From assembly GCF_900143675.1 (NCBI RefSeq), contig NZ_FRFC01000009.1, positions 1-64,000 of the forward strand: a stretch of DNA of 64,000 bases, given 5' to 3'. Shown here one piece after another: positions 1 through 64,000 of this stretch. The notes below the pieces were generated by a model. The model worked only from the letters and a program-made list of their open reading frames with translations. It ran no database searches and was not told where the DNA came from. Position numbers and translations under genes: made by a program. This DNA comes from Candidatus Nitrosotalea sinensis (lineage in GTDB: Archaea; Thermoproteota; Nitrososphaeria; Nitrososphaerales; Nitrosopumilaceae). How positions within the stretch are numbered: position 1 is the first letter of the stretch; each line of letters begins with the position of its first letter.

Positions 1-481
1 TTTCCTGTCTTGTTTCAAAATACTTGTTACCAGTGTAACCTGTTGAGCTTATATTTGCATATGCAGGAGCTACTTCACCTACCATTGGTTCTGCTGCACT
101 AGGTGTTGGTTCTGGTGCTGCTTCTGGTTTTGGAGCTGGTTTCATTCCTGCTGGAAGTGTACCGTGAGTTGGACCTGATGCTGCTGGTCGTTGTTGTGGT
201 TTTGGTTCTGGCTTTGGCTCTGGTTTTGGTTCAGATGATTTGAATCCTGCTGGAAGTGTACCGTGAGTTGGACCTGATGCTGCTGGTCGTTGTTGTGGTT
301 TTGGTTCTGGCTTTGGTGAACTTGCCTGAGCAGGTTTGGATTCTGCTGGTTTTACCTGTGATGACAGGTTTGCAAGTTTTGCTTCAAGTTCTGCAATCTT
401 GGCTTCAAGTTCTGCAGTGTTAGATCCTTCTGTAACCTTTTTAGTAGAACGTGCTTTTTTAGGCTGGACTTCTTTAGACAT
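1..481 (-). CDS. Proline/alanine-rich repeat protein, C-terminus outside window
   Basis: An open frame runs from ATG at 481 off the left edge, giving the first 160 residues. The N-terminus is basic and rich in K, S and T. Residues about 22-40 form a short heptad-like coiled coil (ELEAKIAELEAKLANL). After that comes a low-complexity segment of K-P-E-P repeats with two near-identical 33-residue units, each ending in a THGTLPAG motif. I see no signal peptide or catalytic motif. The coiled coil plus flexible proline-rich linker suggests a scaffold or tethering protein, but this is inference. The function depends on the missing C-terminal part and I do not recognise the family. Confidence 0.75.
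   Translation of the reverse strand, partial: MSKEVQPKKARSTKKVTEGSNTAELEAKIAELEAKLANLSSQVKPAESKPAQASSPKPEPKPQQRPAASGPTHGTLPAGFKSSEPKPEPKPEPKPQQRPAASGPTHGTLPAGMKPAPKPEAAPEPTPSAAEPMVGEVAPAYANISSTGYTGNKYFETRQE
146..316. repeat. Two 72-bp direct repeats with 99-bp period
   Basis: Positions 146-217 and 245-316 are identical by eye. The 99-bp spacing equals 33 codons, so the duplication keeps the frame of the proline-rich protein and encodes residues about 56-79 and 89-112. Perfect identity at the DNA level suggests a recent tandem duplication or ongoing homogenisation. Confidence 0.85.
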
Positions 482-581
482 GTAGAGTTGTGAGATATAG
501 CAGTTTATTTACATTTTGATCATGGGTAGGTTTACCATAATACATAGAAGTTTTATATGAAGCAAAGCCGTCCTTTAGGCA

Positions 582-959
582 TTGGACGATTTTGAGAAGG
601 AATATCCTGGCTTTGATTGGAAAAATACACCAGCTTACCAGCATCCAGGAGGAAGAAATTGCCCATGCCCCAAACACGAATACATTAGAGAGCAGATAGG
701 AGTTGCAAGGACAGTCAGCAAGTCTTCAAAGGAACCAAGCAATATAACACTCAAGTTCTGCCCCGATCATTACAAGGTATATCTCAATGAAGTCATCCCA
801 TCCATGCCACTAAAATACAGAATTTTGACAAAGATCTCCCTTAAGATAGGAGCAATAAAGATAGAGCAACTCAAGTATATGCAATCAGACCAATGCTTTT
901 ACTGTAGATTTGGATCTGGTGGACATGATAAAAAGAACGAACTTCCTCCGATATTTTAG
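582..959 (+). CDS. Conserved Cys-rich small protein, putative zinc-binding
   Basis: A 125-residue protein read from TTG at 582. No ATG lies in frame after the stop at 558, and a TATA-like TTTTATATGA at 551-560 sits about 27 bp upstream of the TTG, as expected for a leaderless transcript. Three Cys/His groups are visible: CPCPKH near residue 27, FCPDH near residue 59 and CFYCRFGSGGH near residue 106. Together they could bind one or two metal ions. No known domain is recognised. The 3' end overlaps the convergent gene at 956 by 4 bp. Function unknown. Confidence 0.6.
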   Translation: MDDFEKEYPGFDWKNTPAYQHPGGRNCPCPKHEYIREQIGVARTVSKSSKEPSNITLKFCPDHYKVYLNEVIPSMPLKYRILTKISLKIGAIKIEQLKYMQSDQCFYCRFGSGGHDKKNELPPIF

Positions 960-1186
960 ATAGGACTTATCAGAACTTTTGGTTTGTTAGGAGTATCATG
1001 GTGACATCTTTTACCACAGAGCGGACATGTTATCCTATCCAGAAAGATGCATTGACAGATATGTGATTTCATATAACTGTCAGCAGTTTTTGAATATTCT
1101 CCAGTCCCATTACAAAAAGAGCATTGTGTATCAAGTAATGCAATCTTTCCCTGACCGCCACAAACTGGACATTTTTGCTCTGGCAA
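956..1186 (-). CDS. Small zinc-finger protein with DnaJ-type Cys motifs
   Basis: A 76-residue protein with two motifs resembling the DnaJ central zinc domain (CPVCGGQGK and CSFCNGTGE), followed by CQC and CPLCGKRCHH near the C-terminus. The CxxCxGxG pattern of DnaJ-type zinc ribbons is clear in the first two. There is no J-domain, so it would be a free-standing zinc module, possibly involved in protein or RNA binding. It converges on the gene at 582. The exact role is unknown. Confidence 0.65.
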   Translation of the reverse strand: MPEQKCPVCGGQGKIALLDTQCSFCNGTGEYSKTADSYMKSHICQCIFLDRITCPLCGKRCHHDTPNKPKVLISPI

Positions 1187-1237
1187 CTTGATGGCATTTT
1201 CTTGGCAGTATAATTAAAGTTCTCGTGTTAGATATTT

Positions 1238-2740
1238 TTGAAAAGACAACATAAAATCCAGTTAAGCTTAATACATTATGTAAATTCACTAGATAATGTG
1301 CCTATTGAGGATCTTGTAGAGTTTATAGAAAAACTGGAAAATGCAGGAGAACTCAAAATAGTAAAGACCCAAGTTGATGCAAATCTAGAGATTTCCGAGA
1401 TTCTCAGCAGAGTGATGTACTCAAACGGTCCTGCCATTCTTTTTGAAAATGTAAAAAATTATGATATGCCCGTACTTGGAAATGCATTTGGTTCCATGAA
1501 AAGACTTGAGATTGGATTAGAGATGAATGATTTCACAGAGATTGGACAAAGAATTTCAGACATGACAAGAATGGAAATGCCTACCGGAATTTTTGACAAA
1601 TTAAGAAAACTTCCAGAGCTCTCAAAGATGACAGACATTGCACCAAAACTCCAAAAAAACGGTCCAGTTACAGAAGTAATAGAAAATACTCCGTCATTTG
1701 GAAAAATTCCAATACTAAAATCATGGCCAAAAGATGCTGGCAGATTTATTACATTTGGATTGATTGCTACCAAGCATCCAGAGACTGGCGTGAGAAATTT
1801 AGGAGTCTACAGAATGCAGATTATAGATGATACCCATGCTCTCATGCATTGGCAGAAACACAAGCGTGGTGCACATCATTACGACATAAAAAAAGAGACA
1901 GGAAATAAAATTGAAGCTGCGATAATAATTGGTTCAGATCCTGCCACAGTATTTTCAGCCGTAGCACCAGTGCCAGAGGGACTTGACAAGTATGTCTTTG
2001 CCGGAATTACAAGAAAAACCGGAATCAAGACCGTCAAATGTAAAACAGTGGATCTTGAAGTTCCAGCAAATGCAGAAATTGTATTAGAAGGATATGTAGA
2101 TCCATCAGACATTAGAACAGAGGGACCATTTGGTGATCATACCGGATATTACACTCCCCCTGAGCCATATCCAACCTTTACACTTACAGGAGTAATGAGA
2201 AAACAAAAGCCAGTGTATCTCACAACCATAGTTGGAAAACCAATTTTAGAAGACGCATATATTGGCAAGGTGATAGAACGCTCCTTCTTGCCTTTGATAA
2301 GAATGTTCCATCCAGAGGTGGTAGATTTTTCAATGCCCGCTTCAGGTTGGTTCCAAGGAATGGCAATAATTTCAATCAAAAAGAGGTATCCGGGACAGGC
2401 AAAAAAAGTAATGATGGGTTTATGGGGAATGGGCCAGCTTGCACTTACCAAGTTTTTCGTAGTGGTAGACGAGGACATCAATGTCCACGATTTGAACGAC
2501 GTAGTATGGGCAATTACTACAAGGGCAGATGCTGCAAGAGATACAATAATAATCAACAACACCCCCACAGATACGCTTGACCCTGCTTCCCCCTTTGTTA
2601 ATCTAGGATCAAAACTTGGAATAGATGCAACCCAAAAAACAAAAGAGGAAGGATACCAGAGAGAAATTCAAGAACTTGTAAGATCTGATGAATCTACAAA
2701 GAAGAAAGTGGATTCAAGATGGTCAGAGTATGGCATCTAA
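1238..2740 (+). CDS. ubiD: UbiD-family decarboxylase, probably of menaquinone synthesis
   Basis: A UbiD-type prenylated-FMN-dependent decarboxylase of 500 residues. The family signature EGPFGDHTGYYTPP is at about residues 295-308, and the N-terminal ENAGELKIV and C-terminal regions match the family throughout. In archaea with the futalosine pathway a UbiD homologue is thought to decarboxylate the naphthoate intermediate, and MqnC lies next door in convergent orientation with a 4-bp overlap, so menaquinone synthesis is the likely role. The TTG at 1238 lies about 26 bp after a TATA-like element at 1208-1216. A GTG at 1298 matches the usual family start and is the alternative (480 residues). Confidence 0.85.
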   Translation: MKRQHKIQLSLIHYVNSLDNVPIEDLVEFIEKLENAGELKIVKTQVDANLEISEILSRVMYSNGPAILFENVKNYDMPVLGNAFGSMKRLEIGLEMNDFTEIGQRISDMTRMEMPTGIFDKLRKLPELSKMTDIAPKLQKNGPVTEVIENTPSFGKIPILKSWPKDAGRFITFGLIATKHPETGVRNLGVYRMQIIDDTHALMHWQKHKRGAHHYDIKKETGNKIEAAIIIGSDPATVFSAVAPVPEGLDKYVFAGITRKTGIKTVKCKTVDLEVPANAEIVLEGYVDPSDIRTEGPFGDHTGYYTPPEPYPTFTLTGVMRKQKPVYLTTIVGKPILEDAYIGKVIERSFLPLIRMFHPEVVDFSMPASGWFQGMAIISIKKRYPGQAKKVMMGLWGMGQLALTKFFVVVDEDINVHDLNDVVWAITTRADAARDTIIINNTPTDTLDPASPFVNLGSKLGIDATQKTKEEGYQREIQELVRSDESTKKKVDSRWSEYGI

Positions 2741-3855
2741 TAGGTTCTAACAACATTATAGAAATTATCTCGTTCCTCTACTTCATACCCTATTTGCTTT
2801 ACTGCTTGTATTATTCGTGATCCTGTGAGTTCGGTAGAACGAGCACCAGTGCATGATACCACTTCTTCTCCAAGCAATGTACCGCCAAAATCATCTGCTC
2901 CATATTGTAATGCCATCTGCGCCATTGCAACACCATTTGTAAGCCAAGAAGATTGTATGTGAGAAATCAAATCATTGTACATTATTCTAGATATTGCAAT
3001 CATCTTCAAGAGCTGTGTGCCTCCAGCAGGGTATTTTACAGTGTCTTGTTTTTGCATCAAAGTATTATTAGGTTCAAAACTCCATGGAATAAAGGCCATA
3101 AACCCATTTGTTTTTTCTTGGAGCTTTGCAATTTTCATAAAGTGTTCTGCTACATCATCTCTTGTTTCTACATGACCATACATCATTGTAGCAGATGCAG
3201 GAATTCCAAGATTGTGAGCTTCTTCCATTATCCTAAGCCAAGTATTGCTAGAAATTTTCTTTGGGCTGATAATCTGTTTTACAGAATCAACCAAAATCTC
3301 TGCACCTGCACCAGGGATGGATTGCATTCCAGAGTCCTTGAGCCTAGACAATACTTCTTTTGTGCTGGTATGTTCAACTTTGGAAATCATATCAACTTCA
3401 GATGCTGACAATCCATGAACTCCAACCTTTGGGAATTTTTTTCGTATCAGTCTAAATGCATCTTCAAAATATTCAATTCGAAGTGAAGGATTGTGTCCTC
3501 CTTGAAACATAACTTGTGTAATCCCAAACATCTCCCAAGCAGCTTTTACTCTAGATTCTATCTTGTCAAGTGTAACAGTGTATGATTCTTCATGACCAGG
3601 AGGTCTGTAAAATGCACAGAATTTACAATCAGTGATACAAACATTGGTATAATTTAGAATCATATTATTTACAAAAGAAGAGCGTTTTCCAAACTTCTTC
3701 CTTGTCAAGTATCCTGCAACAAGTCCCATCAAATGCACATCTTCTGAATCCAGCAACCTTTTACAATCATCTAATCCCGGTTTATTTCCTGCAAGAGAAT
3801 TTTCCAAAATGTCACCAATTTCAGAATGATGTAGCTGCTCGGTTAGTTGACTCAA
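2737..3855 (-). CDS. mqnC: Cyclic dehypoxanthinyl futalosine synthase (radical SAM)
   Basis: A 372-residue radical SAM enzyme with the cluster motif C73-x3-C77-x2-C80 followed by AFYR. The GGHNPSLRIEYFED and SIPGAGAEILVD segments favour MqnC over the related MqnE and CofG/CofH proteins. MqnC cyclises dehypoxanthine futalosine in the futalosine route to menaquinone. The start is TTG at 3855; no better ATG is seen near the conserved N-terminus. It converges on the UbiD gene, which fits a menaquinone locus. Discrimination from MqnE is from memory of motifs, not from an alignment. Confidence 0.82.
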   Translation of the reverse strand: MSQLTEQLHHSEIGDILENSLAGNKPGLDDCKRLLDSEDVHLMGLVAGYLTRKKFGKRSSFVNNMILNYTNVCITDCKFCAFYRPPGHEESYTVTLDKIESRVKAAWEMFGITQVMFQGGHNPSLRIEYFEDAFRLIRKKFPKVGVHGLSASEVDMISKVEHTSTKEVLSRLKDSGMQSIPGAGAEILVDSVKQIISPKKISSNTWLRIMEEAHNLGIPASATMMYGHVETRDDVAEHFMKIAKLQEKTNGFMAFIPWSFEPNNTLMQKQDTVKYPAGGTQLLKMIAISRIMYNDLISHIQSSWLTNGVAMAQMALQYGADDFGGTLLGEEVVSCTGARSTELTGSRIIQAVKQIGYEVEERDNFYNVVRTY

Positions 3856-4048
3856 TTAAATGAATTTTCTCTCTAGCGTATTTAATCGTTTGAGAACAAA
3901 ATTCACGTATTTTTATTTATAACACAGCAACCTTCAGAAATAAAAAATAATTTCAAAACAGAAGATAGAATTTCATAGCTAGTCAAATGAAATATCGTTG
4001 TCTATACCCCCGCTATTTTTAAGTAGGGCACACCATCGATTAACTCCA

Positions 4049-4837
4049 ATGGTAACAGGTCATCAAATTAGAATGAATCGTATTTTACGCAACGGCAAGA
4101 TGCTCTGCATACCAATGGACCACGGCATATCCAGCGGTCCTCTAAAAGGAATTGAGAATCCTTACGACTTGATTTACAACTGTCAACATTTCGGACTTAC
4201 TTCAGTCATAATCAATAAAGGAATTTTAAAAAATCTACCAAAACCAACTAAAATTGGGTTAATTGTACACTTTTCCGGCAGTACATCATTATCAGTATTC
4301 CCAAACAGAAAAATGCTCACAGGTTCAGTAGAAGAAGCATTAAGACTTGGTGCTGACGGAGTTTCACTCCACATCAACATAGGAGGAAAAGAAGAACCAG
4401 AGATGATAGAGCAACTTGGAAAAATTGCAGACGATTGTCACAAGTGGAGTATGCCCCTTTTGGCTATGATGTATCCAAGAGGTGAAAATGTAAAAAATCC
4501 ACATGATCCAGAAATAGTCGGGCATGTTGCAAGAATAGGTGCAGAGTGTGGAGCAGACATTGTAAAGACATTATACACCGGAGATATTGATTCATTTAAA
4601 AAAATAGTAAAGAGCACCCCGGTACCAGTTGTCATAGCTGGTGGCCCAAAAGCAAAGACAGACAAAGATGTATTACAAATGACAGAAGAAGCAATGGAAG
4701 CAGGAGCAAAAGGAGTTACGTATGGAAGGAACATTTTTGAACACAAAAATCCTGGTAAGATGACCCATGCCCTTTCTGCAATAATATTCAGGAAAGAGAC
4801 TGCAAAGGAAGCTGCAAAATATCTTGACCAAAAATAG
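4049..4837 (+). CDS. 2-amino-3,7-dideoxy-D-threo-hept-6-ulosonate synthase
   Basis: A DhnA-type class I aldolase of 262 residues, the archaeal enzyme (AroA') that replaces DAHP synthase by condensing a 6-deoxy-ketohexose phosphate with aspartate semialdehyde. The PMDHGISSGP motif near the N-terminus and the Schiff-base lysine K173 (DIVKTLYTGD) are present. The frame opens at 3998, but the ATG at 4049 is the better start because it lies about 28 bp after a TATA-like TATTTTTAAGTA at 4013-4024 and gives the usual N-terminus. It overlaps the next shikimate gene by 14 bp, which supports this assignment over fructose-bisphosphate aldolase. Confidence 0.87.
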   Translation: MVTGHQIRMNRILRNGKMLCIPMDHGISSGPLKGIENPYDLIYNCQHFGLTSVIINKGILKNLPKPTKIGLIVHFSGSTSLSVFPNRKMLTGSVEEALRLGADGVSLHINIGGKEEPEMIEQLGKIADDCHKWSMPLLAMMYPRGENVKNPHDPEIVGHVARIGAECGADIVKTLYTGDIDSFKKIVKSTPVPVVIAGGPKAKTDKDVLQMTEEAMEAGAKGVTYGRNIFEHKNPGKMTHALSAIIFRKETAKEAAKYLDQK

Positions 4838-5879
4838 AGAACTAATCATTGCTCCCAAAGTTTCAAAGGGACAGATTAGCAAATTCTTGTCAGAGATAGA
4901 AAAAGAAGGAATTCACATCGTGAATATAGATCCTTCCGACCTGAAAGGGATTAAAACCAAAGTTTCCACAATACATACAACAACAAGCTCTGATTATGTC
5001 ATAGTAGACAAGGTAACCAAGATCAAAGGTAAGAAGACAGGGATGAAATTCAAAGTTCTTTCAAATGCAGATATTGAAAAAATATTACAGTTTGCAAAAC
5101 AAGGATTAGATTTTGTCATAATAGAGGTGAAAGATTGGAAGATAATCCCCCTTGAGAACATCATTGCAAAGCTTCACAAAGTCCACACAGAAATATTTGC
5201 AGTAGCAAATACACCCGAAGAAGTTCGAAAAATGTTTTCAATATTAGAAATAGGTGTAGATGGAGTCATATTTTCAACTAGTTCAATAAATGAGGTAAAA
5301 GAGACACTGGTGTATCTTGGCACAAAGAATTTTGATCTACGACCTGCCAAGATTTTAGAAATAAAAGAAGTAGGAAATGGAGAACGAGTATGTGTAGATA
5401 CTGCGTCCATACTAGGACGTGGTGAGGGTATGTTGATTGGAAGCAGATCAAATTTCCTATTCTTAGTACATAATGAATCAGTTGGTTCATCATTTACTTC
5501 ACCTAGACCATTCAGGGTAAATGCAGGAGCGGTTCATTGTTATACACTATCTCCAGATGGAACAACAAATTATCTATCAGAGTTGGAAACGGGTTCAGAG
5601 GTTTTAGTAGTAGACTCTCATGGAAAGGCAAGAAGAGCTACAGTAGGTCGCTCAAAAATAGAGAGCAGACCCATGTTAATGATAAAAGCGCAAATAGATG
5701 ATGAAATAGGAGGCATAATAGCACAAAATGCAGAAACCATCAGATTTGTGCGTCCAAACGGTCATCTAGTTTCAGTAACTCATCTAAAAAAAGGAGACAT
5801 TGTCCTTGCGTATGCCAAACCTGCAACAGGCAGACATTTCGGTATGGAAGTAGACGACGAATACATTGTAGAAAAATAA
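4824..5879 (+). CDS. Archaeal 3-dehydroquinate synthase (DHQS II)
   Basis: A 351-residue protein of the archaeal AroB' family, which oxidises and cyclises the ADH product to 3-dehydroquinate using NAD. The central VGNGERVCVDTASILGRGEG segment and the C-terminal beta-rich domain with AYAKPATGRHFG are typical. It is translated from TTG at 4824, overlapping the ADH synthase gene by 14 bp, so the two are co-transcribed and probably coupled. Together they feed the shikimate genes starting at 8157 and 9509. Confidence 0.9.
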   Translation: MTKNRELIIAPKVSKGQISKFLSEIEKEGIHIVNIDPSDLKGIKTKVSTIHTTTSSDYVIVDKVTKIKGKKTGMKFKVLSNADIEKILQFAKQGLDFVIIEVKDWKIIPLENIIAKLHKVHTEIFAVANTPEEVRKMFSILEIGVDGVIFSTSSINEVKETLVYLGTKNFDLRPAKILEIKEVGNGERVCVDTASILGRGEGMLIGSRSNFLFLVHNESVGSSFTSPRPFRVNAGAVHCYTLSPDGTTNYLSELETGSEVLVVDSHGKARRATVGRSKIESRPMLMIKAQIDDEIGGIIAQNAETIRFVRPNGHLVSVTHLKKGDIVLAYAKPATGRHFGMEVDDEYIVEK

Positions 5880-5924
5880 AAACAATATTAGAAAATTATT
5901 ATACTGACATGCAAGAGACTTTAC

Positions 5925-6086
5925 ATGGGTCTGCGTTGCAACATATGTTCTAAAGAAATAAATGAAAATGACGTAACAGTACACATAGACACCAAAGAAC
6001 ACAAAGATAACAAATCCAATATCAATACTAGTGGCAAAGGTTCAGACAAGAGTGTAGCAAAAATGTGGCTCAAATCCCTCACTTGA
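5925..6086 (+). CDS. Tiny CxxC/His zinc-finger protein
   Basis: A 53-residue frame from ATG 5925 to TGA 6084-6086. It has C5-x2-C8 and then H20 and H26, a C2H2-like spacing, followed by a basic tail. A TATA-like TTATTATACT at about 5894-5903 lies at the right distance for a leaderless transcript. It has no recognisable relatives in my knowledge. The combination of promoter, start and metal-ligand pattern makes it more likely real than chance, but it is short. Confidence 0.5.
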   Translation: MGLRCNICSKEINENDVTVHIDTKEHKDNKSNINTSGKGSDKSVAKMWLKSLT

Positions 6087-6132
6087 TAAAGCCAAGTAAA
6101 ACAACAGCAATCTTAAAAATAAAAAAGATGAA

Positions 6133-6336
6133 TTAATCGAATTTCTTTTTCAGCTGAATTATTTCAGCCATCTCTTCTTTGAGATGTTTTTTCAAAAGAG
6201 ATTCATGTTCTTTTTTGTGCCTCCAATACAGATTCATCATGGATTGTTTGGATCTGGCATGTTTTAGTGCAGCAGTATATTTCCTATGGCTTTTCTCAAC
6301 AATACGAAAATATGACTTGCTGTTAGAAGTCACCAT
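6133..6336 (-). CDS. Small basic helical protein, unknown
   Basis: A 67-residue protein that is strongly basic and predicted to be helical over most of its length (residues about 15-65 rich in K, H, E and L). There are no Cys pairs or membrane segments. It could be a nucleic-acid-associated protein. It is placed between the shikimate genes and a divergently expressed methyltransferase, without obvious functional linkage. Function unknown, and the coding status is supported only by the sensible composition. Confidence 0.45.
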   Translation of the reverse strand: MVTSNSKSYFRIVEKSHRKYTAALKHARSKQSMMNLYWRHKKEHESLLKKHLKEEMAEIIQLKKKFD

Positions 6337-6390
6337 ATCAGAATTTTCTGTTCTTAATAGATAACTTTTCCTACATAGTTAAACGGTACA

Positions 6391-7230
6391 TTATAACGGT
6401 TCAGGCACTTTCCAATTAGGAACAAGCTGTAGCTTTCGAAGAGACGGTTTTTCAAGAGTTCTTTTTTGAGCAATTTTGACATATTTGGGAGATTTATCTA
6501 CTCCAATATACTTCCGGTTTAGAAATCTCGCCATTTTAGTAGTCTGTCCGCTTCCAACAAATGGATCTAGTACAAGATCACCAACATTACTGTAGAGTTG
6601 TATTAGACGATATGGAATTTCTTCCGGAAATGCAGCAGGATGGAATTTCCTATAGCTTGGAGGCATAGGTGCAATGTGCCACACAGAATTCGCAATTTCT
6701 TTTTTCATCAAATCATTAATGATCAATTTACTCTTTTTATCCTTGATGTTATGAAACGGAAGCTTACGCAGAATTAAGATTTGTTCATGCATTATGTTTG
6801 GATAATAGTATGTCGGATACGGATGTTGTACTGTAACTCTAAATCTTTTTTTTCCACCTGTCACTTTATTCCAGATTATTTCTTCAAAAAAATTCCAGCC
6901 AATCTCTTTTTTTGTCAACTCGACAAGCAATAATGCTGGAAGCGGTAGTTTGTTTTTATTTTCTATTATTTCATTCCCTATAACAATGCAACAAAACCCT
7001 CCAGGTTTTGTCACACGATACACCTCAGAGAAGACTTTTCTCATATCCTCAATCCATTCCTCTAGAGATGTTGTTACGGTTCCACGATACCAGCCATCAG
7101 TATCTTGATGTTCCTGATAGTTTATCGCGTTATGATATGGTGGAGAAGTAACAGTCAGTGCTACTTTGTTTGCAGATAACTTGGAAAGATCTCTAGAATC
7201 AGACACAATGATGGAATTTGATTTCCACAT
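6391..7230 (-). CDS. DNA methyltransferase, TSPPY (beta) class
   Basis: An S-adenosylmethionine-dependent amino-methyltransferase of 279 residues. The catalytic motif IV is TSPPY at residues 28-32, the form usual for N4-cytosine methylation, and the SAM-binding motif (LDPFVGSGQTT) is near the C-terminus. IV before I is the beta-class order. A TTG at 7242 is in frame, but ATG 7230 lies 26 bp from a TATA element (plus-strand GATATTTAAT 7252-7261), so I prefer it. No restriction endonuclease is adjacent, so it looks like an orphan methylase with a possible regulatory or epigenetic role. Confidence 0.82.
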   Translation of the reverse strand: MWKSNSIIVSDSRDLSKLSANKVALTVTSPPYHNAINYQEHQDTDGWYRGTVTTSLEEWIEDMRKVFSEVYRVTKPGGFCCIVIGNEIIENKNKLPLPALLLVELTKKEIGWNFFEEIIWNKVTGGKKRFRVTVQHPYPTYYYPNIMHEQILILRKLPFHNIKDKKSKLIINDLMKKEIANSVWHIAPMPPSYRKFHPAAFPEEIPYRLIQLYSNVGDLVLDPFVGSGQTTKMARFLNRKYIGVDKSPKYVKIAQKRTLEKPSLRKLQLVPNWKVPEPL

Positions 7231-7306
7231 TACATCCCTCAATCATTTTGATATTTAATAGTTGTAAAACAAAAAATTTAGTTTTAAAAATAAATCAAAA
7301 AATCAC

Positions 7307-7337
7307 CTAAAACATGTACATAACGAGCATGTTTTAG
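7307..7337 (-). terminator. Stem-loop with T-rich tail after alba
   Basis: A perfect 10-bp inverted repeat (CTAAAACATG at 7307-7316 and CATGTTTTAG at 7328-7337) with an 11-nt loop lies 5 bp past the alba stop codon. On the minus strand it is followed by GTGATTTTTTG. Archaeal termination mainly needs the T-run, so the hairpin may also protect the 3' end of an abundant mRNA. Confidence 0.6.
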
Positions 7338-7341
7338 ACAA

Positions 7342-7638
7342 TTATGCATTTTTCTTTACTTCTATTTCTATAGTAGATACGTTTCTTGAACGACCATCCA
7401 AAGACTGGAGTTGTTCAGATCCTATCTTGACTTGTCCTATAGAATATCCCGTGTTATCAGTTCTGCGTGCAATTATTTGTGCAACATCTACTGCTCTACC
7501 TATGCTTAGTCCTCGTGCTTTTATTACAACTTGTGGATTATTAGCAAGTTGAATGAGTGCAGAGGTTACATATGCCATAATTGGCTTTTTTCCTATAAAG
7601 ACAGTATCTTTTGCTTCATTTTGTGCGTCTGTACTCAT
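7342..7638 (-). CDS. albA: Chromatin protein Alba
   Basis: A 98-residue Alba-family DNA/RNA-binding protein. The N-terminal VFIGKKPIMAYV and the central ARGLSIGRAVDVAQII segment are the family hallmarks; the first contains the DNA-contacting lysine that is acetylated in Sulfolobus. An upstream in-frame start at 7713 would add 25 residues with no family match. ATG 7638 is preferred because a TATA-like TTTTATG lies about 26 bp upstream on the minus strand. A terminator-like hairpin follows the gene. Confidence 0.92.
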   Translation of the reverse strand: MSTDAQNEAKDTVFIGKKPIMAYVTSALIQLANNPQVVIKARGLSIGRAVDVAQIIARRTDNTGYSIGQVKIGSEQLQSLDGRSRNVSTIEIEVKKNA

Positions 7639-7837
7639 AGAGATATGTGGAAATGATCGTTTCATAAAAGTTTCTTCTGTTATCATTCCTTTCACATACA
7701 CAAAAAAGACCATTCAAACACAGTATAGACAGTTTATCTAAGTACAAGTGAATAAAATTTTGTAATAGATCTTAGTTTTATCAATGTGAACGAATTGATG
7801 CTAATCTAAATATACTAGTAAAAGGTAGATGCTAATA

Positions 7838-8146
7838 ATGTCCAACCAACAAATTAAGATCGGTTTGGTTGCATTAGCTTTGTCAACCATAATGGTTTTT
7901 GCAGCAGCATTACCTGCTGTAAATGCACTAACACCAAGTACAGTGTATGAAAGATTCTCCCAGAAAACAGACAGATTTCCAGGAGGACAGCACATTTGTG
8001 GAGAAAGCTTATGTTCACCAGATAATTGGGCAAAGATGAAGCAAACACTTCAGAATGCACAACATGATCCTAGCAAATGTAGCGAGTTGAGAGGATGGAA
8101 GTATTGTGGTCAAATAACCATCATACCAAAAACCTCAAGCAATTAG
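7838..8146 (+). CDS. Small secreted protein with four cysteines
   Basis: A 102-residue protein with a clear signal peptide: a short charged start, a hydrophobic stretch at residues about 8-27 and a likely cleavage after VNA near residue 31. The mature part has four cysteines (CGESLC and, further on, KC and YC), suggesting two disulphides outside the membrane. ATG 7838 lies about 26 bp after a TATA-like AATATACTA. The family is unknown to me. It precedes aroD by 10 bp and may share its transcript. Confidence 0.65.
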   Translation: MSNQQIKIGLVALALSTIMVFAAALPAVNALTPSTVYERFSQKTDRFPGGQHICGESLCSPDNWAKMKQTLQNAQHDPSKCSELRGWKYCGQITIIPKTSSN

Positions 8147-8156
8147 ACGCAAACAC

Positions 8157-8834
8157 ATGGCAACCAAGGTCTGCGTAACAATTGCAGCAACAAATCCGGC
8201 TAAAGTTGTCAATGAGCTAAAGAAAGCTCTTGTCAAGTCAGATTATGCAGAACTCAGGTTAGATTTTTTAAAACCAAGTAAAATTCCTTTTTGTTTAACA
8301 TTATCCAAGAAATATCTAGACAGATGCGTGTGCACACTACGACCGAAAACTGAAGGCGGTAAATTTTCAGGAACTGAAAAAGAGAGGATCTCCATATTAA
8401 AATTAATTGCAGAGTTTGAACCACATCTACTTGATGTAGAATACAACACATTGAGAAAGAACAAAGAACTTGAAAAATATTTCAAAAGTGCCAAGATACA
8501 GACATTGGTGTCATGGCATGATTTTGAAAAGACTCCAGACATGCAAACTCTTAGGTCAATGCTCAAAAACATGTCAAAGTTTTCAAAAAATATCAAGATA
8601 GTGACCACTGCAAAGACAATTGATGATACAATACGAATTCTTTCCATCTACAAGACTGCCGGAAAGACAAACCTCATTGCATTTGCCATGGGAGATTATG
8701 GAAGAATGTCAAGAATATTGTGTACAAAACTTGGAAGTCCCTATACGTATGTGTCGCTAGGCAAACCTGTAGCTCCAGGACAATTCAGTCTTAGAGAGAT
8801 GCGAACGATATTAGCCCTTGAAGGCAAAAATTAG
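8157..8834 (+). CDS. aroD: Type I 3-dehydroquinate dehydratase
   Basis: A 225-residue type I dehydroquinase, which dehydrates 3-dehydroquinate to 3-dehydroshikimate through a Schiff base. Visible hallmarks are AELRLDFL near residue 31, the general base histidine in VSWHDF near residue 121 and the catalytic lysine in KIVTTAK near residue 150. The C-terminal PGQFS motif that closes the active site is present. It supplies the step between the DHQ synthase at 4824 and AroE at 9509. Confidence 0.93.
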   Translation: MATKVCVTIAATNPAKVVNELKKALVKSDYAELRLDFLKPSKIPFCLTLSKKYLDRCVCTLRPKTEGGKFSGTEKERISILKLIAEFEPHLLDVEYNTLRKNKELEKYFKSAKIQTLVSWHDFEKTPDMQTLRSMLKNMSKFSKNIKIVTTAKTIDDTIRILSIYKTAGKTNLIAFAMGDYGRMSRILCTKLGSPYTYVSLGKPVAPGQFSLREMRTILALEGKN

Positions 8835-8850
8835 ACTACAGTACCTAGCA

Positions 8851-9087
8851 TCACGGTTTTGTCTCAAAGAACCGTTTAGTAAATTCAGATTCTGCTTTTT
8901 TAATTCGAGTGGAATCAGATATGTCATACGCCATATTTACAAGATCATGTCTAGTCAAATCTGTAACTAGTACATCTTCTTTTTCAGATTCCAAGGAATA
9001 TTCAATGTCATTCAAGATATTCAAATTTTCATCTAGTAGATTTATGCATTCATCCAAAATGTGAATAAAATCATCTTGTTCTTCCAT
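8851..9087 (-). CDS. Small acidic protein, unknown
   Basis: A 78-residue acidic, helix-rich protein with an N-terminal leucine/isoleucine heptad pattern (residues about 5-40), so it may dimerise as a coiled coil. It lacks cysteines, signal peptide and membrane segments. It lies convergent to aroD. I do not recognise a family. Confidence 0.5.
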   Translation of the reverse strand: MEEQDDFIHILDECINLLDENLNILNDIEYSLESEKEDVLVTDLTRHDLVNMAYDISDSTRIKKAESEFTKRFFETKP

Positions 9088-9187
9088 TACATAGGTAATC
9101 TACATATTCATTAATTAACCAATCTCAGATAAAGTCAAAACAGCATACTGTTATTATAAAAGAAAGAACCAAAAATAAGACATCAAG

Positions 9188-9457
9188 ATGACTCAAAACA
9201 ATGTGCCCAGAAATGTAATCATCACAGCCACAGTTGTAACTATTTTGTTGGGGATGTTTCGATTAATGCTATTTTTAATACTTGTTTGGGTTGCAGCATT
9301 ATCATTTATCATCATTTATCAATATACATCGTCAAAAACTTCAAAAGGAAATTTTGTATGTTTGAATTGTGCCACAATACATCAAGGACTCTCTTGCCCA
9401 AAGTGTGGTTCCAAACTAAAAAAAATCTACTCACAAAATGATCGTTACGGGATTTAA
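9188..9457 (+). CDS. Membrane protein with C-terminal zinc ribbon
   Basis: An 89-residue protein with a hydrophobic hairpin at residues about 10-46, then a zinc ribbon with C58-x2-C61 and C70-x2-C73. The ribbon is probably on the cytoplasmic side. A TATA-like TTATTATAAA at about 9152-9161 fits a leaderless start at 9188. Such hybrids are common small archaeal proteins of unknown role. It ends 51 bp before aroE and may be read on the same strand as the shikimate genes. Confidence 0.65.
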   Translation: MTQNNVPRNVIITATVVTILLGMFRLMLFLILVWVAALSFIIIYQYTSSKTSKGNFVCLNCATIHQGLSCPKCGSKLKKIYSQNDRYGI

Positions 9458-9508
9458 GAGAGAACCAGACCATATTCGCTTAAATCATGATTTGCAAATG
9501 ATATACTC

Positions 9509-10330
9509 ATGACAAAGACATATGCAGTGATTGGTGATCCTATAGATCATTCATTCTCACCTGCACTCCATAATGCTGCATTCTTGTTTTTAGGTTTAGA
9601 TTGTACATACATTGCATATAGAATCCCAAAGGGAGAATTAGAGTACGGCATAGAGGCTCTCAAAAAAATCAACATTGCTGGATTCAATGTTACAATTCCA
9701 CACAAGGTAGACATGATGAAGTTTCTTGATGATGCTGATGACATTTGTAAGAAAGTCGGAGCCACAAATACTGTGATAAACAATGAAGGAATCTTCAAAG
9801 GATACAACACAGATGTAGACGGTTTTATAGATCCCATAAAGATGCGAAAAATTGATTCTAGTGGTTCAGACGTTTTATTAATAGGTGCAGGAGGTGCTGC
9901 CAGAGCTATAATAGTAGGATTCAGCAATGAGAAAGTCCGCAAGATAACGATTGCAAACAGAACACGCCAGAGAGCAGACGAAATGATTAGATTTGCACAC
10001 AGTTTAGGATTAGAATCAGAATACCTGGATTTAGAATCAGCTGGAGAAGAGGCAGGCAAATACAAATTTGTCGTAAATGCAACATCAATAGGACTGAAAG
10101 GAATGGGCTGTCCAATTTCTACAAGAAACATAGGCAAAAACACCATAGTGTACGATATTGTATATGTGCCTGTAGAAACTCCCCTGATTGAGAAATCAAA
10201 GAGTCAAGGAGCGACCATCATATATGGGTGGGAAATGCTTCTTGCACAAGCAATGAAATCATTTCAGATTTGGACGGGTAGACCTGCTCCATACGAAGCT
10301 ATGAAATTGACCTTACTTGGGAGATTTTAG
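9509..10330 (+). CDS. aroE: Shikimate dehydrogenase
   Basis: A 273-residue NADP-dependent shikimate dehydrogenase reducing 3-dehydroshikimate to shikimate. The substrate-binding SFSPALHN motif is near residue 14, the catalytic lysine is in NVTIPHK near residue 65, and the nucleotide-binding GAGGAAR motif is near residue 130. The length is normal. It opens a run of five tightly packed genes (aroE, shikimate kinase, aroA, aroC and the fusion), with 2-bp spacing to the next gene. Confidence 0.94.
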   Translation: MTKTYAVIGDPIDHSFSPALHNAAFLFLGLDCTYIAYRIPKGELEYGIEALKKINIAGFNVTIPHKVDMMKFLDDADDICKKVGATNTVINNEGIFKGYNTDVDGFIDPIKMRKIDSSGSDVLLIGAGGAARAIIVGFSNEKVRKITIANRTRQRADEMIRFAHSLGLESEYLDLESAGEEAGKYKFVVNATSIGLKGMGCPISTRNIGKNTIVYDIVYVPVETPLIEKSKSQGATIIYGWEMLLAQAMKSFQIWTGRPAPYEAMKLTLLGRF

Positions 10331-10332
10331 AT

Positions 10333-11187
10333 ATGAATAAAGTTAAAGCTAGTATGCACGGTGCAGTATCTATAGTCAATGCCATAGCAACAGGAAAAGG
10401 TGCTACACTTGGAATATCATTAGGCATAGAAGCAGTAGTGGAAACTCAACCAGGAAAAGGCATAGTTTTTGAAAACAAAGAATCTACCCTTAGCTCTAGA
10501 CTCATAAGAAATGTTGTTGAAACATCAGTGCCAAAAACAGAACTTGAAAAAAATAAAATAACAATTTTTGTCAAATCAGAAATTCCTTCAGGATATGGAT
10601 TAAAGAGTTCAAGTGCAATATCTTCAATAGTATCTCTTGCATGTGCAAAACTTTTCAAGCCAAAAGCTACTGATCTTGAAATCCTCAGAGATGGGGTTAG
10701 CGCATCCATAAAATCCAAGGTTAGCATAACAGGCGCTTTTGATGATGCATGTGCATGTTATTTTGGAGGGTTTGTAGTAACAGACAACTCCAACATAAAG
10801 ATCATCAAGTCAGAAAAAGCTCCAGAAGACTTGACTGCAGTAATATTCATACCAAAATCTAGAAAGAGAGGAAACGTGAAAAAATTAAAGACTCTAAATG
10901 GCGTTTTTGCACAAGCATGGGATCTTGCAAACAAATCAGACTATTGGAATGCAATGATACTCAATGGCTTGGCAACATCAGCTATCTTAGGATCTGATCC
11001 AAAAATCATAACAAGCCTATTGGAAAATGGAGCTCTTGGTGCATCAGTATCAGGCAATGGCCCTTCAATAGCTGCAGTAGTTAAAAACGACAAAGTTTCT
11101 AGCATAAAAAAGACATTTTCATCAATGGAAGGAAGTGTGATAGTATCACCAATCAGTAACAAAAAGGCTGAAGTCCATGAAATGTAA
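10333..11187 (+). CDS. Archaeal shikimate kinase (GHMP family)
   Basis: A 284-residue GHMP-superfamily kinase of the archaeal shikimate kinase type, unrelated to bacterial AroK. The ATP-binding loop PSGYGLKSSSA is at about residues 84-94, and the C-terminal motif GASVSGNGPSIAAV is present. It phosphorylates shikimate at O3. Its position between aroE and aroA identifies it better than sequence alone. It overlaps aroA by 11 bp. Confidence 0.92.
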   Translation: MNKVKASMHGAVSIVNAIATGKGATLGISLGIEAVVETQPGKGIVFENKESTLSSRLIRNVVETSVPKTELEKNKITIFVKSEIPSGYGLKSSSAISSIVSLACAKLFKPKATDLEILRDGVSASIKSKVSITGAFDDACACYFGGFVVTDNSNIKIIKSEKAPEDLTAVIFIPKSRKRGNVKKLKTLNGVFAQAWDLANKSDYWNAMILNGLATSAILGSDPKIITSLLENGALGASVSGNGPSIAAVVKNDKVSSIKKTFSSMEGSVIVSPISNKKAEVHEM

Positions 11188-12439
11188 AGTGGACAAATCA
11201 ATACTCACAGGTGTCATAGCATGCCCTCCAAACAAGAGTTATTCCCATAGATCAATATTTCTCGCTTCACTTGCAAATGGAAAAAGCATTCTAAGAAATG
11301 TATTACTTTCCAGAGACACATTGGCAACAGTAGAAGCATGTAGAGCATTTGGGGCAAACATAGAGATCAATGGTTCTACAGTCACTATACAAAGCAATGG
11401 AACCATAATTCCACAAACTAATCAGATTGACGCATCAAATTCTGGCACTACCATCAGAATTGCAACTGCTATTGCTTCTCTCTCTGACAAAACAATAATC
11501 CTTACAGGAGATTCAAGTTTAAGAAAAAGACCTATGCAACCTTTACTTGATTCATTAAATGCATTAGGAGTATCCACCACATCAACAGATGGTAAACCCC
11601 CAGTGGCAATAAGAGGAAAATTAATTGGCGGGACAACACGAATATCAGGATCAATATCAAGTCAATTCATCTCAGCCCTTTTGATTGCAGGTCCAAAAAT
11701 GAAAGATGGTTTAACAATAGATATTGATGGAGATCTAGTATCAAAACCATATCTTGATGCAACCATCGCCACCATGCAGAAATTTGGTGTTGCTGTTAAT
11801 GTAATATCACAATACAAACGATATCACATACCAAACCAAGAATACAAAGCAACTAATTTTGTAGTTCCATCCGATTTCTCCAGCATGGCGCTTTTACTGT
11901 CTGCAGCAGTATTAGTGGGACAAAATATGGAAATTGATGCATCCATTGGAGATCTACCCCAAGGTGACAGGCAGATATTGACATATCTAGAAAAATTAGG
12001 AGTAAAAATAAAAATTGCAGACAAGATAACCATCATATCTCCAGATCGTCTAAATGGAGGAAAATTTGATCTTTCCAACAATCCAGACCTATTACCACCC
12101 ATGGCAATATTGGCATTAAAGACAGCAAAACCTATCGAGATTTACAATGTAAAACATGCCAGATTCAAAGAAACTGACAGAATAGCAATCTTAGCCAAAG
12201 AACTCACAAAAGTAGGAATAAGAGTTACAGAGAAAGAAGATGGCATGATTCTTGAAGCCCCAGAAACTCTAAAGAGTGCAGAGCTAGAGTCGTCAGAGGA
12301 TCATAGGCTTTTCATGGCATTTTCCATAGTAGGAATGGTCATTGGAAACTGTATTGTAACTGATCCTGATTCTGTAGACGTGTCATATCCAACATTTGTG
12401 GAAGACATGAAAAAGATTGGAGCAAACATAACAATCTGA
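11177..12439 (+). CDS. aroA: 3-phosphoshikimate 1-carboxyvinyltransferase (EPSP synthase)
   Basis: A 420-residue EPSP synthase that transfers enolpyruvate to shikimate-3-phosphate. The N-terminal PPNKSYSHR segment with the substrate-binding lysine, the NSGTTIR motif near residue 90, and the RFKETDRI segment in the C-terminal half are all visible. The start overlaps the kinase gene by 11 bp, which suggests coupled translation. It has normal length and no deletions. Confidence 0.95.
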   Translation: MKCKVDKSILTGVIACPPNKSYSHRSIFLASLANGKSILRNVLLSRDTLATVEACRAFGANIEINGSTVTIQSNGTIIPQTNQIDASNSGTTIRIATAIASLSDKTIILTGDSSLRKRPMQPLLDSLNALGVSTTSTDGKPPVAIRGKLIGGTTRISGSISSQFISALLIAGPKMKDGLTIDIDGDLVSKPYLDATIATMQKFGVAVNVISQYKRYHIPNQEYKATNFVVPSDFSSMALLLSAAVLVGQNMEIDASIGDLPQGDRQILTYLEKLGVKIKIADKITIISPDRLNGGKFDLSNNPDLLPPMAILALKTAKPIEIYNVKHARFKETDRIAILAKELTKVGIRVTEKEDGMILEAPETLKSAELESSEDHRLFMAFSIVGMVIGNCIVTDPDSVDVSYPTFVEDMKKIGANITI

Positions 12440-12511
12440 GTTTTGCAGAAGTCTTCTGAAACAAACTCAAATTCCTATAAGGAATATAAACATGTAAAAG
12501 GAAATTTTATC

Positions 12512-13609
12512 ATGTCTACAAGTAGCATAGGCCAACGTTTTATTTTTACAAGTTTTGGAGAAAGCCATGGAAAGTGCATAGGTGCCACAGTAGACGGCTG
12601 TCCAGCAGGATTGAAAATTGAGGAAAAGGACATTCAAGAAATGTTAGATTTACGCAAACCCGGTCAGTCAATTATCACAACCCAAAGAAAGGAAGAAGAC
12701 AAGGTAGAGATTCTTTCAGGGGTATACAATGGACATACAACAGGAGCACCAATTACAATGATCATCTGGAACAAAGATCAACGATCACGCGATTATGACA
12801 ATCTTGCAATCAAACCAAGACCAGGGCACTCTGACTATCCAGCTTTTATAAAATACAACGGGTTCAATGACATTCGCGGTGGAGGTAGATTTTCAGGAAG
12901 ACTGACCGCCACATTTGTAATGGCAGGAGCAATAGCAAGAAAGCTTCTTTTGGAAACATTAGGAATTGAGACTTTTTCCTACACATGTAAGGTTGGAAAT
13001 GTAAGTATGAAAAAACAAGCCACGATAGGTATGAAAAATTCAATATACAAAAATGAGGTGAGATGTCCTGATTCAAAGATTGCTGCAAAGATGCGTGAAG
13101 CAATTCTTGCAGTAAGACGCAAAGGCGATTCCGTTGGAGGAGTAATTGAATCGATTACAATGAATTTACCAGTAGGGTTAGGTGAACCAATTTTCGGTTC
13201 TCTAGAGTCAGATCTTAGTAAGGCTATTTTTTCAATTCCAGCTGTAAAGGGAATTGAATTTGGTTCCGGTTTTCATGGTTCTACTTTACAAGGTTCAGAA
13301 AATAATGATGAGTTCATAATTAAAAATGGAAAAATTCAAACAAGAACAAACAATGCTGGTGGAATTCTAGGAGGCATATCTACCGGCATGCCATTAGTTT
13401 TACGAGTAGCGTTTAAACCAGCTTCATCAATTGCAAAAAAACAAAGAACTGTTGATCTACATACAAAAAAACCCTCATCATTAATAGTACAAGGAAGACA
13501 CGATCCATGTGTAGTTCCACGTGCACCACCTGTAGTTGATTCATTGGTATCAGTAGTACTGGCAGATCATGCAATAAGGGCAGGATTTATCCCTCAGGTC
13601 ATAAAGTAA
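12512..13609 (+). CDS. aroC: Chorismate synthase
   Basis: A 365-residue flavin-dependent chorismate synthase. Typical segments are FGESHGKCIGATVDGCPAG at the N-terminus, RPGHSDYPA, and the RGGGRFSGRLTA region. The frame is open from TTG 12443, but ATG 12512 gives the usual N-terminus and sits about 25 bp after a TATA-like element at 12484-12491, so aroC probably has its own promoter inside the cluster. It produces chorismate for the fusion protein immediately downstream. Confidence 0.95.
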   Translation: MSTSSIGQRFIFTSFGESHGKCIGATVDGCPAGLKIEEKDIQEMLDLRKPGQSIITTQRKEEDKVEILSGVYNGHTTGAPITMIIWNKDQRSRDYDNLAIKPRPGHSDYPAFIKYNGFNDIRGGGRFSGRLTATFVMAGAIARKLLLETLGIETFSYTCKVGNVSMKKQATIGMKNSIYKNEVRCPDSKIAAKMREAILAVRRKGDSVGGVIESITMNLPVGLGEPIFGSLESDLSKAIFSIPAVKGIEFGSGFHGSTLQGSENNDEFIIKNGKIQTRTNNAGGILGGISTGMPLVLRVAFKPASSIAKKQRTVDLHTKKPSSLIVQGRHDPCVVPRAPPVVDSLVSVVLADHAIRAGFIPQVIK

Positions 13610-13612
13610 GAG

Positions 13613-14980
13613 ATGTCAGACATTAACAACCTCCGTGACAAAATAGACAAGATAACATTCGACATATTGAGACTGTTTAAAGAACGAAATGATATTGCAA
13701 AAGAGATTGGAAATCTAAAGAACAATCTAAAAATGAATATCACAAACGAAGAGAGAGAAAATCAATTGCGTGTGAAGGTTCTCTCCTTATGTAAAGAGAT
13801 AGGACTAGAAGAAAAAATGGCCATGAATATGTTAAATCTCCTCTTGAATGAATCAGTCAAGATTCAATCGTCAGAAAAACAGACACATTTGACAATATTT
13901 TTGAAAGCAAAAAAGATGGAAAAAGAAGGCAAAAAAATAATTCACATGGAAGTAGGAGAACCTGATTTTCTACCCCCTCAGATAGTCAATAATGCTCTTT
14001 CAGAAATATACCATAAAGGATATACAAAATATGGAGATTCAAAAGGAATGATAGAATTCAGAGACGCTCTTTCAAAGTACATCTTGAAAAAATTTGGTGC
14101 AAACACATCATCTCAAAATATTCTGATATCTCCAGGAGCACGCTTCTCGGTTTTTCTTGCAATATCTAGTTTGTTAAGTCCGGGAGATGAGATCATTGTA
14201 ATAGAACCAGCATGGCCTGCATACAGGGACAATGCACTAAATTCAGGAGTAAAAGTCAGAACAGTACATACAACATTAGAAAACAAGTGGGAACCCAAGA
14301 TTGAGGATATTGAAAATACAATAAACAAGAATACAAAGATGATAGTTCTCAATTATCCAAATAATCCTACTGGTAAAATTCTTCCAGCATCACTACAAGA
14401 CAAGATAATAGAATTAGCAATAAAAAATGACTTGTACGTATTAAGTGATGAAATTTATTCAGAATATGCAAACAAACCCTGGAAGAGTGTTCTCACATAT
14501 GGATATCCCAAGTCAATAATAACACAATCATTTTCAAAATCACATGCTATGACCGGTTTTAGAATAGGATATGCAATATCAAGTCCAGAAATAATTGAAA
14601 AAATGTCAAAACTACAGGCCCTTGCACTTACAAATGTATCAGAACCAATTCAATATGTAGCCATGAGAGCATTGGAAGCTGATACATCGGACAATGCCAA
14701 GATCATAAGAAATAGACTAAAATCAATAATAGAAAAGGCAAAAACCATGGGATTAGATTTTGTGGAACCAGATGGTGCGATGTATCTTTTTGCCAAAATA
14801 AGACAAGAGAACTTTGATTCAATAGAATTTACAAGTAAGCTTTTAGATGCAGGTGTTGCAATAGCTCCTGGAGATGGTTTTGGTAACTATAATGGGTTTG
14901 TCAGGATATCAGCCTGCCAGCCAGAAGATACACTTAATCAGGGAATGCAAATAATAGAGGAGAGGTTGAAAAACAAATAA
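13613..14980 (+). CDS. Chorismate mutase-aminotransferase fusion
   Basis: A 455-residue protein with two domains. Residues 1 to about 85 are an AroQ-type chorismate mutase (LRDKIDKITFDILRLFKERNDIAKEIG, here described in two parts: R8, K12 and the later K and E in the helical core). The rest is a class I (aspartate-type) aminotransferase with the NYPNNPTG segment and the PLP lysine K309 in SFSKSHAMTGFR. It should convert chorismate to prephenate and transaminate an aromatic or prephenate substrate. It lies 3 bp after aroC and overlaps tyrA by one base. Substrate of the transaminase domain is inferred. Confidence 0.88.
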   Translation: MSDINNLRDKIDKITFDILRLFKERNDIAKEIGNLKNNLKMNITNEERENQLRVKVLSLCKEIGLEEKMAMNMLNLLLNESVKIQSSEKQTHLTIFLKAKKMEKEGKKIIHMEVGEPDFLPPQIVNNALSEIYHKGYTKYGDSKGMIEFRDALSKYILKKFGANTSSQNILISPGARFSVFLAISSLLSPGDEIIVIEPAWPAYRDNALNSGVKVRTVHTTLENKWEPKIEDIENTINKNTKMIVLNYPNNPTGKILPASLQDKIIELAIKNDLYVLSDEIYSEYANKPWKSVLTYGYPKSIITQSFSKSHAMTGFRIGYAISSPEIIEKMSKLQALALTNVSEPIQYVAMRALEADTSDNAKIIRNRLKSIIEKAKTMGLDFVEPDGAMYLFAKIRQENFDSIEFTSKLLDAGVAIAPGDGFGNYNGFVRISACQPEDTLNQGMQIIEERLKNK

Positions 14981-15834
14981 TGAAAAAAAAGATGGCAGTA
15001 ATTGGTGCAGAGGGACAGATGGGAAAATGGTTTTCAAAGTATTTCCTTGACAAGGGTTATGAAATAATAGGATATGACTCGGAAAAAGAGATTTTAAACA
15101 AGTCAATTACAAAAGCCCAATCTCTGGTTGGTGCTATTTTGGCAGCAGATTATGTCATCTTGTGCATACCAGTTAAACGAACGCCTGAAACAATAAGGCT
15201 AATTGCAAAAGAGATGAAACGCGATTCTTATCTCATAGACATATCTTCCCTCAAAACAAAAACAGCTGCAGCACTCTCAAAAATACCAGACAAGGTAAAT
15301 CCAATTTGTATTCATCCAATGTTTGGACCAGGAACTAAGAAACTCAAAGGACAAAACATCATATCCATTCCAATAAGAGACGCAAAAAAAGAAATGGCAG
15401 TTGCCAAATCATTGTTTGAAGAAGCAAACTTTGTTCAAATAGATGCTACAGAACATGACAAAAAAATAGCAATGGTGTTAGGAATGCCGCATTTAGTAAA
15501 CTTGGCACTTGCCAACATATTTGCAAAAGAAGAAAACTTTTCACTGGTTGAAAAAATGGCAGGAACTACATTCAAGGCACAAAAATTTCTTACCACAGGT
15601 ATAATGACAGAACCTCAGGAGCTTATTGAAACAATAATTTCCAATCCTGAAATAAGAAGATATGCAGAAGAATTCTGGAAGGACATTGGAAGAATGTTAA
15701 TTTTGATTCAAGAAAATAAAACAGAAGAGATGATAAAATACATTGCAAGTGCAAAAGAAAGACTTGCCAAGAATATTGATCTTGAAGAATCATACAAGAA
15801 GCTTGTTACAATGGTAAATTCCATAGAAAAATAA
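14980..15834 (+). CDS. tyrA: Prephenate or arogenate dehydrogenase
   Basis: A 284-residue TyrA-type dehydrogenase with the N-terminal Rossmann motif GAEGQMGKWF (residues about 9-18) and the HPMFGP substrate motif near residue 106. It has no fused chorismate mutase, unlike E. coli TyrA. The gene starts within the stop codon of the fusion gene (TAATG). If the upstream aminotransferase acts on prephenate, this enzyme would work on arogenate; the sequence alone does not settle this. Confidence 0.88.
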   Translation: MKKKMAVIGAEGQMGKWFSKYFLDKGYEIIGYDSEKEILNKSITKAQSLVGAILAADYVILCIPVKRTPETIRLIAKEMKRDSYLIDISSLKTKTAAALSKIPDKVNPICIHPMFGPGTKKLKGQNIISIPIRDAKKEMAVAKSLFEEANFVQIDATEHDKKIAMVLGMPHLVNLALANIFAKEENFSLVEKMAGTTFKAQKFLTTGIMTEPQELIETIISNPEIRRYAEEFWKDIGRMLILIQENKTEEMIKYIASAKERLAKNIDLEESYKKLVTMVNSIEK

Positions 15835-16239
15835 TTGAAAACCACCAAAATAGTAACATCTTTTCTTACACAGGGTGACAAGTATCTCATCCTCAAACGT
15901 AGTAACAAAGTTAGGACAATGAAAGAGTTATGGGCAGGAATAAGTGGCATCATCGAAGGCAATGAAGAGCCATTATACAGAGCAAAGAAAGAGATACACG
16001 AAGAGACGAATATTACAGAAGATCAAATAACTCTAATTCGTACCGCTACACAGATGAGAATAGACTCTCCTCAATACAAAGATCATGAGTGGTTAATTTT
16101 TCCATTTTTATTTTCAGTAAGGGAGCCAAAGATACGATTGAATTGGGAAAATTCAGATTATCAATGGATAACCATCCCAGATCTTGTAAAATTCCAAACA
16201 GTCCCAAGCCTTGAAAAAGTACTAACCAGTTTGCTGTAG
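15835..16239 (+). CDS. NUDIX hydrolase
   Basis: A 134-residue NUDIX protein starting at TTG directly after the tyrA stop. The NUDIX box runs from GIIEG to HEETN at about residues 39-60, with the essential EExx pattern intact; the usual R at its start is K and the usual G near its end is N. It probably hydrolyses a nucleoside diphosphate derivative. The substrate is not evident. It may only be co-transcribed with the aromatic genes. The 3' end overlaps convergent thiC by 18 bp. Confidence 0.8.
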   Translation: MKTTKIVTSFLTQGDKYLILKRSNKVRTMKELWAGISGIIEGNEEPLYRAKKEIHEETNITEDQITLIRTATQMRIDSPQYKDHEWLIFPFLFSVREPKIRLNWENSDYQWITIPDLVKFQTVPSLEKVLTSLL

Positions 16240-17550
16240 ATTTTCTACTTCTGTTTTTGCCAATCTCTGCTGTGGTAGCATTATGTATACACATGCACCA
16301 CCACACATGGTACATGGAACAGTGTTTCCCTTCAATTGGCCAGTTCTTGCATGTATACGAGATGCTTCTTCTGGATCAATTGAGAGTGCAATTTGTTTTT
16401 CCCAATTCAGTGTTCTTCGTGCTTCAGTCATTTCGGCATCCCATTTTATTGCCTTATCCCTGAGTTTGACAAGATCACCTGCATGTGCTGCAATTCTATA
16501 TGCAATCAATCCAGCTTTGACCTCTTCTGCAGTAGGCAATGCAAGGTGTTCTGCAGGAGTTAGATAGCACAATAAATCAACACCTTCACTTGCAGAGACT
16601 GCAGCACCAATTGCGCTTGCAATATGATCATGACCTGAAGCGACATCGGTAACCAGCGGACCTAGAACATAATATGGAACCTCACCAATCAAAGACTTGG
16701 CCAATCGCACATTTGCAGCTACTTCATTTAATGGGACGTGTCCAGGCCCCTCAACCATCACTTGGACGTCTTTTTCATGAGCAGTTTTTGTCAGTCTTGA
16801 GATATTTATCATCTCTTGTACTTGGAGTTCATCATGAGAATCAAGTATGGAGCCAGGTCTTAGTGCATCACCAAGACTAAAAGTGACATCATGTTTTCGT
16901 GCAAGTTCTATAAGATAATCAAAGTGCTCATAGTATGGATTTTCTTTATCATATTTGAGCATCCATGCAGCTGTTATAGTTCCACCCTTGCTTACTATAC
17001 CAGCATGTCTGTTGACTGCAAGTATACGTTTTGCAATATCTTTTGTAATACCAGAATGTATAGTAGTGTAATCCACCCCATCTTTTACATTACGTTCAAA
17101 CGCGTTTAGAAAATCATCTTCTGTGATATCAAGAGGATTTTTGTGTTTTTCCACACCATAGTTGTATGCTTCATAAACTGGGACAGTGCCAAAGGCAATA
17201 GGAGCTGCTTCCAATAGTCTTCTTCTAAACACCCCAACATCTCCACCATCACTAAGATCCATGATAGTATCAGCATGATATCTTATTGCGACTTCAGCTT
17301 TTCTTACTTCCTCCTCAAGATTTTGATTCAATGTAGAATTTCCAATGTTTACGTTTACTTTTGTTTTCATCCCTTTTCCTATTCCTACTACTCTAATCTT
17401 CTGCTTCCTAGTATTGTTATGAGGAATTATAATAGATCCATTTGCAATCTTTGGAATTAACCAATCTAATGTCACATCCTCGTCATGTGCTACCGCTTTC
17501 ATTTCATCTGTAGCAATTCCTCTCCTAGCCGCGCTCATTTGTGTAGTCAA
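16222..17550 (-). CDS. thiC: Phosphomethylpyrimidine synthase
   Basis: A 442-residue ThiC, the radical SAM enzyme that rearranges aminoimidazole ribotide to HMP phosphate in thiamine synthesis. The EGPGHVP motif and the LGDALRPGS motif are present. The C-terminal iron-sulphur motif reads CTMCGGAC, with 2 and 3 residues between the cysteines. The start TTG 17550 keeps the conserved TTQM N-terminus; ATG 17538 is an alternative. It is divergent from thiDN with a 55-bp shared promoter region. Confidence 0.94.
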   Translation of the reverse strand: MTTQMSAARRGIATDEMKAVAHDEDVTLDWLIPKIANGSIIIPHNNTRKQKIRVVGIGKGMKTKVNVNIGNSTLNQNLEEEVRKAEVAIRYHADTIMDLSDGGDVGVFRRRLLEAAPIAFGTVPVYEAYNYGVEKHKNPLDITEDDFLNAFERNVKDGVDYTTIHSGITKDIAKRILAVNRHAGIVSKGGTITAAWMLKYDKENPYYEHFDYLIELARKHDVTFSLGDALRPGSILDSHDELQVQEMINISRLTKTAHEKDVQVMVEGPGHVPLNEVAANVRLAKSLIGEVPYYVLGPLVTDVASGHDHIASAIGAAVSASEGVDLLCYLTPAEHLALPTAEEVKAGLIAYRIAAHAGDLVKLRDKAIKWDAEMTEARRTLNWEKQIALSIDPEEASRIHARTGQLKGNTVPCTMCGGACVYIMLPQQRLAKTEVENLQQTG

Positions 17551-17605
17551 ATTACTATTTTTATCCAGTGATTGGATTTAAACGTGAGTTTCTAAACCAA
17601 AGATC

Positions 17606-18922
17606 ATGAATGTGTTATCTATTGCCGGTTCTGATCCGTCCTCAGGTGCAGGCATTCAAGGTGATATCAAGACATTCCAGTCTCACGGAGTGTACGGATT
17701 ATGTGTAGTTACTGCAGTCACAAGCCAAAACACATCCAAGTTTTTTGATGTAAAACCGGTGGCACCATCACTTGTAAAAAGCCAGATAAGATCAATTTTA
17801 GAGGACTTTAAAGTAGAAGCAATAAAAATTGGCATGGTATACAACAAGCAGACAATTCAAGCAATACATTCAGAACTTAAAAATATCAAAATTCCCATAA
17901 TTCTCGATCCCATATTCAATTCCACAACTGGTGGAATTCTCCAAATGTCAAGTGCATTGAAAGATTTTAAGAAATTTTTGATACCAATGTCACATGTAAT
18001 TACACCAAATACCATAGAAGCTCAGAAAATCACCAGAATAAAAATAAAATCAATGAAGGATATGAAAAATGCAGCCATAAAGATTCAGGAAATGGGAGCA
18101 AAAAATGTCATAATAAAAGGAGGTCATCTTGTCGAAAATGACAAGATTACAGACATACTATTGGCTGGCAAAAGATTTCATACATATCATCATGAAAGAA
18201 TGAGCTTTGGTAACCATGGAGGCGGCTGTACTTTTTCAGCATCATTGTGTGCAAATATTGCAATTGGAAAAGACCTTGCAAACGCAACAGATTCTGCCCG
18301 TCTTTTCACCATACAATCTATGAAAAACTCAGTAAAAATTGGAAGAGGTGTGCAGATCACTAGTATTAGAGACAAGATCGAAAACGAATTACATCGTGCA
18401 ATTACAGAATTTTGCTCAATACCGTCCATATCAGAACATATTCCAGAGTGCCAAACAAATTTTGTATACTCCAAACTAAATCCATCATCACTAAAAGATA
18501 TCATGGGATTAGAGGGAAGAATTGTAAAAACAGGAAGAGTTGGAACTGTTGCAGGCAATCTAAAGTATGGAGGATCAAAGCATGTTGCATCGGCAGTATT
18601 AGAAATGGCAAAAAAATTTCCATCATTCAGGTCTGGTATCAACCTGAAGTATGATGAAAGAATAATCAGAAAAGCCATGACAAACGGATTGAAGGTTGCA
18701 TCATATGACAGAAACAAGGAAACTCAAGAGAACAAAGAGAGAGAAGGAAGCACAATATCATGGGGTATCAAAACTGCAATATCAGAGTTGCAGGTTGCTC
18801 CAGACATTGTATTTCACAAAGGAGATTTTGGAAAAGAGGCAATGATCATAGTTTTTGGAAGAAATCCAGAAGATGTGTTAAAGAAAACGTTGAAAATAAC
18901 ACAAATTCATCCTTCAACATAA
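17606..18922 (+). CDS. thiDN: HMP(-P) kinase fused to ThiN thiamine-phosphate synthase
   Basis: A 438-residue bifunctional protein. Residues 1 to about 250 are ThiD, with the AGSDPSSGAGIQGD substrate motif at residues 7-20 and GGGCTFSA near residue 208 (anion hole). The remaining part is ThiN, the archaeal thiamine-phosphate synthase, with GRVGTVAGNLKYGGS near residue 310. It phosphorylates HMP and joins it to the thiazole. Divergent thiC makes its substrate. No TPP riboswitch fits in the short intergenic gap. Confidence 0.93.
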   Translation: MNVLSIAGSDPSSGAGIQGDIKTFQSHGVYGLCVVTAVTSQNTSKFFDVKPVAPSLVKSQIRSILEDFKVEAIKIGMVYNKQTIQAIHSELKNIKIPIILDPIFNSTTGGILQMSSALKDFKKFLIPMSHVITPNTIEAQKITRIKIKSMKDMKNAAIKIQEMGAKNVIIKGGHLVENDKITDILLAGKRFHTYHHERMSFGNHGGGCTFSASLCANIAIGKDLANATDSARLFTIQSMKNSVKIGRGVQITSIRDKIENELHRAITEFCSIPSISEHIPECQTNFVYSKLNPSSLKDIMGLEGRIVKTGRVGTVAGNLKYGGSKHVASAVLEMAKKFPSFRSGINLKYDERIIRKAMTNGLKVASYDRNKETQENKEREGSTISWGIKTAISELQVAPDIVFHKGDFGKEAMIIVFGRNPEDVLKKTLKITQIHPST

Positions 18923-18947
18923 ATACCAGAAATTCAGAAAGTTCAGT

Positions 18948-19649
18948 GTGAAAGCAGTAATCTTAGCTGGCGGTCTTGGTACAAGACTTCAACCATATAC
19001 AATATTTCTCCCAAAAGCAATGCTCCCTCTAGGAGAAAAGCCACTTTTAGAACACCTAATAGAATGGGTAAAAAAAGGAGGAATTGATTCTTTTGTACTT
19101 TGTGTTAGCTATTTAAGAAAAACAATTGAGGATTATTTTGAAGATGGAAGTAGATTTGGAGTAAAAATAGAATATGCAGTTGCAGACAGACCTCTTGCTA
19201 CTGCAGGTCAATTAAAGACAGCAGAAGAATTCATCGATGATACTTTTGTCTGTTTGTACGGAGATTCAATATTTGACTTTAATTTAAAAAACATGATAGA
19301 TGTCCATCGTAGAAAAAAATCATTTGCTACCATGGGGTTGTTTGAATACAAAACCAAATTACAATACGGATTCATAGAAACTGACAAATCAGGAACAGTA
19401 AAAGCATGGCGTGAAAAACCAGAAGTAACTGGAAACATAAACATAGGATGTTACGTCATGGAACCAGGAATATTCAAATTCATACCTCAAAACAAACCAT
19501 ATGGAATGGATGATGTCATACGCAATGCCATTGCCAAGAAGAATAAAGTAGGAGGATACCTCATAAAGAGCGGATTTATCGACATAGGCGATAAGATGTC
19601 ATATAGACGAGCCTACCAACAATATATCACTAGATTGGGTCGGATTTAG
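18948..19649 (+). CDS. Sugar-1-phosphate nucleotidyltransferase
   Basis: A 233-residue nucleotidyltransferase with the canonical N-terminal motif AGGLGTRLQPYT and FLPKAMLPLGEKP lysine. It ends shortly after the catalytic domain and lacks a left-handed beta-helix acetyltransferase domain. The start is GTG 18948. The nucleotide and sugar specificity cannot be read from the sequence. The next gene, 9 bp downstream, resembles glucosamine-6-phosphate N-acetyltransferase, so an amino-sugar nucleotide is a reasonable guess. Confidence 0.85.
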   Translation: MKAVILAGGLGTRLQPYTIFLPKAMLPLGEKPLLEHLIEWVKKGGIDSFVLCVSYLRKTIEDYFEDGSRFGVKIEYAVADRPLATAGQLKTAEEFIDDTFVCLYGDSIFDFNLKNMIDVHRRKKSFATMGLFEYKTKLQYGFIETDKSGTVKAWREKPEVTGNINIGCYVMEPGIFKFIPQNKPYGMDDVIRNAIAKKNKVGGYLIKSGFIDIGDKMSYRRAYQQYITRLGRI

Positions 19650-19658
19650 ACCGAGAAT

Positions 19659-20105
19659 ATGTCAACAATAAAGATTCGCAAACTACAGAAAAAAGACATT
19701 CATAATGGATTCCTGTCATCGCTTGATTCTCTTAGAAAAACAAGCGACCTAAAACCAAAAAAAGCAAATATGATTTTCGATAAAATATCAAAAAATCCAC
19801 ATCAAATAACATATGTTGCGATAAAGAACAATGAGATAATAGGTACTGCAAGTATCTTAATAGAACAAAAATTTATTCATGATGGAGGCAAGGTTGGTCA
19901 CATTGAAGATGTGGCAGTAAAAAGAGAGTTCCAGGGAAAAGGAGTAGGACAAAAGATAGTTTCAGAACTCCTAAAATATGCAGAGAGACAAGGTTGTTAC
20001 AAGACAATTTTAGATTGTACAGATGAATTGACGCAGTTTTATGAAAAAATTGGATTCAAAAGACATTCAAACTCTATGAGATTTGATCATCTATCAAAGA
20101 AATAA
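19659..20105 (+). CDS. GNAT acetyltransferase resembling GNA1
   Basis: A 148-residue GNAT protein. The segment GHIEDVAVKREFQGKGVGQK carries the acetyl-CoA loop (Q/RxxGxG/A), and it is followed by GCYKTILDC and FYEKIGF. These match eukaryotic glucosamine-6-phosphate N-acetyltransferase (GNA1) remarkably well. Bacteria normally acetylate glucosamine-1-phosphate with GlmU instead. Placed beside a nucleotidyltransferase, it may belong to UDP-GlcNAc synthesis. The 3' end overlaps the convergent membrane protein gene by 19 bp. Confidence 0.8.
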   Translation: MSTIKIRKLQKKDIHNGFLSSLDSLRKTSDLKPKKANMIFDKISKNPHQITYVAIKNNEIIGTASILIEQKFIHDGGKVGHIEDVAVKREFQGKGVGQKIVSELLKYAERQGCYKTILDCTDELTQFYEKIGFKRHSNSMRFDHLSKK

Positions 20106-20515
20106 TCTCTTTGGGGCTTTGGTTTTACCCTAAATAACATAGCTCCTATGACAATAACTGGAATAGACGTAGCAGAAAAGACAATTGGAGAAAATGTAAG
20201 TTCAGGTACAACATATGCAGGAACAATCTTTGGGATCATAGTACCAATGTAGTACATTCCCAGAATCGTGATCACTCCGCCAGAGATTAAAAGAGAACCA
20301 GATAATCGTGAACCGTATCTTCTTGCAAGAATGAAAGAAGAACCTGCAAGAACCAGTGCAGGGGCCACACTGATTGATATGAATTCTTTAATTTGTGAAG
20401 ATGCGTCAATATCATGAGAAGGGTTAGAGAGATATACACAGATAGATATCATTTGAGCTACAAACATTGCAAATAGACCAAGACTTGCAGCAGCCACCCA
20501 TTTTTCAATTGCCAC
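20087..20515 (-). CDS. Four-helix membrane protein, unknown
   Basis: A 142-residue integral membrane protein with hydrophobic segments at about residues 8-28, 46-66, 73-95 and 108-128 and a basic C-terminal tail. No motif suggests transport or catalysis. It overlaps the GNAT gene at its 3' end. Function unknown. Confidence 0.65.
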   Translation of the reverse strand: MAIEKWVAAASLGLFAMFVAQMISICVYLSNPSHDIDASSQIKEFISISVAPALVLAGSSFILARRYGSRLSGSLLISGGVITILGMYYIGTMIPKIVPAYVVPELTFSPIVFSATSIPVIVIGAMLFRVKPKPQRDYFFDR

Positions 20516-20558
20516 GAGATTCTATCTCTCAGATCAATAAATAAACCAAATGATTGTA

Positions 20559-21575
20559 CTATACTATTCCAACAAGATTTGCAAGTTCCTTTCTACATGC
20601 GGAACCAAGTTCTTCTGCAGCTTTTTCAGGTGTGACCTTGTTAAGAAATACACCATACCCTCTTTCCAATCCAGACCAAGGATCAGCTTGTGGATATACT
20701 TCTATATGCCAATGGATTTGGCGATTATTTTTCTTTTCAGGTGACAAGTGAAATACCATGTTGTAGGATAAGTTTTTCATAGTATTTGCAAGCCCTCCCA
20801 AAGTAGCACGCAATATTAAAGATAAATCGTTTATCTCTTTTTGAGTTATTTTCGAGAAACTTGTAATATGTTTTTTCGGATATATCCAGAACTCATAAGG
20901 ATGAGATGGAGCCCATGGACAAAATGCAATAAAACCTTCAGTTTGCAGTATTTGTCTCGGTCCTCCTGTTTCAGTACTAACAGTTTGACACATTGGACAT
21001 ATTCCTTTTTCATTCAATATTTTGTGTGCAGCCTCTGCTTCTTGTTCTATGACAGGAGGAATTGTGGAGAATGTAACTACATTAAGATGCGCATGAGTAG
21101 TAGAACCCCCCGCCTCTTTTCCATGATCTACGTATATTGACACATATGTTACACCACGTTGTGTGTATAACCACCGGAGCCTGTCCTGTATTACTACAAG
21201 CACATTAGACCATTGCTCTGTAGAAATTGTAGCAAGAGAATCTTTGTGTTTTTCAGATGCGACAACCACGTAATGATAGCCATATGCAGGTTCACTGTAA
21301 AGAGGCCTATCACTATACGAGTTTTCAGAGGTAGTAGTTACTATAGGATTTTTACTTTCAAATACACGTACAGACCAATTTTGAACATAATTATCTTCAG
21401 TATCCTGAAGTCTCTGTAACATTCCATCTTTTGCGACAAGTGAAAGCGTAGATGGATTTGTCATAGACTCATTCCCAGGACAATACGGACATTTTTTTGA
21501 ATCCGCTATAGCATGATTTTCAGGCGATGTTATTACAAACCGATCTATAGAATAGTCTTTTCGTAAGTCCCCCAT
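20559..21575 (-). CDS. GalT-like nucleotidylyltransferase (HIT superfamily)
   Basis: A 338-residue homologue of galactose-1-phosphate uridylyltransferase. It keeps two CxxC pairs (CPYC near residue 30 and CPMC near residue 195) and two His motifs. The nucleophile motif, HPHxQ in GalT, is HAHLN here, and HWHIEVYP follows later. The frame is open to 21626, but ATG 21575 gives the typical GalT N-terminus and lies 27 bp from a TTTAAA element at 21600-21605. It could act on other sugar phosphates, for example like the ADP-glucose phosphorylase branch. Specificity is unresolved. Confidence 0.8.
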   Translation of the reverse strand: MGDLRKDYSIDRFVITSPENHAIADSKKCPYCPGNESMTNPSTLSLVAKDGMLQRLQDTEDNYVQNWSVRVFESKNPIVTTTSENSYSDRPLYSEPAYGYHYVVVASEKHKDSLATISTEQWSNVLVVIQDRLRWLYTQRGVTYVSIYVDHGKEAGGSTTHAHLNVVTFSTIPPVIEQEAEAAHKILNEKGICPMCQTVSTETGGPRQILQTEGFIAFCPWAPSHPYEFWIYPKKHITSFSKITQKEINDLSLILRATLGGLANTMKNLSYNMVFHLSPEKKNNRQIHWHIEVYPQADPWSGLERGYGVFLNKVTPEKAAEELGSACRKELANLVGIV

Positions 21576-21704
21576 ACTGCTACAGTTTGGATCTAGCAAT
21601 TTAAAACCTTTGCAGAGATCGAACATATGCTCAAATGCAGTGCAGTTTTGACTTGCATAAAAAATTAAACTTAAATTGGAAGATCAGATCTAATAGATCG
21701 ATTC

Positions 21705-22259
21705 ATGTCTACCACATCGCTAAGAAAAGATCATGCCCTGATTGAAAAAGTTCTCAAATCAATGTGGTCTACAATTCCTTTACTTAAATCAGGAACAACC
21801 ATACCAGAGCCAATACTAAACCAAGTTATTGATTTTTCAATTAATTTCACAGATGTGTGTCATCACGGTAAAGAAGAAAATTCTTTGTTTCCTGAACTTG
21901 AGAAGAAAGGAATGCCAAGAAACTCAGGACCCATAGCAGTGATGCTGATGGAACATGAGGTGACAAGGAAAATAGCAACCAGGATGGATGCATCATCCAA
22001 GATATATCTCCAAAGTGGAGATGCAACCCAATTGATAACAGACATGCAAGAATACATCAATCATGTAGTACAACACCTATGGAAGGAAAACAATAGATTA
22101 TTTGAGATGGCAGAAATGGCCCTCAGAAATGATGTAGACCAAGTTAACAAGAGCCTGCAAGAAGTAGAAGATGTAAAACTCAAAGAAATAGGCAAAAAAA
22201 GAGAAGATTATGAGAAATTTGCAGATGAGTTTGCAAAGCAATTTCCACCTCAAGAATAA
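21705..22259 (+). CDS. Hemerythrin/HHE domain protein
   Basis: A 184-residue four-helix protein with an HHE cation-binding domain: H10 in the first helix, CHHGKEE near residue 52 and LMEHEVTRK near residue 85, then HVVQHLWKENN near residue 124. These supply carboxylate and histidine ligands for a di-iron site. It may sense or bind oxygen or nitric oxide. The last 40 residues form a charged helical extension beyond the domain. No partner gene is adjacent. Confidence 0.85.
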   Translation: MSTTSLRKDHALIEKVLKSMWSTIPLLKSGTTIPEPILNQVIDFSINFTDVCHHGKEENSLFPELEKKGMPRNSGPIAVMLMEHEVTRKIATRMDASSKIYLQSGDATQLITDMQEYINHVVQHLWKENNRLFEMAEMALRNDVDQVNKSLQEVEDVKLKEIGKKREDYEKFADEFAKQFPPQE

Positions 22260-22339
22260 TAGAAGCCAAAATCAAGATTTCATGAAGAATGCGATGTTAA
22301 CCATACAAGTTTATACAGACAAGACGGAATAGTGATACA

Positions 22340-22768
22340 ATGAGCATAAAGACCGGAAACAGAGTCAGAATCGAGTACACTGGGACTCTCGATGATGGAA
22401 CAATTTTTGATAGTTCAACTGAACATGGAAAACCACTTGAATTTGAGGTAGGAAGTGGTCAAGTCATAAAGGGATTTGACGATGCAGTAATTGGAATGAT
22501 CGAAGGAGAAGAAAAACAATTCAGCATATCTCCAGCCGATGCATATGGAGAGCACGATCCAACGCTAGTTCAAAAAGTGCCAAGAGAAATATTCCCTCCA
22601 GAAGCAGAACTTGCGCCAGGATTATTGTTTGAAGCAGGACTTCCCACAGGAGAAAAGGTACCTGCAACCATAACAGAAGTACAAGAAGGATTTGTATCAG
22701 TGGATTTGAATCATCCACTTGCAGGAAAGAGACTCACATTTAAGATAAAAATATCAACAATATCCTAA
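22340..22768 (+). CDS. FKBP-type peptidyl-prolyl isomerase, SlyD-like
   Basis: A 142-residue FKBP of the SlyD type: the catalytic domain (RVRIEYTGTLDDGTIFDSS, GFDDAVIGM, KQFSISPADAYGEHDP) encloses an insert-in-flap chaperone domain at about residues 75-125. It would catalyse proline isomerisation and hold folding intermediates in the cytoplasm. It lacks the His-rich tail of bacterial SlyD. Confidence 0.92.
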   Translation: MSIKTGNRVRIEYTGTLDDGTIFDSSTEHGKPLEFEVGSGQVIKGFDDAVIGMIEGEEKQFSISPADAYGEHDPTLVQKVPREIFPPEAELAPGLLFEAGLPTGEKVPATITEVQEGFVSVDLNHPLAGKRLTFKIKISTIS

Positions 22769-22889
22769 TTTTCCAAATTTCTTCAAATCAATATCGCGGA
22801 TACAGTAAACAAATAATTTGAAATTAGATCGCTTAAAAAAATCAAGGTTTATGTGTGATATGAAAAATCGGAAGAATGTAGATTAGAAA

Positions 22890-24170
22890 ATGAATAATTC
22901 AGATATTCACATGGTCTATGTACTTCTTGATGGCATAGGAGATCTGCCTCATCCAGATCTGAAAGGTTTTACGCCACTTAGTTATGCAAAAACTCCGAAT
23001 CTTGACAGACTTGCGAGAAATGGTACAATAGGCGAAGTGATATCAGTCGGAAAAGGTATAGCTCCTCAGTCAGATATTGCAGTTTTTAACATGTTAGGAT
23101 ACAGATTTGAAAACACACAGTATGTAGGAAGAGGAGTAATTGAAGCAATAGGAGTGGGAATTGATTTTAAAAATGGCGACCTTGCATTACGAGGAAACTT
23201 TGCCACAGTAAATGATGAAAGGGTAATCACAGATAGAAGAGCAGGAAGAAAGATAGAGAAAGAAGATGCGCTTGCAATAGCACAAGAGATAGAACAAAAA
23301 CTCAAGTTTTCAGATCCAAAGGCATCAGTAGTAGTATCTCCAACAATAGGACACAGAGTGATTGTAAGAATAAGATGTGATGGAGTAGTTTTAACACCAG
23401 ATATCAGCAACACAGACCCGGCTTACGCAAGAATAGATGGCATGGGAGTTGCCAAAGCAGTAGGAGATTTCATGACAATAGAAAAATCACTTCCATTAAA
23501 CGAATCAGATGGCGCCAGATTATCAGCATCACTTGTAAATGAATTCACAGACAAGTCTCTTCAAATAATGAAGGAAAGCAATACAAATCAAAATAGAAAA
23601 AACCAAGGAAAAAAAATGTTAAATTCCATCTTGCTACGTGATGCAGGAAACAAATTTCCAGATGTTGTTCCAATAAACACACTACATCAAATGCAATTTT
23701 CATGCATAGTGGATATGCCAGTAGAGATAGGAATTGCAAATGTACTAAAAATGAAATCATTTAGTGCAGGGGGTCTTACAGACTATGAAGAAAAGGCACG
23801 TGTTGCTGCAAAAGCGATGGAAACACAGAATGCCATATACGTACATATCAAAGGACCAGACGAATTTGGTCATGACGGAGATGCAATAGGGAAAATGCAA
23901 AACATAGAAGAAATTGACAAGAGATTTTTTGGAACACTGCTTGACAACATAGATACATCAAAAGTTGCAGTAGTAGTATCAGGGGATCATTCCACACCAT
24001 GCATAAACAAAAGTCATAGTGATGACCCAGTACCAGTTCTTGTTTCAGGAGACATGGTAAAAAAAGATGGTACTACCAGGTTTACGGAAGAACAGGCAAA
24101 GAAGGGCAAGATGGGCCTGCTAATGGGAGCAGACGTAATAAAATCATCAGTAAAAATTATCAAATCTTAA
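22890..24170 (+). CDS. apgM: Archaeal 2,3-BPG-independent phosphoglycerate mutase
   Basis: A 426-residue alkaline-phosphatase-superfamily mutase of the archaeal ApgM type. The metal-binding LLDGIGDLPH motif is near residue 11, the phospho-acceptor serine is in APQSDIAVF near residue 59, and VHIKGPDEFGHDG plus VSGDHSTPC supply the second metal site. It interconverts 3- and 2-phosphoglycerate in central carbon metabolism. The 3' end overlaps the convergent gene by 11 bp. Confidence 0.93.
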   Translation: MNNSDIHMVYVLLDGIGDLPHPDLKGFTPLSYAKTPNLDRLARNGTIGEVISVGKGIAPQSDIAVFNMLGYRFENTQYVGRGVIEAIGVGIDFKNGDLALRGNFATVNDERVITDRRAGRKIEKEDALAIAQEIEQKLKFSDPKASVVVSPTIGHRVIVRIRCDGVVLTPDISNTDPAYARIDGMGVAKAVGDFMTIEKSLPLNESDGARLSASLVNEFTDKSLQIMKESNTNQNRKNQGKKMLNSILLRDAGNKFPDVVPINTLHQMQFSCIVDMPVEIGIANVLKMKSFSAGGLTDYEEKARVAAKAMETQNAIYVHIKGPDEFGHDGDAIGKMQNIEEIDKRFFGTLLDNIDTSKVAVVVSGDHSTPCINKSHSDDPVPVLVSGDMVKKDGTTRFTEEQAKKGKMGLLMGADVIKSSVKIIKS

Positions 24171-24720
24171 TCAATTCTATGCGCTTAGAAGATATCATGT
24201 TCATGACAGATTTCCTGAATTTATCAACATCTATCCCATGATACAGACCTGATGCCCTTGTAAATTTCTCCATAGACCTATTCAAAATAGATATGCAGAT
24301 ATCATTTTCATATTTTTGATAATGTACTAATGCTGCTGCAACAAGAATTATTCCCTGAACTAGATCTTTTTCTCCCTCGTGAGTTTTTTTCCAAACACTT
24401 TCAAGAACTTCATGACATTCCCAGTATCGTTCATCATTGAAATACTTCTTTGCATTTTCCAGTGCTTTTTCTTTCTCAATATGTTCTTCAATCAAATGCC
24501 TTGCATCATAAAGAGATCCAATTGACTTGAACTTTTGAACGACCAAGTCAAGATCCTCTTTTTTTACAGATACATCAAATTCAAGATATTTTGTTGAAAC
24601 CCTCATGTCTCTGACAATTACATCCATGTCAACAGTCAACTGGTCAGCTTGTTGCAGGAGTATCTTCGCATCAGATGGAATATAACCTGAATTTATCAGG
24701 TGAATCATGAACCTATCCAC
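24160..24720 (-). CDS. DUF309-type protein
   Basis: A 186-residue protein whose C-terminal half (residues about 90-165) has the DUF309 pattern: YFNDERYWECHEVLESVWK, then VQGIILVAAALVHYQK. The conserved HE and W in this motif line a pocket in the family, but its biochemical role is unknown. The N-terminal 85 residues are a separate alpha/beta segment I do not recognise. It is convergent to apgM. Confidence 0.75.
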   Translation of the reverse strand: MDRFMIHLINSGYIPSDAKILLQQADQLTVDMDVIVRDMRVSTKYLEFDVSVKKEDLDLVVQKFKSIGSLYDARHLIEEHIEKEKALENAKKYFNDERYWECHEVLESVWKKTHEGEKDLVQGIILVAAALVHYQKYENDICISILNRSMEKFTRASGLYHGIDVDKFRKSVMNMISSKRIELIKI

Positions 24721-24802
24721 AAACTTGTGACATAATGATTTCTTAAATTGTTATCTGGAAGCCGTTAAGATTTATATGAACTAATAAAAGGACTTTGATT
24801 AC

Positions 24803-25156
24803 ATGTCAATGATTGAGATTACAAGAGATGTAAAAAATCCCCTATTGTCAAGAAGGGAAATTACATGTAATTTCAAAGGTCTTTCAGGAAGACTCAAGAA
24901 AATGGAAGCAGCTGACATGATTTCTAAACAATTCAACCTAGAAGGAAAAATAATAATCCCAGTACTTTTGAAAAATGAAAATGGTAGACCAGTAGTTTCA
25001 GGAAGTTTTTATGTTTATGATGATGAAAAACTTGCCAAAGAACATCTCAAGGCTGCAGTGTTTGCACGAATTGAAAAAGCAAAAGGCGCTGCATCAAAAG
25101 CAGATGGCGAGGCACCAGCAGAACAAGCAGAGACACCAAAGGAAGAGAGTAAGTAA
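24803..25156 (+). CDS. rps24e: 30S ribosomal protein S24e
   Basis: A 117-residue S24e, with the N-terminal RDVKNPLLSRREI and the FKGLSGRLKKMEA segments of the family. The last 30 residues are an alanine/glutamate-rich extension. A TATA-like TTATATGAAC lies upstream. Its stop codon overlaps the start of the S27ae gene, so the two form an operon. Confidence 0.95.
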   Translation: MSMIEITRDVKNPLLSRREITCNFKGLSGRLKKMEAADMISKQFNLEGKIIIPVLLKNENGRPVVSGSFYVYDDEKLAKEHLKAAVFARIEKAKGAASKADGEAPAEQAETPKEESK

Positions 25157-25329
25157 TGGCAGGCAAAAAAGGTTCCAGCCCATCAGTATACAAATATTAT
25201 AAAGTTTCAGGAGACAAAGCTGAAAAAGTAAGAAGAGAATGCTCACGATGTGGTAAAGGAGTATTCATGTCAAGCCATAAAAACAGAAGAAGTTGTGGCA
25301 AGTGTGGATTCACAGAATTTAATCAATAA
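25156..25329 (+). CDS. rps27ae: 30S ribosomal protein S27ae
   Basis: A 57-residue zinc-ribbon ribosomal protein. ATG at 25156 overlaps the S24e stop (TAATG), and TAA is at 25327-25329. The sequence shows YKYYKVSGDKAEKVRREC, then the ribbon CSRCG and CGKCGFTEF. The S24e-S27ae pair is a conserved archaeal arrangement. It abuts the convergent gene without spacing. Confidence 0.95.
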   Translation: MAGKKGSSPSVYKYYKVSGDKAEKVRRECSRCGKGVFMSSHKNRRSCGKCGFTEFNQ

Positions 25330-26037
25330 TCAATATAGTCTCTTTTTCCTAAGACGAGAAGTTTTTTGCTCAATTTGATCAATTTTGTGCAATAATATTG
25401 GATCAACTGTAGTTTTTGCAATTATTTCAGCAGGAATCTTTGCAATGTTGGTGTCAATTGCTATGTTTGTCACAGGAAGCTTCTTTTCTATCCACAATTT
25501 CATCACCTTATCCTCAAGCTTGTAATCTCGGAACCCCTCAGGAAATTTTTTTGTAATATGCAATAACAAGGTTTTATCATCAAAGACTGCTCTTGGCTCA
25601 GACAATCTAGTAGAATCAGAATAACTGCTTTCAAAAAGATTACCACTTAGTTCATCAGATACAATATCCATTTTTGATATTCTTCGAATTAACTCCAAAT
25701 AGTGTAGAAATTCATGTGCCAGTATAGCGTGAATTGTTCCTTTCAGTCCATAGGCCACAAGTGGTGCAGTTATCTGGATTATAATATTGAGTTTATCATT
25801 AGTAATAACAGGAATTGTCCTTGCAAACAATATTCCATAATCAAAAGAGCCTGCAGATGAAGAAGTGACAACAACTGAAGGCTCTACATATGCTATTGGA
25901 AAATTTATTCCTGATGCCTTTTCTATTCTCTGAATTCCTTCCAAAATCAGATCAAATCTTTTTACTATTAAAGAATGAATTTTGTCTGGAATCAGCCCAT
26001 TTCTTGTAGCTTCGTGCACTTTGAGTAAAGGATCCAA
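25330..26037 (-). CDS. Putative zinc metallopeptidase (HEFLH)
   Basis: A 235-residue protein with the zincin motif H108-E109-F110-L111-H112 in a predicted helix (AILAHEFLHYLEL). The third ligand is uncertain; E125-E130 region or a later acidic residue may serve. The N-terminal part includes a hydrophobic strand region but no signal peptide, so it is probably cytoplasmic. Start codon is TTG. The family is not one I can name. It abuts the ribosomal genes convergently. Confidence 0.65.
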   Translation of the reverse strand: MDPLLKVHEATRNGLIPDKIHSLIVKRFDLILEGIQRIEKASGINFPIAYVEPSVVVTSSSAGSFDYGILFARTIPVITNDKLNIIIQITAPLVAYGLKGTIHAILAHEFLHYLELIRRISKMDIVSDELSGNLFESSYSDSTRLSEPRAVFDDKTLLLHITKKFPEGFRDYKLEDKVMKLWIEKKLPVTNIAIDTNIAKIPAEIIAKTTVDPILLHKIDQIEQKTSRLRKKRLY

Positions 26038-26150
26038 TCAACAAGATTGAATTTGACTATAATAAAAGCGTGACACAGAATGGAAAATTCTACAGGATGT
26101 TCAAGAATGGAAAAATTTCTAAAGCAATTTTGCACAATAAAGCAAGAAAT

Positions 26151-27311
26151 TCATTTAACGAGTATTATTTTATGAAAATCAAACGTTGTGCAATGACATG
26201 AGTTTTCAAGAAGAGTGCTAATATTTGGTTCAACGTTAGGTCCTGAAACAAGCCTCTTTATCGGTATTCCTCCATCTAATTCAACAAGGACAACAAATGA
26301 TCTATTAAGTATTTTTTTTACCTCAACATCATAGATTTTTTTCTGATTTTTCCAAGAGTTTTCATCTATTGATATAGGCATGTTCTGCAGACTTTTTAAT
26401 ACATTCAAAGAATCAGGATGAAGATCTTTTTCAGTAGAAATTTCAAGCAACACAGTTGCTCTGAATTTGATTTGATCTGTAGGAATTCTAGATATAGGTT
26501 TTAGATTAAGAATTGAAATATTGTCTAATTTGATCTTTTTTTGCAGATGAATTTTTCGTTTATGAGGATTTATCATCTTGACAAAAAACGGCCTTCCATT
26601 TCCGAGTACCATACTAGAATCATCTTCGCTTCCTATCCAAGTTATTTTGGCTTGCTGCGCACCAAATTTTTCAAATAAAAATTTAGCAATTTGACCTTCT
26701 ACACTATTAAACTCAGATATACCATGAAAGTCACATGCAAAACAACCTTTTCCATCACACCTATTACAAGAGTCTTGTTTTTGCGGAATTCCCCGATTAT
26801 TTTTTGTATATTTTCCTTCCAATACAATAGATTTAGGCTTTATATCATATTGATCTTTTTTGAAATCAATTGTAAATACAATGTCAGGATTTTGATAATC
26901 AACCTTAGTCCTAGTTCTTTTTCCAAACTGTTTTCCCAATTCTCTTGTGATATCACTTTTTATTCCTGCAATTCCTTTGAGTTTGAATTTTGAACGTATT
27001 GTGTCATCTCTATCAAGAATAGAAGGTTGCAATATAGCACCAATTAGAAAGGTTGAAAATTCATACTCTTTAGACATGTCAAGCATTTTTTGTACAAATA
27101 CATCAATCTCAAGCATCAGGTTTTTGCATAAATAACATGATTTTGGTCTACTTTGCTTTATCATCGTTCGAATTTTTTTCCCCAGAGTGTCATATGAAAC
27201 AAGACCTAACTTGCTTGCAAACATCCTTCCAATGCAATAATCACATAGTCTATACTCTCTTAGAATTTGCTTTGTTTCTTCAATTGCTTGATCCAATGTA
27301 TTTTCTTTCAA
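26151..27311 (-). CDS. pus10: tRNA pseudouridine synthase Pus10
   Basis: A 386-residue archaeal Pus10, which makes pseudouridine 54 and 55 in the T-loop of tRNA. The N-terminal zinc module (CDYCIGR and CYLC) is followed by a THUMP-like region and the catalytic domain. The catalytic aspartate is in WIGSEDDSSMVLGNGRPF near residue 230. A second Cys cluster (CNRCDGKGCFAC) occurs near residue 185. Start codon is TTG 27311. Confidence 0.88.
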   Translation of the reverse strand: MKENTLDQAIEETKQILREYRLCDYCIGRMFASKLGLVSYDTLGKKIRTMIKQSRPKSCYLCKNLMLEIDVFVQKMLDMSKEYEFSTFLIGAILQPSILDRDDTIRSKFKLKGIAGIKSDITRELGKQFGKRTRTKVDYQNPDIVFTIDFKKDQYDIKPKSIVLEGKYTKNNRGIPQKQDSCNRCDGKGCFACDFHGISEFNSVEGQIAKFLFEKFGAQQAKITWIGSEDDSSMVLGNGRPFFVKMINPHKRKIHLQKKIKLDNISILNLKPISRIPTDQIKFRATVLLEISTEKDLHPDSLNVLKSLQNMPISIDENSWKNQKKIYDVEVKKILNRSFVVLVELDGGIPIKRLVSGPNVEPNISTLLENSCHCTTFDFHKIILVK

Positions 27312-27358
27312 TTACTGACAAGATTACATCAGGTGTTTTAATTCTAATCATGCACAAC

Positions 27359-28021
27359 CTACCAAGGATATAGTTGTCTAGAAGTTTCTTTATCTGAAAC
27401 ACTTATGGCTTTTGTAGGACATGTCTGAGCAGCATCAAGTATTGTTTCAGAATGGGCCCCTTGCTCATCAATCACTTTTGATTTAGGATTGACCTTGACA
27501 TTTTTTTCCACTCTAAACACAGATGGAGCTATAGTTTCACAACTACAGCAAGCTATACACTTTCCTGGATCAACTTTTACAGAGATATCAATGTCTTTTT
27601 CAACACGTATGGGTTCATTTTCTACTCTAGTTCCAGACCGAATCTTTTCATAATATTCCCAAAAAGTCCGTTCATATTGTTTCCAAAAATCTTGATATTC
27701 ATTTTCTGCGTACTTTGTATACCTAGTCCAATCTTCGCTTGATGATCTGTCAGATTGTTTAGCCCCCCAGAAATTAGGTTCTGAAAAACCAGTTTTTTTC
27801 GAATGATTGTGTTTTTCAGTTGTGGTCGATATTGCTTTTTTATATTCAGCACGAAGTATTTGGTATGCCTCAGTAACTAGTTTAAACTGCGTACTTTCTT
27901 GATCTGATGAATTCTTATCAGGATGAAATTTTAACGCCAGCCTTCTATACGATGCCTTTACATCCTTGATTGATGCTCCTTCTTGGAGACCAAGTACTTG
28001 ATAGCACTGATAAGTATTCAA
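27359..28021 (-). CDS. DnaJ-ferredoxin fusion protein
   Basis: A 220-residue fusion. Residues 1-70 are a J-domain with the HPD motif at 33-35. A polar linker follows, and the C-terminus is a ferredoxin domain with C155, C158 and C161 (plus C159) and C201-P, enough for one [4Fe-4S] cluster. Such DnaJ-Fer proteins are known from Thaumarchaeota and plant chloroplasts and have been attributed to gene transfer. It may link DnaK chaperone activity to redox state. Start codon is TTG. Confidence 0.88.
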   Translation of the reverse strand: MNTYQCYQVLGLQEGASIKDVKASYRRLALKFHPDKNSSDQESTQFKLVTEAYQILRAEYKKAISTTTEKHNHSKKTGFSEPNFWGAKQSDRSSSEDWTRYTKYAENEYQDFWKQYERTFWEYYEKIRSGTRVENEPIRVEKDIDISVKVDPGKCIACCSCETIAPSVFRVEKNVKVNPKSKVIDEQGAHSETILDAAQTCPTKAISVSDKETSRQLYPW

Positions 28022-28077
28022 GATGTTTTATCATATACAATACAAGATATTTAGATACAACGCCCTAAGGGATGTAA

Positions 28078-29403
28078 TTATCCAAGCCCCATTTTGCGAA
28101 GCATACCCTGCATTTGTCTTCCCTTAGATGCTTTCATCATGGTTTTTGAATTTTTATATGCTTTGAGTAATTCTTTTACCTCATGTTCTGGCCATCCAGA
28201 ACCTCGTGCAATTCTTTTTACCCTAGACGCATTTATCAAATCAGGATCAGATTTTTCATCTTTTGTCATAGATTGTATTATGTACCTCCATTTCTCCATC
28301 CGTTGTTCTTGCTGCTCCACCTGATCTTCTTTTACCATTCCAGAGAATCCGGGCATATTTTCTAAAATATTGCGTAATCCTCCCGCTTTTGTTGCTTCTT
28401 CAATTTGGAAATAGAAATCTTCCATATTCATTTTTCCATGAGATATCCTCTTGAGCCTGTCTTCATTTCCTTCTGTCTCCAATCTTTTTGCCATGTCAAG
28501 AAGTGCTTGAATATCTCCCATCCCTAGCATCCTTCCAACAAATCTTGTAGGAGAGAATTTTTCAAGATCATCTATCCTTTCGCCTGTTCCAATGTACATT
28601 ATTTGAGCTCCTGTTGCGGCTGCTGCAGCAAGTGCACCTCCACCTTTCGCACTGCTGTCCAATTTTGTAATTATTATTCCTCCCACAGGAACAGTCTTGT
28701 GAAATGCCTCTGCCTGATTGTAACATTGTTGACCTATCGTTCCATCTATTATCAACAACGCAAGATCCGGATCTGCAACTTTTCCTATTCTTGTCATTTC
28801 ATCAAGAAGGTCCTTTTCTTCCTTGTGTCTTCCAGCGGTATCAATTAGTATAATATCAAAAGATTGTCCCTCAAAGTGTTTCAATCCATTTTTTACAATT
28901 TCAGGAGAATCCTTGTTCCCTTCCTCTCCGTACACTTCAACATTTGTTTTCTCACACATTGTTTTTAGTTGTGTAAGAGCACCCGGCCTATAGGTATCAG
29001 CTCCAATTACTGCAACCCTATATCCTTGTCTAGTGAGCAACTTGGCAAGCTTTGAAGTTACAGTAGTTTTTCCACTACCCTGAATACCAAGCATAAGTAC
29101 CTTGTTTACTTTTCCAGGTTGAAACACATACTGCTCTTCAGTACCCAATAATTTTGCAAGTTCATCATACAAGATTTTCACAATGTGATCCTTTCTGGAT
29201 AGCCCCGGCGGCGGTGTTTCCTTAAGAGAGCGTTCTTCAAGATTTTTCGTAATTTGAAAGACGAGTTTCACATTCACATCAGATTGTAATAATGCGCGTT
29301 GAATATCCTTAGAAAGTTCCTTAATTAGAGATTCATCAACCGCAGATGAGTTTACTATTTTCTTTAATGCGGCTCGTAGCCCAGTCTTTAATCCATCTAA
29401 CAT
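28078..29403 (-). CDS. srp54: Signal recognition particle GTPase SRP54
   Basis: A 441-residue SRP54. The N-domain is followed by the G-domain with GIQGSGKTT near residue 109, DTYRPGA and DTAGRHKEE, then the methionine-rich M-domain with MGMGDIQALL. It binds signal peptides and 7S RNA and hydrolyses GTP during membrane targeting. SRP19 is encoded at 34865. The gene overlaps the upstream Dph6 gene by 7 bp, so they are translated together. Confidence 0.95.
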   Translation of the reverse strand: MLDGLKTGLRAALKKIVNSSAVDESLIKELSKDIQRALLQSDVNVKLVFQITKNLEERSLKETPPPGLSRKDHIVKILYDELAKLLGTEEQYVFQPGKVNKVLMLGIQGSGKTTVTSKLAKLLTRQGYRVAVIGADTYRPGALTQLKTMCEKTNVEVYGEEGNKDSPEIVKNGLKHFEGQSFDIILIDTAGRHKEEKDLLDEMTRIGKVADPDLALLIIDGTIGQQCYNQAEAFHKTVPVGGIIITKLDSSAKGGGALAAAAATGAQIMYIGTGERIDDLEKFSPTRFVGRMLGMGDIQALLDMAKRLETEGNEDRLKRISHGKMNMEDFYFQIEEATKAGGLRNILENMPGFSGMVKEDQVEQQEQRMEKWRYIIQSMTKDEKSDPDLINASRVKRIARGSGWPEHEVKELLKAYKNSKTMMKASKGRQMQGMLRKMGLG

Positions 29404-30080
29404 ATGTTTTCTAAAACGGCCTCGGTTATTTCAAATCTTCCTCTGTAGCCATCCCATGTCTTGTTTGCCCTTAGTATTTTGATCGGAGATTTGAATAGCG
29501 GACAGTCTATTACAAAAGTTTCTGCCTCCCCACCTTCAAATGTTAGATTAAAACCATATTTTGAAGACAGTTTTTCAAGTGTAGATATATCGTTACAAGT
29601 TATTTCTTTCCCTAACCAAGAGTCATCAAGCCCAGCAGAAGATACACTGACTATAATAAATTTGAAATTGTGTGCCAATAATTCTTTTAGATAATTTTTT
29701 TGATCAACATGCCACAAGGGAGATATCACTTCCAAAGATAGATCATTTCCCAATTTTTCAAAATGTTTTCTCTGATAATCACTGAACAATCCCCCATGCA
29801 CTACACCTTCTATACCAAAATCTTTAATTGCTTTTTCAAGAAGACTGTGAAGTTGACTTTTTTCAGATTCAACATCAGATGCATGAGATAACAGTTGCGG
29901 TATATTCATGGTCTTTGCTTGTAGTGATGTCAAGTCAATATTGGGGTAATGCAGTAGATGACTTTCCTCAGATACAGGAGATATAGAAATAAGACATGCA
30001 ATATCATGTCCTTGATTTTTAGCCTTGTAAACTGCATAAGTGCTATCTTTTCCACCTGAAAATAATGATGCTACCTTCAA
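29397..30080 (-). CDS. dph6: Diphthine-ammonia ligase Dph6
   Basis: A 227-residue PP-loop ATPase with SGGKDSTYA near residue 8, GLFSDYQRKH near residue 97 and the FEGGEAETFV motif near residue 182, which together mark the Dph6 family. It amidates diphthine on elongation factor 2, the last step of diphthamide synthesis. The start is TTG 30080, and the 3' end overlaps srp54. Confidence 0.9.
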   Translation of the reverse strand: MKVASLFSGGKDSTYAVYKAKNQGHDIACLISISPVSEESHLLHYPNIDLTSLQAKTMNIPQLLSHASDVESEKSQLHSLLEKAIKDFGIEGVVHGGLFSDYQRKHFEKLGNDLSLEVISPLWHVDQKNYLKELLAHNFKFIIVSVSSAGLDDSWLGKEITCNDISTLEKLSSKYGFNLTFEGGEAETFVIDCPLFKSPIKILRANKTWDGYRGRFEITEAVLENIC

Positions 30081-30106
30081 TTCATTTACAGAGTATACGC
30101 AATCAA

Positions 30107-30220
30107 TTAATTTTTTTCCAAAGATGTCACGCGTTTATAACAATCAGCGCACAACGCCAGATGTTCTTTAAGGGTAAGTTCCACATTAGAAGAGAGGCAT
30201 ACATGGCAGAGTCCTTTCAT
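30107..30220 (-). CDS. 37-residue zinc-ribbon microprotein
   Basis: A short frame from ATG 30220 to TAA at 30107-30109. It contains C5-x2-C8 and C24-x2-C27, the ligand pattern of a zinc ribbon, in a protein with sensible polar composition. It sits in the operon-like stretch between the C/D sRNA and dph6. The family is unknown. The paired CxxC motifs in so short a frame make a chance ORF unlikely. Confidence 0.55.
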   Translation of the reverse strand: MKGLCHVCLSSNVELTLKEHLALCADCYKRVTSLEKN

Positions 30221-30272
30221 ATTTTATTTATCAAACATGTTACGTATAACTAATTCTACCATGAAAATCCAA

Positions 30273-30338
30273 GGATGCTTCAATACTCATAATCCTCATC
30301 ATGACGTCAGTTGGCTTTTCTCGTCATCATCAGCATCC
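30273..30338 (-). ncRNA. C/D box sRNA, predicted guide for tRNA-Met C34
   Basis: The minus strand carries all C/D elements: C box ATGATGA (30324-30330), D' box CTGA (30307-30310), C' box ATGATGA (30296-30302) and a D box TTGA (30280-30283), enclosed by a perfect 7-bp terminal stem (30332-30338 with 30273-30279). The D'-C' spacer is 4 nt. The 12-nt guide before D pairs with UACUCAUAAUCC, the anticodon loop of elongator tRNA-Met; the fifth base points to C34. Cm34 guided by a C/D RNA is known in other archaea. The D box departs from CUGA. The RNA begins 4 nt after the aIF5A stop. Confidence 0.85.
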
Positions 30339-30342
30339 AAGC

Positions 30343-30750
30343 TTAACTCTTTATTCTTACTATAATAGTTCTATCCATTACTTTCCAGTATTCAACATCT
30401 ACACCCTGTACAACTTTGTCCTGAATTTCATCTTCAATTTGTTGTGCATCAAACACCTCAAATGATTCAGAATCCATGATTTGTACACTAGTAGGAGTTT
30501 TTGAAATCACAGAACCTACTCTTTTATCAATGAGTGGAACTTGTACTTGGGCACTTACTGGTGAAACATGCGAATATTTTTTCTTGTCAAATATTCCAAC
30601 ACCGACAATTCTTGCTTTGGCAGCTCCGTGTTTACCTGGCTTGCTAGTATCATATTCTACAATTTTGCACGGTTCTTCATTTGGACCTCCCACTGGGAGT
30701 AATATGTAAGAGCCGATCTTTAATGCACCAAGTTCTGATGGTTTGCTCAT
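30343..30750 (-). CDS. eif5a: Translation factor aIF5A
   Basis: A 135-residue aIF5A with the hypusination loop SKPGKHGAAKARI, where K40 is the modified residue. The C-terminal OB domain is complete. ATG 30750 is preferred over the in-frame TTG 30756. It helps ribosomes pass proline-rich stretches. It heads a minus-strand run that continues through the sRNA, a zinc microprotein, dph6 and srp54. Confidence 0.94.
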   Translation of the reverse strand: MSKPSELGALKIGSYILLPVGGPNEEPCKIVEYDTSKPGKHGAAKARIVGVGIFDKKKYSHVSPVSAQVQVPLIDKRVGSVISKTPTSVQIMDSESFEVFDAQQIEDEIQDKVVQGVDVEYWKVMDRTIIVRIKS

Positions 30751-30833
30751 CACCAAAACAGAATTTAGATGAGTATATAACTTTTCTATTGTATTTAGAA
30801 TTCTAAATTATCACATTGTAGAGATGAAAGATC

Positions 30834-31451
30834 CTATTTGATGCGCTCTATCACAGACAAGTTAAGAAGAGTATTCATTCCAATTCCTTTTCTTTGTATC
30901 TCTTTTCTTGTCTTCTCACAGTATTTGTGATCAGCTTGGTGTTTGTTATCACTCGTAACCTCAAGAACTATCAAATTTCCTTCATATGGAAAAGTGAATT
31001 TTTGAATTTGTGTAGTTGACAACGTAAGATCCCCCATCTCTGCCCTTCTAACCCTACTACGTTTTGCAATAATAAATCCAAGTTCAGATAAATCAGATAT
31101 TGTATCGCCATATTCTAGATAATAAATTGACACCAGATTGAGATTATCGTTTGTAAATCTCTCAAATAATTCATCATTTGTAGTAAACACAAAAGTAGGA
31201 GTCTCATGACTACATTTTTCGACTTGGCTCATTATTTGTGAACGATCTTTAAACCTTGCAAGAAGATACGTGTTTGAGTGTGATGGAAAATATGCTCTAC
31301 CATCCTCAGAAAATGTCGCAGTTACAAAATACATGTCATCTACAAAATCAGATTTTTTGAAATTATCCCTTAACAATGTAAAATCAGTATTTTGCACATA
31401 AGGAATGCAGACATATCCTCCTTTGGCAAGATCCTCGGACACAGTATCCAA
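30834..31451 (-). CDS. Conserved hypothetical protein
   Basis: A 205-residue soluble protein starting at TTG 31451, with mixed alpha/beta character and no signal peptide or membrane segment. The C-terminal part is basic (EKTRKEIQRKGIG). Acidic residues and a lone YC near residue 178 are not an obvious metal site. I do not recognise a family. It lies upstream of aIF5A on the same strand, with an 80-bp gap that probably holds a separate promoter. Confidence 0.6.
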   Translation of the reverse strand: MDTVSEDLAKGGYVCIPYVQNTDFTLLRDNFKKSDFVDDMYFVTATFSEDGRAYFPSHSNTYLLARFKDRSQIMSQVEKCSHETPTFVFTTNDELFERFTNDNLNLVSIYYLEYGDTISDLSELGFIIAKRSRVRRAEMGDLTLSTTQIQKFTFPYEGNLIVLEVTSDNKHQADHKYCEKTRKEIQRKGIGMNTLLNLSVIERIK

Positions 31452-31540
31452 ACTTGTTTATCCTGTTTATATGTAGTTTGATCAGATCAAAAATTTAGTA
31501 TTCAGATCCAAATTTTTTTAAAAAATCCAGTCATCGATAG

Positions 31541-31550
31541 TTATTTAATA
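31541..31550 (+). promoter_or_regulatory. TATA box of tRNA-Tyr
   Basis: TTATTTAATA is centred about 29 bp upstream of the mature tRNA 5' end, the normal archaeal promoter distance. No CDS starts nearby on this strand. Confidence 0.7.
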
Positions 31551-31574
31551 CGAAAAAACCGCGTGAGAAACAGT

Positions 31575-31697
31575 CCCACGCTAGCTCAGCCTGGTAGAGC
31601 TTCCGGCTGTAGTGGTTGGCCATCGGCTAACTGTCATCAGCCTATCAGGCTTACAGAAACCGGGTTGTCGCAGGTTCAAATCCTGCGCGTGGGACCA
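31575..31697 (+). tRNA. tRNA-Tyr(GTA) with 46-nt intron
   Basis: The acceptor stem CCCACGC (31575-31581) pairs with GCGTGGG (31687-31693), followed by A and an encoded CCA. C1-G72 is the archaeal tyrosine identity pair. The D-stem GCTC/GAGC, anticodon stem TCCGG/CCGGG and T-stem GCAGG/CCTGC are complete; the anticodon GTA is at 31609-31611. The intron occupies 31613-31658, between positions 37 and 38. A 4-bp helix CTGT/ACAG (31607-31610 with 31653-31656) flanked by 3-nt bulges AGT and AAA gives a canonical bulge-helix-bulge cut exactly at these borders. Confidence 0.97.
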
Positions 31698-31738
31698 TCA
31701 TAAACTTCAAAAAGTCTCGTATTCAAATACAAGAAGGC

Positions 31739-32245
31739 ATGTCAGAGGATAAGAATTGGTCAACGTTAGACGAAGTTGATCAAAAAATAATAAACATCTT
31801 AAACAAAAATGCCAGAACACCTTCTAAAGAGATTGCAATAGAATTAAGAAATTCTGGCGTAGATGTATCAGATAGAACTATTCGAAAAAGAATTGAGAGA
31901 TTAGAAAAAAATGGCATCATCAAAGGATACAAAGCAGTACTGAGTGGCGTATCATCCAATGATCAATTTGAAGCACTATTTCTAAAGCTCAAGATAACCC
32001 GCTCCATGGACAACATAGTAGAAGCTATAAAAAACTACGTCAAAACACTGCCAAATTATCTTTTTGTTGCAACTGTTGATGGGGATTGGAATATGATAGT
32101 AGTTATGAGAATGGAAGGAACTGAGAAAAATCCATCTGCAAGAATTGTAGAAAAATTTTCAGATCAAATAATTGATTACAAGATGAATGGAATTCAAATC
32201 AAAGATGTAAACCTACTCAATATGTCCTTACTACTTCTTACATAA
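31739..32245 (+). CDS. Lrp/AsnC-family transcription regulator
   Basis: A 168-residue regulator. The N-terminal winged helix-turn-helix (LDEVDQKIINILNKNARTP, SDRTIRKRIERLEKNGIIKGY) covers residues 8-62, and the C-terminal part is an alpha/beta ligand-binding domain resembling RAM but with weak conservation. Effector and targets are unknown. It overlaps the convergent receiver-domain gene by 8 bp. Confidence 0.88.
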   Translation: MSEDKNWSTLDEVDQKIINILNKNARTPSKEIAIELRNSGVDVSDRTIRKRIERLEKNGIIKGYKAVLSGVSSNDQFEALFLKLKITRSMDNIVEAIKNYVKTLPNYLFVATVDGDWNMIVVMRMEGTEKNPSARIVEKFSDQIIDYKMNGIQIKDVNLLNMSLLLLT

Positions 32246-32981
32246 TTTCAGACAATCTTGCTGCATCTAATGCATTCTTCAGTTCATTTATGGAAAATGG
32301 TTTTTGGACAAATGCAGCAGAGCCAAATCCAATAGTCTTTCTGACACGCGGTGTTGATTTTTCATCAGCAGTTATCAATATTACCGAAATATCAGGTTTT
32401 GATTCTAGTAGTTTCTTTGCTACTACATCACCTTTTACATCAGGAAGATCCATATCAAGCAACACAATCGGGTTTTGTTTTAACTTTATGAGTTTAGAAA
32501 CTAGAGATATTGCCGATTTTCCGTCCCCCACTGTTTGTATTTCGCTACATCCCAGCTGTTGGAGAAAATTCTCAACCCTCAACAAGATTGCAGGACTGTC
32601 ATCCACTACAACAATAGGTCTTTTTTCATCAGCTATTTCCGACGTGTGTTTTTTTGCTTCCTCATATGCTTTCATTGCATCATCGTATCGTCCTATCCTG
32701 AGCAAACATCTAGCAGCACATTGATATGCATAGTTTGAATTCTTACCATCCTTTTTTGCAAGTTTAAGATAAAAATCTGCAGCATGTGATAGCTCATCCT
32801 TTTTTTCTTTTCCTTGTCTTGACTTGCATTCAGCAGCCAGAATAAGATACAGTCCAGCTTTATAGCTATTATTTTTCATCTCTTTTTGAGCAAGATCCAT
32901 GAACATGTTACGTGCTGTAGTATTTTGGTCATTTTTCATATAAGTACATGCGAGATCAAATTTCTCCAGATCTTTTTCCAT
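32238..32981 (-). CDS. TPR-like protein with C-terminal receiver domain
   Basis: A 247-residue two-domain protein. Residues 1-115 form TPR-like helical repeats. Residues 122-247 are a response-regulator receiver with the acidic pair D127-D128, the phospho-acceptor D176 (LLDMDLP), the ITAD threonine and the VQKPF lysine. There is no DNA-binding output domain, so signalling would run through protein contacts by the TPR part. No histidine kinase is encoded nearby. The domain order, TPR first, is unusual. Confidence 0.85.
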   Translation of the reverse strand: MEKDLEKFDLACTYMKNDQNTTARNMFMDLAQKEMKNNSYKAGLYLILAAECKSRQGKEKKDELSHAADFYLKLAKKDGKNSNYAYQCAARCLLRIGRYDDAMKAYEEAKKHTSEIADEKRPIVVVDDSPAILLRVENFLQQLGCSEIQTVGDGKSAISLVSKLIKLKQNPIVLLDMDLPDVKGDVVAKKLLESKPDISVILITADEKSTPRVRKTIGFGSAAFVQKPFSINELKNALDAARLSEIM

Positions 32982-33103
32982 GATTAAGGTAGTACATGAT
33001 CGAGTATAATATTTTGCTTATGTAAGAAGAGAAAACTCTTGACTTGAGCTAAGAAAAGAGTAGATAATACATGTATTATAAACAAAAACAGAATAGCAAT
33101 AGA

Positions 33104-33763
33104 GTGAGTAAAGAAGATCCAAATGTAGGCATTTCCCAACCTCCTGTTAACATATTATTTAGTCCTCTAGATGTTTCAAAGAAAGACGTATGGAGCATAG
33201 ACGTAATACGCATTTTAGACATACTTATCAAAATTCTCAGTCAGACAGACAAGAAAGATCTCAGAGTAGCAGGAATTGCAGCCCTATCTTCTGCCATGAT
33301 ACACAGAATGAAAGTTGAGAGCATTTTCGCTTTACAAAAGGCAGCCATGGAAAAGAAACCTCTCACACAGAGAGAAGATGTAGACATTGAAGTGATAAAC
33401 ATGCCATATAGGCACGAATCCACATACCCAGTTACACTTGATGAACTATTATCAGTATTAGAAAATCTCATAGGCACAATAGCAAATCCTCGCTCAAGTA
33501 GAAGACAGTTAGAATTTGAGCCTGTCCAGGCACCAAATTTTGATGATTATTTCATTTCACTTGAGAAGATAATAGGTCAGTATGAGGAATTGATAGTAAA
33601 CAAGATAAAGGCTGCAGGATATGGTTCGTTTAAGAACATAGTAGCAGAGCTTGAATTAATAGATGTCATAAGATGCTTTTTTGCTATTTTATTTCTGGCA
33701 AGAGACATGAAAGTAGATCTAGAGCAAACAGAAGATGACATCATAGTATCTCTGATAAAATAG
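33104..33763 (+). CDS. scpA: Chromosome segregation protein ScpA
   Basis: A kleisin of the ScpA family, 219 residues from GTG 33104. The N-terminal region (DIVRILDILIKIL-like, residues about 35-50) and the C-terminal winged helix (residues about 150-219) would bind SMC heads. The frame opens at ATG 33071, but a TATA-like TATTATAAAC at 33074-33083 lies inside that extension and 26 bp before the GTG, which makes the GTG the likely leaderless start. scpB follows by 70 bp. Confidence 0.85.
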   Translation: MSKEDPNVGISQPPVNILFSPLDVSKKDVWSIDVIRILDILIKILSQTDKKDLRVAGIAALSSAMIHRMKVESIFALQKAAMEKKPLTQREDVDIEVINMPYRHESTYPVTLDELLSVLENLIGTIANPRSSRRQLEFEPVQAPNFDDYFISLEKIIGQYEELIVNKIKAAGYGSFKNIVAELELIDVIRCFFAILFLARDMKVDLEQTEDDIIVSLIK

Positions 33764-33833
33764 AAATTTACAATCAGATCAATACAAAGTAGGAATTTCA
33801 TTTAAGTATACTACAACCTACACTTGTGCATAC

Positions 33834-34421
33834 ATGGGCAAGATAGATGATGATGATGCCATAGCAAGATTGGAGGCTGCCTTGTACTCTGCAGGAAGGC
33901 CTTTGACCATAGAGGAATTGATAAAGGCATCTGGAACAGAATCAAGAACCAAAACATTGACATTGATGACAAATCTTGTAAAAAAGACCAAATCGGTGTT
34001 CAAGGCAATAGAAGTAGCAAGCTTGCCTGATGGCTCGTATGTATTCCAGTTAAAACCAGAATTTAACACAGTGATAAGAAAATATGCGTCAAAACCACTT
34101 TTGCCAACGGCTACACTAAAGACTTTGTCATATATCGCATACATGCAACCAATCTCCTCAAAGAGACTGGTAGAGGTAAGAGGATCAGGAGTGTATATGC
34201 ATCTGAAATTACTACAGCAACTGGACTATATCGAACATCAAAATGTTGGAAGATTAAAGATATACAACACTACCGAAAAGTTCCAAAAATATTTTGGTAT
34301 TCAGGGAGACAAGGATCTTCTCAAACAGAAATTATTTACAAAAGTAAGAGTCCCTAGCCAGGCTACAGAACAACCACCGCAGCCAGATCCTGAACCCATG
34401 GCTCAAACAAGTCAAGGATAA
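33834..34421 (+). CDS. scpB: Chromosome segregation protein ScpB
   Basis: A 195-residue ScpB with two winged helices (residues about 8-90 and 100-165; ARLEAALYSAGRPLTIEEL and PISSKRLVEVRGSG are typical) and a proline/glutamine-rich tail. With ScpA it forms the non-SMC part of condensin. A TATA-like TTTAAGTATA lies about 28 bp upstream, so it has its own promoter. The SMC gene is not in the window. Confidence 0.88.
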   Translation: MGKIDDDDAIARLEAALYSAGRPLTIEELIKASGTESRTKTLTLMTNLVKKTKSVFKAIEVASLPDGSYVFQLKPEFNTVIRKYASKPLLPTATLKTLSYIAYMQPISSKRLVEVRGSGVYMHLKLLQQLDYIEHQNVGRLKIYNTTEKFQKYFGIQGDKDLLKQKLFTKVRVPSQATEQPPQPDPEPMAQTSQG

Positions 34422-34479
34422 GACAAGACCATTTCTAGACTGTAAATGGTATAAATTAGAGATACTTTATCGAATCAAC

Positions 34480-34860
34480 ATGAAAAAGTCTGTGGAAAAT
34501 CTTGCAACAAGTAAGATTACAGGTGGTAGAAGATACCCTCTCAGATCAAGACGAAAGTACGAAATTGACAGATATTCTGTAGAAGCCGTACCAGGAGAGC
34601 AGGTAACAATCACACGAAAGACAAGAGGAGGAAATAAAAAAACATCCCTTAAAACCACAGACATTGTAAACTTGACAGTTCCAGGTTCTAAAGTAAAAAA
34701 ATTAAAGATTCTCAAAGTCTTGAAAAATCCATCAAACAAGGACTATGAAAGACGTGGAGTAATATCAAAAGGCGCAATCTTGGAGACAGAAGCTGGCCAA
34801 TGCAAAGTAATCTCAAGACCAGGTCAAGATGGCGTAGTAAATGCTATTTTGATAAAGTGA
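34480..34860 (+). CDS. rps8e: 30S ribosomal protein S8e
   Basis: A 126-residue S8e with N-terminal ITGGRRYPLRSRRKYEIDR-type sequence (basic RNA-binding loop) and the C-terminal ISKGAILETEAGQCKVISRPGQ segment. It begins a packed group with SRP19, Gar1 and TFB, separated by 4, 59 and -4 bp. Confidence 0.95.
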   Translation: MKKSVENLATSKITGGRRYPLRSRRKYEIDRYSVEAVPGEQVTITRKTRGGNKKTSLKTTDIVNLTVPGSKVKKLKILKVLKNPSNKDYERRGVISKGAILETEAGQCKVISRPGQDGVVNAILIK

Positions 34861-34864
34861 TACC

Positions 34865-35164
34865 ATGAAAGATTACGAACATGTCGTAGTCTGGCTTGAT
34901 TATTTTAACAAAAACATACCAAAAAAAATGGGAAGAAGAGTTTCTCGCGAGAAAAGCATCTTTGATCCTTCTTTGAACGAATTAATTGATGCAGCAAAGG
35001 CAGCAGGCCTAGAACCTACAGAGACAAATGATCAAGCAAGATTTCCAAGAAGGCCCTATGTAAGATCAGGGTATATCGCAGTGGCCAAGTCCAAACCTAA
35101 AACAAAAATCATTTCGGTAATATCTGAGAAAATGGTTGCAAAAAGAGCCAAACAATCAAAGTAA
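34865..35164 (+). CDS. srp19: Signal recognition particle protein SRP19
   Basis: A 99-residue SRP19: VVVWLDYFNKNIPKKMGRRVSREKS at the start, partly shown here as the WLDYFN and GRRVS motifs, and the later RFPRRPYVRSGYI segment. It binds 7S RNA and prepares it for SRP54 (encoded at 28078). The lysine-rich tail is normal. It follows the S8e gene by 4 bp. Confidence 0.94.
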   Translation: MKDYEHVVVWLDYFNKNIPKKMGRRVSREKSIFDPSLNELIDAAKAAGLEPTETNDQARFPRRPYVRSGYIAVAKSKPKTKIISVISEKMVAKRAKQSK

Positions 35165-35223
35165 ATATCGTTTATAGCTTGCAGCTAAAGTAATTTTGAC
35201 AGAACTCTATTGATAACAGTATT

Positions 35224-35511
35224 TTGTTGAAGATTCAATTGCAGGAGGTAGGCGAAGTATTGCATCTAGCGAGTAGCGGTAGAGTCATCATTAGACTCAC
35301 AAAGCATCTACGAGATAACCAGATACTAGTGGACAGTTCTGGTGTCAAAGTCGCCAAAGTATCAGAAATGATAGGTCCTATTGATGCACCATATGCTTCA
35401 GCAGTTCCGCTTACCAACAATATCAAAAAACAGATAGGAAAGAAGGTTTTCATCGTTGAAGAAACTCCTGTGATGAGACCAAAAAGATTCAAAGGAAATA
35501 GAAGAAGATGA
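35224..35511 (+). CDS. gar1: H/ACA RNP component Gar1
   Basis: A 95-residue Gar1 with a small beta-barrel: GEVLHLASSGRVIIRL, KVAKVSEMIGPIDAPYA and VFIVEE are the family segments; a basic RPKRFKGNRRR tail follows. It joins Cbf5 in RNA-guided pseudouridylation. The start is one of two TTG codons at 35224 and 35227. It overlaps the TFB gene by 4 bp, a pairing seen in several archaea. Confidence 0.9.
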   Translation: MLKIQLQEVGEVLHLASSGRVIIRLTKHLRDNQILVDSSGVKVAKVSEMIGPIDAPYASAVPLTNNIKKQIGKKVFIVEETPVMRPKRFKGNRRR

Positions 35512-36467
35512 CCATAGTAGAATTACAGACAAATTGCCCAGAATGTCGTTCTAGTTTGATTGACGACTTTCATAATGGCGAAAAGATTTGTTCTGGCTGC
35601 GGATTGGTCGCAATGGAACAGATGCCAGATTACGGAATTGAATCAAGAGCAACAAATCCTGAAGAAAAAATGAAGTTGACAAGAGCATCCGGGCAGACAA
35701 GTTATGCACAACATGACTTGGGAATAAGAACAGAGATTGCCATGGGAACAAAAGACTTCAGTGGAAGAACCATATCAAACGATGTTGCAAATCAGATGTA
35801 CAATCTGAGAAAATGGCAGACCAGAATAAGGGTTGCATCTCCAGAAGAGCGAAGACTAGCAAATATTTTGGCAAAGATTGGAGAAACGTGCAATGCACTA
35901 GCATTGCCTAGAAATGTAACTGAATCAGCATCAATGATATACAGAAACTTCCAAGGACAGGCAGACGCAAAGGGTAAATCAGTTGCATGCATGTCAGCAG
36001 CAACAATATACATGGCATGCAAACAATGTGATGTAGTACGATCCCTTGATGAGATTTGTGCTGCAACAGGAAGTTCAAAAGAAGACAAGCTCAATGTCAA
36101 ATTGACAGCAAAATATTACAGAACACTTGTGATGGAACTTGGTTCCAAAACAGCACCTACCGTAACTCTTGAGAAATACATATCAAAAATAGCAAATCTG
36201 GCAAAACTTGAAGTCCGTGTAGAGAGACTTGCTGCCGAAATTGCAGAAAAGACATCTGATCATAGCCTTGCAGACGGAAAGGCTCCAAATGGATTGGCTG
36301 CTGCATACCTGTACATAGCATCAACGCTTCTTGGACAAAGTATCCTCCAAAGAGACGTCTCAAGTGTAGCAGGGATAACAGAGGTCACCATAAGAAACAG
36401 ATGCAAGGAAATTCTCACAGCATACAAGATCAAAGTTACATTACGACAATCAGTAGTAAAGAACTAA
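35508..36467 (+). CDS. tfb: Transcription initiation factor TFB
   Basis: A 319-residue TFB. The zinc ribbon has C9-x2-C12 and C27-x2-C30, followed by the B-reader/linker and two cyclin-fold repeats (residues about 115-210 and 215-310). It recruits RNA polymerase to TBP-bound promoters and recognises BRE. The ATG overlaps the Gar1 stop region by 4 bp. The many TATA elements in this window are its expected sites. Confidence 0.95.
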   Translation: MTIVELQTNCPECRSSLIDDFHNGEKICSGCGLVAMEQMPDYGIESRATNPEEKMKLTRASGQTSYAQHDLGIRTEIAMGTKDFSGRTISNDVANQMYNLRKWQTRIRVASPEERRLANILAKIGETCNALALPRNVTESASMIYRNFQGQADAKGKSVACMSAATIYMACKQCDVVRSLDEICAATGSSKEDKLNVKLTAKYYRTLVMELGSKTAPTVTLEKYISKIANLAKLEVRVERLAAEIAEKTSDHSLADGKAPNGLAAAYLYIASTLLGQSILQRDVSSVAGITEVTIRNRCKEILTAYKIKVTLRQSVVKN

Positions 36468-36510
36468 CCCCCCTTTCTTCTTATTTTTATCATGTATAAC
36501 AAAAATAACT

Positions 36511-36696
36511 TTAGTTTGTCATGGCTATTTTTGTCAAGTATTTCAACTTTGACAACGAAAGACATGACATATGGTGCTGCCTAAAAGTCTCCTTGAAGCA
36601 GGTCTTACATATTCTCTGTATAGCCTTTCTACAGTGACTACACCAGAGATATTTTACAAGATCCCCTCCACAGAATCTACAACTTTCATCCGGCAT
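36511..36696 (-). CDS. Small Cys/His-rich protein
   Basis: A 61-residue protein with C6-x2-C9, C19-x2-C22 and a further CKTC near residue 30, then HH and C near residues 41-45. Up to two zinc ions could be bound. The first two CxxC pairs are spaced as in a zinc ribbon. It has no recognisable relatives. It converges on tfb. Confidence 0.6.
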   Translation of the reverse strand: MPDESCRFCGGDLVKYLWCSHCRKAIQRICKTCFKETFRQHHMSCLSLSKLKYLTKIAMTN

Positions 36697-36851
36697 TATA
36701 CATCATAATACAATATCAAATCAAAGTTTTTAACAAAATGCAAATAGATCCAGTATCATTCATAGAACTATTCAGATTTCATAATCCATGTTAGAACAAT
36801 ATTTACTATATACCGTACATCATAATAAAAAGAAAAAGAAGAGATATCCTT

Positions 36852-38012
36852 TTACGGATATGACCATATTTGCTGGCCGTTGTATTTAATTTCCGAGATG
36901 CCCTTTTTGTCCAGTTCTTGTACTGCACTAGGTAGTGGAACATACAAGAGTTTTTCAGCATACTTTTGTCCGTCAGTCACAAACCAATACAGCATATGAA
37001 CAAAGTCATGTGCTTTTTGTGCATCCATTCCTTTGAGTTGCTCAAGGTTTGGATTTACCAACAAGTATGTGAATGTCGCAATTGGATATGCGTTTGGTCC
37101 TGGTGCATCATTTATGGAAACGTTGCTCCAAATTCCGTCTGCTGTTGGTAGTGATGATATCACACCAGATGCTGCTGCGGCAGTGGTAGACACTGTAGCA
37201 TCAAGAAATGCAGTCTTGTCGTGATTCTGAATATATGCATATGTCATTGGTATGCCAGATGCCAATTTATTGGTCTTGGCGTATGCCAATTCAACATAAC
37301 CTATTGACTCAGGAACCTTCTTCACTATTGCTGCAACACCAGCATTGCCAGATCCTCCCATACCAGTAGGCCATGGAACAGATGTTCCTTTTCCTATCTT
37401 TCCATTCCAATCGGTACTGACTTGTGAGAGATAGCTAGTAAAGGCAAAGGTTGTACCAGAACCGTCAGATCTATGAACAGTTATGATTTTATTCCTGTCA
37501 GCCTTCAATGCTTTTGCAATGTTTGGATCAGTCTGAAGTTTTACAATAGCATTATCATGCCAGTAAATAATTTCACCGGAAAAGATTTTTGCTATTACAT
37601 CTCCAGTCAGTTTCAATCCATTTTGTTGAACTCCTTGGAGATTGTATACAACAACTATCGCACCCATTGATTCTGGAATGTGTAGTGTTCCCTTGGGAGC
37701 TTTTGCAATATCACTACTTTGTAGTGGTGCATCAGTTCCTGCAAAGTCTACTTTCTTTGTTGTGTACAATTTGATTCCAGCTCCACTTCCTATAGCTTGG
37801 TAGTTCAGCGAAATTCCAGGATACTGTTTTGTGTATTCAACTCTCCATTTGTCAATTATAGGATACGCAAAAGTTGATCCAGCTCCATTGAATTTGTATT
37901 TGTCACTGTCACCAGGTGCTGCAGGCGTAGAGTCTGCATGTGCACTAAGAGCAGTTGTCGGTACTATTAGGACTAACATTAATGTTAATCCCAATAAGAT
38001 CTTTTTTGTCAT
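36852..38012 (-). CDS. pstS: Phosphate-binding protein PstS (1)
   Basis: A 386-residue phosphate-binding protein with a signal peptide (hydrophobic residues about 5-22) and the PstS motifs KFNGAGSTFAYP, GSGAGIKLY, HRSDGSGTTFAFTSYLS and GSGNAGVAAIV, which surround phosphate. ATG 38012 is chosen; the frame continues to 38111 but that extension lacks the signal. A TAAATAAA TATA element lies at the expected distance. It lacks a C-terminal membrane anchor, so how it stays at the surface is unclear. It follows a second pstS in the same orientation. Confidence 0.92.
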   Translation of the reverse strand: MTKKILLGLTLMLVLIVPTTALSAHADSTPAAPGDSDKYKFNGAGSTFAYPIIDKWRVEYTKQYPGISLNYQAIGSGAGIKLYTTKKVDFAGTDAPLQSSDIAKAPKGTLHIPESMGAIVVVYNLQGVQQNGLKLTGDVIAKIFSGEIIYWHDNAIVKLQTDPNIAKALKADRNKIITVHRSDGSGTTFAFTSYLSQVSTDWNGKIGKGTSVPWPTGMGGSGNAGVAAIVKKVPESIGYVELAYAKTNKLASGIPMTYAYIQNHDKTAFLDATVSTTAAAASGVISSLPTADGIWSNVSINDAPGPNAYPIATFTYLLVNPNLEQLKGMDAQKAHDFVHMLYWFVTDGQKYAEKLLYVPLPSAVQELDKKGISEIKYNGQQIWSYP

Positions 38013-38209
38013 CAAGCAAATATGAGACACTTGTTTATTTACAGATAATCGGTATAGATCATGTAAATAGCTGTACATTATGATATCATATGATACCATA
38101 TAGAAATACAATAGTGTAATTTACAATAGAATTTTTATTTTGTGAATAGATCGTAAATTAGACAAAATAATATTACTAAATTTTATTATTTAAAAAAAGA
38201 AGAAAGAGT

Positions 38210-39397
38210 TTAGAATTTTGGACTAAATCTCAATCCTGTTCTGTATGAGATTGCAATTATAGACATGATTGCAATTGCAAGCACTATAATTGAGATCGGG
38301 CCAAATTCCGGTACGGCTCCACCATTGAATGTGATTTTAGCAAGTCCATCCTCGTCAATCTTTTTGATTGTATCAGGGAGTGGAACATACAGCAAACCAG
38401 AAGCATATTGTTGCCCATCGTGTATGATATAGTTGAGGAAATTTATCACCTCATTGGCTTTGTCCTGTGTCTCTCCATTGACTGTGCTTAGATCTTTGTA
38501 TACCATAACATATGTCAATGTAGATATAGGATAGGAGTTGTTCCCAGGCTGGTTCACAATAGATACTTGGCTCCAGTCACCATCTGCTGCTGGCAAGTTT
38601 CCACTTGCTGCTGCAGCGTCTGCAGACACTGAATCTATCGTTGGTTCTACAAAGGAAGTCCCATCAGCATTTTGAACAAAGGCATATGTCATCTTGTTTT
38701 GAAATGCATATGCAAGTTCTATGTATCCTACAGCATATTGGGTTGTTTTGACGATGGTGGCAACACCAGCATTTCCGGAACCTCCAGTACCTATAGGCCA
38801 TGGGACTGTTTTTCCTTGACCTACTTTGGTTTTCCAGTCAGGACTGATTTTGGATAGGTAATCCGTGAAAGCGTATGTAGTTCCAGAACCATCAGATCTG
38901 TGTGCAACAACTATCTTTTGATCAGGTAGATTTACACCAGGATTTAGGTTAGCAATCTCAGGATCATTCCATGACGTAATGCTTCCCATAAAGATCTTGG
39001 CAATAACAGGACCTGTCAATTTTAGACCCTTATCTACTCCCGGAATATTATAGGCAATAGTTATTCCTCCTATTGATTCAGGGATGGTCAATACGCCAGG
39101 TGCATTTGCTGCATCAGAGGCAGACAATGGAGCATCGGATGCTGCAAAGTCAACACTCTTTTGTTGCAAAAGTTTGATTCCTGCACCGCTACCAATTGAT
39201 TGATAGTTGAGGTTGATGTTCTGATGTATCTTATTGTACTCGACTCTCCATGTATCCATCAATGGAAACACGAAAGTTGAGCCTGCTCCAGTGAGCGTAT
39301 AAGATTGGCTGTTTGTTTGTGCACTTGCATTCAATGATGCAGCTGGCACTATTAGGAGTAGCATGAACGCTAATCCCAAAATGACTTTGGTTGTCAT
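38210..39397 (-). CDS. pstS: Phosphate-binding protein PstS (2) with PEFG sorting signal
   Basis: A 395-residue paralogue of the PstS at 36852, with a signal peptide and the same phosphate motifs (GAGSTFVFP, HRSDGSGTTYAFTDYLS). It ends with VPEFG at residues 362-366, then a transmembrane stretch and a basic end. This is the PEFG-CTERM signal known from Thaumarchaeota, where an archaeosortase is thought to process and anchor the protein. The two PstS proteins thus differ in their anchoring. A 14-bp palindrome lies at 39459-39472 upstream. Confidence 0.93.
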   Translation of the reverse strand: MTTKVILGLAFMLLLIVPAASLNASAQTNSQSYTLTGAGSTFVFPLMDTWRVEYNKIHQNINLNYQSIGSGAGIKLLQQKSVDFAASDAPLSASDAANAPGVLTIPESIGGITIAYNIPGVDKGLKLTGPVIAKIFMGSITSWNDPEIANLNPGVNLPDQKIVVAHRSDGSGTTYAFTDYLSKISPDWKTKVGQGKTVPWPIGTGGSGNAGVATIVKTTQYAVGYIELAYAFQNKMTYAFVQNADGTSFVEPTIDSVSADAAAASGNLPAADGDWSQVSIVNQPGNNSYPISTLTYVMVYKDLSTVNGETQDKANEVINFLNYIIHDGQQYASGLLYVPLPDTIKKIDEDGLAKITFNGGAVPEFGPISIIVLAIAIMSIIAISYRTGLRFSPKF

Positions 39398-39458
39398 ATA
39401 GTCATTGAAAAAAATATCTTATTTACCCGTGGCCATAATAGTTTCCATACAAGTACAA

Positions 39459-39472
39459 AATCTATATAGATT
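39459..39472. promoter_or_regulatory. CTATATAG-core palindrome upstream of pstS2
   Basis: AATCTATATAGATT is a perfect 14-bp palindrome located 62-75 bp upstream of the pstS2 start, outside the likely TATA element (TAAATAA about 27 bp upstream). The same core recurs at 42896-42903, 44034-44041, 44052-44059 and 48797-48804. It is a candidate operator for the phosphate genes. Confidence 0.45.
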
Positions 39473-39503
39473 CCAAATAACAAAAAACTATTTCAAAAAT
39501 AAT

Positions 39504-40130
39504 TTATCGGTATGCTCTTGCCCCAGTAACAATATAATTTACAGAGTCACCTACAAATGCAGCATGATCTGCCATTCGCTCCATGTATCTTAAAACAAGT
39601 GCATCAGCTAACGCACATTTCACGTTACTGAGTGTGATCAGTTTTGGCAAGTGTTTGTTATAGTATTTATCAACAAGATCTTCATCAGTTCTCAATTCTT
39701 TTGCTTTTTCAAGATCAAGTTTTGCAAAACATTCTACAGCAAGTTGTACCATTTGTTTTATTTCTCCAGACAATGTGTACACTACTTCATTTTTACAGTC
39801 AGACAAATCTCCAAAAGTTTCTCTAACCATGGATATATCATATGCATATCGACTTAATCTAGTAAATCCATATGATATCTCAAGTGAAGAGCGTATCAAT
39901 CTAAAATCACTAGCAACTGGTTGATAGCGGAGAATCATATCAAATGTAAGTTCCCCTACTTTGTCATAAAGATCCATCATCTTACTTGAGAGTTCATGTA
40001 CCTCTTTTCTTGCATTTTGTCCTCCCAAGTACGAATCAATTGCCAAATTAGTACAAGTAATAGAAAGATCGCACATTTGTTTCATCATCTCTGATAGATT
40101 TGCCAAATGAGGATCTATTAGGCGAGTCAT
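39504..40130 (-). CDS. phoU: Phosphate transport regulator PhoU
   Basis: A PhoU of 208 residues from ATG 40130 (MTRLIDPHL). The frame continues to 40154, which would overlap pstB by 23 bp; the shorter start follows the pstB stop by one base and matches the family. Two three-helix repeats carry the ExxxD-type metal motifs. In bacteria PhoU restrains the Pst transporter, and its place as last gene of pstC-pstA-pstB-phoU fits that role. Confidence 0.92.
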   Translation of the reverse strand: MTRLIDPHLANLSEMMKQMCDLSITCTNLAIDSYLGGQNARKEVHELSSKMMDLYDKVGELTFDMILRYQPVASDFRLIRSSLEISYGFTRLSRYAYDISMVRETFGDLSDCKNEVVYTLSGEIKQMVQLAVECFAKLDLEKAKELRTDEDLVDKYYNKHLPKLITLSNVKCALADALVLRYMERMADHAAFVGDSVNYIVTGARAYR

Positions 40131-40131
40131 C

Positions 40132-40938
40132 TTATCCAAACTGACCCTGAACATATTTAGCAGTTATTTCATTTCTAGGATTTTCAAAGATCTGTTTTGT
40201 CTCTCCAAATTCAACCAAATCACCCAGATACATAAAACCAGTATAATCAGAAACTCGTGTAGCTTGTTGCATATTATGAGTAACGATGATAATCGTATAC
40301 TCTTTTTTTAATTCTTGTATCATTTCTTCAATTTTTTGAGTTGCAATAGGATCAAGTGCAGACGCGGGTTCATCCATGAGTAATACCTCAGGTTGAATGG
40401 CAAGTGCCCTAGCAATGCAAAGTCTCTGCTGTTGTCCTCCAGATAGGCTCATTCCTGGTTTTTTCAAGTCTCCTTTGACTTCATCCCATAGAGATGCCAT
40501 CTTGAGACATCCTTCTACTACTTCATCGAGAATTTTTCTATCTTTAACACCATTGAGTTTGAGGCCACATGCAACATTATCATATATTGACATGGTAGGA
40601 AACGGATTTGGTTTTTGAAATACCATTCCTATTTTTCTCCTATTAATTATAGGATCAATTTTGTTAGAGTAGAGATCTTCTCCATCAAGCAAAACTTTGC
40701 CTGTCAAGGATGCATTTTTGGTAAGCTCATGCATTCTGTTAAGACATCTAAGAAATGTTGTTTTTCCACATCCTGAAGGCCCAATAAGCGCAGTAACAGC
40801 CTTGTCCCGGAATTTCATAGAGACATTCTTTACGGCTGTAATGCCATCATAGCTTGCAACAATATTTTCTGCCACCAGTTTGTACTTTACATCTCCGGTG
40901 TTTTCCCTTATTGGAACTTTGGTGATTGTTTCCATCAT
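40132..40938 (-). CDS. pstB: Phosphate ABC transporter ATPase PstB
   Basis: A 268-residue ABC ATPase with Walker [10 protein letters not shown] near residue 53, the LSGGQQQR signature near residue 165 and Walker [12 protein letters not shown]. The phosphate-type N-terminal insert with [10 protein letters not shown] is present. It energises phosphate uptake with PstC and PstA. The start overlaps pstA by 4 bp (ATGA), and phoU follows. Confidence 0.95.
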
Positions 40939-41855
40939 GATATAGCTCCCAACTTTCTGAACTTTATTCTAGTCTTTTCTTTTTTTCTTAACACCATATA
41001 ACGTACACCAATATTTATGGAAAGGACAAGTATTATCAAAACAAATGCAGCTCCCCATCCTTGTGTAACTGCGCTATCATATGGAAGCGAAGATAATCTC
41101 CAAATTCTAAGAGGAAGTGCATCAACAGGTCCATCCAAACCCTCTAGAAATTGGCTGCTTCCAAGAATTGTAAATACAAGAGGTGCTGTTTCACCAGCTA
41201 TTCTTGCAACAGAGAGCAAGATTCCTGTTACAAGCCCATTTTTTGCACTGCTTAGTACTATGGTAAAGACCACCCGATATCTTCGAATCCCTAATGCATA
41301 TCCAGCTTCACGATAAGTAACAGGAACTAGTTTTAATGATTCTTCAGTTGTTCTCATTATTATTGGTAGCATCACAATAGACAAGGCAAAAGATCCAGCC
41401 CAGACTGAAAAGTTTCCTACTGTCAGTACAATCAGAACAAAGGTAAAGACACCAATAACAATAGTTGGAAATTCTGCAAGAACATCGTTGAAAAACCTAA
41501 TCATTCGTCCATACTTGTTATTACCATATTCAGAGAGAAATATTCCGCCCATTATACCAACAGGTACTCCAATAAGACTAGACAATCCAATTAACACAAT
41601 AGTACCCTGTATTGCAGGCCCTATTCCACCAGGATCATCACTACCTACAGCTCCTGGTATCTGAGTAAGAAACTCCCAAGATAATGCAGATGAACCATTT
41701 GTAAAGACATTGACTAGTATAGCAACAAGTGGGACAATTGCAACTACAACGCATGCAAAGACTGCACCTTTGATGATTTTATCAAGAATTATTCGTCTTT
41801 TAACATTGTAACGAAAATGAGTTCTAAATTCTGCACGCTGTTCAGGAGTTATCAT
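40935..41855 (-). CDS. pstA: Phosphate ABC transporter permease PstA
   Basis: A 306-residue permease with six predicted transmembrane helices and the [19 protein letters not shown] loop that contacts the ATPase (residues about 181-199). The N-terminus is basic and cytoplasmic. It overlaps pstC by 4 bp upstream and pstB by 4 bp downstream, a tightly coupled operon. Confidence 0.94.
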
Positions 41856-42820
41856 GCCAATACTGCCCCCTCATGAGATTTGACTACTTTGGCAACAAGA
41901 AGATGTGCTACCATGTTTATGACAAATGCCATAATGAAAAGAATCAGACCTATTCCAATCAGAGCTGCCAGATGAAGTCCACCTTGAGATGCTTCTGCAA
42001 ATTCATTTGCCATTATACTTGCTAGCGTTTGACCAGGTTGAAACAAAGAAGACGGGAATGCGGCAGCTCCTGTTGCATTACCAATCAACATTGTTACTGC
42101 CATTGTTTCCCCTACAGCTCTTCCAAGACCCAGAATTGTTGCACCAATTAATCCAGATTTAGAATAAGGCAAGACTGCAATTCTAAAAGCCTCCCATTTT
42201 GTAGCACCAAGCATATAGGCTGCTTCACGTTGACTGTTTGGAACAGCCATCATGATCTCTTTTGAAACAGATGCAATTGTAGGAATAATCATTATAGCCA
42301 AAACAATGCTTGCCGTAAGAATATCCAGTCCAAATGGAGTTCCAGCAAATATTATGCTGTTATCTCCAAAAATATTGTGCAGTGGAACTTCGATCCAATC
42401 TCGTACATATGTTCTAAACACAAGCAGCCCCCATAAACCATATACAACACTGGGGACAGCAGCCAAAAGTTCTATAATCATTGCAAGCGGAGTGCGCAGC
42501 AATCTAGGAGAAAGCTCAGAAAGAAACATTGCAATTCCAAAACTCAATGGTATTGCTATCAACATTGCAATTCCTGCATTAACCAGAGTTCCCATGATAT
42601 ACGGTGCAGCTCCGTATGACTCCCTACCTTCAACAGAATTCCAGTCAGAGCCAGTGAGAAAGGATATTCCTTCCTGTTGCCACACCTGTACAGAACCAGT
42701 AGTCAAATTAATTACAATCATGACAATTATTGCAAGGACGTAGGTTGCTGCTGCAATTGCCACATATTTGAAAATCTTATCAGTATGAACAGATCCTTTC
42801 TTCATAGTAACTGCAAGCAT
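41852..42820 (-). CDS. pstC: Phosphate ABC transporter permease PstC
   Basis: A 322-residue permease, first gene of the pst operon, with six transmembrane helices and the EAAYMLGATKWEAFRIAVLP coupling loop near residue 197. ATG 42820 has an ATATCTA-like TATA element about 27 bp upstream. The intergenic region up to 42958 also carries the promoter of the divergent AbrB-PhoU gene and one CTATATAG site. Confidence 0.94.
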   Translation of the reverse strand: MLAVTMKKGSVHTDKIFKYVAIAAATYVLAIIVMIVINLTTGSVQVWQQEGISFLTGSDWNSVEGRESYGAAPYIMGTLVNAGIAMLIAIPLSFGIAMFLSELSPRLLRTPLAMIIELLAAVPSVVYGLWGLLVFRTYVRDWIEVPLHNIFGDNSIIFAGTPFGLDILTASIVLAIMIIPTIASVSKEIMMAVPNSQREAAYMLGATKWEAFRIAVLPYSKSGLIGATILGLGRAVGETMAVTMLIGNATGAAAFPSSLFQPGQTLASIMANEFAEASQGGLHLAALIGIGLILFIMAFVINMVAHLLVAKVVKSHEGAVLA

Positions 42821-42895
42821 GTAAGATACTTGGTCTAAAGATTAGATATGAGATAATCGACCATAATTTCTTAGATTTCATAGTCAATCATATAA

Positions 42896-42903
42896 CTATA
42901 TAG
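42896..42903. promoter_or_regulatory. CTATATAG site between pstC and AbrB-PhoU gene
   Basis: An 8-bp palindrome located between the two divergent TATA boxes, 76 bp upstream of pstC and 56 bp upstream of the GTG at 42959. Its position between promoters suits an operator better than a TATA box. Confidence 0.4.
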
Positions 42904-42958
42904 ATATACATAGAATTGATGGGTAAGTACTTTAATTATAAGAAATACATTAGATGTA

Positions 42959-44011
42959 GTGTCAGAAATACTAAACGATAAAGAAGTAAGAAAATTACAA
43001 CTCGTAGGTGGATCTACGTATGTTTTATCGCTTCCCAAAAAATGGGTCGACGAATTAAAACTCAAAACAGGAGACCCTGTATCAATAGTCAAGAATGTCA
43101 ACAAATCACTTTCAATATTACCTACACAGAGTTCATCAACACCAAAGATTACAAAATCAAGAACATCCATAAGCCAAAAGGATTCAATAGAATCAATCCA
43201 ACGAAAAATAATTGCCATGTATTTGTCAGGTTATCAGATCATCGAGGTTTACGCAAAAGGAGGTAGAATACAAATTGAACACAAGCAGGCAATAAGAGAT
43301 CTGGTAAGAAAAAACATGATAGGAACTGAGATAGTAGAATCTACTGCAGAATCTATTACAATCCAAATTCTAACTAGTTTACCAGAACTCTCAATAAGTG
43401 ATGCACTAAAGAGAATGTTTCTTCTCACCTCAACAATGCACAGACAAGCAATTGATGCACTAAAAGAGATGAATGTAGAGATGGGAGAAGAAATAACTCA
43501 CTTGGATGATGAAGTAGACAGGTTTAGTCTATACATACTACGAAATCTGACCCTTGCAGTAGAACATGAAAAGATTCTCAGAGACATTGGGCTTAAGAAA
43601 CCATCGGATTGCATAAGCTATAGAATAGTTGTCAAATCAATTGAAAGAATTGCAGATCATGCGGTATCAATTGCCAGTAGAATACGATTTTTAAAATCAA
43701 CTTTAGAGCCTGCGTTGATACAAAAAATAACTCGCCTCAGCGAGGAATCACTCAAGGTCTTTGAAGATTCCATCCTGGCATTAAACAAGAGAGATTATGT
43801 TATTGCAGATAATGTTGCATCAAACGCACGTAAAATAGCAGAAAAGGAGAAAGAGTTTACTGATTCATTGGAAGAATCAAAAAAATATTCGAGCATAATC
43901 AAATTTGTTTTAGAAGATATTCGCAGGACAGCAGAATATTCAAGTGACATTGCAGAAGCAGTAATCAATGAGACGGTACAGGATGTAATCTCAGAAAACA
44001 ACACAGCCTGA
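42959..44011 (+). CDS. AbrB-PhoU fusion, phosphate-responsive regulator
   Basis: A 350-residue protein. The first 50 residues form an AbrB/SpoVT swapped-hairpin DNA-binding domain (RKLQLVGGSTYVLSLPKKWVD, GDPVSIVK). Residues about 125-345 are PhoU-like helical bundles. This architecture is common in archaea and thought to couple phosphate status to transcription. GTG 42959 lies 24 bp after TAATTATA (42932-42939). Divergent orientation to pstCAB makes it the prime candidate regulator of the operon. Confidence 0.88.
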   Translation: MSEILNDKEVRKLQLVGGSTYVLSLPKKWVDELKLKTGDPVSIVKNVNKSLSILPTQSSSTPKITKSRTSISQKDSIESIQRKIIAMYLSGYQIIEVYAKGGRIQIEHKQAIRDLVRKNMIGTEIVESTAESITIQILTSLPELSISDALKRMFLLTSTMHRQAIDALKEMNVEMGEEITHLDDEVDRFSLYILRNLTLAVEHEKILRDIGLKKPSDCISYRIVVKSIERIADHAVSIASRIRFLKSTLEPALIQKITRLSEESLKVFEDSILALNKRDYVIADNVASNARKIAEKEKEFTDSLEESKKYSSIIKFVLEDIRRTAEYSSDIAEAVINETVQDVISENNTA

Positions 44012-44031
44012 TTTATACAGATCAGTCTTTC

Positions 44032-44059
44032 ATCTATATAGATTGCATTTCCTATATAG
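44032..44059. promoter_or_regulatory. Two CTATATAG palindromes upstream of DUF47 gene
   Basis: ATCTATATAGAT (44032-44043) and CTATATAG (44052-44059) have cores 18 bp apart. Both lie upstream of the probable TATA element TTTATCTA (44068-44075) of the DUF47-PiT operon, so they are placed like activator or repressor sites. Confidence 0.45.
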
Positions 44060-44095
44060 AACAGACATTTATCTATGAAGTTTACGACGAACAAC

Positions 44096-44728
44096 ATGGC
44101 ACAATGGATGTCATGGATAAAATCAAATGATAAAGAGATTATTGCAATATTAAACGATCTTGCATCAAAAGCAGAAGAATCTGCTAAATTGTTAGTAGAG
44201 TTATTTACAAACTTTGAAAAAATAAATGAGGTTCATTCCAGGATAGAGAAAATAGAAAAGGATGCAGATAAGCTAACACATTCCATTTTTGAGGAATTGA
44301 ACAAGACTTTCATAACACCATTAGACAGAGAAGACATTTCCAGAATTGCATCAAAGACAGATGACATAATTGATTACATTGAAGGTATTTCTGGTAGAAT
44401 AATTAATTTCAAAATAAAATCATCTCCACCATATATGCTTGAGATAGCAAAAGAAATCCATAATTCTACAAAGGAGATAAACCTCATGATTACAAGATTA
44501 AACAAGGTAAAAGCTGACAAGTCAATAATTGAACATTGTCGCACTGTAAATGAAATAGAACATCGAGCAGATGTCATTTACCGCAAGGCAGTAGGAGAAT
44601 TGTTTGAAACCAACGATATAATCAATTTAATTAAAATGAAAGACATCTACGAAGCGCTAGAACATGCGTCAGACAGATGTCTTGATGTGGCGGATTCTAT
44701 AGAGGACATCGTTCTCAAATACACATAG
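44096..44728 (+). CDS. PhoU-like DUF47 protein
   Basis: A 210-residue helical protein of the DUF47 family, distantly related to PhoU, with acidic-pair motifs such as IEKIEKDADKLTHSIFEEL and LDREDISRIASKTDDIIDYIE. These proteins are generally encoded next to PiT transporters and regulate them. ATG 44096 is preferred over 44075 because the TATA element TTTATCTA at 44068-44075 would overlap the earlier start. The PiT gene begins 9 bp downstream. Confidence 0.88.
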   Translation: MAQWMSWIKSNDKEIIAILNDLASKAEESAKLLVELFTNFEKINEVHSRIEKIEKDADKLTHSIFEELNKTFITPLDREDISRIASKTDDIIDYIEGISGRIINFKIKSSPPYMLEIAKEIHNSTKEINLMITRLNKVKADKSIIEHCRTVNEIEHRADVIYRKAVGELFETNDIINLIKMKDIYEALEHASDRCLDVADSIEDIVLKYT

Positions 44729-44737
44729 GTAGATTTC

Positions 44738-45727
44738 ATGATTGAACTAGCGATTGGAGCAATATTAGTGGCACTAGTTTTTGATTTTCTCAACGGATTC
44801 CACGATGCAGCAAATTCTATTGCTACTGTAATAGGAACAAGAATTCTCAGACCATTACCTGCAGTAGCATTAGCTGCTGCAGCCAATTTTATAGGTCCAT
44901 TTATTTTCGGAGTAGCAGTTGCAACAACAATAGGAAAGGGGATCATAAATCCAGATTTTGTTACACTTCAAATAATAATTGGTGCTTTAGTTGGTGCAAT
45001 TGTTTGGGATATATTCACATGGATACTTGGTCTTCCCACATCAAGCAGTCATGCGCTGGTAGGAGGAATAATTGGAGCGGGCATAGCAGGAGTAGGAACA
45101 AATGTGATAATTTGGGACGGAATAGGAAAAGTAGTAACAGGAATATTGGTCTCGCCAATAGCAGGCTTTAGCGCTGCATTTGGAGCAGGTCTTGTAGTAA
45201 TGGCAGTTTTTGCAAAAGCAAAACCACATGTAGTAAACTCTGCATTTGGTAGACTACAATTAATTTCATCCACATATTTCTCCCTAACCCATGGAGCAAA
45301 TGACGGACAAAAGACAATGGGCATCATTGCTCTCATATTATTAACCCAAGGAGTAATTACAAAATTCAGCATTCCATATTATGTTATCATAATGGCAGCA
45401 ATGGCCATGAGTCTTGGTACTTTTTTTGGAGGATGGCGAATAGTGAAAACAATGGGAGTAAAAATTACCCAATTAAGACCATACCAGGGATTTGTAGCAG
45501 AAACAAGTGCTGCAAGCATAATTGCTACGCTTGCATGGCTTGGAATTCCTGCAAGTACCACGCATGCAATTTCTGGAAGCATAATGGGAGTTGGAGCAGT
45601 AAGAAGAATGTCTGCAGTAAGATGGGGAATCGGTAAGAGAATTGTATGGGCATGGATAATCACAATACCTGCAAGTGCTGCAGTGTCATTTGTCATAATG
45701 ACACTGATAAAAATATTAACACAGTAG
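44738..45727 (+). CDS. pitA: PiT-family phosphate permease
   Basis: A 329-residue inorganic phosphate transporter with about ten transmembrane helices. The two inverted PiT repeats each carry a signature: FDFLNGFHDAANSIATVI at residues about 14-31 with the related SSSHALVGG, and LTHGANDGQKTMGI near residue 184 with STTHAISGS. It is low-affinity, ion-coupled uptake, complementing the Pst system. It forms an operon with the DUF47 gene. Confidence 0.94.
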   Translation: MIELAIGAILVALVFDFLNGFHDAANSIATVIGTRILRPLPAVALAAAANFIGPFIFGVAVATTIGKGIINPDFVTLQIIIGALVGAIVWDIFTWILGLPTSSSHALVGGIIGAGIAGVGTNVIIWDGIGKVVTGILVSPIAGFSAAFGAGLVVMAVFAKAKPHVVNSAFGRLQLISSTYFSLTHGANDGQKTMGIIALILLTQGVITKFSIPYYVIIMAAMAMSLGTFFGGWRIVKTMGVKITQLRPYQGFVAETSAASIIATLAWLGIPASTTHAISGSIMGVGAVRRMSAVRWGIGKRIVWAWIITIPASAAVSFVIMTLIKILTQ

Positions 45728-45776
45728 ACAAAGGCTACAGTAGAACTTTAAAGAAGCAAAGTCATACAAGCAGTAA

Positions 45777-46577
45777 ATGAAAGACTCTTTGAAATTAAAC
45801 AAAAAAATATTTCTTAAAAAATTTGAAAAGATTTCAAATAATTTCCAACAGGAATTAAACAAATACATAGAAAATCCCAGTGATGAAAACATACACGATA
45901 TACGAGTTTCAATTAGACGATTAGAATCAGCATATCGCATACTTTCAAAAAACACAAGAAAACAAAAAAAGAATAAACATTATCTGAAACAGATCAGAAC
46001 ATTATTCAAAAGTAATGCTTCAATTAGAGATTACGATATAATTTGTGCACGCATGGAAGCAAAATATCATACTGAAACTACTGAACTAGTATCATCTCTG
46101 AGGAATTTGAGAGGTAGACAATTAAAAGATGCCATACAATTGGCGCTAGAAATTTCAAATTCCCGGATTCCAAAAACCTCTAGTTTTTTTTTAAAAAAAT
46201 CAGAGTTGAAAAAAAAATACCAGAAAATTCTGGATGAAATGATATTAAACATACAGAAAAATATTATAATTGTGCTAGGAGATGAAAAAAAGATCAATGA
46301 GCTTCACATGCTGAGAAAAGACTTTAAAAAATTACGATATTCTCTAGAGCTTGCACCAAAGAGAAAAATAATTGTAGACATTCTAAAAAATTTGAAAAAT
46401 ATTCAAGAGGTATTAGGCGATATTCATGACAGTGACATAATCATAGATTATTTAAAAAATATCAAGCAGGATTCCAGATATTCAAGCATCATAGATTCAG
46501 AGGTTCTTGAAAGGAGCAAAAAATACAGCATGTTTGTTACAATAATGAAAAGATCAAACATCTCCCTCAAGCTATAG
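45777..46577 (+). CDS. CHAD domain protein (polyphosphate-associated)
   Basis: A 266-residue CHAD protein with the basic helical repeats of the family: IHDIRVSIRRLESAYRIL near residue 39, LHMLRKDFKKLRYSLEL near residue 179 and EVLGDIHDSDI near residue 215. CHAD domains bind polyphosphate through conserved histidines and basic residues. It converges on the exopolyphosphatase gene with a 6-bp overlap, which supports a polyphosphate role. It lacks a CYTH domain. Confidence 0.88.
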   Translation: MKDSLKLNKKIFLKKFEKISNNFQQELNKYIENPSDENIHDIRVSIRRLESAYRILSKNTRKQKKNKHYLKQIRTLFKSNASIRDYDIICARMEAKYHTETTELVSSLRNLRGRQLKDAIQLALEISNSRIPKTSSFFLKKSELKKKYQKILDEMILNIQKNIIIVLGDEKKINELHMLRKDFKKLRYSLELAPKRKIIVDILKNLKNIQEVLGDIHDSDIIIDYLKNIKQDSRYSSIIDSEVLERSKKYSMFVTIMKRSNISLKL

Positions 46578-48083
46578 TTCTAGAATAGAATTCTGAGAGC
46601 TTCCCTGATAAGGGCGTATTGATAAAATTACTTTTACGTCAAATGCATTCTCAAATTTTCGTAAGGCATCTTTTAGTAAAAAGTTGTGATTGGATCTTGA
46701 GGGATTAACTATGAGTTCAACTATTCTTGTTCCGTGCAGCCGTAATTCCACTTTGGATTTTGTTCTTTCAAGAATTTTTCTCAATGTAACAAGTATAGAG
46801 ATTTTTTTTATTGAAATTTTGTCCTGCTGAGACAGGATTGTTTTATATCTAGTAAATAACCAGTCTGATGTTTTAGGATGTCTTGTATGTACTAGTGCCA
46901 AACCCAATATTAGATGATCATCATGATCAAGAGGTAGATCTTCATCCATAACAAAATAGAAAATACTTTGAGGATTGCTAAACGAATGTTTTGACAATAA
47001 TATTTTTTCTGCATAATCAAATATTTTCCTCTCTCGTTTAGATAATAGTTTTATCGAGGACAGACTGTAAAGGAAGTTTTCTTTTTCAGGATTTGCTTTA
47101 CGCGGTTCTATTATCCCTATTGTAGATCTTATTTGTTCAGCAGTTGGATTACCATTATGATACGTCTTTGGATCTTCTAAAAATATTGAAAGTGCTCCTT
47201 CTCTGAGTCCGTGATTGCTCACATACAAATTCGAGAGATCATATTTTTCCATTAGTGTTCTTATCACGTATGAACCTGCCACAATAGTCTCAGCTCTGCT
47301 TGCACCAATAACTGAAATCTTTGAGATATCTCCAGATGTCATCTTTGCAAGCCTGTTAATTGTAAAATCAAGGGATTTTCTCCCTATTTTGTAATTGTGT
47401 GTTTTATCAAGAGGGTATCCCGAGAGCTTTTGTTCATATCTTGCCAATGCACGTAATGTGCCTCCTACTCCTACAAGTTTTGTATCATCACTAAGATTAA
47501 GATCTCTTTTACTTGGGAGCAAATTCAATACATATCGTTGCAGACTTTCGAGATTCTTGTTAGTTAGTTTACCTTTTTTATCATCAAATTTACGTGTTAA
47601 TCTCAGAGAACCAAGAGGCAAGGAGATCACTTTTTTTATCTTGAATTGTTCTGCGTGTACAATCTCTAAACTTCCCCCTCCAATATCAAAAAACAATACA
47701 TCAGGAATTTGAAGTGCCTTTATTGCACCAACATATGAATAAAGTGCTTCTTCTCTTTCAGATAGAATTTTGAAATTAAAACCAGTTTCTTTTAAGACCT
47801 GAGTTAGGAATTCATTTTTGTTGCTTGCTTCTCTGACTGCACTAGTTGCAATTGGTAGTACAGACTTGATCGGGTTTAGCTGGATAATATCTCTAAAGAC
47901 TTTCAGGGTATCAATCGCCCTAGACATGGGCTTTTTTGCCAATTTTCCCTTGTCATCAAGTCCCTCTCCAAGTCTTACCTTAATTCCTTCTTGTTGATAA
48001 ACATCAAACGAGTCATCATCTTGTACATCGTAAATTACTAGTTTGGCAGAGTTGAATCCCAGATCTATTACAGATATTTTCAG
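46572..48083 (-). CDS. ppx: Exopolyphosphatase (Ppx/GppA) with abnormal start
   Basis: A Ppx/GppA phosphatase with FDIGGGSLEIV as phosphate-2 loop and a C-terminal HD-like helical domain. The essential N-terminal phosphate-1 loop VIDLGFNSAKLVIYD is encoded upstream of TTG 47942 in the same frame, but no ATG, GTG or TTG precedes it. The frame opens after a stop near 48115, and CTG 48083 would give LKISVIDLG, a normal family N-terminus. Alternatively ATG 48112 begins in another frame and needs a one-base shift. It should remove terminal phosphate from polyphosphate. Confidence 0.85.
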   Translation of the reverse strand: MKISVIDLGFNSAKLVIYDVQDDDSFDVYQQEGIKVRLGEGLDDKGKLAKKPMSRAIDTLKVFRDIIQLNPIKSVLPIATSAVREASNKNEFLTQVLKETGFNFKILSEREEALYSYVGAIKALQIPDVLFFDIGGGSLEIVHAEQFKIKKVISLPLGSLRLTRKFDDKKGKLTNKNLESLQRYVLNLLPSKRDLNLSDDTKLVGVGGTLRALARYEQKLSGYPLDKTHNYKIGRKSLDFTINRLAKMTSGDISKISVIGASRAETIVAGSYVIRTLMEKYDLSNLYVSNHGLREGALSIFLEDPKTYHNGNPTAEQIRSTIGIIEPRKANPEKENFLYSLSSIKLLSKRERKIFDYAEKILLSKHSFSNPQSIFYFVMDEDLPLDHDDHLILGLALVHTRHPKTSDWLFTRYKTILSQQDKISIKKISILVTLRKILERTKSKVELRLHGTRIVELIVNPSRSNHNFLLKDALRKFENAFDVKVILSIRPYQGSSQNSILEL

Positions 48084-48176
48084 ATGAACAACCCCTTCTT
48101 CAGTAGATTCATGTTACTATTAATCTAGTTCTGATTTACATTTTTTTACTAAATGAAAAACATAGAAGATGTAGAT

Positions 48177-48668
48177 CTATGCAAATTTTTTTAAATGTTT
48201 TGGAGTAAGTAACCATCTCAATTCTCCCTTGATTTTAGGAAGTGTGGCGGTTACTTTGATCTTTGCCAAGCCAGCCTTTTTGAGATTGATTCTACACTCA
48301 GATTGAGATATTGCTTCGCTTATCATCTCACTCAGATATGGTTCATGACCTACAACAAGTATTGTAGAATCTTGTTTTAGTTTTGACAGTATCAAGTAAA
48401 GTTCTAATCTACTACCTTCTGGTTTTAAGCAATCAAGTTCTTTTATCTCTCCTTGGTATTTGAGAGATTTTGCTACAACATCGGCTGTTTGTTTTGCACG
48501 TAAAAGAGGACTTGTAAAAACTCTATCTAGTTTTATCTTCAAAGAATTTAGCCCATTTGATAAATCAGTGACTTCTTGTCTTCCTTCAGATGTAAGAGAT
48601 CTCTTTGAATCCCCAGGCAATTGAGATGAGCGTCCTGCTTCTCCATGTCTCAATATTAACAGGTCCAT
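48177..48668 (-). CDS. sixA: SixA-like histidine phosphatase
   Basis: A 163-residue histidine phosphatase with LILRHGEAG (catalytic H8), FTSPLLRAKQTADV near residue 51 and VVGHEPYLSEM near residue 106, typical of SixA. It acts on phosphohistidine or small phospho-compounds. SixA genes often lie beside CHAD and Ppx genes. A TATA-like ATAAATAT is about 27 bp upstream. Confidence 0.87.
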   Translation of the reverse strand: MDLLILRHGEAGRSSQLPGDSKRSLTSEGRQEVTDLSNGLNSLKIKLDRVFTSPLLRAKQTADVVAKSLKYQGEIKELDCLKPEGSRLELYLILSKLKQDSTILVVGHEPYLSEMISEAISQSECRINLKKAGLAKIKVTATLPKIKGELRWLLTPKHLKKFA

Positions 48669-48796
48669 TTACAAGTCAACCGATTTTCGAGATATTTATG
48701 AGTTAAACAAATCATAGTGTTTCACCATCATATTTTCAACTACATATATCTAAAATTCTGCTATAGTATTTTCCATATTTCATAGAGTTACAATTA

Positions 48797-48804
48797 CTAT
48801 ATAG
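48797..48804. promoter_or_regulatory. CTATATAG site upstream of tmk-like pair
   Basis: The fifth copy of the palindrome, in the 234-bp gap between divergent sixA and the first kinase-like gene. It is about 100 bp before the kinase ATG and 130 bp from sixA. Confidence 0.35.
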
Positions 48805-48902
48805 AGTACAATCATATCTTGTACTAATTTGCATAATCATATCCATGGAAGAATTCTCACTGCAAAACCTAAAATCAGCATTACATCAGAAGGAATTAAA
48901 GC

Positions 48903-49571
48903 ATGAAATCAGATACTAGAGGTAAGCTTATCATAGTTGAGGGTATAGATGGTTCTGGAAAATCAACTCAAATTCATCTTTTAGAAAAATGGTTAGCATA
49001 CAAAGGAGTAAGTGTTTTCAAATCAGAATGGAATTCCTCAGAAATGGTAAAAGAAATTACCTCAAAAGGTAAGAAAAAGGGTCTACTTACACCAACTACT
49101 TTTAGTTTGCTACATGCAACAGATTTTGCAGACAGATATGAAAGAAACATTTCCCCATTGCTAAGAGCTGGTCATTTTGTTTTAGCAGACAGATATGTGT
49201 ATACAGCTTTTGCAAGAGACATAGTAAGAGGGTGTAATCCAGAATGGGTCAAAAAAGTTTATGATTTTGCAATAAAGCCAGATGTTGCATTTTACTTTAA
49301 AGTGCCAGTAGATATTGCAGTTGATAGAATTTTGATAGGAAGACCAAAGCTAAAGTATTACGAGGCTGGCATGGATATGAATTTGAGCAATGACCAGTAT
49401 GAAAGTTATAGAATTTTCCAGGGCAGAATAATAGAACAATACGACTCACTTGCAGAAAGTGAGGGATTTACAATAATAGATGGAACTTTAAACATAGAGG
49501 AACAACAAAATATTGTACGAAAAAAAATTATGCCGCTTTTAGAGGGTCACCAACCTAGGAAGAGAATATAG
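48903..49571 (+). CDS. Thymidylate-kinase-like protein, intact P-loop
   Basis: A 222-residue P-loop kinase of the thymidylate kinase group, with Walker A EGIDGSGKSTQ (K20) and the LADRYVYTAFARD motif (DRY) near residue 97. A second gene of the same family follows 2 bp later. dTMP kinase is possible, but the tandem arrangement in a phosphate cluster raises the possibility of another phosphoryl acceptor or donor. I see no PPK2-type signature. Confidence 0.82.
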   Translation: MKSDTRGKLIIVEGIDGSGKSTQIHLLEKWLAYKGVSVFKSEWNSSEMVKEITSKGKKKGLLTPTTFSLLHATDFADRYERNISPLLRAGHFVLADRYVYTAFARDIVRGCNPEWVKKVYDFAIKPDVAFYFKVPVDIAVDRILIGRPKLKYYEAGMDMNLSNDQYESYRIFQGRIIEQYDSLAESEGFTIIDGTLNIEEQQNIVRKKIMPLLEGHQPRKRI

Positions 49572-49573
49572 AA

Positions 49574-50305
49574 ATGTCAAGAGCAAAATACAAGGATCTT
49601 GGAAAAAGAACAGTAGAGTTCTACGGACATGGAATAAAAAATCTACAAGATATAGAGATAAAGGGAAGACTCATAGTAATTGAAGGACCAGACGCATCAG
49701 GTCGCAGTACTCAGATTCAAGAAATTACAACAAGACTTGAGGCAGACGGTCATGCAGTACTCAATACTGGTCTTAAGAGATCAGAATTAGTAGGAAGAGG
49801 TATTTTAGAGGCAAAAAGAGATTATAATTTAGGAAGAAAAACTCTTGCATTGTATTATGCTGCAGACTTTGCAGATCAATTTGAATACAAGATAATACCA
49901 GCTTTACAGGCAGGATACATAGTCCTTGCAGACAGATACATCTACACACTCATAGCAAGAAATGTTGTAAGAGGATTAGACAAAACATGGTGCCACAATC
50001 TGTATGGATTTGCCATAAAACCAGATATCGTATTTTATCTTGATGTAGAACCGTCTGTTTTAATCCACAGAGTATTTCAAAAAAATTCTACATTAGATCA
50101 TTATGAATCAGGTGCAGATATGGGGTTATCAGAGGACATGTACGAATCATTTCTCATATATCAAAAAAAGATTTCACAAGAATTTCATATGATGCAGAAA
50201 AAATACGGTCTTATACCCATCAATGGAAATAGAACTGTACAAGAAATACACAATGACCTACAAAAAAGAATAGATAGTTTTCTTCACAGAGTGGGCCACC
50301 AATAA
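49574..50305 (+). CDS. Thymidylate-kinase-like paralogue with Lys-to-Arg P-loop
   Basis: A 243-residue paralogue of the upstream protein (LADRYIYTLIARN, FAIKPDIVFYLDVE are shared). It has an N-terminal extension of about 30 residues and the P-loop reads EGPDASGRST, with arginine (R44) where the invariant lysine should be. That change usually cripples nucleotide hydrolysis, so it may be a regulatory or heterodimer subunit of the first protein, or an enzyme with altered chemistry. Confidence 0.82.
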   Translation: MSRAKYKDLGKRTVEFYGHGIKNLQDIEIKGRLIVIEGPDASGRSTQIQEITTRLEADGHAVLNTGLKRSELVGRGILEAKRDYNLGRKTLALYYAADFADQFEYKIIPALQAGYIVLADRYIYTLIARNVVRGLDKTWCHNLYGFAIKPDIVFYLDVEPSVLIHRVFQKNSTLDHYESGADMGLSEDMYESFLIYQKKISQEFHMMQKKYGLIPINGNRTVQEIHNDLQKRIDSFLHRVGHQ

Positions 50306-50351
50306 AAATAGATACAAAAACTCCAATGAGCATTATATACAAAAATATGTT

Positions 50352-50720
50352 TTATTTTACAGGCTCATGGGAAGCAGGAGTATGTGTTGCTTCAATATTT
50401 TCGTTGGACTTTATAGGTTTGAGTTCTACCATATTAGTATATTCGGCTTTTCCTTTTGAGATTGGAACTAGAATTTTTTTTAGTTTTTTCAGGTGTTCAC
50501 TTTTTTCATGTGTTTTTTTGGCATCCTTGTCCATAAATGACATCATGTGAACAAACACGGTAGAATCATCTTCATATTGAAAGACCTTGTATTCTGCTGT
50601 TCTAGGTTCATGCTTTTTCACTGCATCAACATATTCAGATATAGCAGTCTTGGCTTTGTCAAGTTTTTTCTTTTTAATCTTGTATTTTACCAACACTACA
50701 ACAGGCTCCAAATTATGCAC
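50352..50720 (-). CDS. ABM-domain (antibiotic biosynthesis monooxygenase-like) protein
   Basis: A 122-residue protein fitting a dimeric alpha/beta barrel: VVLVKYKIKKKKLD, ISEYVDAVKKHEPRTAEYKVFQYEDD and VFVHMMSFMDKDA match the ABM fold. Members include quinol and heme-related monooxygenases, but most are uncharacterised. The C-terminal 30 residues are polar and probably disordered. The link to the neighbouring phosphate genes is unclear. Confidence 0.7.
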   Translation of the reverse strand: MHNLEPVVVLVKYKIKKKKLDKAKTAISEYVDAVKKHEPRTAEYKVFQYEDDSTVFVHMMSFMDKDAKKTHEKSEHLKKLKKILVPISKGKAEYTNMVELKPIKSNENIEATHTPASHEPVK

Positions 50721-50871
50721 CTGATGAAGGATATAATTTCATAAATAAAAACTTGATTGATGTGGCGTCTGTGTGATAGAACCAGAATATAATCATAGAA
50801 CTATAGAGATATCATAAATAGCAACAGTCTATACGGTATATCTTTTTGATTCATCGTTGTGTTTTCTATTC

Positions 50872-51267
50872 ATGTCCATGATATATGATAGCTATTTTGG
50901 ATTTGATAATTTGTGTAATGAGATCATCAATATAGACAATAGTATAAACTTGGTCGCCGTTTTAAACAACAAGGGAAGAGTAATAGAAACAAAAGTTAGA
51001 GAGGCCATTGATACATACTACAATCCATTGAAAAAAGAGATGTTTTTCATGCAATGTGTTCTTCAGACGTCAATGAACAAAGATCATGATGATGAGCTTG
51101 GAAAAATTACAAGTTACATTCTTGAGAGAGAAAAATTTACAATGTTTTCCTTTGAATTTCTTAGCTATGTAATATTGGTGGTTTCAAGATCTAAAAATAA
51201 TACAATTCAACTCAAAGAAGTTATCATTGAAAAGATAAACAAACATAAGAAAATAGAAATAGTATAA
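50872..51267 (+). CDS. Thaumarchaeal conserved protein, paralogue of 60447 gene
   Basis: A 131-residue protein similar in layout to the protein at 60447-60857: an N-terminal helix, a strand region around LVAVLNNKGRVIETKV, a central FFMQCVLQTSMNKDHDDELGKI and a C-terminal FLSYVILVVSRSKN. The pattern resembles a PAS- or roadblock-like sensor fold, but I cannot name it with confidence (it may be the family called DUF6659). The frame starts at 50857 (TTG); ATG 50872 is preferred. Confidence 0.6.
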   Translation: MSMIYDSYFGFDNLCNEIINIDNSINLVAVLNNKGRVIETKVREAIDTYYNPLKKEMFFMQCVLQTSMNKDHDDELGKITSYILEREKFTMFSFEFLSYVILVVSRSKNNTIQLKEVIIEKINKHKKIEIV

Positions 51268-51372
51268 AAATTAAAATTTTCCATTTGTAATAAAAGCTAT
51301 TCCTACTGCGTCAGAATATAACCAAATCTATTACCATATACCAAATCACAATACAAAAAAAGAAGAGAGAGG

Positions 51373-52866
51373 TTATTTTCTTAGACCTGTAATAGGATCT
51401 AAGAATAGTTTGTCCACGTCACCATGTTCAAAGTCAAACATATTGTCAAGAGAGCCTGACTTTTTGTCAAATGATTGCGGATCTGATAATTGGCCAAGAT
51501 TCCAATTATCCTCAATGAATTTCAACACTGATGCCTGATTTGTGACTGTATGATCTACATAATTCTCCTTTGCATATGGAGAGATGACCAAGAGCGGTTG
51601 TCTTGGACCATATCCACATCTGTCCTTATAATCACCTGGCTTTGCAATTCCACAACTTACATCTTGTAAGGGATCGTTTGACTGGTTCAATATAGGAGGC
51701 ATAACATGATCATACCATCCATCAGAGTCATCATACAAAATGATGACAGCAGTATCTTTCCACTCTTTCAATTTTTGGAGTTTGTTGAGAGTATCAACAA
51801 CAAAATGTTGTTCATCCAGAGGATCAGAGTAACCAGCATGCCCATCTTGATACTTGGCAGCCTTTAGAAAACTCACTGCGGGCATATTGCCAGAGTTTAC
51901 AGCGTTCTAAAAGTCAGACATATCATATTGATGGTTTGCCTGGTCTGTCTTTCCTATCATAGAAACAGATGTTGGTGGAAGATGGTGTCGGTTTGCTGTA
52001 GATACATAGTACTCAAATGGTTCATGATGAGCACTGTAATCAGTCACATTAGCACCACTCACATTTAGATGAGATGACTTGCATTTTGCCTTATGTGTTG
52101 AATTTCCATCCCAAAGTGTAGTTGGTTTGAAACCACCTTGGAACCATCCCCAAGTAACTCCTTTAGCATTTAGAAGATCGCCAATGTTTGTACCAGTCAT
52201 GTTTATCGTGGTACCACTTGAGCAATCATCATACGCACCATCTAGGTCACCTATCACAGTTCCATTCACAACAGAATCAGAAATGTTTGTAGGATTTGCG
52301 CCATGTGTTTCTCCTGCTATTAGGTTCAACATTCCAGGAGTAGACGGACCAAATGTAGAGCTGTAAGAGTTATCACTCATTGCAAAATTTTGTGCATAAT
52401 TCCATAGCGCAGTAACAGTGTTTCCATCATAATATCCCATTACAGTACTCCCGTCAGGATTGCAACCAGGACCAATATTTGACACAGTTTCTACAAACTT
52501 GTCAAGAAGTCCATTATCATATGCCTGTTGCTCGGGTTTATAGTCATGATTTTCGTCACAAGTTATTACTTGTGTCCTATCTAACCTGAAGGGTTTTTTT
52601 GAGTTAGGATTATTTGCAACTAACACCTGAGTCAGTCCATTTGTAGACGGAGTATTTTCAGATGCCTTGAATTGCGGTTCACCTGGTAGATTAGTTGCGT
52701 TTGGATATGTTGCAAAATAATGGTCATATGATACATTTTCTTGGAATATGACCACTAGATGTTTTATGGGCGTGCTGGTAGATGATGTAAGTGCAAGACT
52801 TGAGCTACTTAGCAAAAGTGATGCAATCATCAGTGCTGCGATTGTTGTCGTCAGAATTTTCGTCAT
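51373..52866 (-). pseudogene. Secreted phosphoesterase interrupted by in-frame TAG
   Basis: A phospholipase C/acid-phosphatase family phosphoesterase. A signal peptide (residues about 1-26) is followed by FQENVSYDHYFATYP, which carries the metal and nucleophile region, and TDQANHQYDMSDF. A TAG codon (51907-51909) then interrupts the frame; the remaining 177 residues (NAVNSGNMPAVSFLKA, YQDGHAGYSDPLDEQ, ILYDDSDGWYDHVM) continue in the same frame to 51373. Both halves are otherwise intact and conserved, so this is a recent nonsense change, readthrough or a sequencing error. It likely hydrolyses organic phosphate outside the cell. Confidence 0.85.
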
Positions 52867-53221
52867 TAAATGAGATTAATTTTTGTTCAATATTTCCATA
52901 TCACAAATAGATTTAGTTGAAGTATTTACAAAACAATACTCAAATAAATTCAAATGTACTTTATTTGGTTTCATTGATCGCTTATCAAATCACATAGTGA
53001 TCAAGCTCTACATGTAATGATCGAAGAAAATATAGTAAATATTTAGATAAAGAAATTCACTCTGTAGATCGGTCTACAGAGATTCCTTATGGTTTTCTGG
53101 ATATTTGTAGACCCTCCCCGCAATTAACAATTACATTGGTTTTAGATGACAAGACAAGAAGATAGAATTGACAAGTGGTTTGCAATTCATGTATTAGATA
53201 ACATTTTTCAAAACAAATCCA
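52867..53221. other. 355-bp gap with inverted repeat and one short frame
   Basis: The gap between the phosphoesterase start and the end of the 53222 gene is AT-rich. It contains a perfect 9-bp inverted repeat (53060-53081) and the start of a 35-codon plus-strand frame (53146-53253). I see no RNA gene or strong promoter other than the phosphoesterase upstream region. Confidence 0.5.
53060..53081. promoter_or_regulatory. Perfect 9-bp inverted repeat
   Basis: CTCTGTAGA (53060-53068) and TCTACAGAG (53073-53081) are separated by TCGG. It could be a hairpin in a transcript or a dimeric regulator site. It is not followed by a T-run. Confidence 0.5.
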
Positions 53222-53253
53222 TCATTTCAGCATGTTTGATTCTTTTTGTTTGA
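53146..53253 (+). CDS. Possible 35-residue microprotein
   Basis: ATG 53146 to TGA 53251-53253 encodes a peptide with polar N-terminal (MTRQEDRIDKWFAIHV) and hydrophobic C-terminal halves. It overlaps the convergent gene by 32 bp and lacks a clear TATA element. Included only as a possibility. Confidence 0.2.
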   Translation: MTRQEDRIDKWFAIHVLDNIFQNKSIISACLILFV

Positions 53254-54616
53254 TAATTTTTCCCAATGTCACAGTATCAAGAGATGAACGAATTTTTCCT
53301 TCCTTGATTTTATTATTCCATTCTTTGACCTTGGAAAATTTTTTACCATCACCAAGTATCTTTGAAGCCAATACAGGATTATGCGACCACCACGAAATTG
53401 CCGTTTGTATTACATATTGTAAATCACTATCAGATATTATAGGCCAATGTTGGCTCAGCATATTTTCAAGAGGCAGATCAAGAAGACCCAATCGTTTCTT
53501 TATCATGAAAAGAATTTCAGCAAACCTAGGGGGATCTTCAAGTGCAGACATTGCGATTTTCACAAGATTTCCATCCTGTGTACTTTTATCACTGTCAACA
53601 AACACGATCTTAATCAATCCACGAGTACCAGAAATAGACAGGCCTTCTTTTTCTAGATCAATTTTTCCGCCCATCTCTTTGAGAATATCAAGCATTACAT
53701 CTAGTCTTTCTTTTTGTATGTCATCAAGCAATACAGGAACATCAGATTTTTTATCCAGCACAGTGGTCATTATATCAGAAGACTTGACTAGATCTATTTT
53801 GATACAACTAAGAACTGTTTTGACCAGTTCATAGTCATTATTTTCAAATATCAAAGTATCAGGAATTCTCTTGTCTATAGTTGCTAATCTTCTAATGACA
53901 TTAAATATTTCATCTGGGATGTTAGGCAGCTGATCAAATCCTACAAATCCACGGCTTTCTCCAGCATCAGATTTCCATATAGATGATATTGGCTCTGCAA
54001 GAGTAGAAACAATATTGTATACAGCACGTTTTTCCATAGAAGCAAGCATAGGAGTTGCACCATTAAGATATGTTCGAAAATATGTGGTGCCTTCAAAACT
54101 TGAACATTTGAGTACATTTCCAAGATTTACAGTAGCATAGAATTTGTCTTTCTTTGTTGCAACCTCAAGCGGTATCCAATCTCTAGATTTCGGATCAAAC
54201 TCCTCCCAAGACTCTTTGCTTGGTAGTTCAATTTCCTCACGGTCTCCTAACTTTCTAATTTCAGGTTTGTATAATCTAGTGATGACCTTGACATGATCTT
54301 CTAAGGTATGGACAGTAATATTTGCCCCCCACAGAGAATCAAGAAATTCATTACGTTTTTGAGAATCTACCACAAGAGTCCATTTCTTCTCCACAGAACG
54401 TGGTCTTATCTCAAGCCTATTGAGAATCTTGTCCAATCTTGTTTTCTGAGAGAATTGTAATGAAGCAGTTTTTGTAAATGTGTTCCTGTATGTTTCACAG
54501 AGATTAGGTTTTCCCCTCTGAAAACAAACATCACAAAATTCAAGCGGTTCCAAATCTGTTCCTTTGACTGTATCAGTGGGTATTATAATCGGTATGACTT
54601 GGATGCCTTTTCGCAA
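53222..54616 (-). CDS. Large hypothetical protein divergent from CdvC
   Basis: A 464-residue soluble protein. The N-terminal part has four cysteines (CDVC near residue 28 and C, near residue 40, of NLCETY). It shows alternating alpha/beta structure without a recognisable catalytic motif. It shares a 134-bp divergent promoter region with cdvC and is convergent with nothing. A connection to cell division is possible from position only. I do not recognise the family. Confidence 0.65.
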   Translation of the reverse strand: MRKGIQVIPIIIPTDTVKGTDLEPLEFCDVCFQRGKPNLCETYRNTFTKTASLQFSQKTRLDKILNRLEIRPRSVEKKWTLVVDSQKRNEFLDSLWGANITVHTLEDHVKVITRLYKPEIRKLGDREEIELPSKESWEEFDPKSRDWIPLEVATKKDKFYATVNLGNVLKCSSFEGTTYFRTYLNGATPMLASMEKRAVYNIVSTLAEPISSIWKSDAGESRGFVGFDQLPNIPDEIFNVIRRLATIDKRIPDTLIFENNDYELVKTVLSCIKIDLVKSSDIMTTVLDKKSDVPVLLDDIQKERLDVMLDILKEMGGKIDLEKEGLSISGTRGLIKIVFVDSDKSTQDGNLVKIAMSALEDPPRFAEILFMIKKRLGLLDLPLENMLSQHWPIISDSDLQYVIQTAISWWSHNPVLASKILGDGKKFSKVKEWNNKIKEGKIRSSLDTVTLGKIIKQKESNMLK

Positions 54617-54750
54617 CCATGTTTATTTTAAGAACCGGAAAACCTCAAAATGAAAAAACAATTCAACACTGTAATTAATTTAACTAGTAGAACCACATGA
54701 TTATACAATATACCATACCTTGTGAGTCATTCACATAATAGTGACAACAG

Positions 54751-55929
54751 ATGAGTTCTGCAGCTCAAGCATTAGAAGAAGTAGCAGGAAAATTTGCTGC
54801 AGAAGCTATAAGACAAGATGCTCAGGGCGACAAGAATGCAGCTGCTGCTAGTTATCAAAAGGCCATTGATGCACTTGTAAAACTAATTCATTTGTTTCCA
54901 GAAAATACACTAAATGCCGTTTACGAACAACATTGTGAACAATACAAGAAGAGAATAAACGAATTAAATCTTGATTTATCACATGATGAGAATAATCAAG
55001 TAAATCAAGATCATAGAAATTCCAATCAAACTACACTTGGTAACAATCTTGAAAACATGATAATTAAAGAAAAACCAAATGTGAGCTGGAAGGAAGTAAT
55101 AGGATTAGAAGACGTAAAAGTTGCACTACGAGAATCAATTGTATATCCTGCTAGAAAACCAGAGCTTTTCACTCTTGGATGGCCTAGAGGAATTCTTCTT
55201 TATGGACCCCCAGGATGCGGAAAAACAATGTTAGCAGCTGCTACTGCAAGCGAGATAAACGGCTATTTCATAAATGTAGATGCAGCATCCATGATGAGCA
55301 AGTGGTTAGGTGATGCAGAAAAAAATGTGTCACAGTTATTTCACATGGCACGAGATACATCAAAAAAAGAAAGCATCCCAGTAATCATACTAATAGACGA
55401 GGTAGACTCGCTTCTTGGCAATTCTCAAAATGAAAACGGTGGCGAGATAAGAGTAAAAAACCAATTTCTAACGGAGATGGATGGAGTAAATGACAAAGGT
55501 AAAAACCTACAGGTATATGTCATAGCAGCTACCAACAAGCCTTGGAAGCTTGATTGGGCATTTCTTAGAAGATTTTCAAAACGAGTCTACATACCATTGC
55601 CCTCTGAAAAAGCCAGGGAAAACTTGTTTGTATCCTATTTATCCAAATTGAAAAAAGACACATCAGTAAATGCATCAGAGCTTTCCAAGATGATAGACGG
55701 ATACAGTGCAAGCGACATTAAAGATATTTGTCAATCAGTTCAGTTATCAGTAATAGATGAATATTTCACTTCAGCAGATTCTAAAGGAGACAGAGATCTT
55801 ACACATTCCCAATTACGCGATATTACAATAGATGATTTTAGAAGGACAATAAAGAAAAGAAGACCCAGTGTAAGCACAGACATGATTGTAGAATATTCAA
55901 ACTGGACAAGAGACTTTAGTGCAACATAG
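54751..55929 (+). CDS. cdvC: Cell division AAA ATPase CdvC (Vps4 homologue)
   Basis: A 392-residue Vps4-type ATPase. The N-terminal MIT domain (residues 1-75) binds CdvB tails, and the AAA domain has Walker A GPPGCGKT at 152-159, Walker B VIILIDEVDS near residue 217 and the arginine-finger region LRRFSKRV. It disassembles ESCRT-III-like filaments in division. CdvA and CdvB are not in the window. ATG 54751 follows TATA-like AATATACCA at some distance. Confidence 0.93.
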   Translation: MSSAAQALEEVAGKFAAEAIRQDAQGDKNAAAASYQKAIDALVKLIHLFPENTLNAVYEQHCEQYKKRINELNLDLSHDENNQVNQDHRNSNQTTLGNNLENMIIKEKPNVSWKEVIGLEDVKVALRESIVYPARKPELFTLGWPRGILLYGPPGCGKTMLAAATASEINGYFINVDAASMMSKWLGDAEKNVSQLFHMARDTSKKESIPVIILIDEVDSLLGNSQNENGGEIRVKNQFLTEMDGVNDKGKNLQVYVIAATNKPWKLDWAFLRRFSKRVYIPLPSEKARENLFVSYLSKLKKDTSVNASELSKMIDGYSASDIKDICQSVQLSVIDEYFTSADSKGDRDLTHSQLRDITIDDFRRTIKKRRPSVSTDMIVEYSNWTRDFSAT

Positions 55930-55956
55930 ATGCTACATCCAAAGATTTCAAAGATA

Positions 55957-57195
55957 TTATTCTCTTCTTAATGCAACCATCGGTGACAACTTTGATGCTT
56001 TCCATGCAGGATACATTCCAGCAACAATGCTAAGTGTCAGAGAAAGCAACCATACTTTGATCAGATCAATAGGATCAAAGATCGGAGGAATATGAACAGG
56101 TGGGCCCCCACCTGCTGGACTTGTAGTGGTTGCAATGCTCATGATATAACCTCCGCCAATACCAATAATCATTCCCAGCGATGCACCAAACAATCCAATA
56201 AGACTTGCTTCTACTATGAACAGTGCAAGGATAGTACTATTCTGTGCTCCTATTGCCTTCATGGTACCAATTTCTCGTATCCTTTCAGTCACCGAGTTGT
56301 ACAAAGTGGTCACAATTCCCACAGCACCAACTACAAGTGCTATGATTCCAACCATCAAGATAAATGCAGCATTACCACTTGCAGCCTGCTGCCTTACTGC
56401 AATTATGGCCTTTGGAGTTGTAGCACCAAGTGTTTTGCCAAATTGTCCTGTAATCTCATTTTGTACAGTATCAACATCGTCAGGGGTTGCGGCTGCAACT
56501 ATTAATTGGTCGTATTTGTTCACCTTGTGCAACAAATCATTTCCAGCATCCAGATTAATTATTACAGAACGATCTATCATAGTGTTTCCAGATGGTTTTA
56601 GAATCCCAGTTACTACAAAATTCTTTGTTACTGTGACTGATTTGCCACTAGAATCTGCATATGTTGCAGTTGCACGAATTGTTTGACCCAATGAAACAAA
56701 GGCATTAGCTGCACCAGGAGGATTTACTATAGTATCCCCCACTATCGCAGATGACCGGTCATTTGCTTTTACAGTAGAACCATCAACGTATTCCAGATTT
56801 GGCAATTCTACTATAAGTTTTGTAGGATCAATCGATGTAACAGATACACGTTGTGTATTACCTTGCGAATCAATAGATACTGAACCAGTATATTCAGGTA
56901 TGACATCAGATACTAGAGGTAGTGATTTTATCTTATTTACAATAACAGTATTTATTATAATGGCATTTCCTGCAGATGCATCTCTAAATCCTCGTTGACC
57001 ACTGCCAACAAAGAGAACATTTGCTGCAAGTGTATTGAATTGTTTTTCCAAAAATGCAGCTTGTCCCGCACTAAGACCATTTAATACTACAACAAGACTG
57101 CTGCCAAGTACAACCATCAGTATTGTTAATAATGTTCTAACCTTTCTGTCAACTAGGGCCTCAAAAGATAACAGAAATAGATCTTTAGGATTCAT
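55957..57195 (-). CDS. MacB/FtsX-type ABC permease
   Basis: A 412-residue permease with one N-terminal transmembrane helix (residues about 18-40), a large extracellular domain and three C-terminal helices (from about residue 275). The motif SVTERIREIGTMKAIGAQNSTI is the FtsX/MacB loop. It works with the ATPase at 59346. It overlaps the upstream surface-protein gene by 11 bp, making a three-gene operon. MacB-type systems act by mechanotransmission rather than by transporting across the membrane. Confidence 0.9.
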   Translation of the reverse strand: MNPKDLFLLSFEALVDRKVRTLLTILMVVLGSSLVVVLNGLSAGQAAFLEKQFNTLAANVLFVGSGQRGFRDASAGNAIIINTVIVNKIKSLPLVSDVIPEYTGSVSIDSQGNTQRVSVTSIDPTKLIVELPNLEYVDGSTVKANDRSSAIVGDTIVNPPGAANAFVSLGQTIRATATYADSSGKSVTVTKNFVVTGILKPSGNTMIDRSVIINLDAGNDLLHKVNKYDQLIVAAATPDDVDTVQNEITGQFGKTLGATTPKAIIAVRQQAASGNAAFILMVGIIALVVGAVGIVTTLYNSVTERIREIGTMKAIGAQNSTILALFIVEASLIGLFGASLGMIIGIGGGYIMSIATTTSPAGGGPPVHIPPIFDPIDLIKVWLLSLTLSIVAGMYPAWKASKLSPMVALRRE

Positions 57196-59359
57196 TGTCT
57201 TTCTTTTTTACACCGTCAAATATCGAGACTATGTCAGTGTCTCCTTTGGTCAATAATTGTAATTTTTTAGATCTTGACTTTTTCCTCCTAACAAGAAATA
57301 CAACAGCTGCAGCTATTCCGGCTCCTGCTACACCCATAACAGGCAAAGGAATTTGTTCAAAGATGGATGTTTGCTGGTTTCTCTGATTTGCTGTCTGAGG
57401 AACTTTACTGATAGCAACAGTGCCATTTAGTACAACATTATGAAAATTCTTTAGATCATCAGCATACGTTACTTTGAATGCTACCTGATACATTCCAGGG
57501 GTTAGTAAGTTAATTCCTCGAATAGGTATGCTAAAGGGAATAGGCGAATCTGGTGACAAGTCTCCTATGAATTGTTGTGAAGGACCTCCCCCTCTTCCTT
57601 GGAAGCCTTGACCACCCTGTCCTCCTCTTCCTTGGAAGCCTTGACCACCATTTCCAGAACCACCGCTACCTTGTCCACCTTGGAAGTTTTGACCACCTTG
57701 AGAACCAGTTGCCGGAGATCCTTGATCTGCTTGTGCAGATTGGAAAGATTGTTGATCATTTGTAGAATTTGCAAGTCTTGCAGTTCTCATGGCATCAATA
57801 AGTTGCGAAGGAGCAAGTTGTATAGTAGTATACAATCCGGTAGTACTTCCCTGATTAAGCAAATTACCAGCCAAAGTAGATGTACCTCCCAATGAAGTTA
57901 CAGACAAGTCATAGATTTGTAGTTTGATATCTCCAACTACAAATGTTCCAAGTGTAAGAGAGTTTGTCTGAGCTTGTCCCTTTGAGATATAATTTGCTGT
58001 AAGTGTAAAAGAAGTCGGAGTATTGATAAGAGTATTTGCAGCATATACTTTAGTATTTAGGACTTGTCTATCTCCTGAACTCATATTCTGAATTGTCCAA
58101 GTAGATGGACCTACTATTGACACAGATGTTGATTGCGGTACAAGAGATATAACAATATTAGACATTGGATTTGTACTATTATTTTCAACTGCAAAGTCCA
58201 GATCATCCAATAATGCAGCTGTAATCACAGGCGTAGTTGTATTTCCTAAATAAGATAAGCTAAGAGATTGAGGTGGATTTGGAGCTATAACAAGTCCAGT
58301 GCTGACATTAGTAGTAGAAAGCTTTCCCCAGGCATTTTGATAATTAATTTGTAGTTGCACTTCTTGAGTAGATCCGCTTGCGGCGGTACTAGGATATACA
58401 GTGGTGCTTATGACCGCTTTTGATTTTGCAGGTATAGTACCTAAATTGAATGTATTAGGCCCCAGATTTACTAACTGAGTTGTAGATGATTGGAGTACTA
58501 CAGAGCCTCCACTATTGCTTCCGGTACTACCCTTTGAGTTGCCAAGATTGACAATAGTAGCTACAACTCCTGTAGCATCTGCAGAACCCTTGTTATCGAT
58601 TTCTATGGAGATTGGATCCTTACTTTGAGGTACAAGGTCAGAAGTTACAGGAGATGCATCAAGTACTACTTTACCAGGAAGTACAAAAGGTACATTCAAA
58701 AGTGCAGAAGTACATTGCTGGCCAACTACTCCAACTTGGACATAATTAGCTACAACAGTAGTGGAAAATGTTCCTACTTTGGCGGTAGGTAGTACATTGA
58801 TGTTAAAATACATCGTAAATGATGCTCCAGGTGCTACTTGACCATAATAGTTACCCAGTGCAACATTGTTTGTTGTAACACGTGATGCTTGGTTGTATTT
58901 TTGAAGCAATTGAGGGTTTGCACTCTCACCAGTAGGTGCAAATCCAGATGGCAGATTAAGAAAAGCAGTAACAGATGTTATAGGATAGACTGATCCTCTG
59001 TTATTGAAAACTACGGCAAAGACAGATGGTCCTTCTCCGGGCCCTATCTCTTTTTTGACAGGGTTACTAGTAATATCAGTGTCAGTAGAAGTTCCTTGAT
59101 CTACCCAGTACGAGTCAACAACTACAGGTCCGCTATATGTTGCATCAAGAACGGTAGTTAATGGAGCAAAACAATCTTGCGTTTGTGTTATTGCCAGATG
59201 ACCATTTCCTGACGGTACAACGGTGACAACTTGCCCATATGCATCAAAAGATGCAAGCATTGTAGGGATCAATAACATGGCAATCAGAATAGGAACTGAA
59301 ATCTTTGTGGTCATTCTTTGGCCAAATAATTTTTTAATAGTACTCTTAGTTGACGACAT
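57185..59359 (-). CDS. Large surface protein of the MacB-like operon
   Basis: A 724-residue exported protein with a signal peptide (to about residue 42), several Ig-like/CARDB-type beta domains (COG1361-like) and a C-terminal membrane helix followed by basic residues. Residues about 575-635 form a Gly/Gln-rich low-complexity segment with repeated GGQGFQGR units. It has the layout of an extracellular adaptor for the permease. It overlaps both neighbours (14 bp and 11 bp), implying stoichiometric expression. Confidence 0.8.
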   Translation of the reverse strand: MSSTKSTIKKLFGQRMTTKISVPILIAMLLIPTMLASFDAYGQVVTVVPSGNGHLAITQTQDCFAPLTTVLDATYSGPVVVDSYWVDQGTSTDTDITSNPVKKEIGPGEGPSVFAVVFNNRGSVYPITSVTAFLNLPSGFAPTGESANPQLLQKYNQASRVTTNNVALGNYYGQVAPGASFTMYFNINVLPTAKVGTFSTTVVANYVQVGVVGQQCTSALLNVPFVLPGKVVLDASPVTSDLVPQSKDPISIEIDNKGSADATGVVATIVNLGNSKGSTGSNSGGSVVLQSSTTQLVNLGPNTFNLGTIPAKSKAVISTTVYPSTAASGSTQEVQLQINYQNAWGKLSTTNVSTGLVIAPNPPQSLSLSYLGNTTTPVITAALLDDLDFAVENNSTNPMSNIVISLVPQSTSVSIVGPSTWTIQNMSSGDRQVLNTKVYAANTLINTPTSFTLTANYISKGQAQTNSLTLGTFVVGDIKLQIYDLSVTSLGGTSTLAGNLLNQGSTTGLYTTIQLAPSQLIDAMRTARLANSTNDQQSFQSAQADQGSPATGSQGGQNFQGGQGSGGSGNGGQGFQGRGGQGGQGFQGRGGGPSQQFIGDLSPDSPIPFSIPIRGINLLTPGMYQVAFKVTYADDLKNFHNVVLNGTVAISKVPQTANQRNQQTSIFEQIPLPVMGVAGAGIAAAVVFLVRRKKSRSKKLQLLTKGDTDIVSIFDGVKKKDNES

Positions 59360-60119
59360 CTTTTTCTATCCTCCCATCTCGTAATAAAATTGACCTGTCT
59401 GTAGACTCTGCAAGTTCTGGATTGTGTGTTACCATTATGATAGTACGTTTGAATTTATGAGAAAGCATCTTTAACATGTCAAATACATCCTCACCTGTTT
59501 TTGTATCCAAGTTGCCAGTAGGTTCATCAGCTAAAATTATAGAAGGATTATTTATCAAGGAACGTGCTATTGCAACACGTTGTTGCTGTCCACCGCTGAG
59601 ATTTACGGGTTTTTGATTTCTTTTATCAGCAATACCAAGTGCTTCTAGAATTTTAATTGCTCGAGAATCTGCTTCATCACTTGATATGCCTGCAATTATC
59701 CCAGGAAGTTTGACATTTTTTTGTACAGTGGTCCTATTTATCAAATTAAATGACTGGAAAATAAAACCAATGCGTCTGTTTCTCATAGTTGCAAGATCTG
59801 AATCATTAAGAGAGAAAATATCAATACCATCAATGTGAATTTTACCACTTGTAGGCCTGTCAAGTGCACCAACCATGTTCAATATGGTAGATTTTCCACT
59901 TCCGGAAGGACCTATAATAGATACAAACTCGCCCTTTTTAATGGAAAAGCTGACATTATCTAACGCAACTACCCTACCTGCAGCAGAATTGTATATTTTG
60001 GACAGATTCTCTACTTTCAATGCAAGTGAATCATCATGAGTAATTTCGTTTTGAGATCTTTTTTCAACTACCAAGTCTTTTGTCATACTTTTCAAAATCA
60101 ATCCCCTTTTAGAACTCAT
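59346..60119 (-). CDS. MacB/LolD-type ABC ATPase
   Basis: A 257-residue ABC ATPase: Walker [10 protein letters not shown] near residue 74, [15 protein letters not shown] near residue 174, Walker [12 protein letters not shown] and switch histidine VTHN. It has an N-terminal extension of about 30 residues; an alternative start is ATG 60086. The predicted transcript start at 60171 would leave a 50-nt leader. The promoter carries operator copy 1. Confidence 0.92.
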
Positions 60120-60188
60120 CCATTTTGAATTTAGAAGAGCTATAACATGATACTGGTATAATCATATTCAATGTAATTCTCTGCCAAT

Positions 60189-60234
60189 TTTAGAATAAAA
60201 CGATTATCAAACCTTGTTAAGGAACAATGTTAGT
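60189..60234 (-). promoter_or_regulatory. Promoter-operator cassette, copy 1 (ABC operon)
   Basis: TATA region (60189-60201) next to the inverted repeat AACCTTGTT-AAGG-AACAATGTT (60210-60231; 8 of 9 bases match between arms). The predicted transcript start, 26 bp after the TATA centre, is 60171, exactly 39 bp from the repeat. It is 39 of 46 identical to copy 2. Confidence 0.65.
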
Positions 60235-60266
60235 GATAGGACTACAAATTTGTATCAAAATTGTAT

Positions 60267-60431
60267 CTAGTACATGTTAAAACATGCCTTGTGGTAATAT
60301 TTTGGAGGTCTTGCCCCAATTCGTATTACAACATCTCCTTCCAATAGCTTCACAGTACACTTGCGACACTCATTGTTGCCAAGAGAAGACAATCTTGCAA
60401 CATCTCTAGGTTCTAGCCTGATTTCCATCAT
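60267..60431 (-). CDS. 54-residue CxxC...HxxC zinc protein
   Basis: ATG 60431 (or 60428) to TAG 60267-60269. It has C22-x2-C25 and H47-x2-C50, a plausible zinc site, with a beta-strand core (VKLLEGDVVIRIG). It lies 15 bp after the stop of the 60447 gene on the same strand, so they may be co-transcribed. The family is unknown. Zinc-ligand spacing and operon position support it. Confidence 0.6.
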   Translation of the reverse strand: MMEIRLEPRDVARLSSLGNNECRKCTVKLLEGDVVIRIGARPPKYYHKACFNMY

Positions 60432-60446
60432 ATCAGCATCATCTAG

Positions 60447-60857
60447 TCATTTCCATGTAGTTGATTTCTTAACAATGGAGAGTATCAGAAATGGTATTTT
60501 TGTTATATCAATCTGTTTTTCTGCAGATACACATAGTATACCACATACCATCGGAAAAGTCATGAATATCACATTGTAACCGTATGAAAGGGTAAAATTT
60601 TCAGATCCCAGTTGCGAATCCTGCTCCTTGCGCATTCTTACTCCAAGAGCAGTTTCCATAAGTAGCATATCCCTATCTGCCTGGCTGAGGACAGATTGAA
60701 TCCCTTGTTTTACTTTCCAGGCAAGTATTTTGCCCTTATCACTTATTATTCCTGAAGATCTCATTTGGTCATCCAAATTGAGTACAACATCACAAACAGA
60801 TTCGAGTTCAGGTACAGAATACAAATAATTTTCAAAATTTTGAAATGTTGAACCCAT
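60447..60857 (-). CDS. Thaumarchaeal conserved protein, paralogue of 50872 gene
   Basis: A 136-residue protein with the same layout as the one at 50872: helix, DKGKILAWKVKQGI, MLLMETALGVRMRKEQDSQLG and a C-terminal YNVIFMTFPMVCGILCVSAEK strand pair. It looks like a small sensor or dimerisation fold. The promoter has operator copy 2, 39 bp upstream of ATG 60857. I cannot assign a function; the DUF6659 name is a tentative recollection. Confidence 0.65.
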   Translation of the reverse strand: MGSTFQNFENYLYSVPELESVCDVVLNLDDQMRSSGIISDKGKILAWKVKQGIQSVLSQADRDMLLMETALGVRMRKEQDSQLGSENFTLSYGYNVIFMTFPMVCGILCVSAEKQIDITKIPFLILSIVKKSTTWK

Positions 60858-60874
60858 ATGATTTTTGTTTCTGA

Positions 60875-60920
60875 TTTAAAATAAAACAATTATCGAACTT
60901 TGTTCAGTAACAATGTTCGT
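60875..60920 (-). promoter_or_regulatory. Promoter-operator cassette, copy 2
   Basis: TATA region TTTAAAATAAAAC (60875-60887) and inverted repeat AACTTTGTT-CAGT-AACAATGTT (60896-60917; 8 of 9 match). The distance from repeat to ATG 60857 is 39 bp. Confidence 0.7.
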
Positions 60921-60965
60921 TAAAGAAATATCCAGTAAAATCAAAAAATAAAGAAAAAGATGGGA

Positions 60966-61460
60966 TCAAGATTGAGATCCGCTAGGTGTTGTAGATGGAG
61001 CACTGCCAGATTGAGGGTTAGAACCCCATGAGTGTGAACCCATTGGCTTGTGCATGCCTCTTGCGCCACCCATTCCAAATCCTCCCATTCCAAATTGGTG
61101 TCCTTGAGACTGGTACAATACAGAACCAGTTGATGGATCGACAATCACAGAGTAAACCATGTTCTTGTCGTCAATTACCTTGAAACTATATACAACATAG
61201 CCCTGCATCACAGTCAAACTTCCACCTATCACTTTGCCACTAACTGCAGATGCAGCAGTGTCAGATGCAGCAGAAAATGACACCTTGACATTAGACATTA
61301 TTGTTTGTTCAAGGTTGATAGAACCTTGGATTTGCGGTTTTTGGTTTTGAGTGCCCTGTACTTGTGCAGATGCTGCAGAGACTCCCACAGTAGCAAGAAT
61401 TGCTACACCAAGAATCATGACAAGCATCTTTTTGTGTACAAAGATGTCTTTGGTATTCAT
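60966..61460 (-). CDS. Secreted PepSY-like protein with Met/His-rich tail
   Basis: A 164-residue exported protein: signal peptide to about residue 32, then a PepSY-like alpha/beta domain (residues about 45-125, with the VYSVIVDPSTGSVLY core) and a flexible tail rich in Gly, Met and His (GMGGARGMHKPMGSH). The tail could bind a metal such as copper. The promoter has operator copy 3, 39 bp upstream of ATG 61460. It is divergent from the winged-helix regulator. Confidence 0.72.
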   Translation of the reverse strand: MNTKDIFVHKKMLVMILGVAILATVGVSAASAQVQGTQNQKPQIQGSINLEQTIMSNVKVSFSAASDTAASAVSGKVIGGSLTVMQGYVVYSFKVIDDKNMVYSVIVDPSTGSVLYQSQGHQFGMGGFGMGGARGMHKPMGSHSWGSNPQSGSAPSTTPSGSQS

Positions 61461-61477
61461 ATGTACAGATACAGCAG

Positions 61478-61523
61478 TAGATTAATAAAAAATTGCTAAA
61501 CCATGTCAGTGAACAATGTTAGT
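61478..61523 (-). promoter_or_regulatory. Promoter-operator cassette, copy 3
   Basis: TATA region ATTAATAAAAAATT (about 61481-61494) and inverted repeat AACCATGTC-AGTG-AACAATGTT (61499-61520; 6 of 9 match). The right half and its flank TAGTGA equal copy 1. The repeat is 39 bp from the PepSY ATG 61460 and 18 bp from the divergent regulator ATG 61538. Confidence 0.6.
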
Positions 61524-61534
61524 GATGCATCACT
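61521..61534. promoter_or_regulatory. 14-bp palindrome at regulator start
   Basis: AGTGATGCATCACT is a perfect palindrome directly after operator copy 3 and 3 bp before the regulator ATG. It may be a separate autoregulatory site. Confidence 0.45.
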
Positions 61535-61537
61535 TTC

Positions 61538-61915
61538 ATGATGAGATATTATCATGACAGATTTCAAGTAAAAAACTTAATACACAATTTACTTGCCAGA
61601 GTAATAACCTTGTCACATGAATACAGAGACAGAATTTACATACGAAAGGATATCATACTGAAATTAACTGAACATGGGGAACTTAATCAGACATCACTTC
61701 TTAGTTATTGCGGTTTGAATTTAATGAAACACAAAGACATTCTTGAGAGTCTAGAGAGAAAAGGTTTCATAAATAGAACAGAGCAGGCGTGGGGAAACAA
61801 GAAGATAATTAAATATGCCGTTACACAAAAGGGACGTGAGTTTTGTAGAATGATTTTAGAGCCTTATGAAGATATTTTTCCAAGGAGTGAAAAACATGAC
61901 CAAGAACAAAGTTAG
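61538..61915 (+). CDS. Winged-helix transcription regulator
   Basis: A 125-residue protein with a winged helix: RKDIILKLTEHGELNQTSLLSYCGLNLMKHKDILESLERKGFI spans residues about 36-80 (helix 2-turn-helix 3), followed by the wing (KKIIKYAVTQKGREF). This form is common in Thaumarchaeota and Sulfolobus. It lies next to operator copy 3 and a palindrome, so it is the best candidate to bind the shared operator. A membrane protein gene follows 37 bp downstream. Confidence 0.8.
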   Translation: MMRYYHDRFQVKNLIHNLLARVITLSHEYRDRIYIRKDIILKLTEHGELNQTSLLSYCGLNLMKHKDILESLERKGFINRTEQAWGNKKIIKYAVTQKGREFCRMILEPYEDIFPRSEKHDQEQS

Positions 61916-61952
61916 CGAAGCATTTTTAATGCAAAAGGAGTGTTTTTAGTAA

Positions 61953-62480
61953 ATGTCAGATCCGCATAATGACTCGTCTGGAAATAATGTACCTACTGAC
62001 AAGGATGACAAGAAAGAATCTGAAAGCATTTTGAAAATTCTAGATGAATTACTATCACATACAAACAGTTCACGTCGTTTGTTTCTAATTTTTATTGCAA
62101 GTGCCTTATTTTTCGGACCAGTTGCTCTAATATTAGGAGGGGTTTTGCTTGAACACCCAGATTACAACATCAGACATCTAGAACCAGGTGGAGACAATTT
62201 TGCAAACATGCACCGAATGCCAGGGATGCACATTCAGATAGTAGATCAAAATGGGACAATAGTAAGAGAACTACCAATGTCACCTCCAGGAGGAGACAGA
62301 GTTCATACAGCACCCATATTCCTAGGATTGAGAATATTCATAATCATATCTCTAGTGTTTGCAGCAATCTTGCTGTTTGTTGCAATAAAGGAATACAGAT
62401 TCTTCTCACATTGGAACAAGAAATTCACAAGATACAAGACATTAAAGGACAAGGTAGACAAGGAATTAGACGAAGATTAG
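61953..62480 (+). CDS. Two-helix membrane protein with Met/His-rich loop
   Basis: A 175-residue protein with membrane helices at about residues 43-66 and 122-146. The loop between them, predicted to be external, holds NMHRMPGMHIQ (residues about 85-94) and several further His and Met residues, so metal binding is conceivable. Both termini are charged and cytoplasmic. No family is recognised. It shares its strand with the preceding regulator. Confidence 0.65.
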   Translation: MSDPHNDSSGNNVPTDKDDKKESESILKILDELLSHTNSSRRLFLIFIASALFFGPVALILGGVLLEHPDYNIRHLEPGGDNFANMHRMPGMHIQIVDQNGTIVRELPMSPPGGDRVHTAPIFLGLRIFIIISLVFAAILLFVAIKEYRFFSHWNKKFTRYKTLKDKVDKELDED

Positions 62481-62519
62481 CATCAAGACTATAAGACAGT
62501 AAGAAATAGATCATAGAAA

Positions 62520-62792
62520 ATGTCAGAATCTCCCACATTAGAATACATACTTTTAGTTGCACATTTGGTAGTAGGCTTTTTGTTGGTATTTTTTTCTGCC
62601 AAGGCATTTACAAGAACAAAATACAAACCAATGATACTTTTAGCTATAGGATTTACATTATTGGTTTTGGGAGAAACAGTTGTAGAATATGCGTTTAATT
62701 TCTTGCAAAATGAAAATCTACAAAAAATAATCGAGGAAGGTTTTGAGATAGCAGGATTTGCAGTGCTTATACTAGCAGTAAAGAAAAGCTAG
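62520..62792 (+). CDS. Three-helix small membrane protein
   Basis: A 90-residue protein with hydrophobic segments at about residues 8-25, 37-57 and 73-87. It ends 4 bp before a small HTH regulator gene and is probably co-transcribed with it. Small membrane protein plus HTH pairs are frequent in archaea and may act as a signalling pair. Function unknown. Confidence 0.65.
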   Translation: MSESPTLEYILLVAHLVVGFLLVFFSAKAFTRTKYKPMILLAIGFTLLVLGETVVEYAFNFLQNENLQKIIEEGFEIAGFAVLILAVKKS

Positions 62793-62796
62793 AGAA

Positions 62797-63135
62797 ATGA
62801 CTGACAATGATGAAATATTATCAATTTTGGGAGACGAATACAGCAGAAAGATACTTTCCATACTATCAAAAAATGAGATGAACGCACAGGAAATATCAGA
62901 GAATTTAGGCATACCAAGCTCTACAACATATCGCAAGATAAAGAATTTAGAGAATATCAAACTAGTAAAAAAGACCAAAGTCATAAGGACCTTGGAAGGA
63001 TTAGATGAAAGTTATTACAAAAGTCTAGTATCTGGCATAGAGATAAAATTCAAAGACGGTGAAATTTCCTGCAAGATTGAAAGATTTACTATGGATCAAA
63101 AAATTCAGAGATTGTGGGAAAAATTTTCAGAGTGA
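62797..63135 (+). CDS. ArsR-like helix-turn-helix regulator
   Basis: A 112-residue protein with a winged helix of ArsR type: DEYSRKILSILSKNEMNAQEISENLGIPSSTTYRKIKNLENI at residues about 13-54, then a beta-wing and a C-terminal helix. It has no obvious metal site. It overlaps the convergent gene by 9 bp. Confidence 0.82.
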   Translation: MTDNDEILSILGDEYSRKILSILSKNEMNAQEISENLGIPSSTTYRKIKNLENIKLVKKTKVIRTLEGLDESYYKSLVSGIEIKFKDGEISCKIERFTMDQKIQRLWEKFSE

Positions 63136-63537
63136 GTGTTGAATTTTGGCCTTGTTCCATTTTAACACAAGTACTATAGACAGTGCAATTATTCCTCCTT
63201 GAAGCGCTTTAGCAGACAAGTCTATTACGCCAATATCCTCCTGCAATCCTACAACTGGAAGAGAGACAGTTCTTGATATAACATACAGTCCGACCAATGC
63301 AACAGATAGAAGACTAGCTATGACATATGGTGCTCTGCTGTGCAATCTGTTTTTTATCATCCAGATTCCAAGTGGAAGGTAAGATATGGCCGCAGTTGCA
63401 AATAACATTGTTTCAATCTGGCTTGGACCATCAGCAGATTCTTGCATTTGTGAATATGCCACAAAGAAATAGAGTCCACTGTTTGATAGTGCAAGAAGTG
63501 TTATCAAGGCTATTAATCCAGATGTAAGTCGGTCCAT
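63127..63537 (-). CDS. Four-helix membrane protein, unknown
   Basis: A 136-residue protein with hydrophobic segments at about residues 7-27, 40-60, 70-89 and 108-126. There are no conserved motifs I recognise. It is convergent with the ArsR-like gene. Confidence 0.6.
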   Translation of the reverse strand: MDRLTSGLIALITLLALSNSGLYFFVAYSQMQESADGPSQIETMLFATAAISYLPLGIWMIKNRLHSRAPYVIASLLSVALVGLYVISRTVSLPVVGLQEDIGVIDLSAKALQGGIIALSIVLVLKWNKAKIQHSL

Positions 63538-63611
63538 AAGATATCATCAGACAAGTCTCATTTAACTATCTAGTTACCATTCTCATCAACGAAAATGGCA
63601 GTATTCATTTT

Positions 63612-63911
63612 ATGTCAAATCCACACAATAGCACCTTAATGCGAGTTTCTACCTACGGACTAGTTGTACTGACCATACTTGGAATCAGTTCGCCACTGTT
63701 AGCTTTTGCAGAGACTGAAAATGAGGCAAATGAAGGTGCAAATGAGATTGAAACACAAGCAGAGCACGGAGGATCTGATAGACATTCAGGTTCTGCAAGT
63801 TCTGAGATGGTGTTATTTGTCACAATTGCTGCGATAGCAAGTGTTGTTGCATATTCAGGATGGAAAGTATACAAGATACGAAAACGAACTACATCAAAAG
63901 CAACGGTGTAG
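63612..63911 (+). CDS. Exported protein with acidic linker and C-terminal helix
   Basis: A 99-residue protein with a signal-like N-terminal helix (residues about 12-33), an acidic and His-containing linker (TENEANEGANEIETQAEH and HSG) and a C-terminal membrane helix (residues about 67-87) with a basic end. It may display the linker outside the membrane. The next gene starts 3 bp downstream. Confidence 0.62.
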   Translation: MSNPHNSTLMRVSTYGLVVLTILGISSPLLAFAETENEANEGANEIETQAEHGGSDRHSGSASSEMVLFVTIAAIASVVAYSGWKVYKIRKRTTSKATV

Positions 63912-63914
63912 TTT

Positions 63915-64000
63915 ATGCATATTTTTTCTAAAAAAAGCATAGGCATTGTTGCAATTTTATTATTTTGCATTCCAAGTATTGCATATGCAGATAATGAAAG
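63915..64000 (+). CDS. Exported protein, N-terminus only
   Basis: ATG 63915 opens a frame that runs off the right edge after 28 codons. It encodes a clear signal peptide (basic SKKS, hydrophobic GIVAILLFCIPSIA, then YADNE with a likely cleavage after YA). It follows the preceding gene by 3 bp, so they form an operon. Confidence 0.6.
   Translation, partial: MHIFSKKSIGIVAILLFCIPSIAYADNE

Follow-up and report, generated by a model that had tools for sequence, protein, structure and literature searches.

Our data suggest that a 22-bp inverted repeat (here, the box) upstream of the BRE/TATA of promoters in Candidatus Nitrosotalea sinensis acts as operator for a winged-helix regulator, a dimer of which would activate transcription through TFB under the control of a membrane partner; comparing sequences, we put the probability of this reading at roughly 0.6. 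The window referred to throughout is the whole stretch analyzed, 64 kb of contig C9 of the 1.6-Mb source genome (G000). It contains four boxes, each with its promoter:

60195-60231, minus strand: box 1 (60210-60231) and BRE/TATA, promoter of the ABC-transporter operon; matrix score 43.3, gene ATG 91 bp away
60881-60917, minus strand: box 2 (60896-60917) and BRE/TATA, DUF6659 gene; matrix score 41.5, ATG 39 bp away
61484-61520, minus strand: box 3 (61499-61520) and BRE/TATA, PepSY gene; matrix score 40.9, ATG 39 bp away
61892-61928, plus strand: box 4 (61892-61913, degenerate) and BRE/TATA, membrane-protein gene; matrix score 28.9, ATG at 61953

A sequence-only reading of this DNA had proposed three inverted repeats, and we found all three where it placed them (boxes 1 to 3), with the right arm AACAATGTT in each. 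In the 9-4-9 arrangement that it described, 8/9 and 8/9 arm positions pair in boxes 1 and 2 and only 6/9 in box 3; boxes 1 and 2 agree at 37/46 bases within the bounds used here rather than at 39 of 46. The repeats are beyond chance, as their consensus matched the window 3 times at up to 3 mismatches against 0.23 expected, and 0 of 100 dinucleotide shuffles reached 3. Scanning the window with a box-plus-TATA matrix derived from the genus yielded four coding-strand sites above the shuffle maximum of 7.1 (20 whole-window shuffles); boxes 2 and 3 were themselves among the training sites, which makes the scores of those two non-independent. The fourth site, box 4, had been missed previously. The ATG at 61953 begins 40 bp past its end, the arrangement recurs at many Nitrosotalea loci, and the proximal arm AACAAAGTT with its TATA is retained ahead of the membrane-protein gene in several other families. 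Box 4 overlaps the last codons of the winged-helix gene at its 3' end; because of this overlap with coding sequence, part of the conservation of the box may be at the protein level.

The genes surrounding the boxes are the following:

55957-57195, minus strand: MacB-like permease, family matches to PF12704 (MacB_PCD) and PF02687 (FtsX)
57185-59359, minus strand: large exported surface protein with a C-terminal membrane anchor, in the ABC operon
59346-60119, minus strand: ABC ATPase of LolD/MacB type, family match to PF00005
60447-60857, minus strand: DUF6659 (PF20364) protein, predicted Roadblock/LC7 (MglB-like) fold
60966-61460, minus strand: exported PepSY-domain protein (PF03413) with a His/Met-rich tail, 31.3 bits against a cut-off of 24
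61610-61915, plus strand: winged-helix protein HTH_45 (PF14947), 101 aa, candidate regulator; the longest open reading frame (ORF) opens at 61538
61953-62480, plus strand: membrane protein with two hydrophobic segments, candidate partner, directly downstream of the regulator gene

The MacB-like ABC operon and the PepSY-like exported protein had been recognized from the sequence alone, and the families listed above bear both out; the surface protein that was placed with the operon does lie in it and matched no family above cut-off. For what had been called a small sensor-like protein, DUF6659 with a predicted Roadblock/LC7 fold replaces "sensor-like": its AlphaFold model (mean pLDDT 79) had MglB and Roadblock proteins as top PDB matches (E about 3e-6). 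Positions 62520-63135 of the window encode a membrane protein of the DUF7521 family and, after it, an ArsR/TrmB-like protein (62797-63135).

We found that the box-plus-TATA pattern has 13 matches in the source genome at up to 3 mismatches, compared to 0 for a reversed-pattern control, and that 11 of the 13 stand before a correctly oriented ORF. Two of the 13 were dropped (box 2 read backwards, and C1:198300, which has no convincing box), as were several weak matches inside coding DNA (L006, L007, and L008). Pattern searches of the genome, together with a matrix scan that covered the window, point to about 12 box promoters, mostly of surface and exported protein genes:

Window, minus, minus, minus, and plus strands: ABC/MacB operon, DUF6659, PepSY, and membrane partner (box promoters 1, 2, 3, and 4)
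C4:16944: box promoter of a PepSY paralogue
C4:16278 (L185): box promoter of a 45-aa exported peptide
C3:613795: box promoter of a 76-aa protein
C4:89111: box promoter of an exported surface protein; at the first start found, the long ORF opens 87 bp away
C5:156222: box promoter of a 95-aa winged-helix protein
C3:430243: box promoter of an exported Met/His-rich protein
C3:532265: box promoter of a 165-aa membrane protein adjoining a multicopper oxidase gene
C3:604420: box promoter of an exported protein of about 335 aa

In several Nitrosotalea genomes, exported peptides of 41-47 aa that form a family marked by a motif like FYGDIFSAxAQM begin 37-38 bp past a box (L185, at G000 C4:16278, and L211, L179, L089, L095, and L099); these peptides are so short that annotation may miss them.

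Within the genus Nitrosotalea, box and TATA occur together in 36 of 37 genomes (19/19 of good quality), a sample that includes incomplete metagenome assemblies, with 229 matches summed and 0 for the reversed pattern. On the gene strand, the layout is the box, 4 bp, AA, and then a TATA beginning approximately 10 bp after the box. The box and TATA columns align without gaps over 84 sites from Nitrosotalea loci, and the distance between them is therefore constant. The start codon lies 37 bp away at 30 of these sites, 38 bp at 12, 39 bp at 20, and elsewhere within 35-42 bp at the remainder; the sites were chosen for an ATG at 35-42 bp, which restricts the start-codon range and leaves the box-TATA result unaffected. 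A spacing of exactly 39 bp from repeat to start, as had been claimed, is correct for boxes 2 and 3, while for box 1 it leans on a predicted transcript start. As a rule it gives way, since over the genus sites it is the distance to TATA that stays fixed and the start codon that moves. Searching the genome and its relatives for the repeat at the same promoter distance placed it upstream of the BRE/TATA in one register, both genome-wide and genus-wide. BRE positions -3, -2, and -1 are purines in 6, 12, and 11 of 43 distinct box promoters compared to 15, 18, and 19 of 27 other promoters, with the box promoters being interrelated and TATA assigned with a simple finder. This purine-poor stretch departs from the genome norm and would fit a weak BRE at box promoters.

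We propose that the winged-helix regulator would bind the 22-bp repeat as a dimer directly upstream of the BRE/TATA, that the bound regulator would activate transcription by assisting TFB in binding a poor BRE, and that the two-helix membrane protein (61953) may hold or gate the regulator according to the state of the envelope or membrane. In archaea, an activator usually binds upstream of the BRE/TATA and from there recruits TBP or TFB, and a repressor has its site inside the promoter or downstream of it (PMC5937170, PMC4158304). Given this regulator, activation by TFB recruitment, as with TFB-RF1, is the direction that we favor and consider fairly probable, because the box is upstream of the BRE/TATA and the BRE departs from the genome norm. 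The same regulator on the same operator could instead be a repressor that sits beside the BRE and blocks TFB/TBP until a signal releases it. Only about 4 bp separate the end of the box from the conserved AA in the BRE region, so that a dimer could crowd TFB, and most characterized archaeal regulators are repressors (PMC4158304). We nevertheless regard repression as unlikely, since every aligned site lies upstream of the BRE/TATA in a constant register, whereas the sites of repressors are usually found over the promoter or downstream of it (PMC5937170), and since the altered BRE positions are those expected of activator-dependent promoters.

The box regulator itself is, on present comparisons, best identified with the winged-helix protein at 61610-61915. 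It matches PF14947 at 31.7 bits (gathering cut-off 25.5), and it falls below the NCBIfam cut-off for the Sso10a chromatin family (NF053610; 29.4 bits against 60). Translation probably starts at the TTG at 61610 rather than at 61538, because the similarity to homologues sets in at residue 25, a codon at which several of them carry ATG. The predicted structure has the MarR-like winged-helix form, at a mean pLDDT of 86, with Sso10a-2 among its structural matches, and a sequence search of the PDB returned no significant relative. In the predicted recognition helix, N37 and H41 are invariant and K40 is nearly so. Named relatives of the gene come from Candidatus Nitrosotalea species and related metagenome assemblies.

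We found that a homologue of this gene adjoins the box beyond the genus. At the order level, in a sample that again includes incomplete metagenome assemblies, box and TATA occur in 10 of 151 genomes, all 10 of which have the homologue, and the homologue itself occurs in 61/151. The sole pattern match in a genome of another family (G053) sits between the homologue and a PepSY gene, and in two other genomes from distant families (G096 and G139) no more than about 0.5 kb separates the matches from the homologue. Among 52 non-redundant homologue loci outside the genus used for matrix training, 40 have a matrix score of at least 0 near the homologue, a score that equally sized control regions taken within these loci reach in 2 of 115 cases (Mann-Whitney p = 3e-20); 19/52 have a start codon and ORF 37-39 bp from the box, most commonly at 38, compared to 5/115 (Fisher p = 2e-7); the loci are akin to one another, so these p-values are overstated, yet the contrast is large. 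The matrix scan found no box at 12 of the 52, and many boxes outside Nitrosotalea are quite degenerate. The genes placed at this spacing from boxes outside the genus encode mostly exported proteins, often PepSY. A box at L156 (G014 C19:72076) precedes a protein that bears a twin-arginine signal and weakly resembles the Rieske N-terminal family. A near-perfect box with a different TATA register occurs in another family (L157, G030 C7:62294), and no regulator homologue was detected in that genome.

These data back the earlier suggestions that one regulator acts upstream of the BRE/TATA and that the winged-helix gene, then placed at 61538, is the candidate for it: the first is favored by the shared register and by the box lying beside the homologue in other families, the second by the locus counts. 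The homologue is conserved along with its neighbors, so linkage alone does not prove binding. The 95-aa winged-helix protein (C5:156222) or the ArsR/TrmB-like protein could bind the boxes instead, which we consider improbable. The former belongs to HTH_45 and in several species carries a box at its own promoter, as for an autoregulator, and the latter is encoded close to the boxes. However, the box genomes G096, G148, and G157 lack a match to the 95-aa protein at E<=1e-8, and it has matches in pattern-less genomes such as G061, G125, G025, G030, and G033; we rejected it because its occurrence does not track the box. Among the fetched loci, only two have a high-identity ArsR/TrmB-like protein near the module, and a close pair of it with the DUF7521 gene was seen there in only two; it was likewise set aside. 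The bases common to boxes 1 and 2 (TATA included) and the paralogy of some target genes might recall a promoter segment that was duplicated or moved around and has no dedicated regulator. Such an origin of the repeats is very improbable, because the targets are mostly unrelated, conservation is confined to the box and promoter positions in one orientation, and the pattern is kept genus-wide without control matches and beside one regulator gene in distant families.

A Nitrosotalea paralogue of the candidate winged-helix regulator (C5:77485, 54% identical) has no full box nearby. In several Nitrosopumilaceae (L248-L260), a half-box, TTAACAATGTTAAGCAA, with a TATA lies beside a paralogous winged-helix gene, 37-38 bp before a 54-57-aa ORF, which is suggestive only.

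The membrane protein at 61953-62480 is a candidate partner of the winged-helix regulator because of its synteny and its conserved ends. Across families, its gene comes next after that of the regulator in most loci where the contig reaches, and the protein matched no Pfam family. Across 67 aligned sequences, the conserved positions lie before segment 1 and after segment 2, while the loop varies in length and sequence. Charged tails suggest that both ends are cytoplasmic; if so, the parts able to touch the regulator would be the conserved ones.

By analogy, the closest case is TFB-RF1 of Pyrococcus furiosus (PMC5937170). There too a palindrome stands at a conserved distance upstream of the BRE and TATA (here the register is fixed in the genus), the BRE is weak (here it may be, given purines depleted at -3 to -1 in related promoters with TATA from a simple finder), the regulator is encoded with a membrane protein (multi-spanning in that case), and an ABC exporter operon is among the targets. 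The two systems differ in motif (TCTG-N5-CAGA there, AAC-N3-GTT-N4-AAC-N3-GTT here), in number of targets (two operons compared to about twelve promoters here), in the membrane protein, which in P. furiosus has four segments and precedes the regulator whereas here it has two and follows it, and in the exporter, ABC2-type rather than MacB-type (PMC5937170). ArnR/ArnR1 of Sulfolobus acidocaldarius, a helix-turn-helix activator with membrane segments, also acts through inverted-repeat boxes upstream of the BRE/TATA on surface structures, but its boxes (TCGAC-N5-GTCGA) are unlike ours and its DNA-binding and membrane parts form one polypeptide, whereas here they are separate ORFs (PMC6396743). TrmBL1/Tgr and its TGM motif share the principle that operator position relative to the BRE/TATA sets the direction of regulation, upstream meaning activation; the motif is different, the targets are metabolic, and TrmBL1 has a sugar-binding domain whereas our candidate has no effector domain (PMC4158304). 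The candidate resembles HTH_45/Sso10a winged-helix proteins in family and predicted structure, but unlike Sso10a it appears tied to specific promoters rather than to general chromatin. We rate the system, from its sequence features, as a variant on a known type of archaeal one-component regulon. We found no earlier description of it, nor of any regulon with a defined operator in ammonia-oxidizing archaea, in the open-access literature, and papers on Nitrosotalea acidophily (PMC4836417) and on copper limitation do not mention the module.

A wider reading, which we hold tentatively and judge doubtful as a whole, is that a split membrane-gated activator, made of a winged helix and a separate two-helix partner, is old in Nitrososphaeria, runs exported proteins via an operator locked to the BRE/TATA, and expanded to a dozen promoters in acid-soil Nitrosotalea as an envelope-stress or acid response; the link to acid soil is hypothetical and is drawn because the regulon is largest in Nitrosotalea. 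Very little is known of specific transcription regulation in ammonia-oxidizing archaea. For tests in cultured Nitrosotalea, our data supply an operator and a list of its targets, with candidates for the regulator and for its membrane partner. They also name a set of surface and exported proteins whose response is probably a joint one, which may offer a way into the question of how these archaea cope with acid soil.
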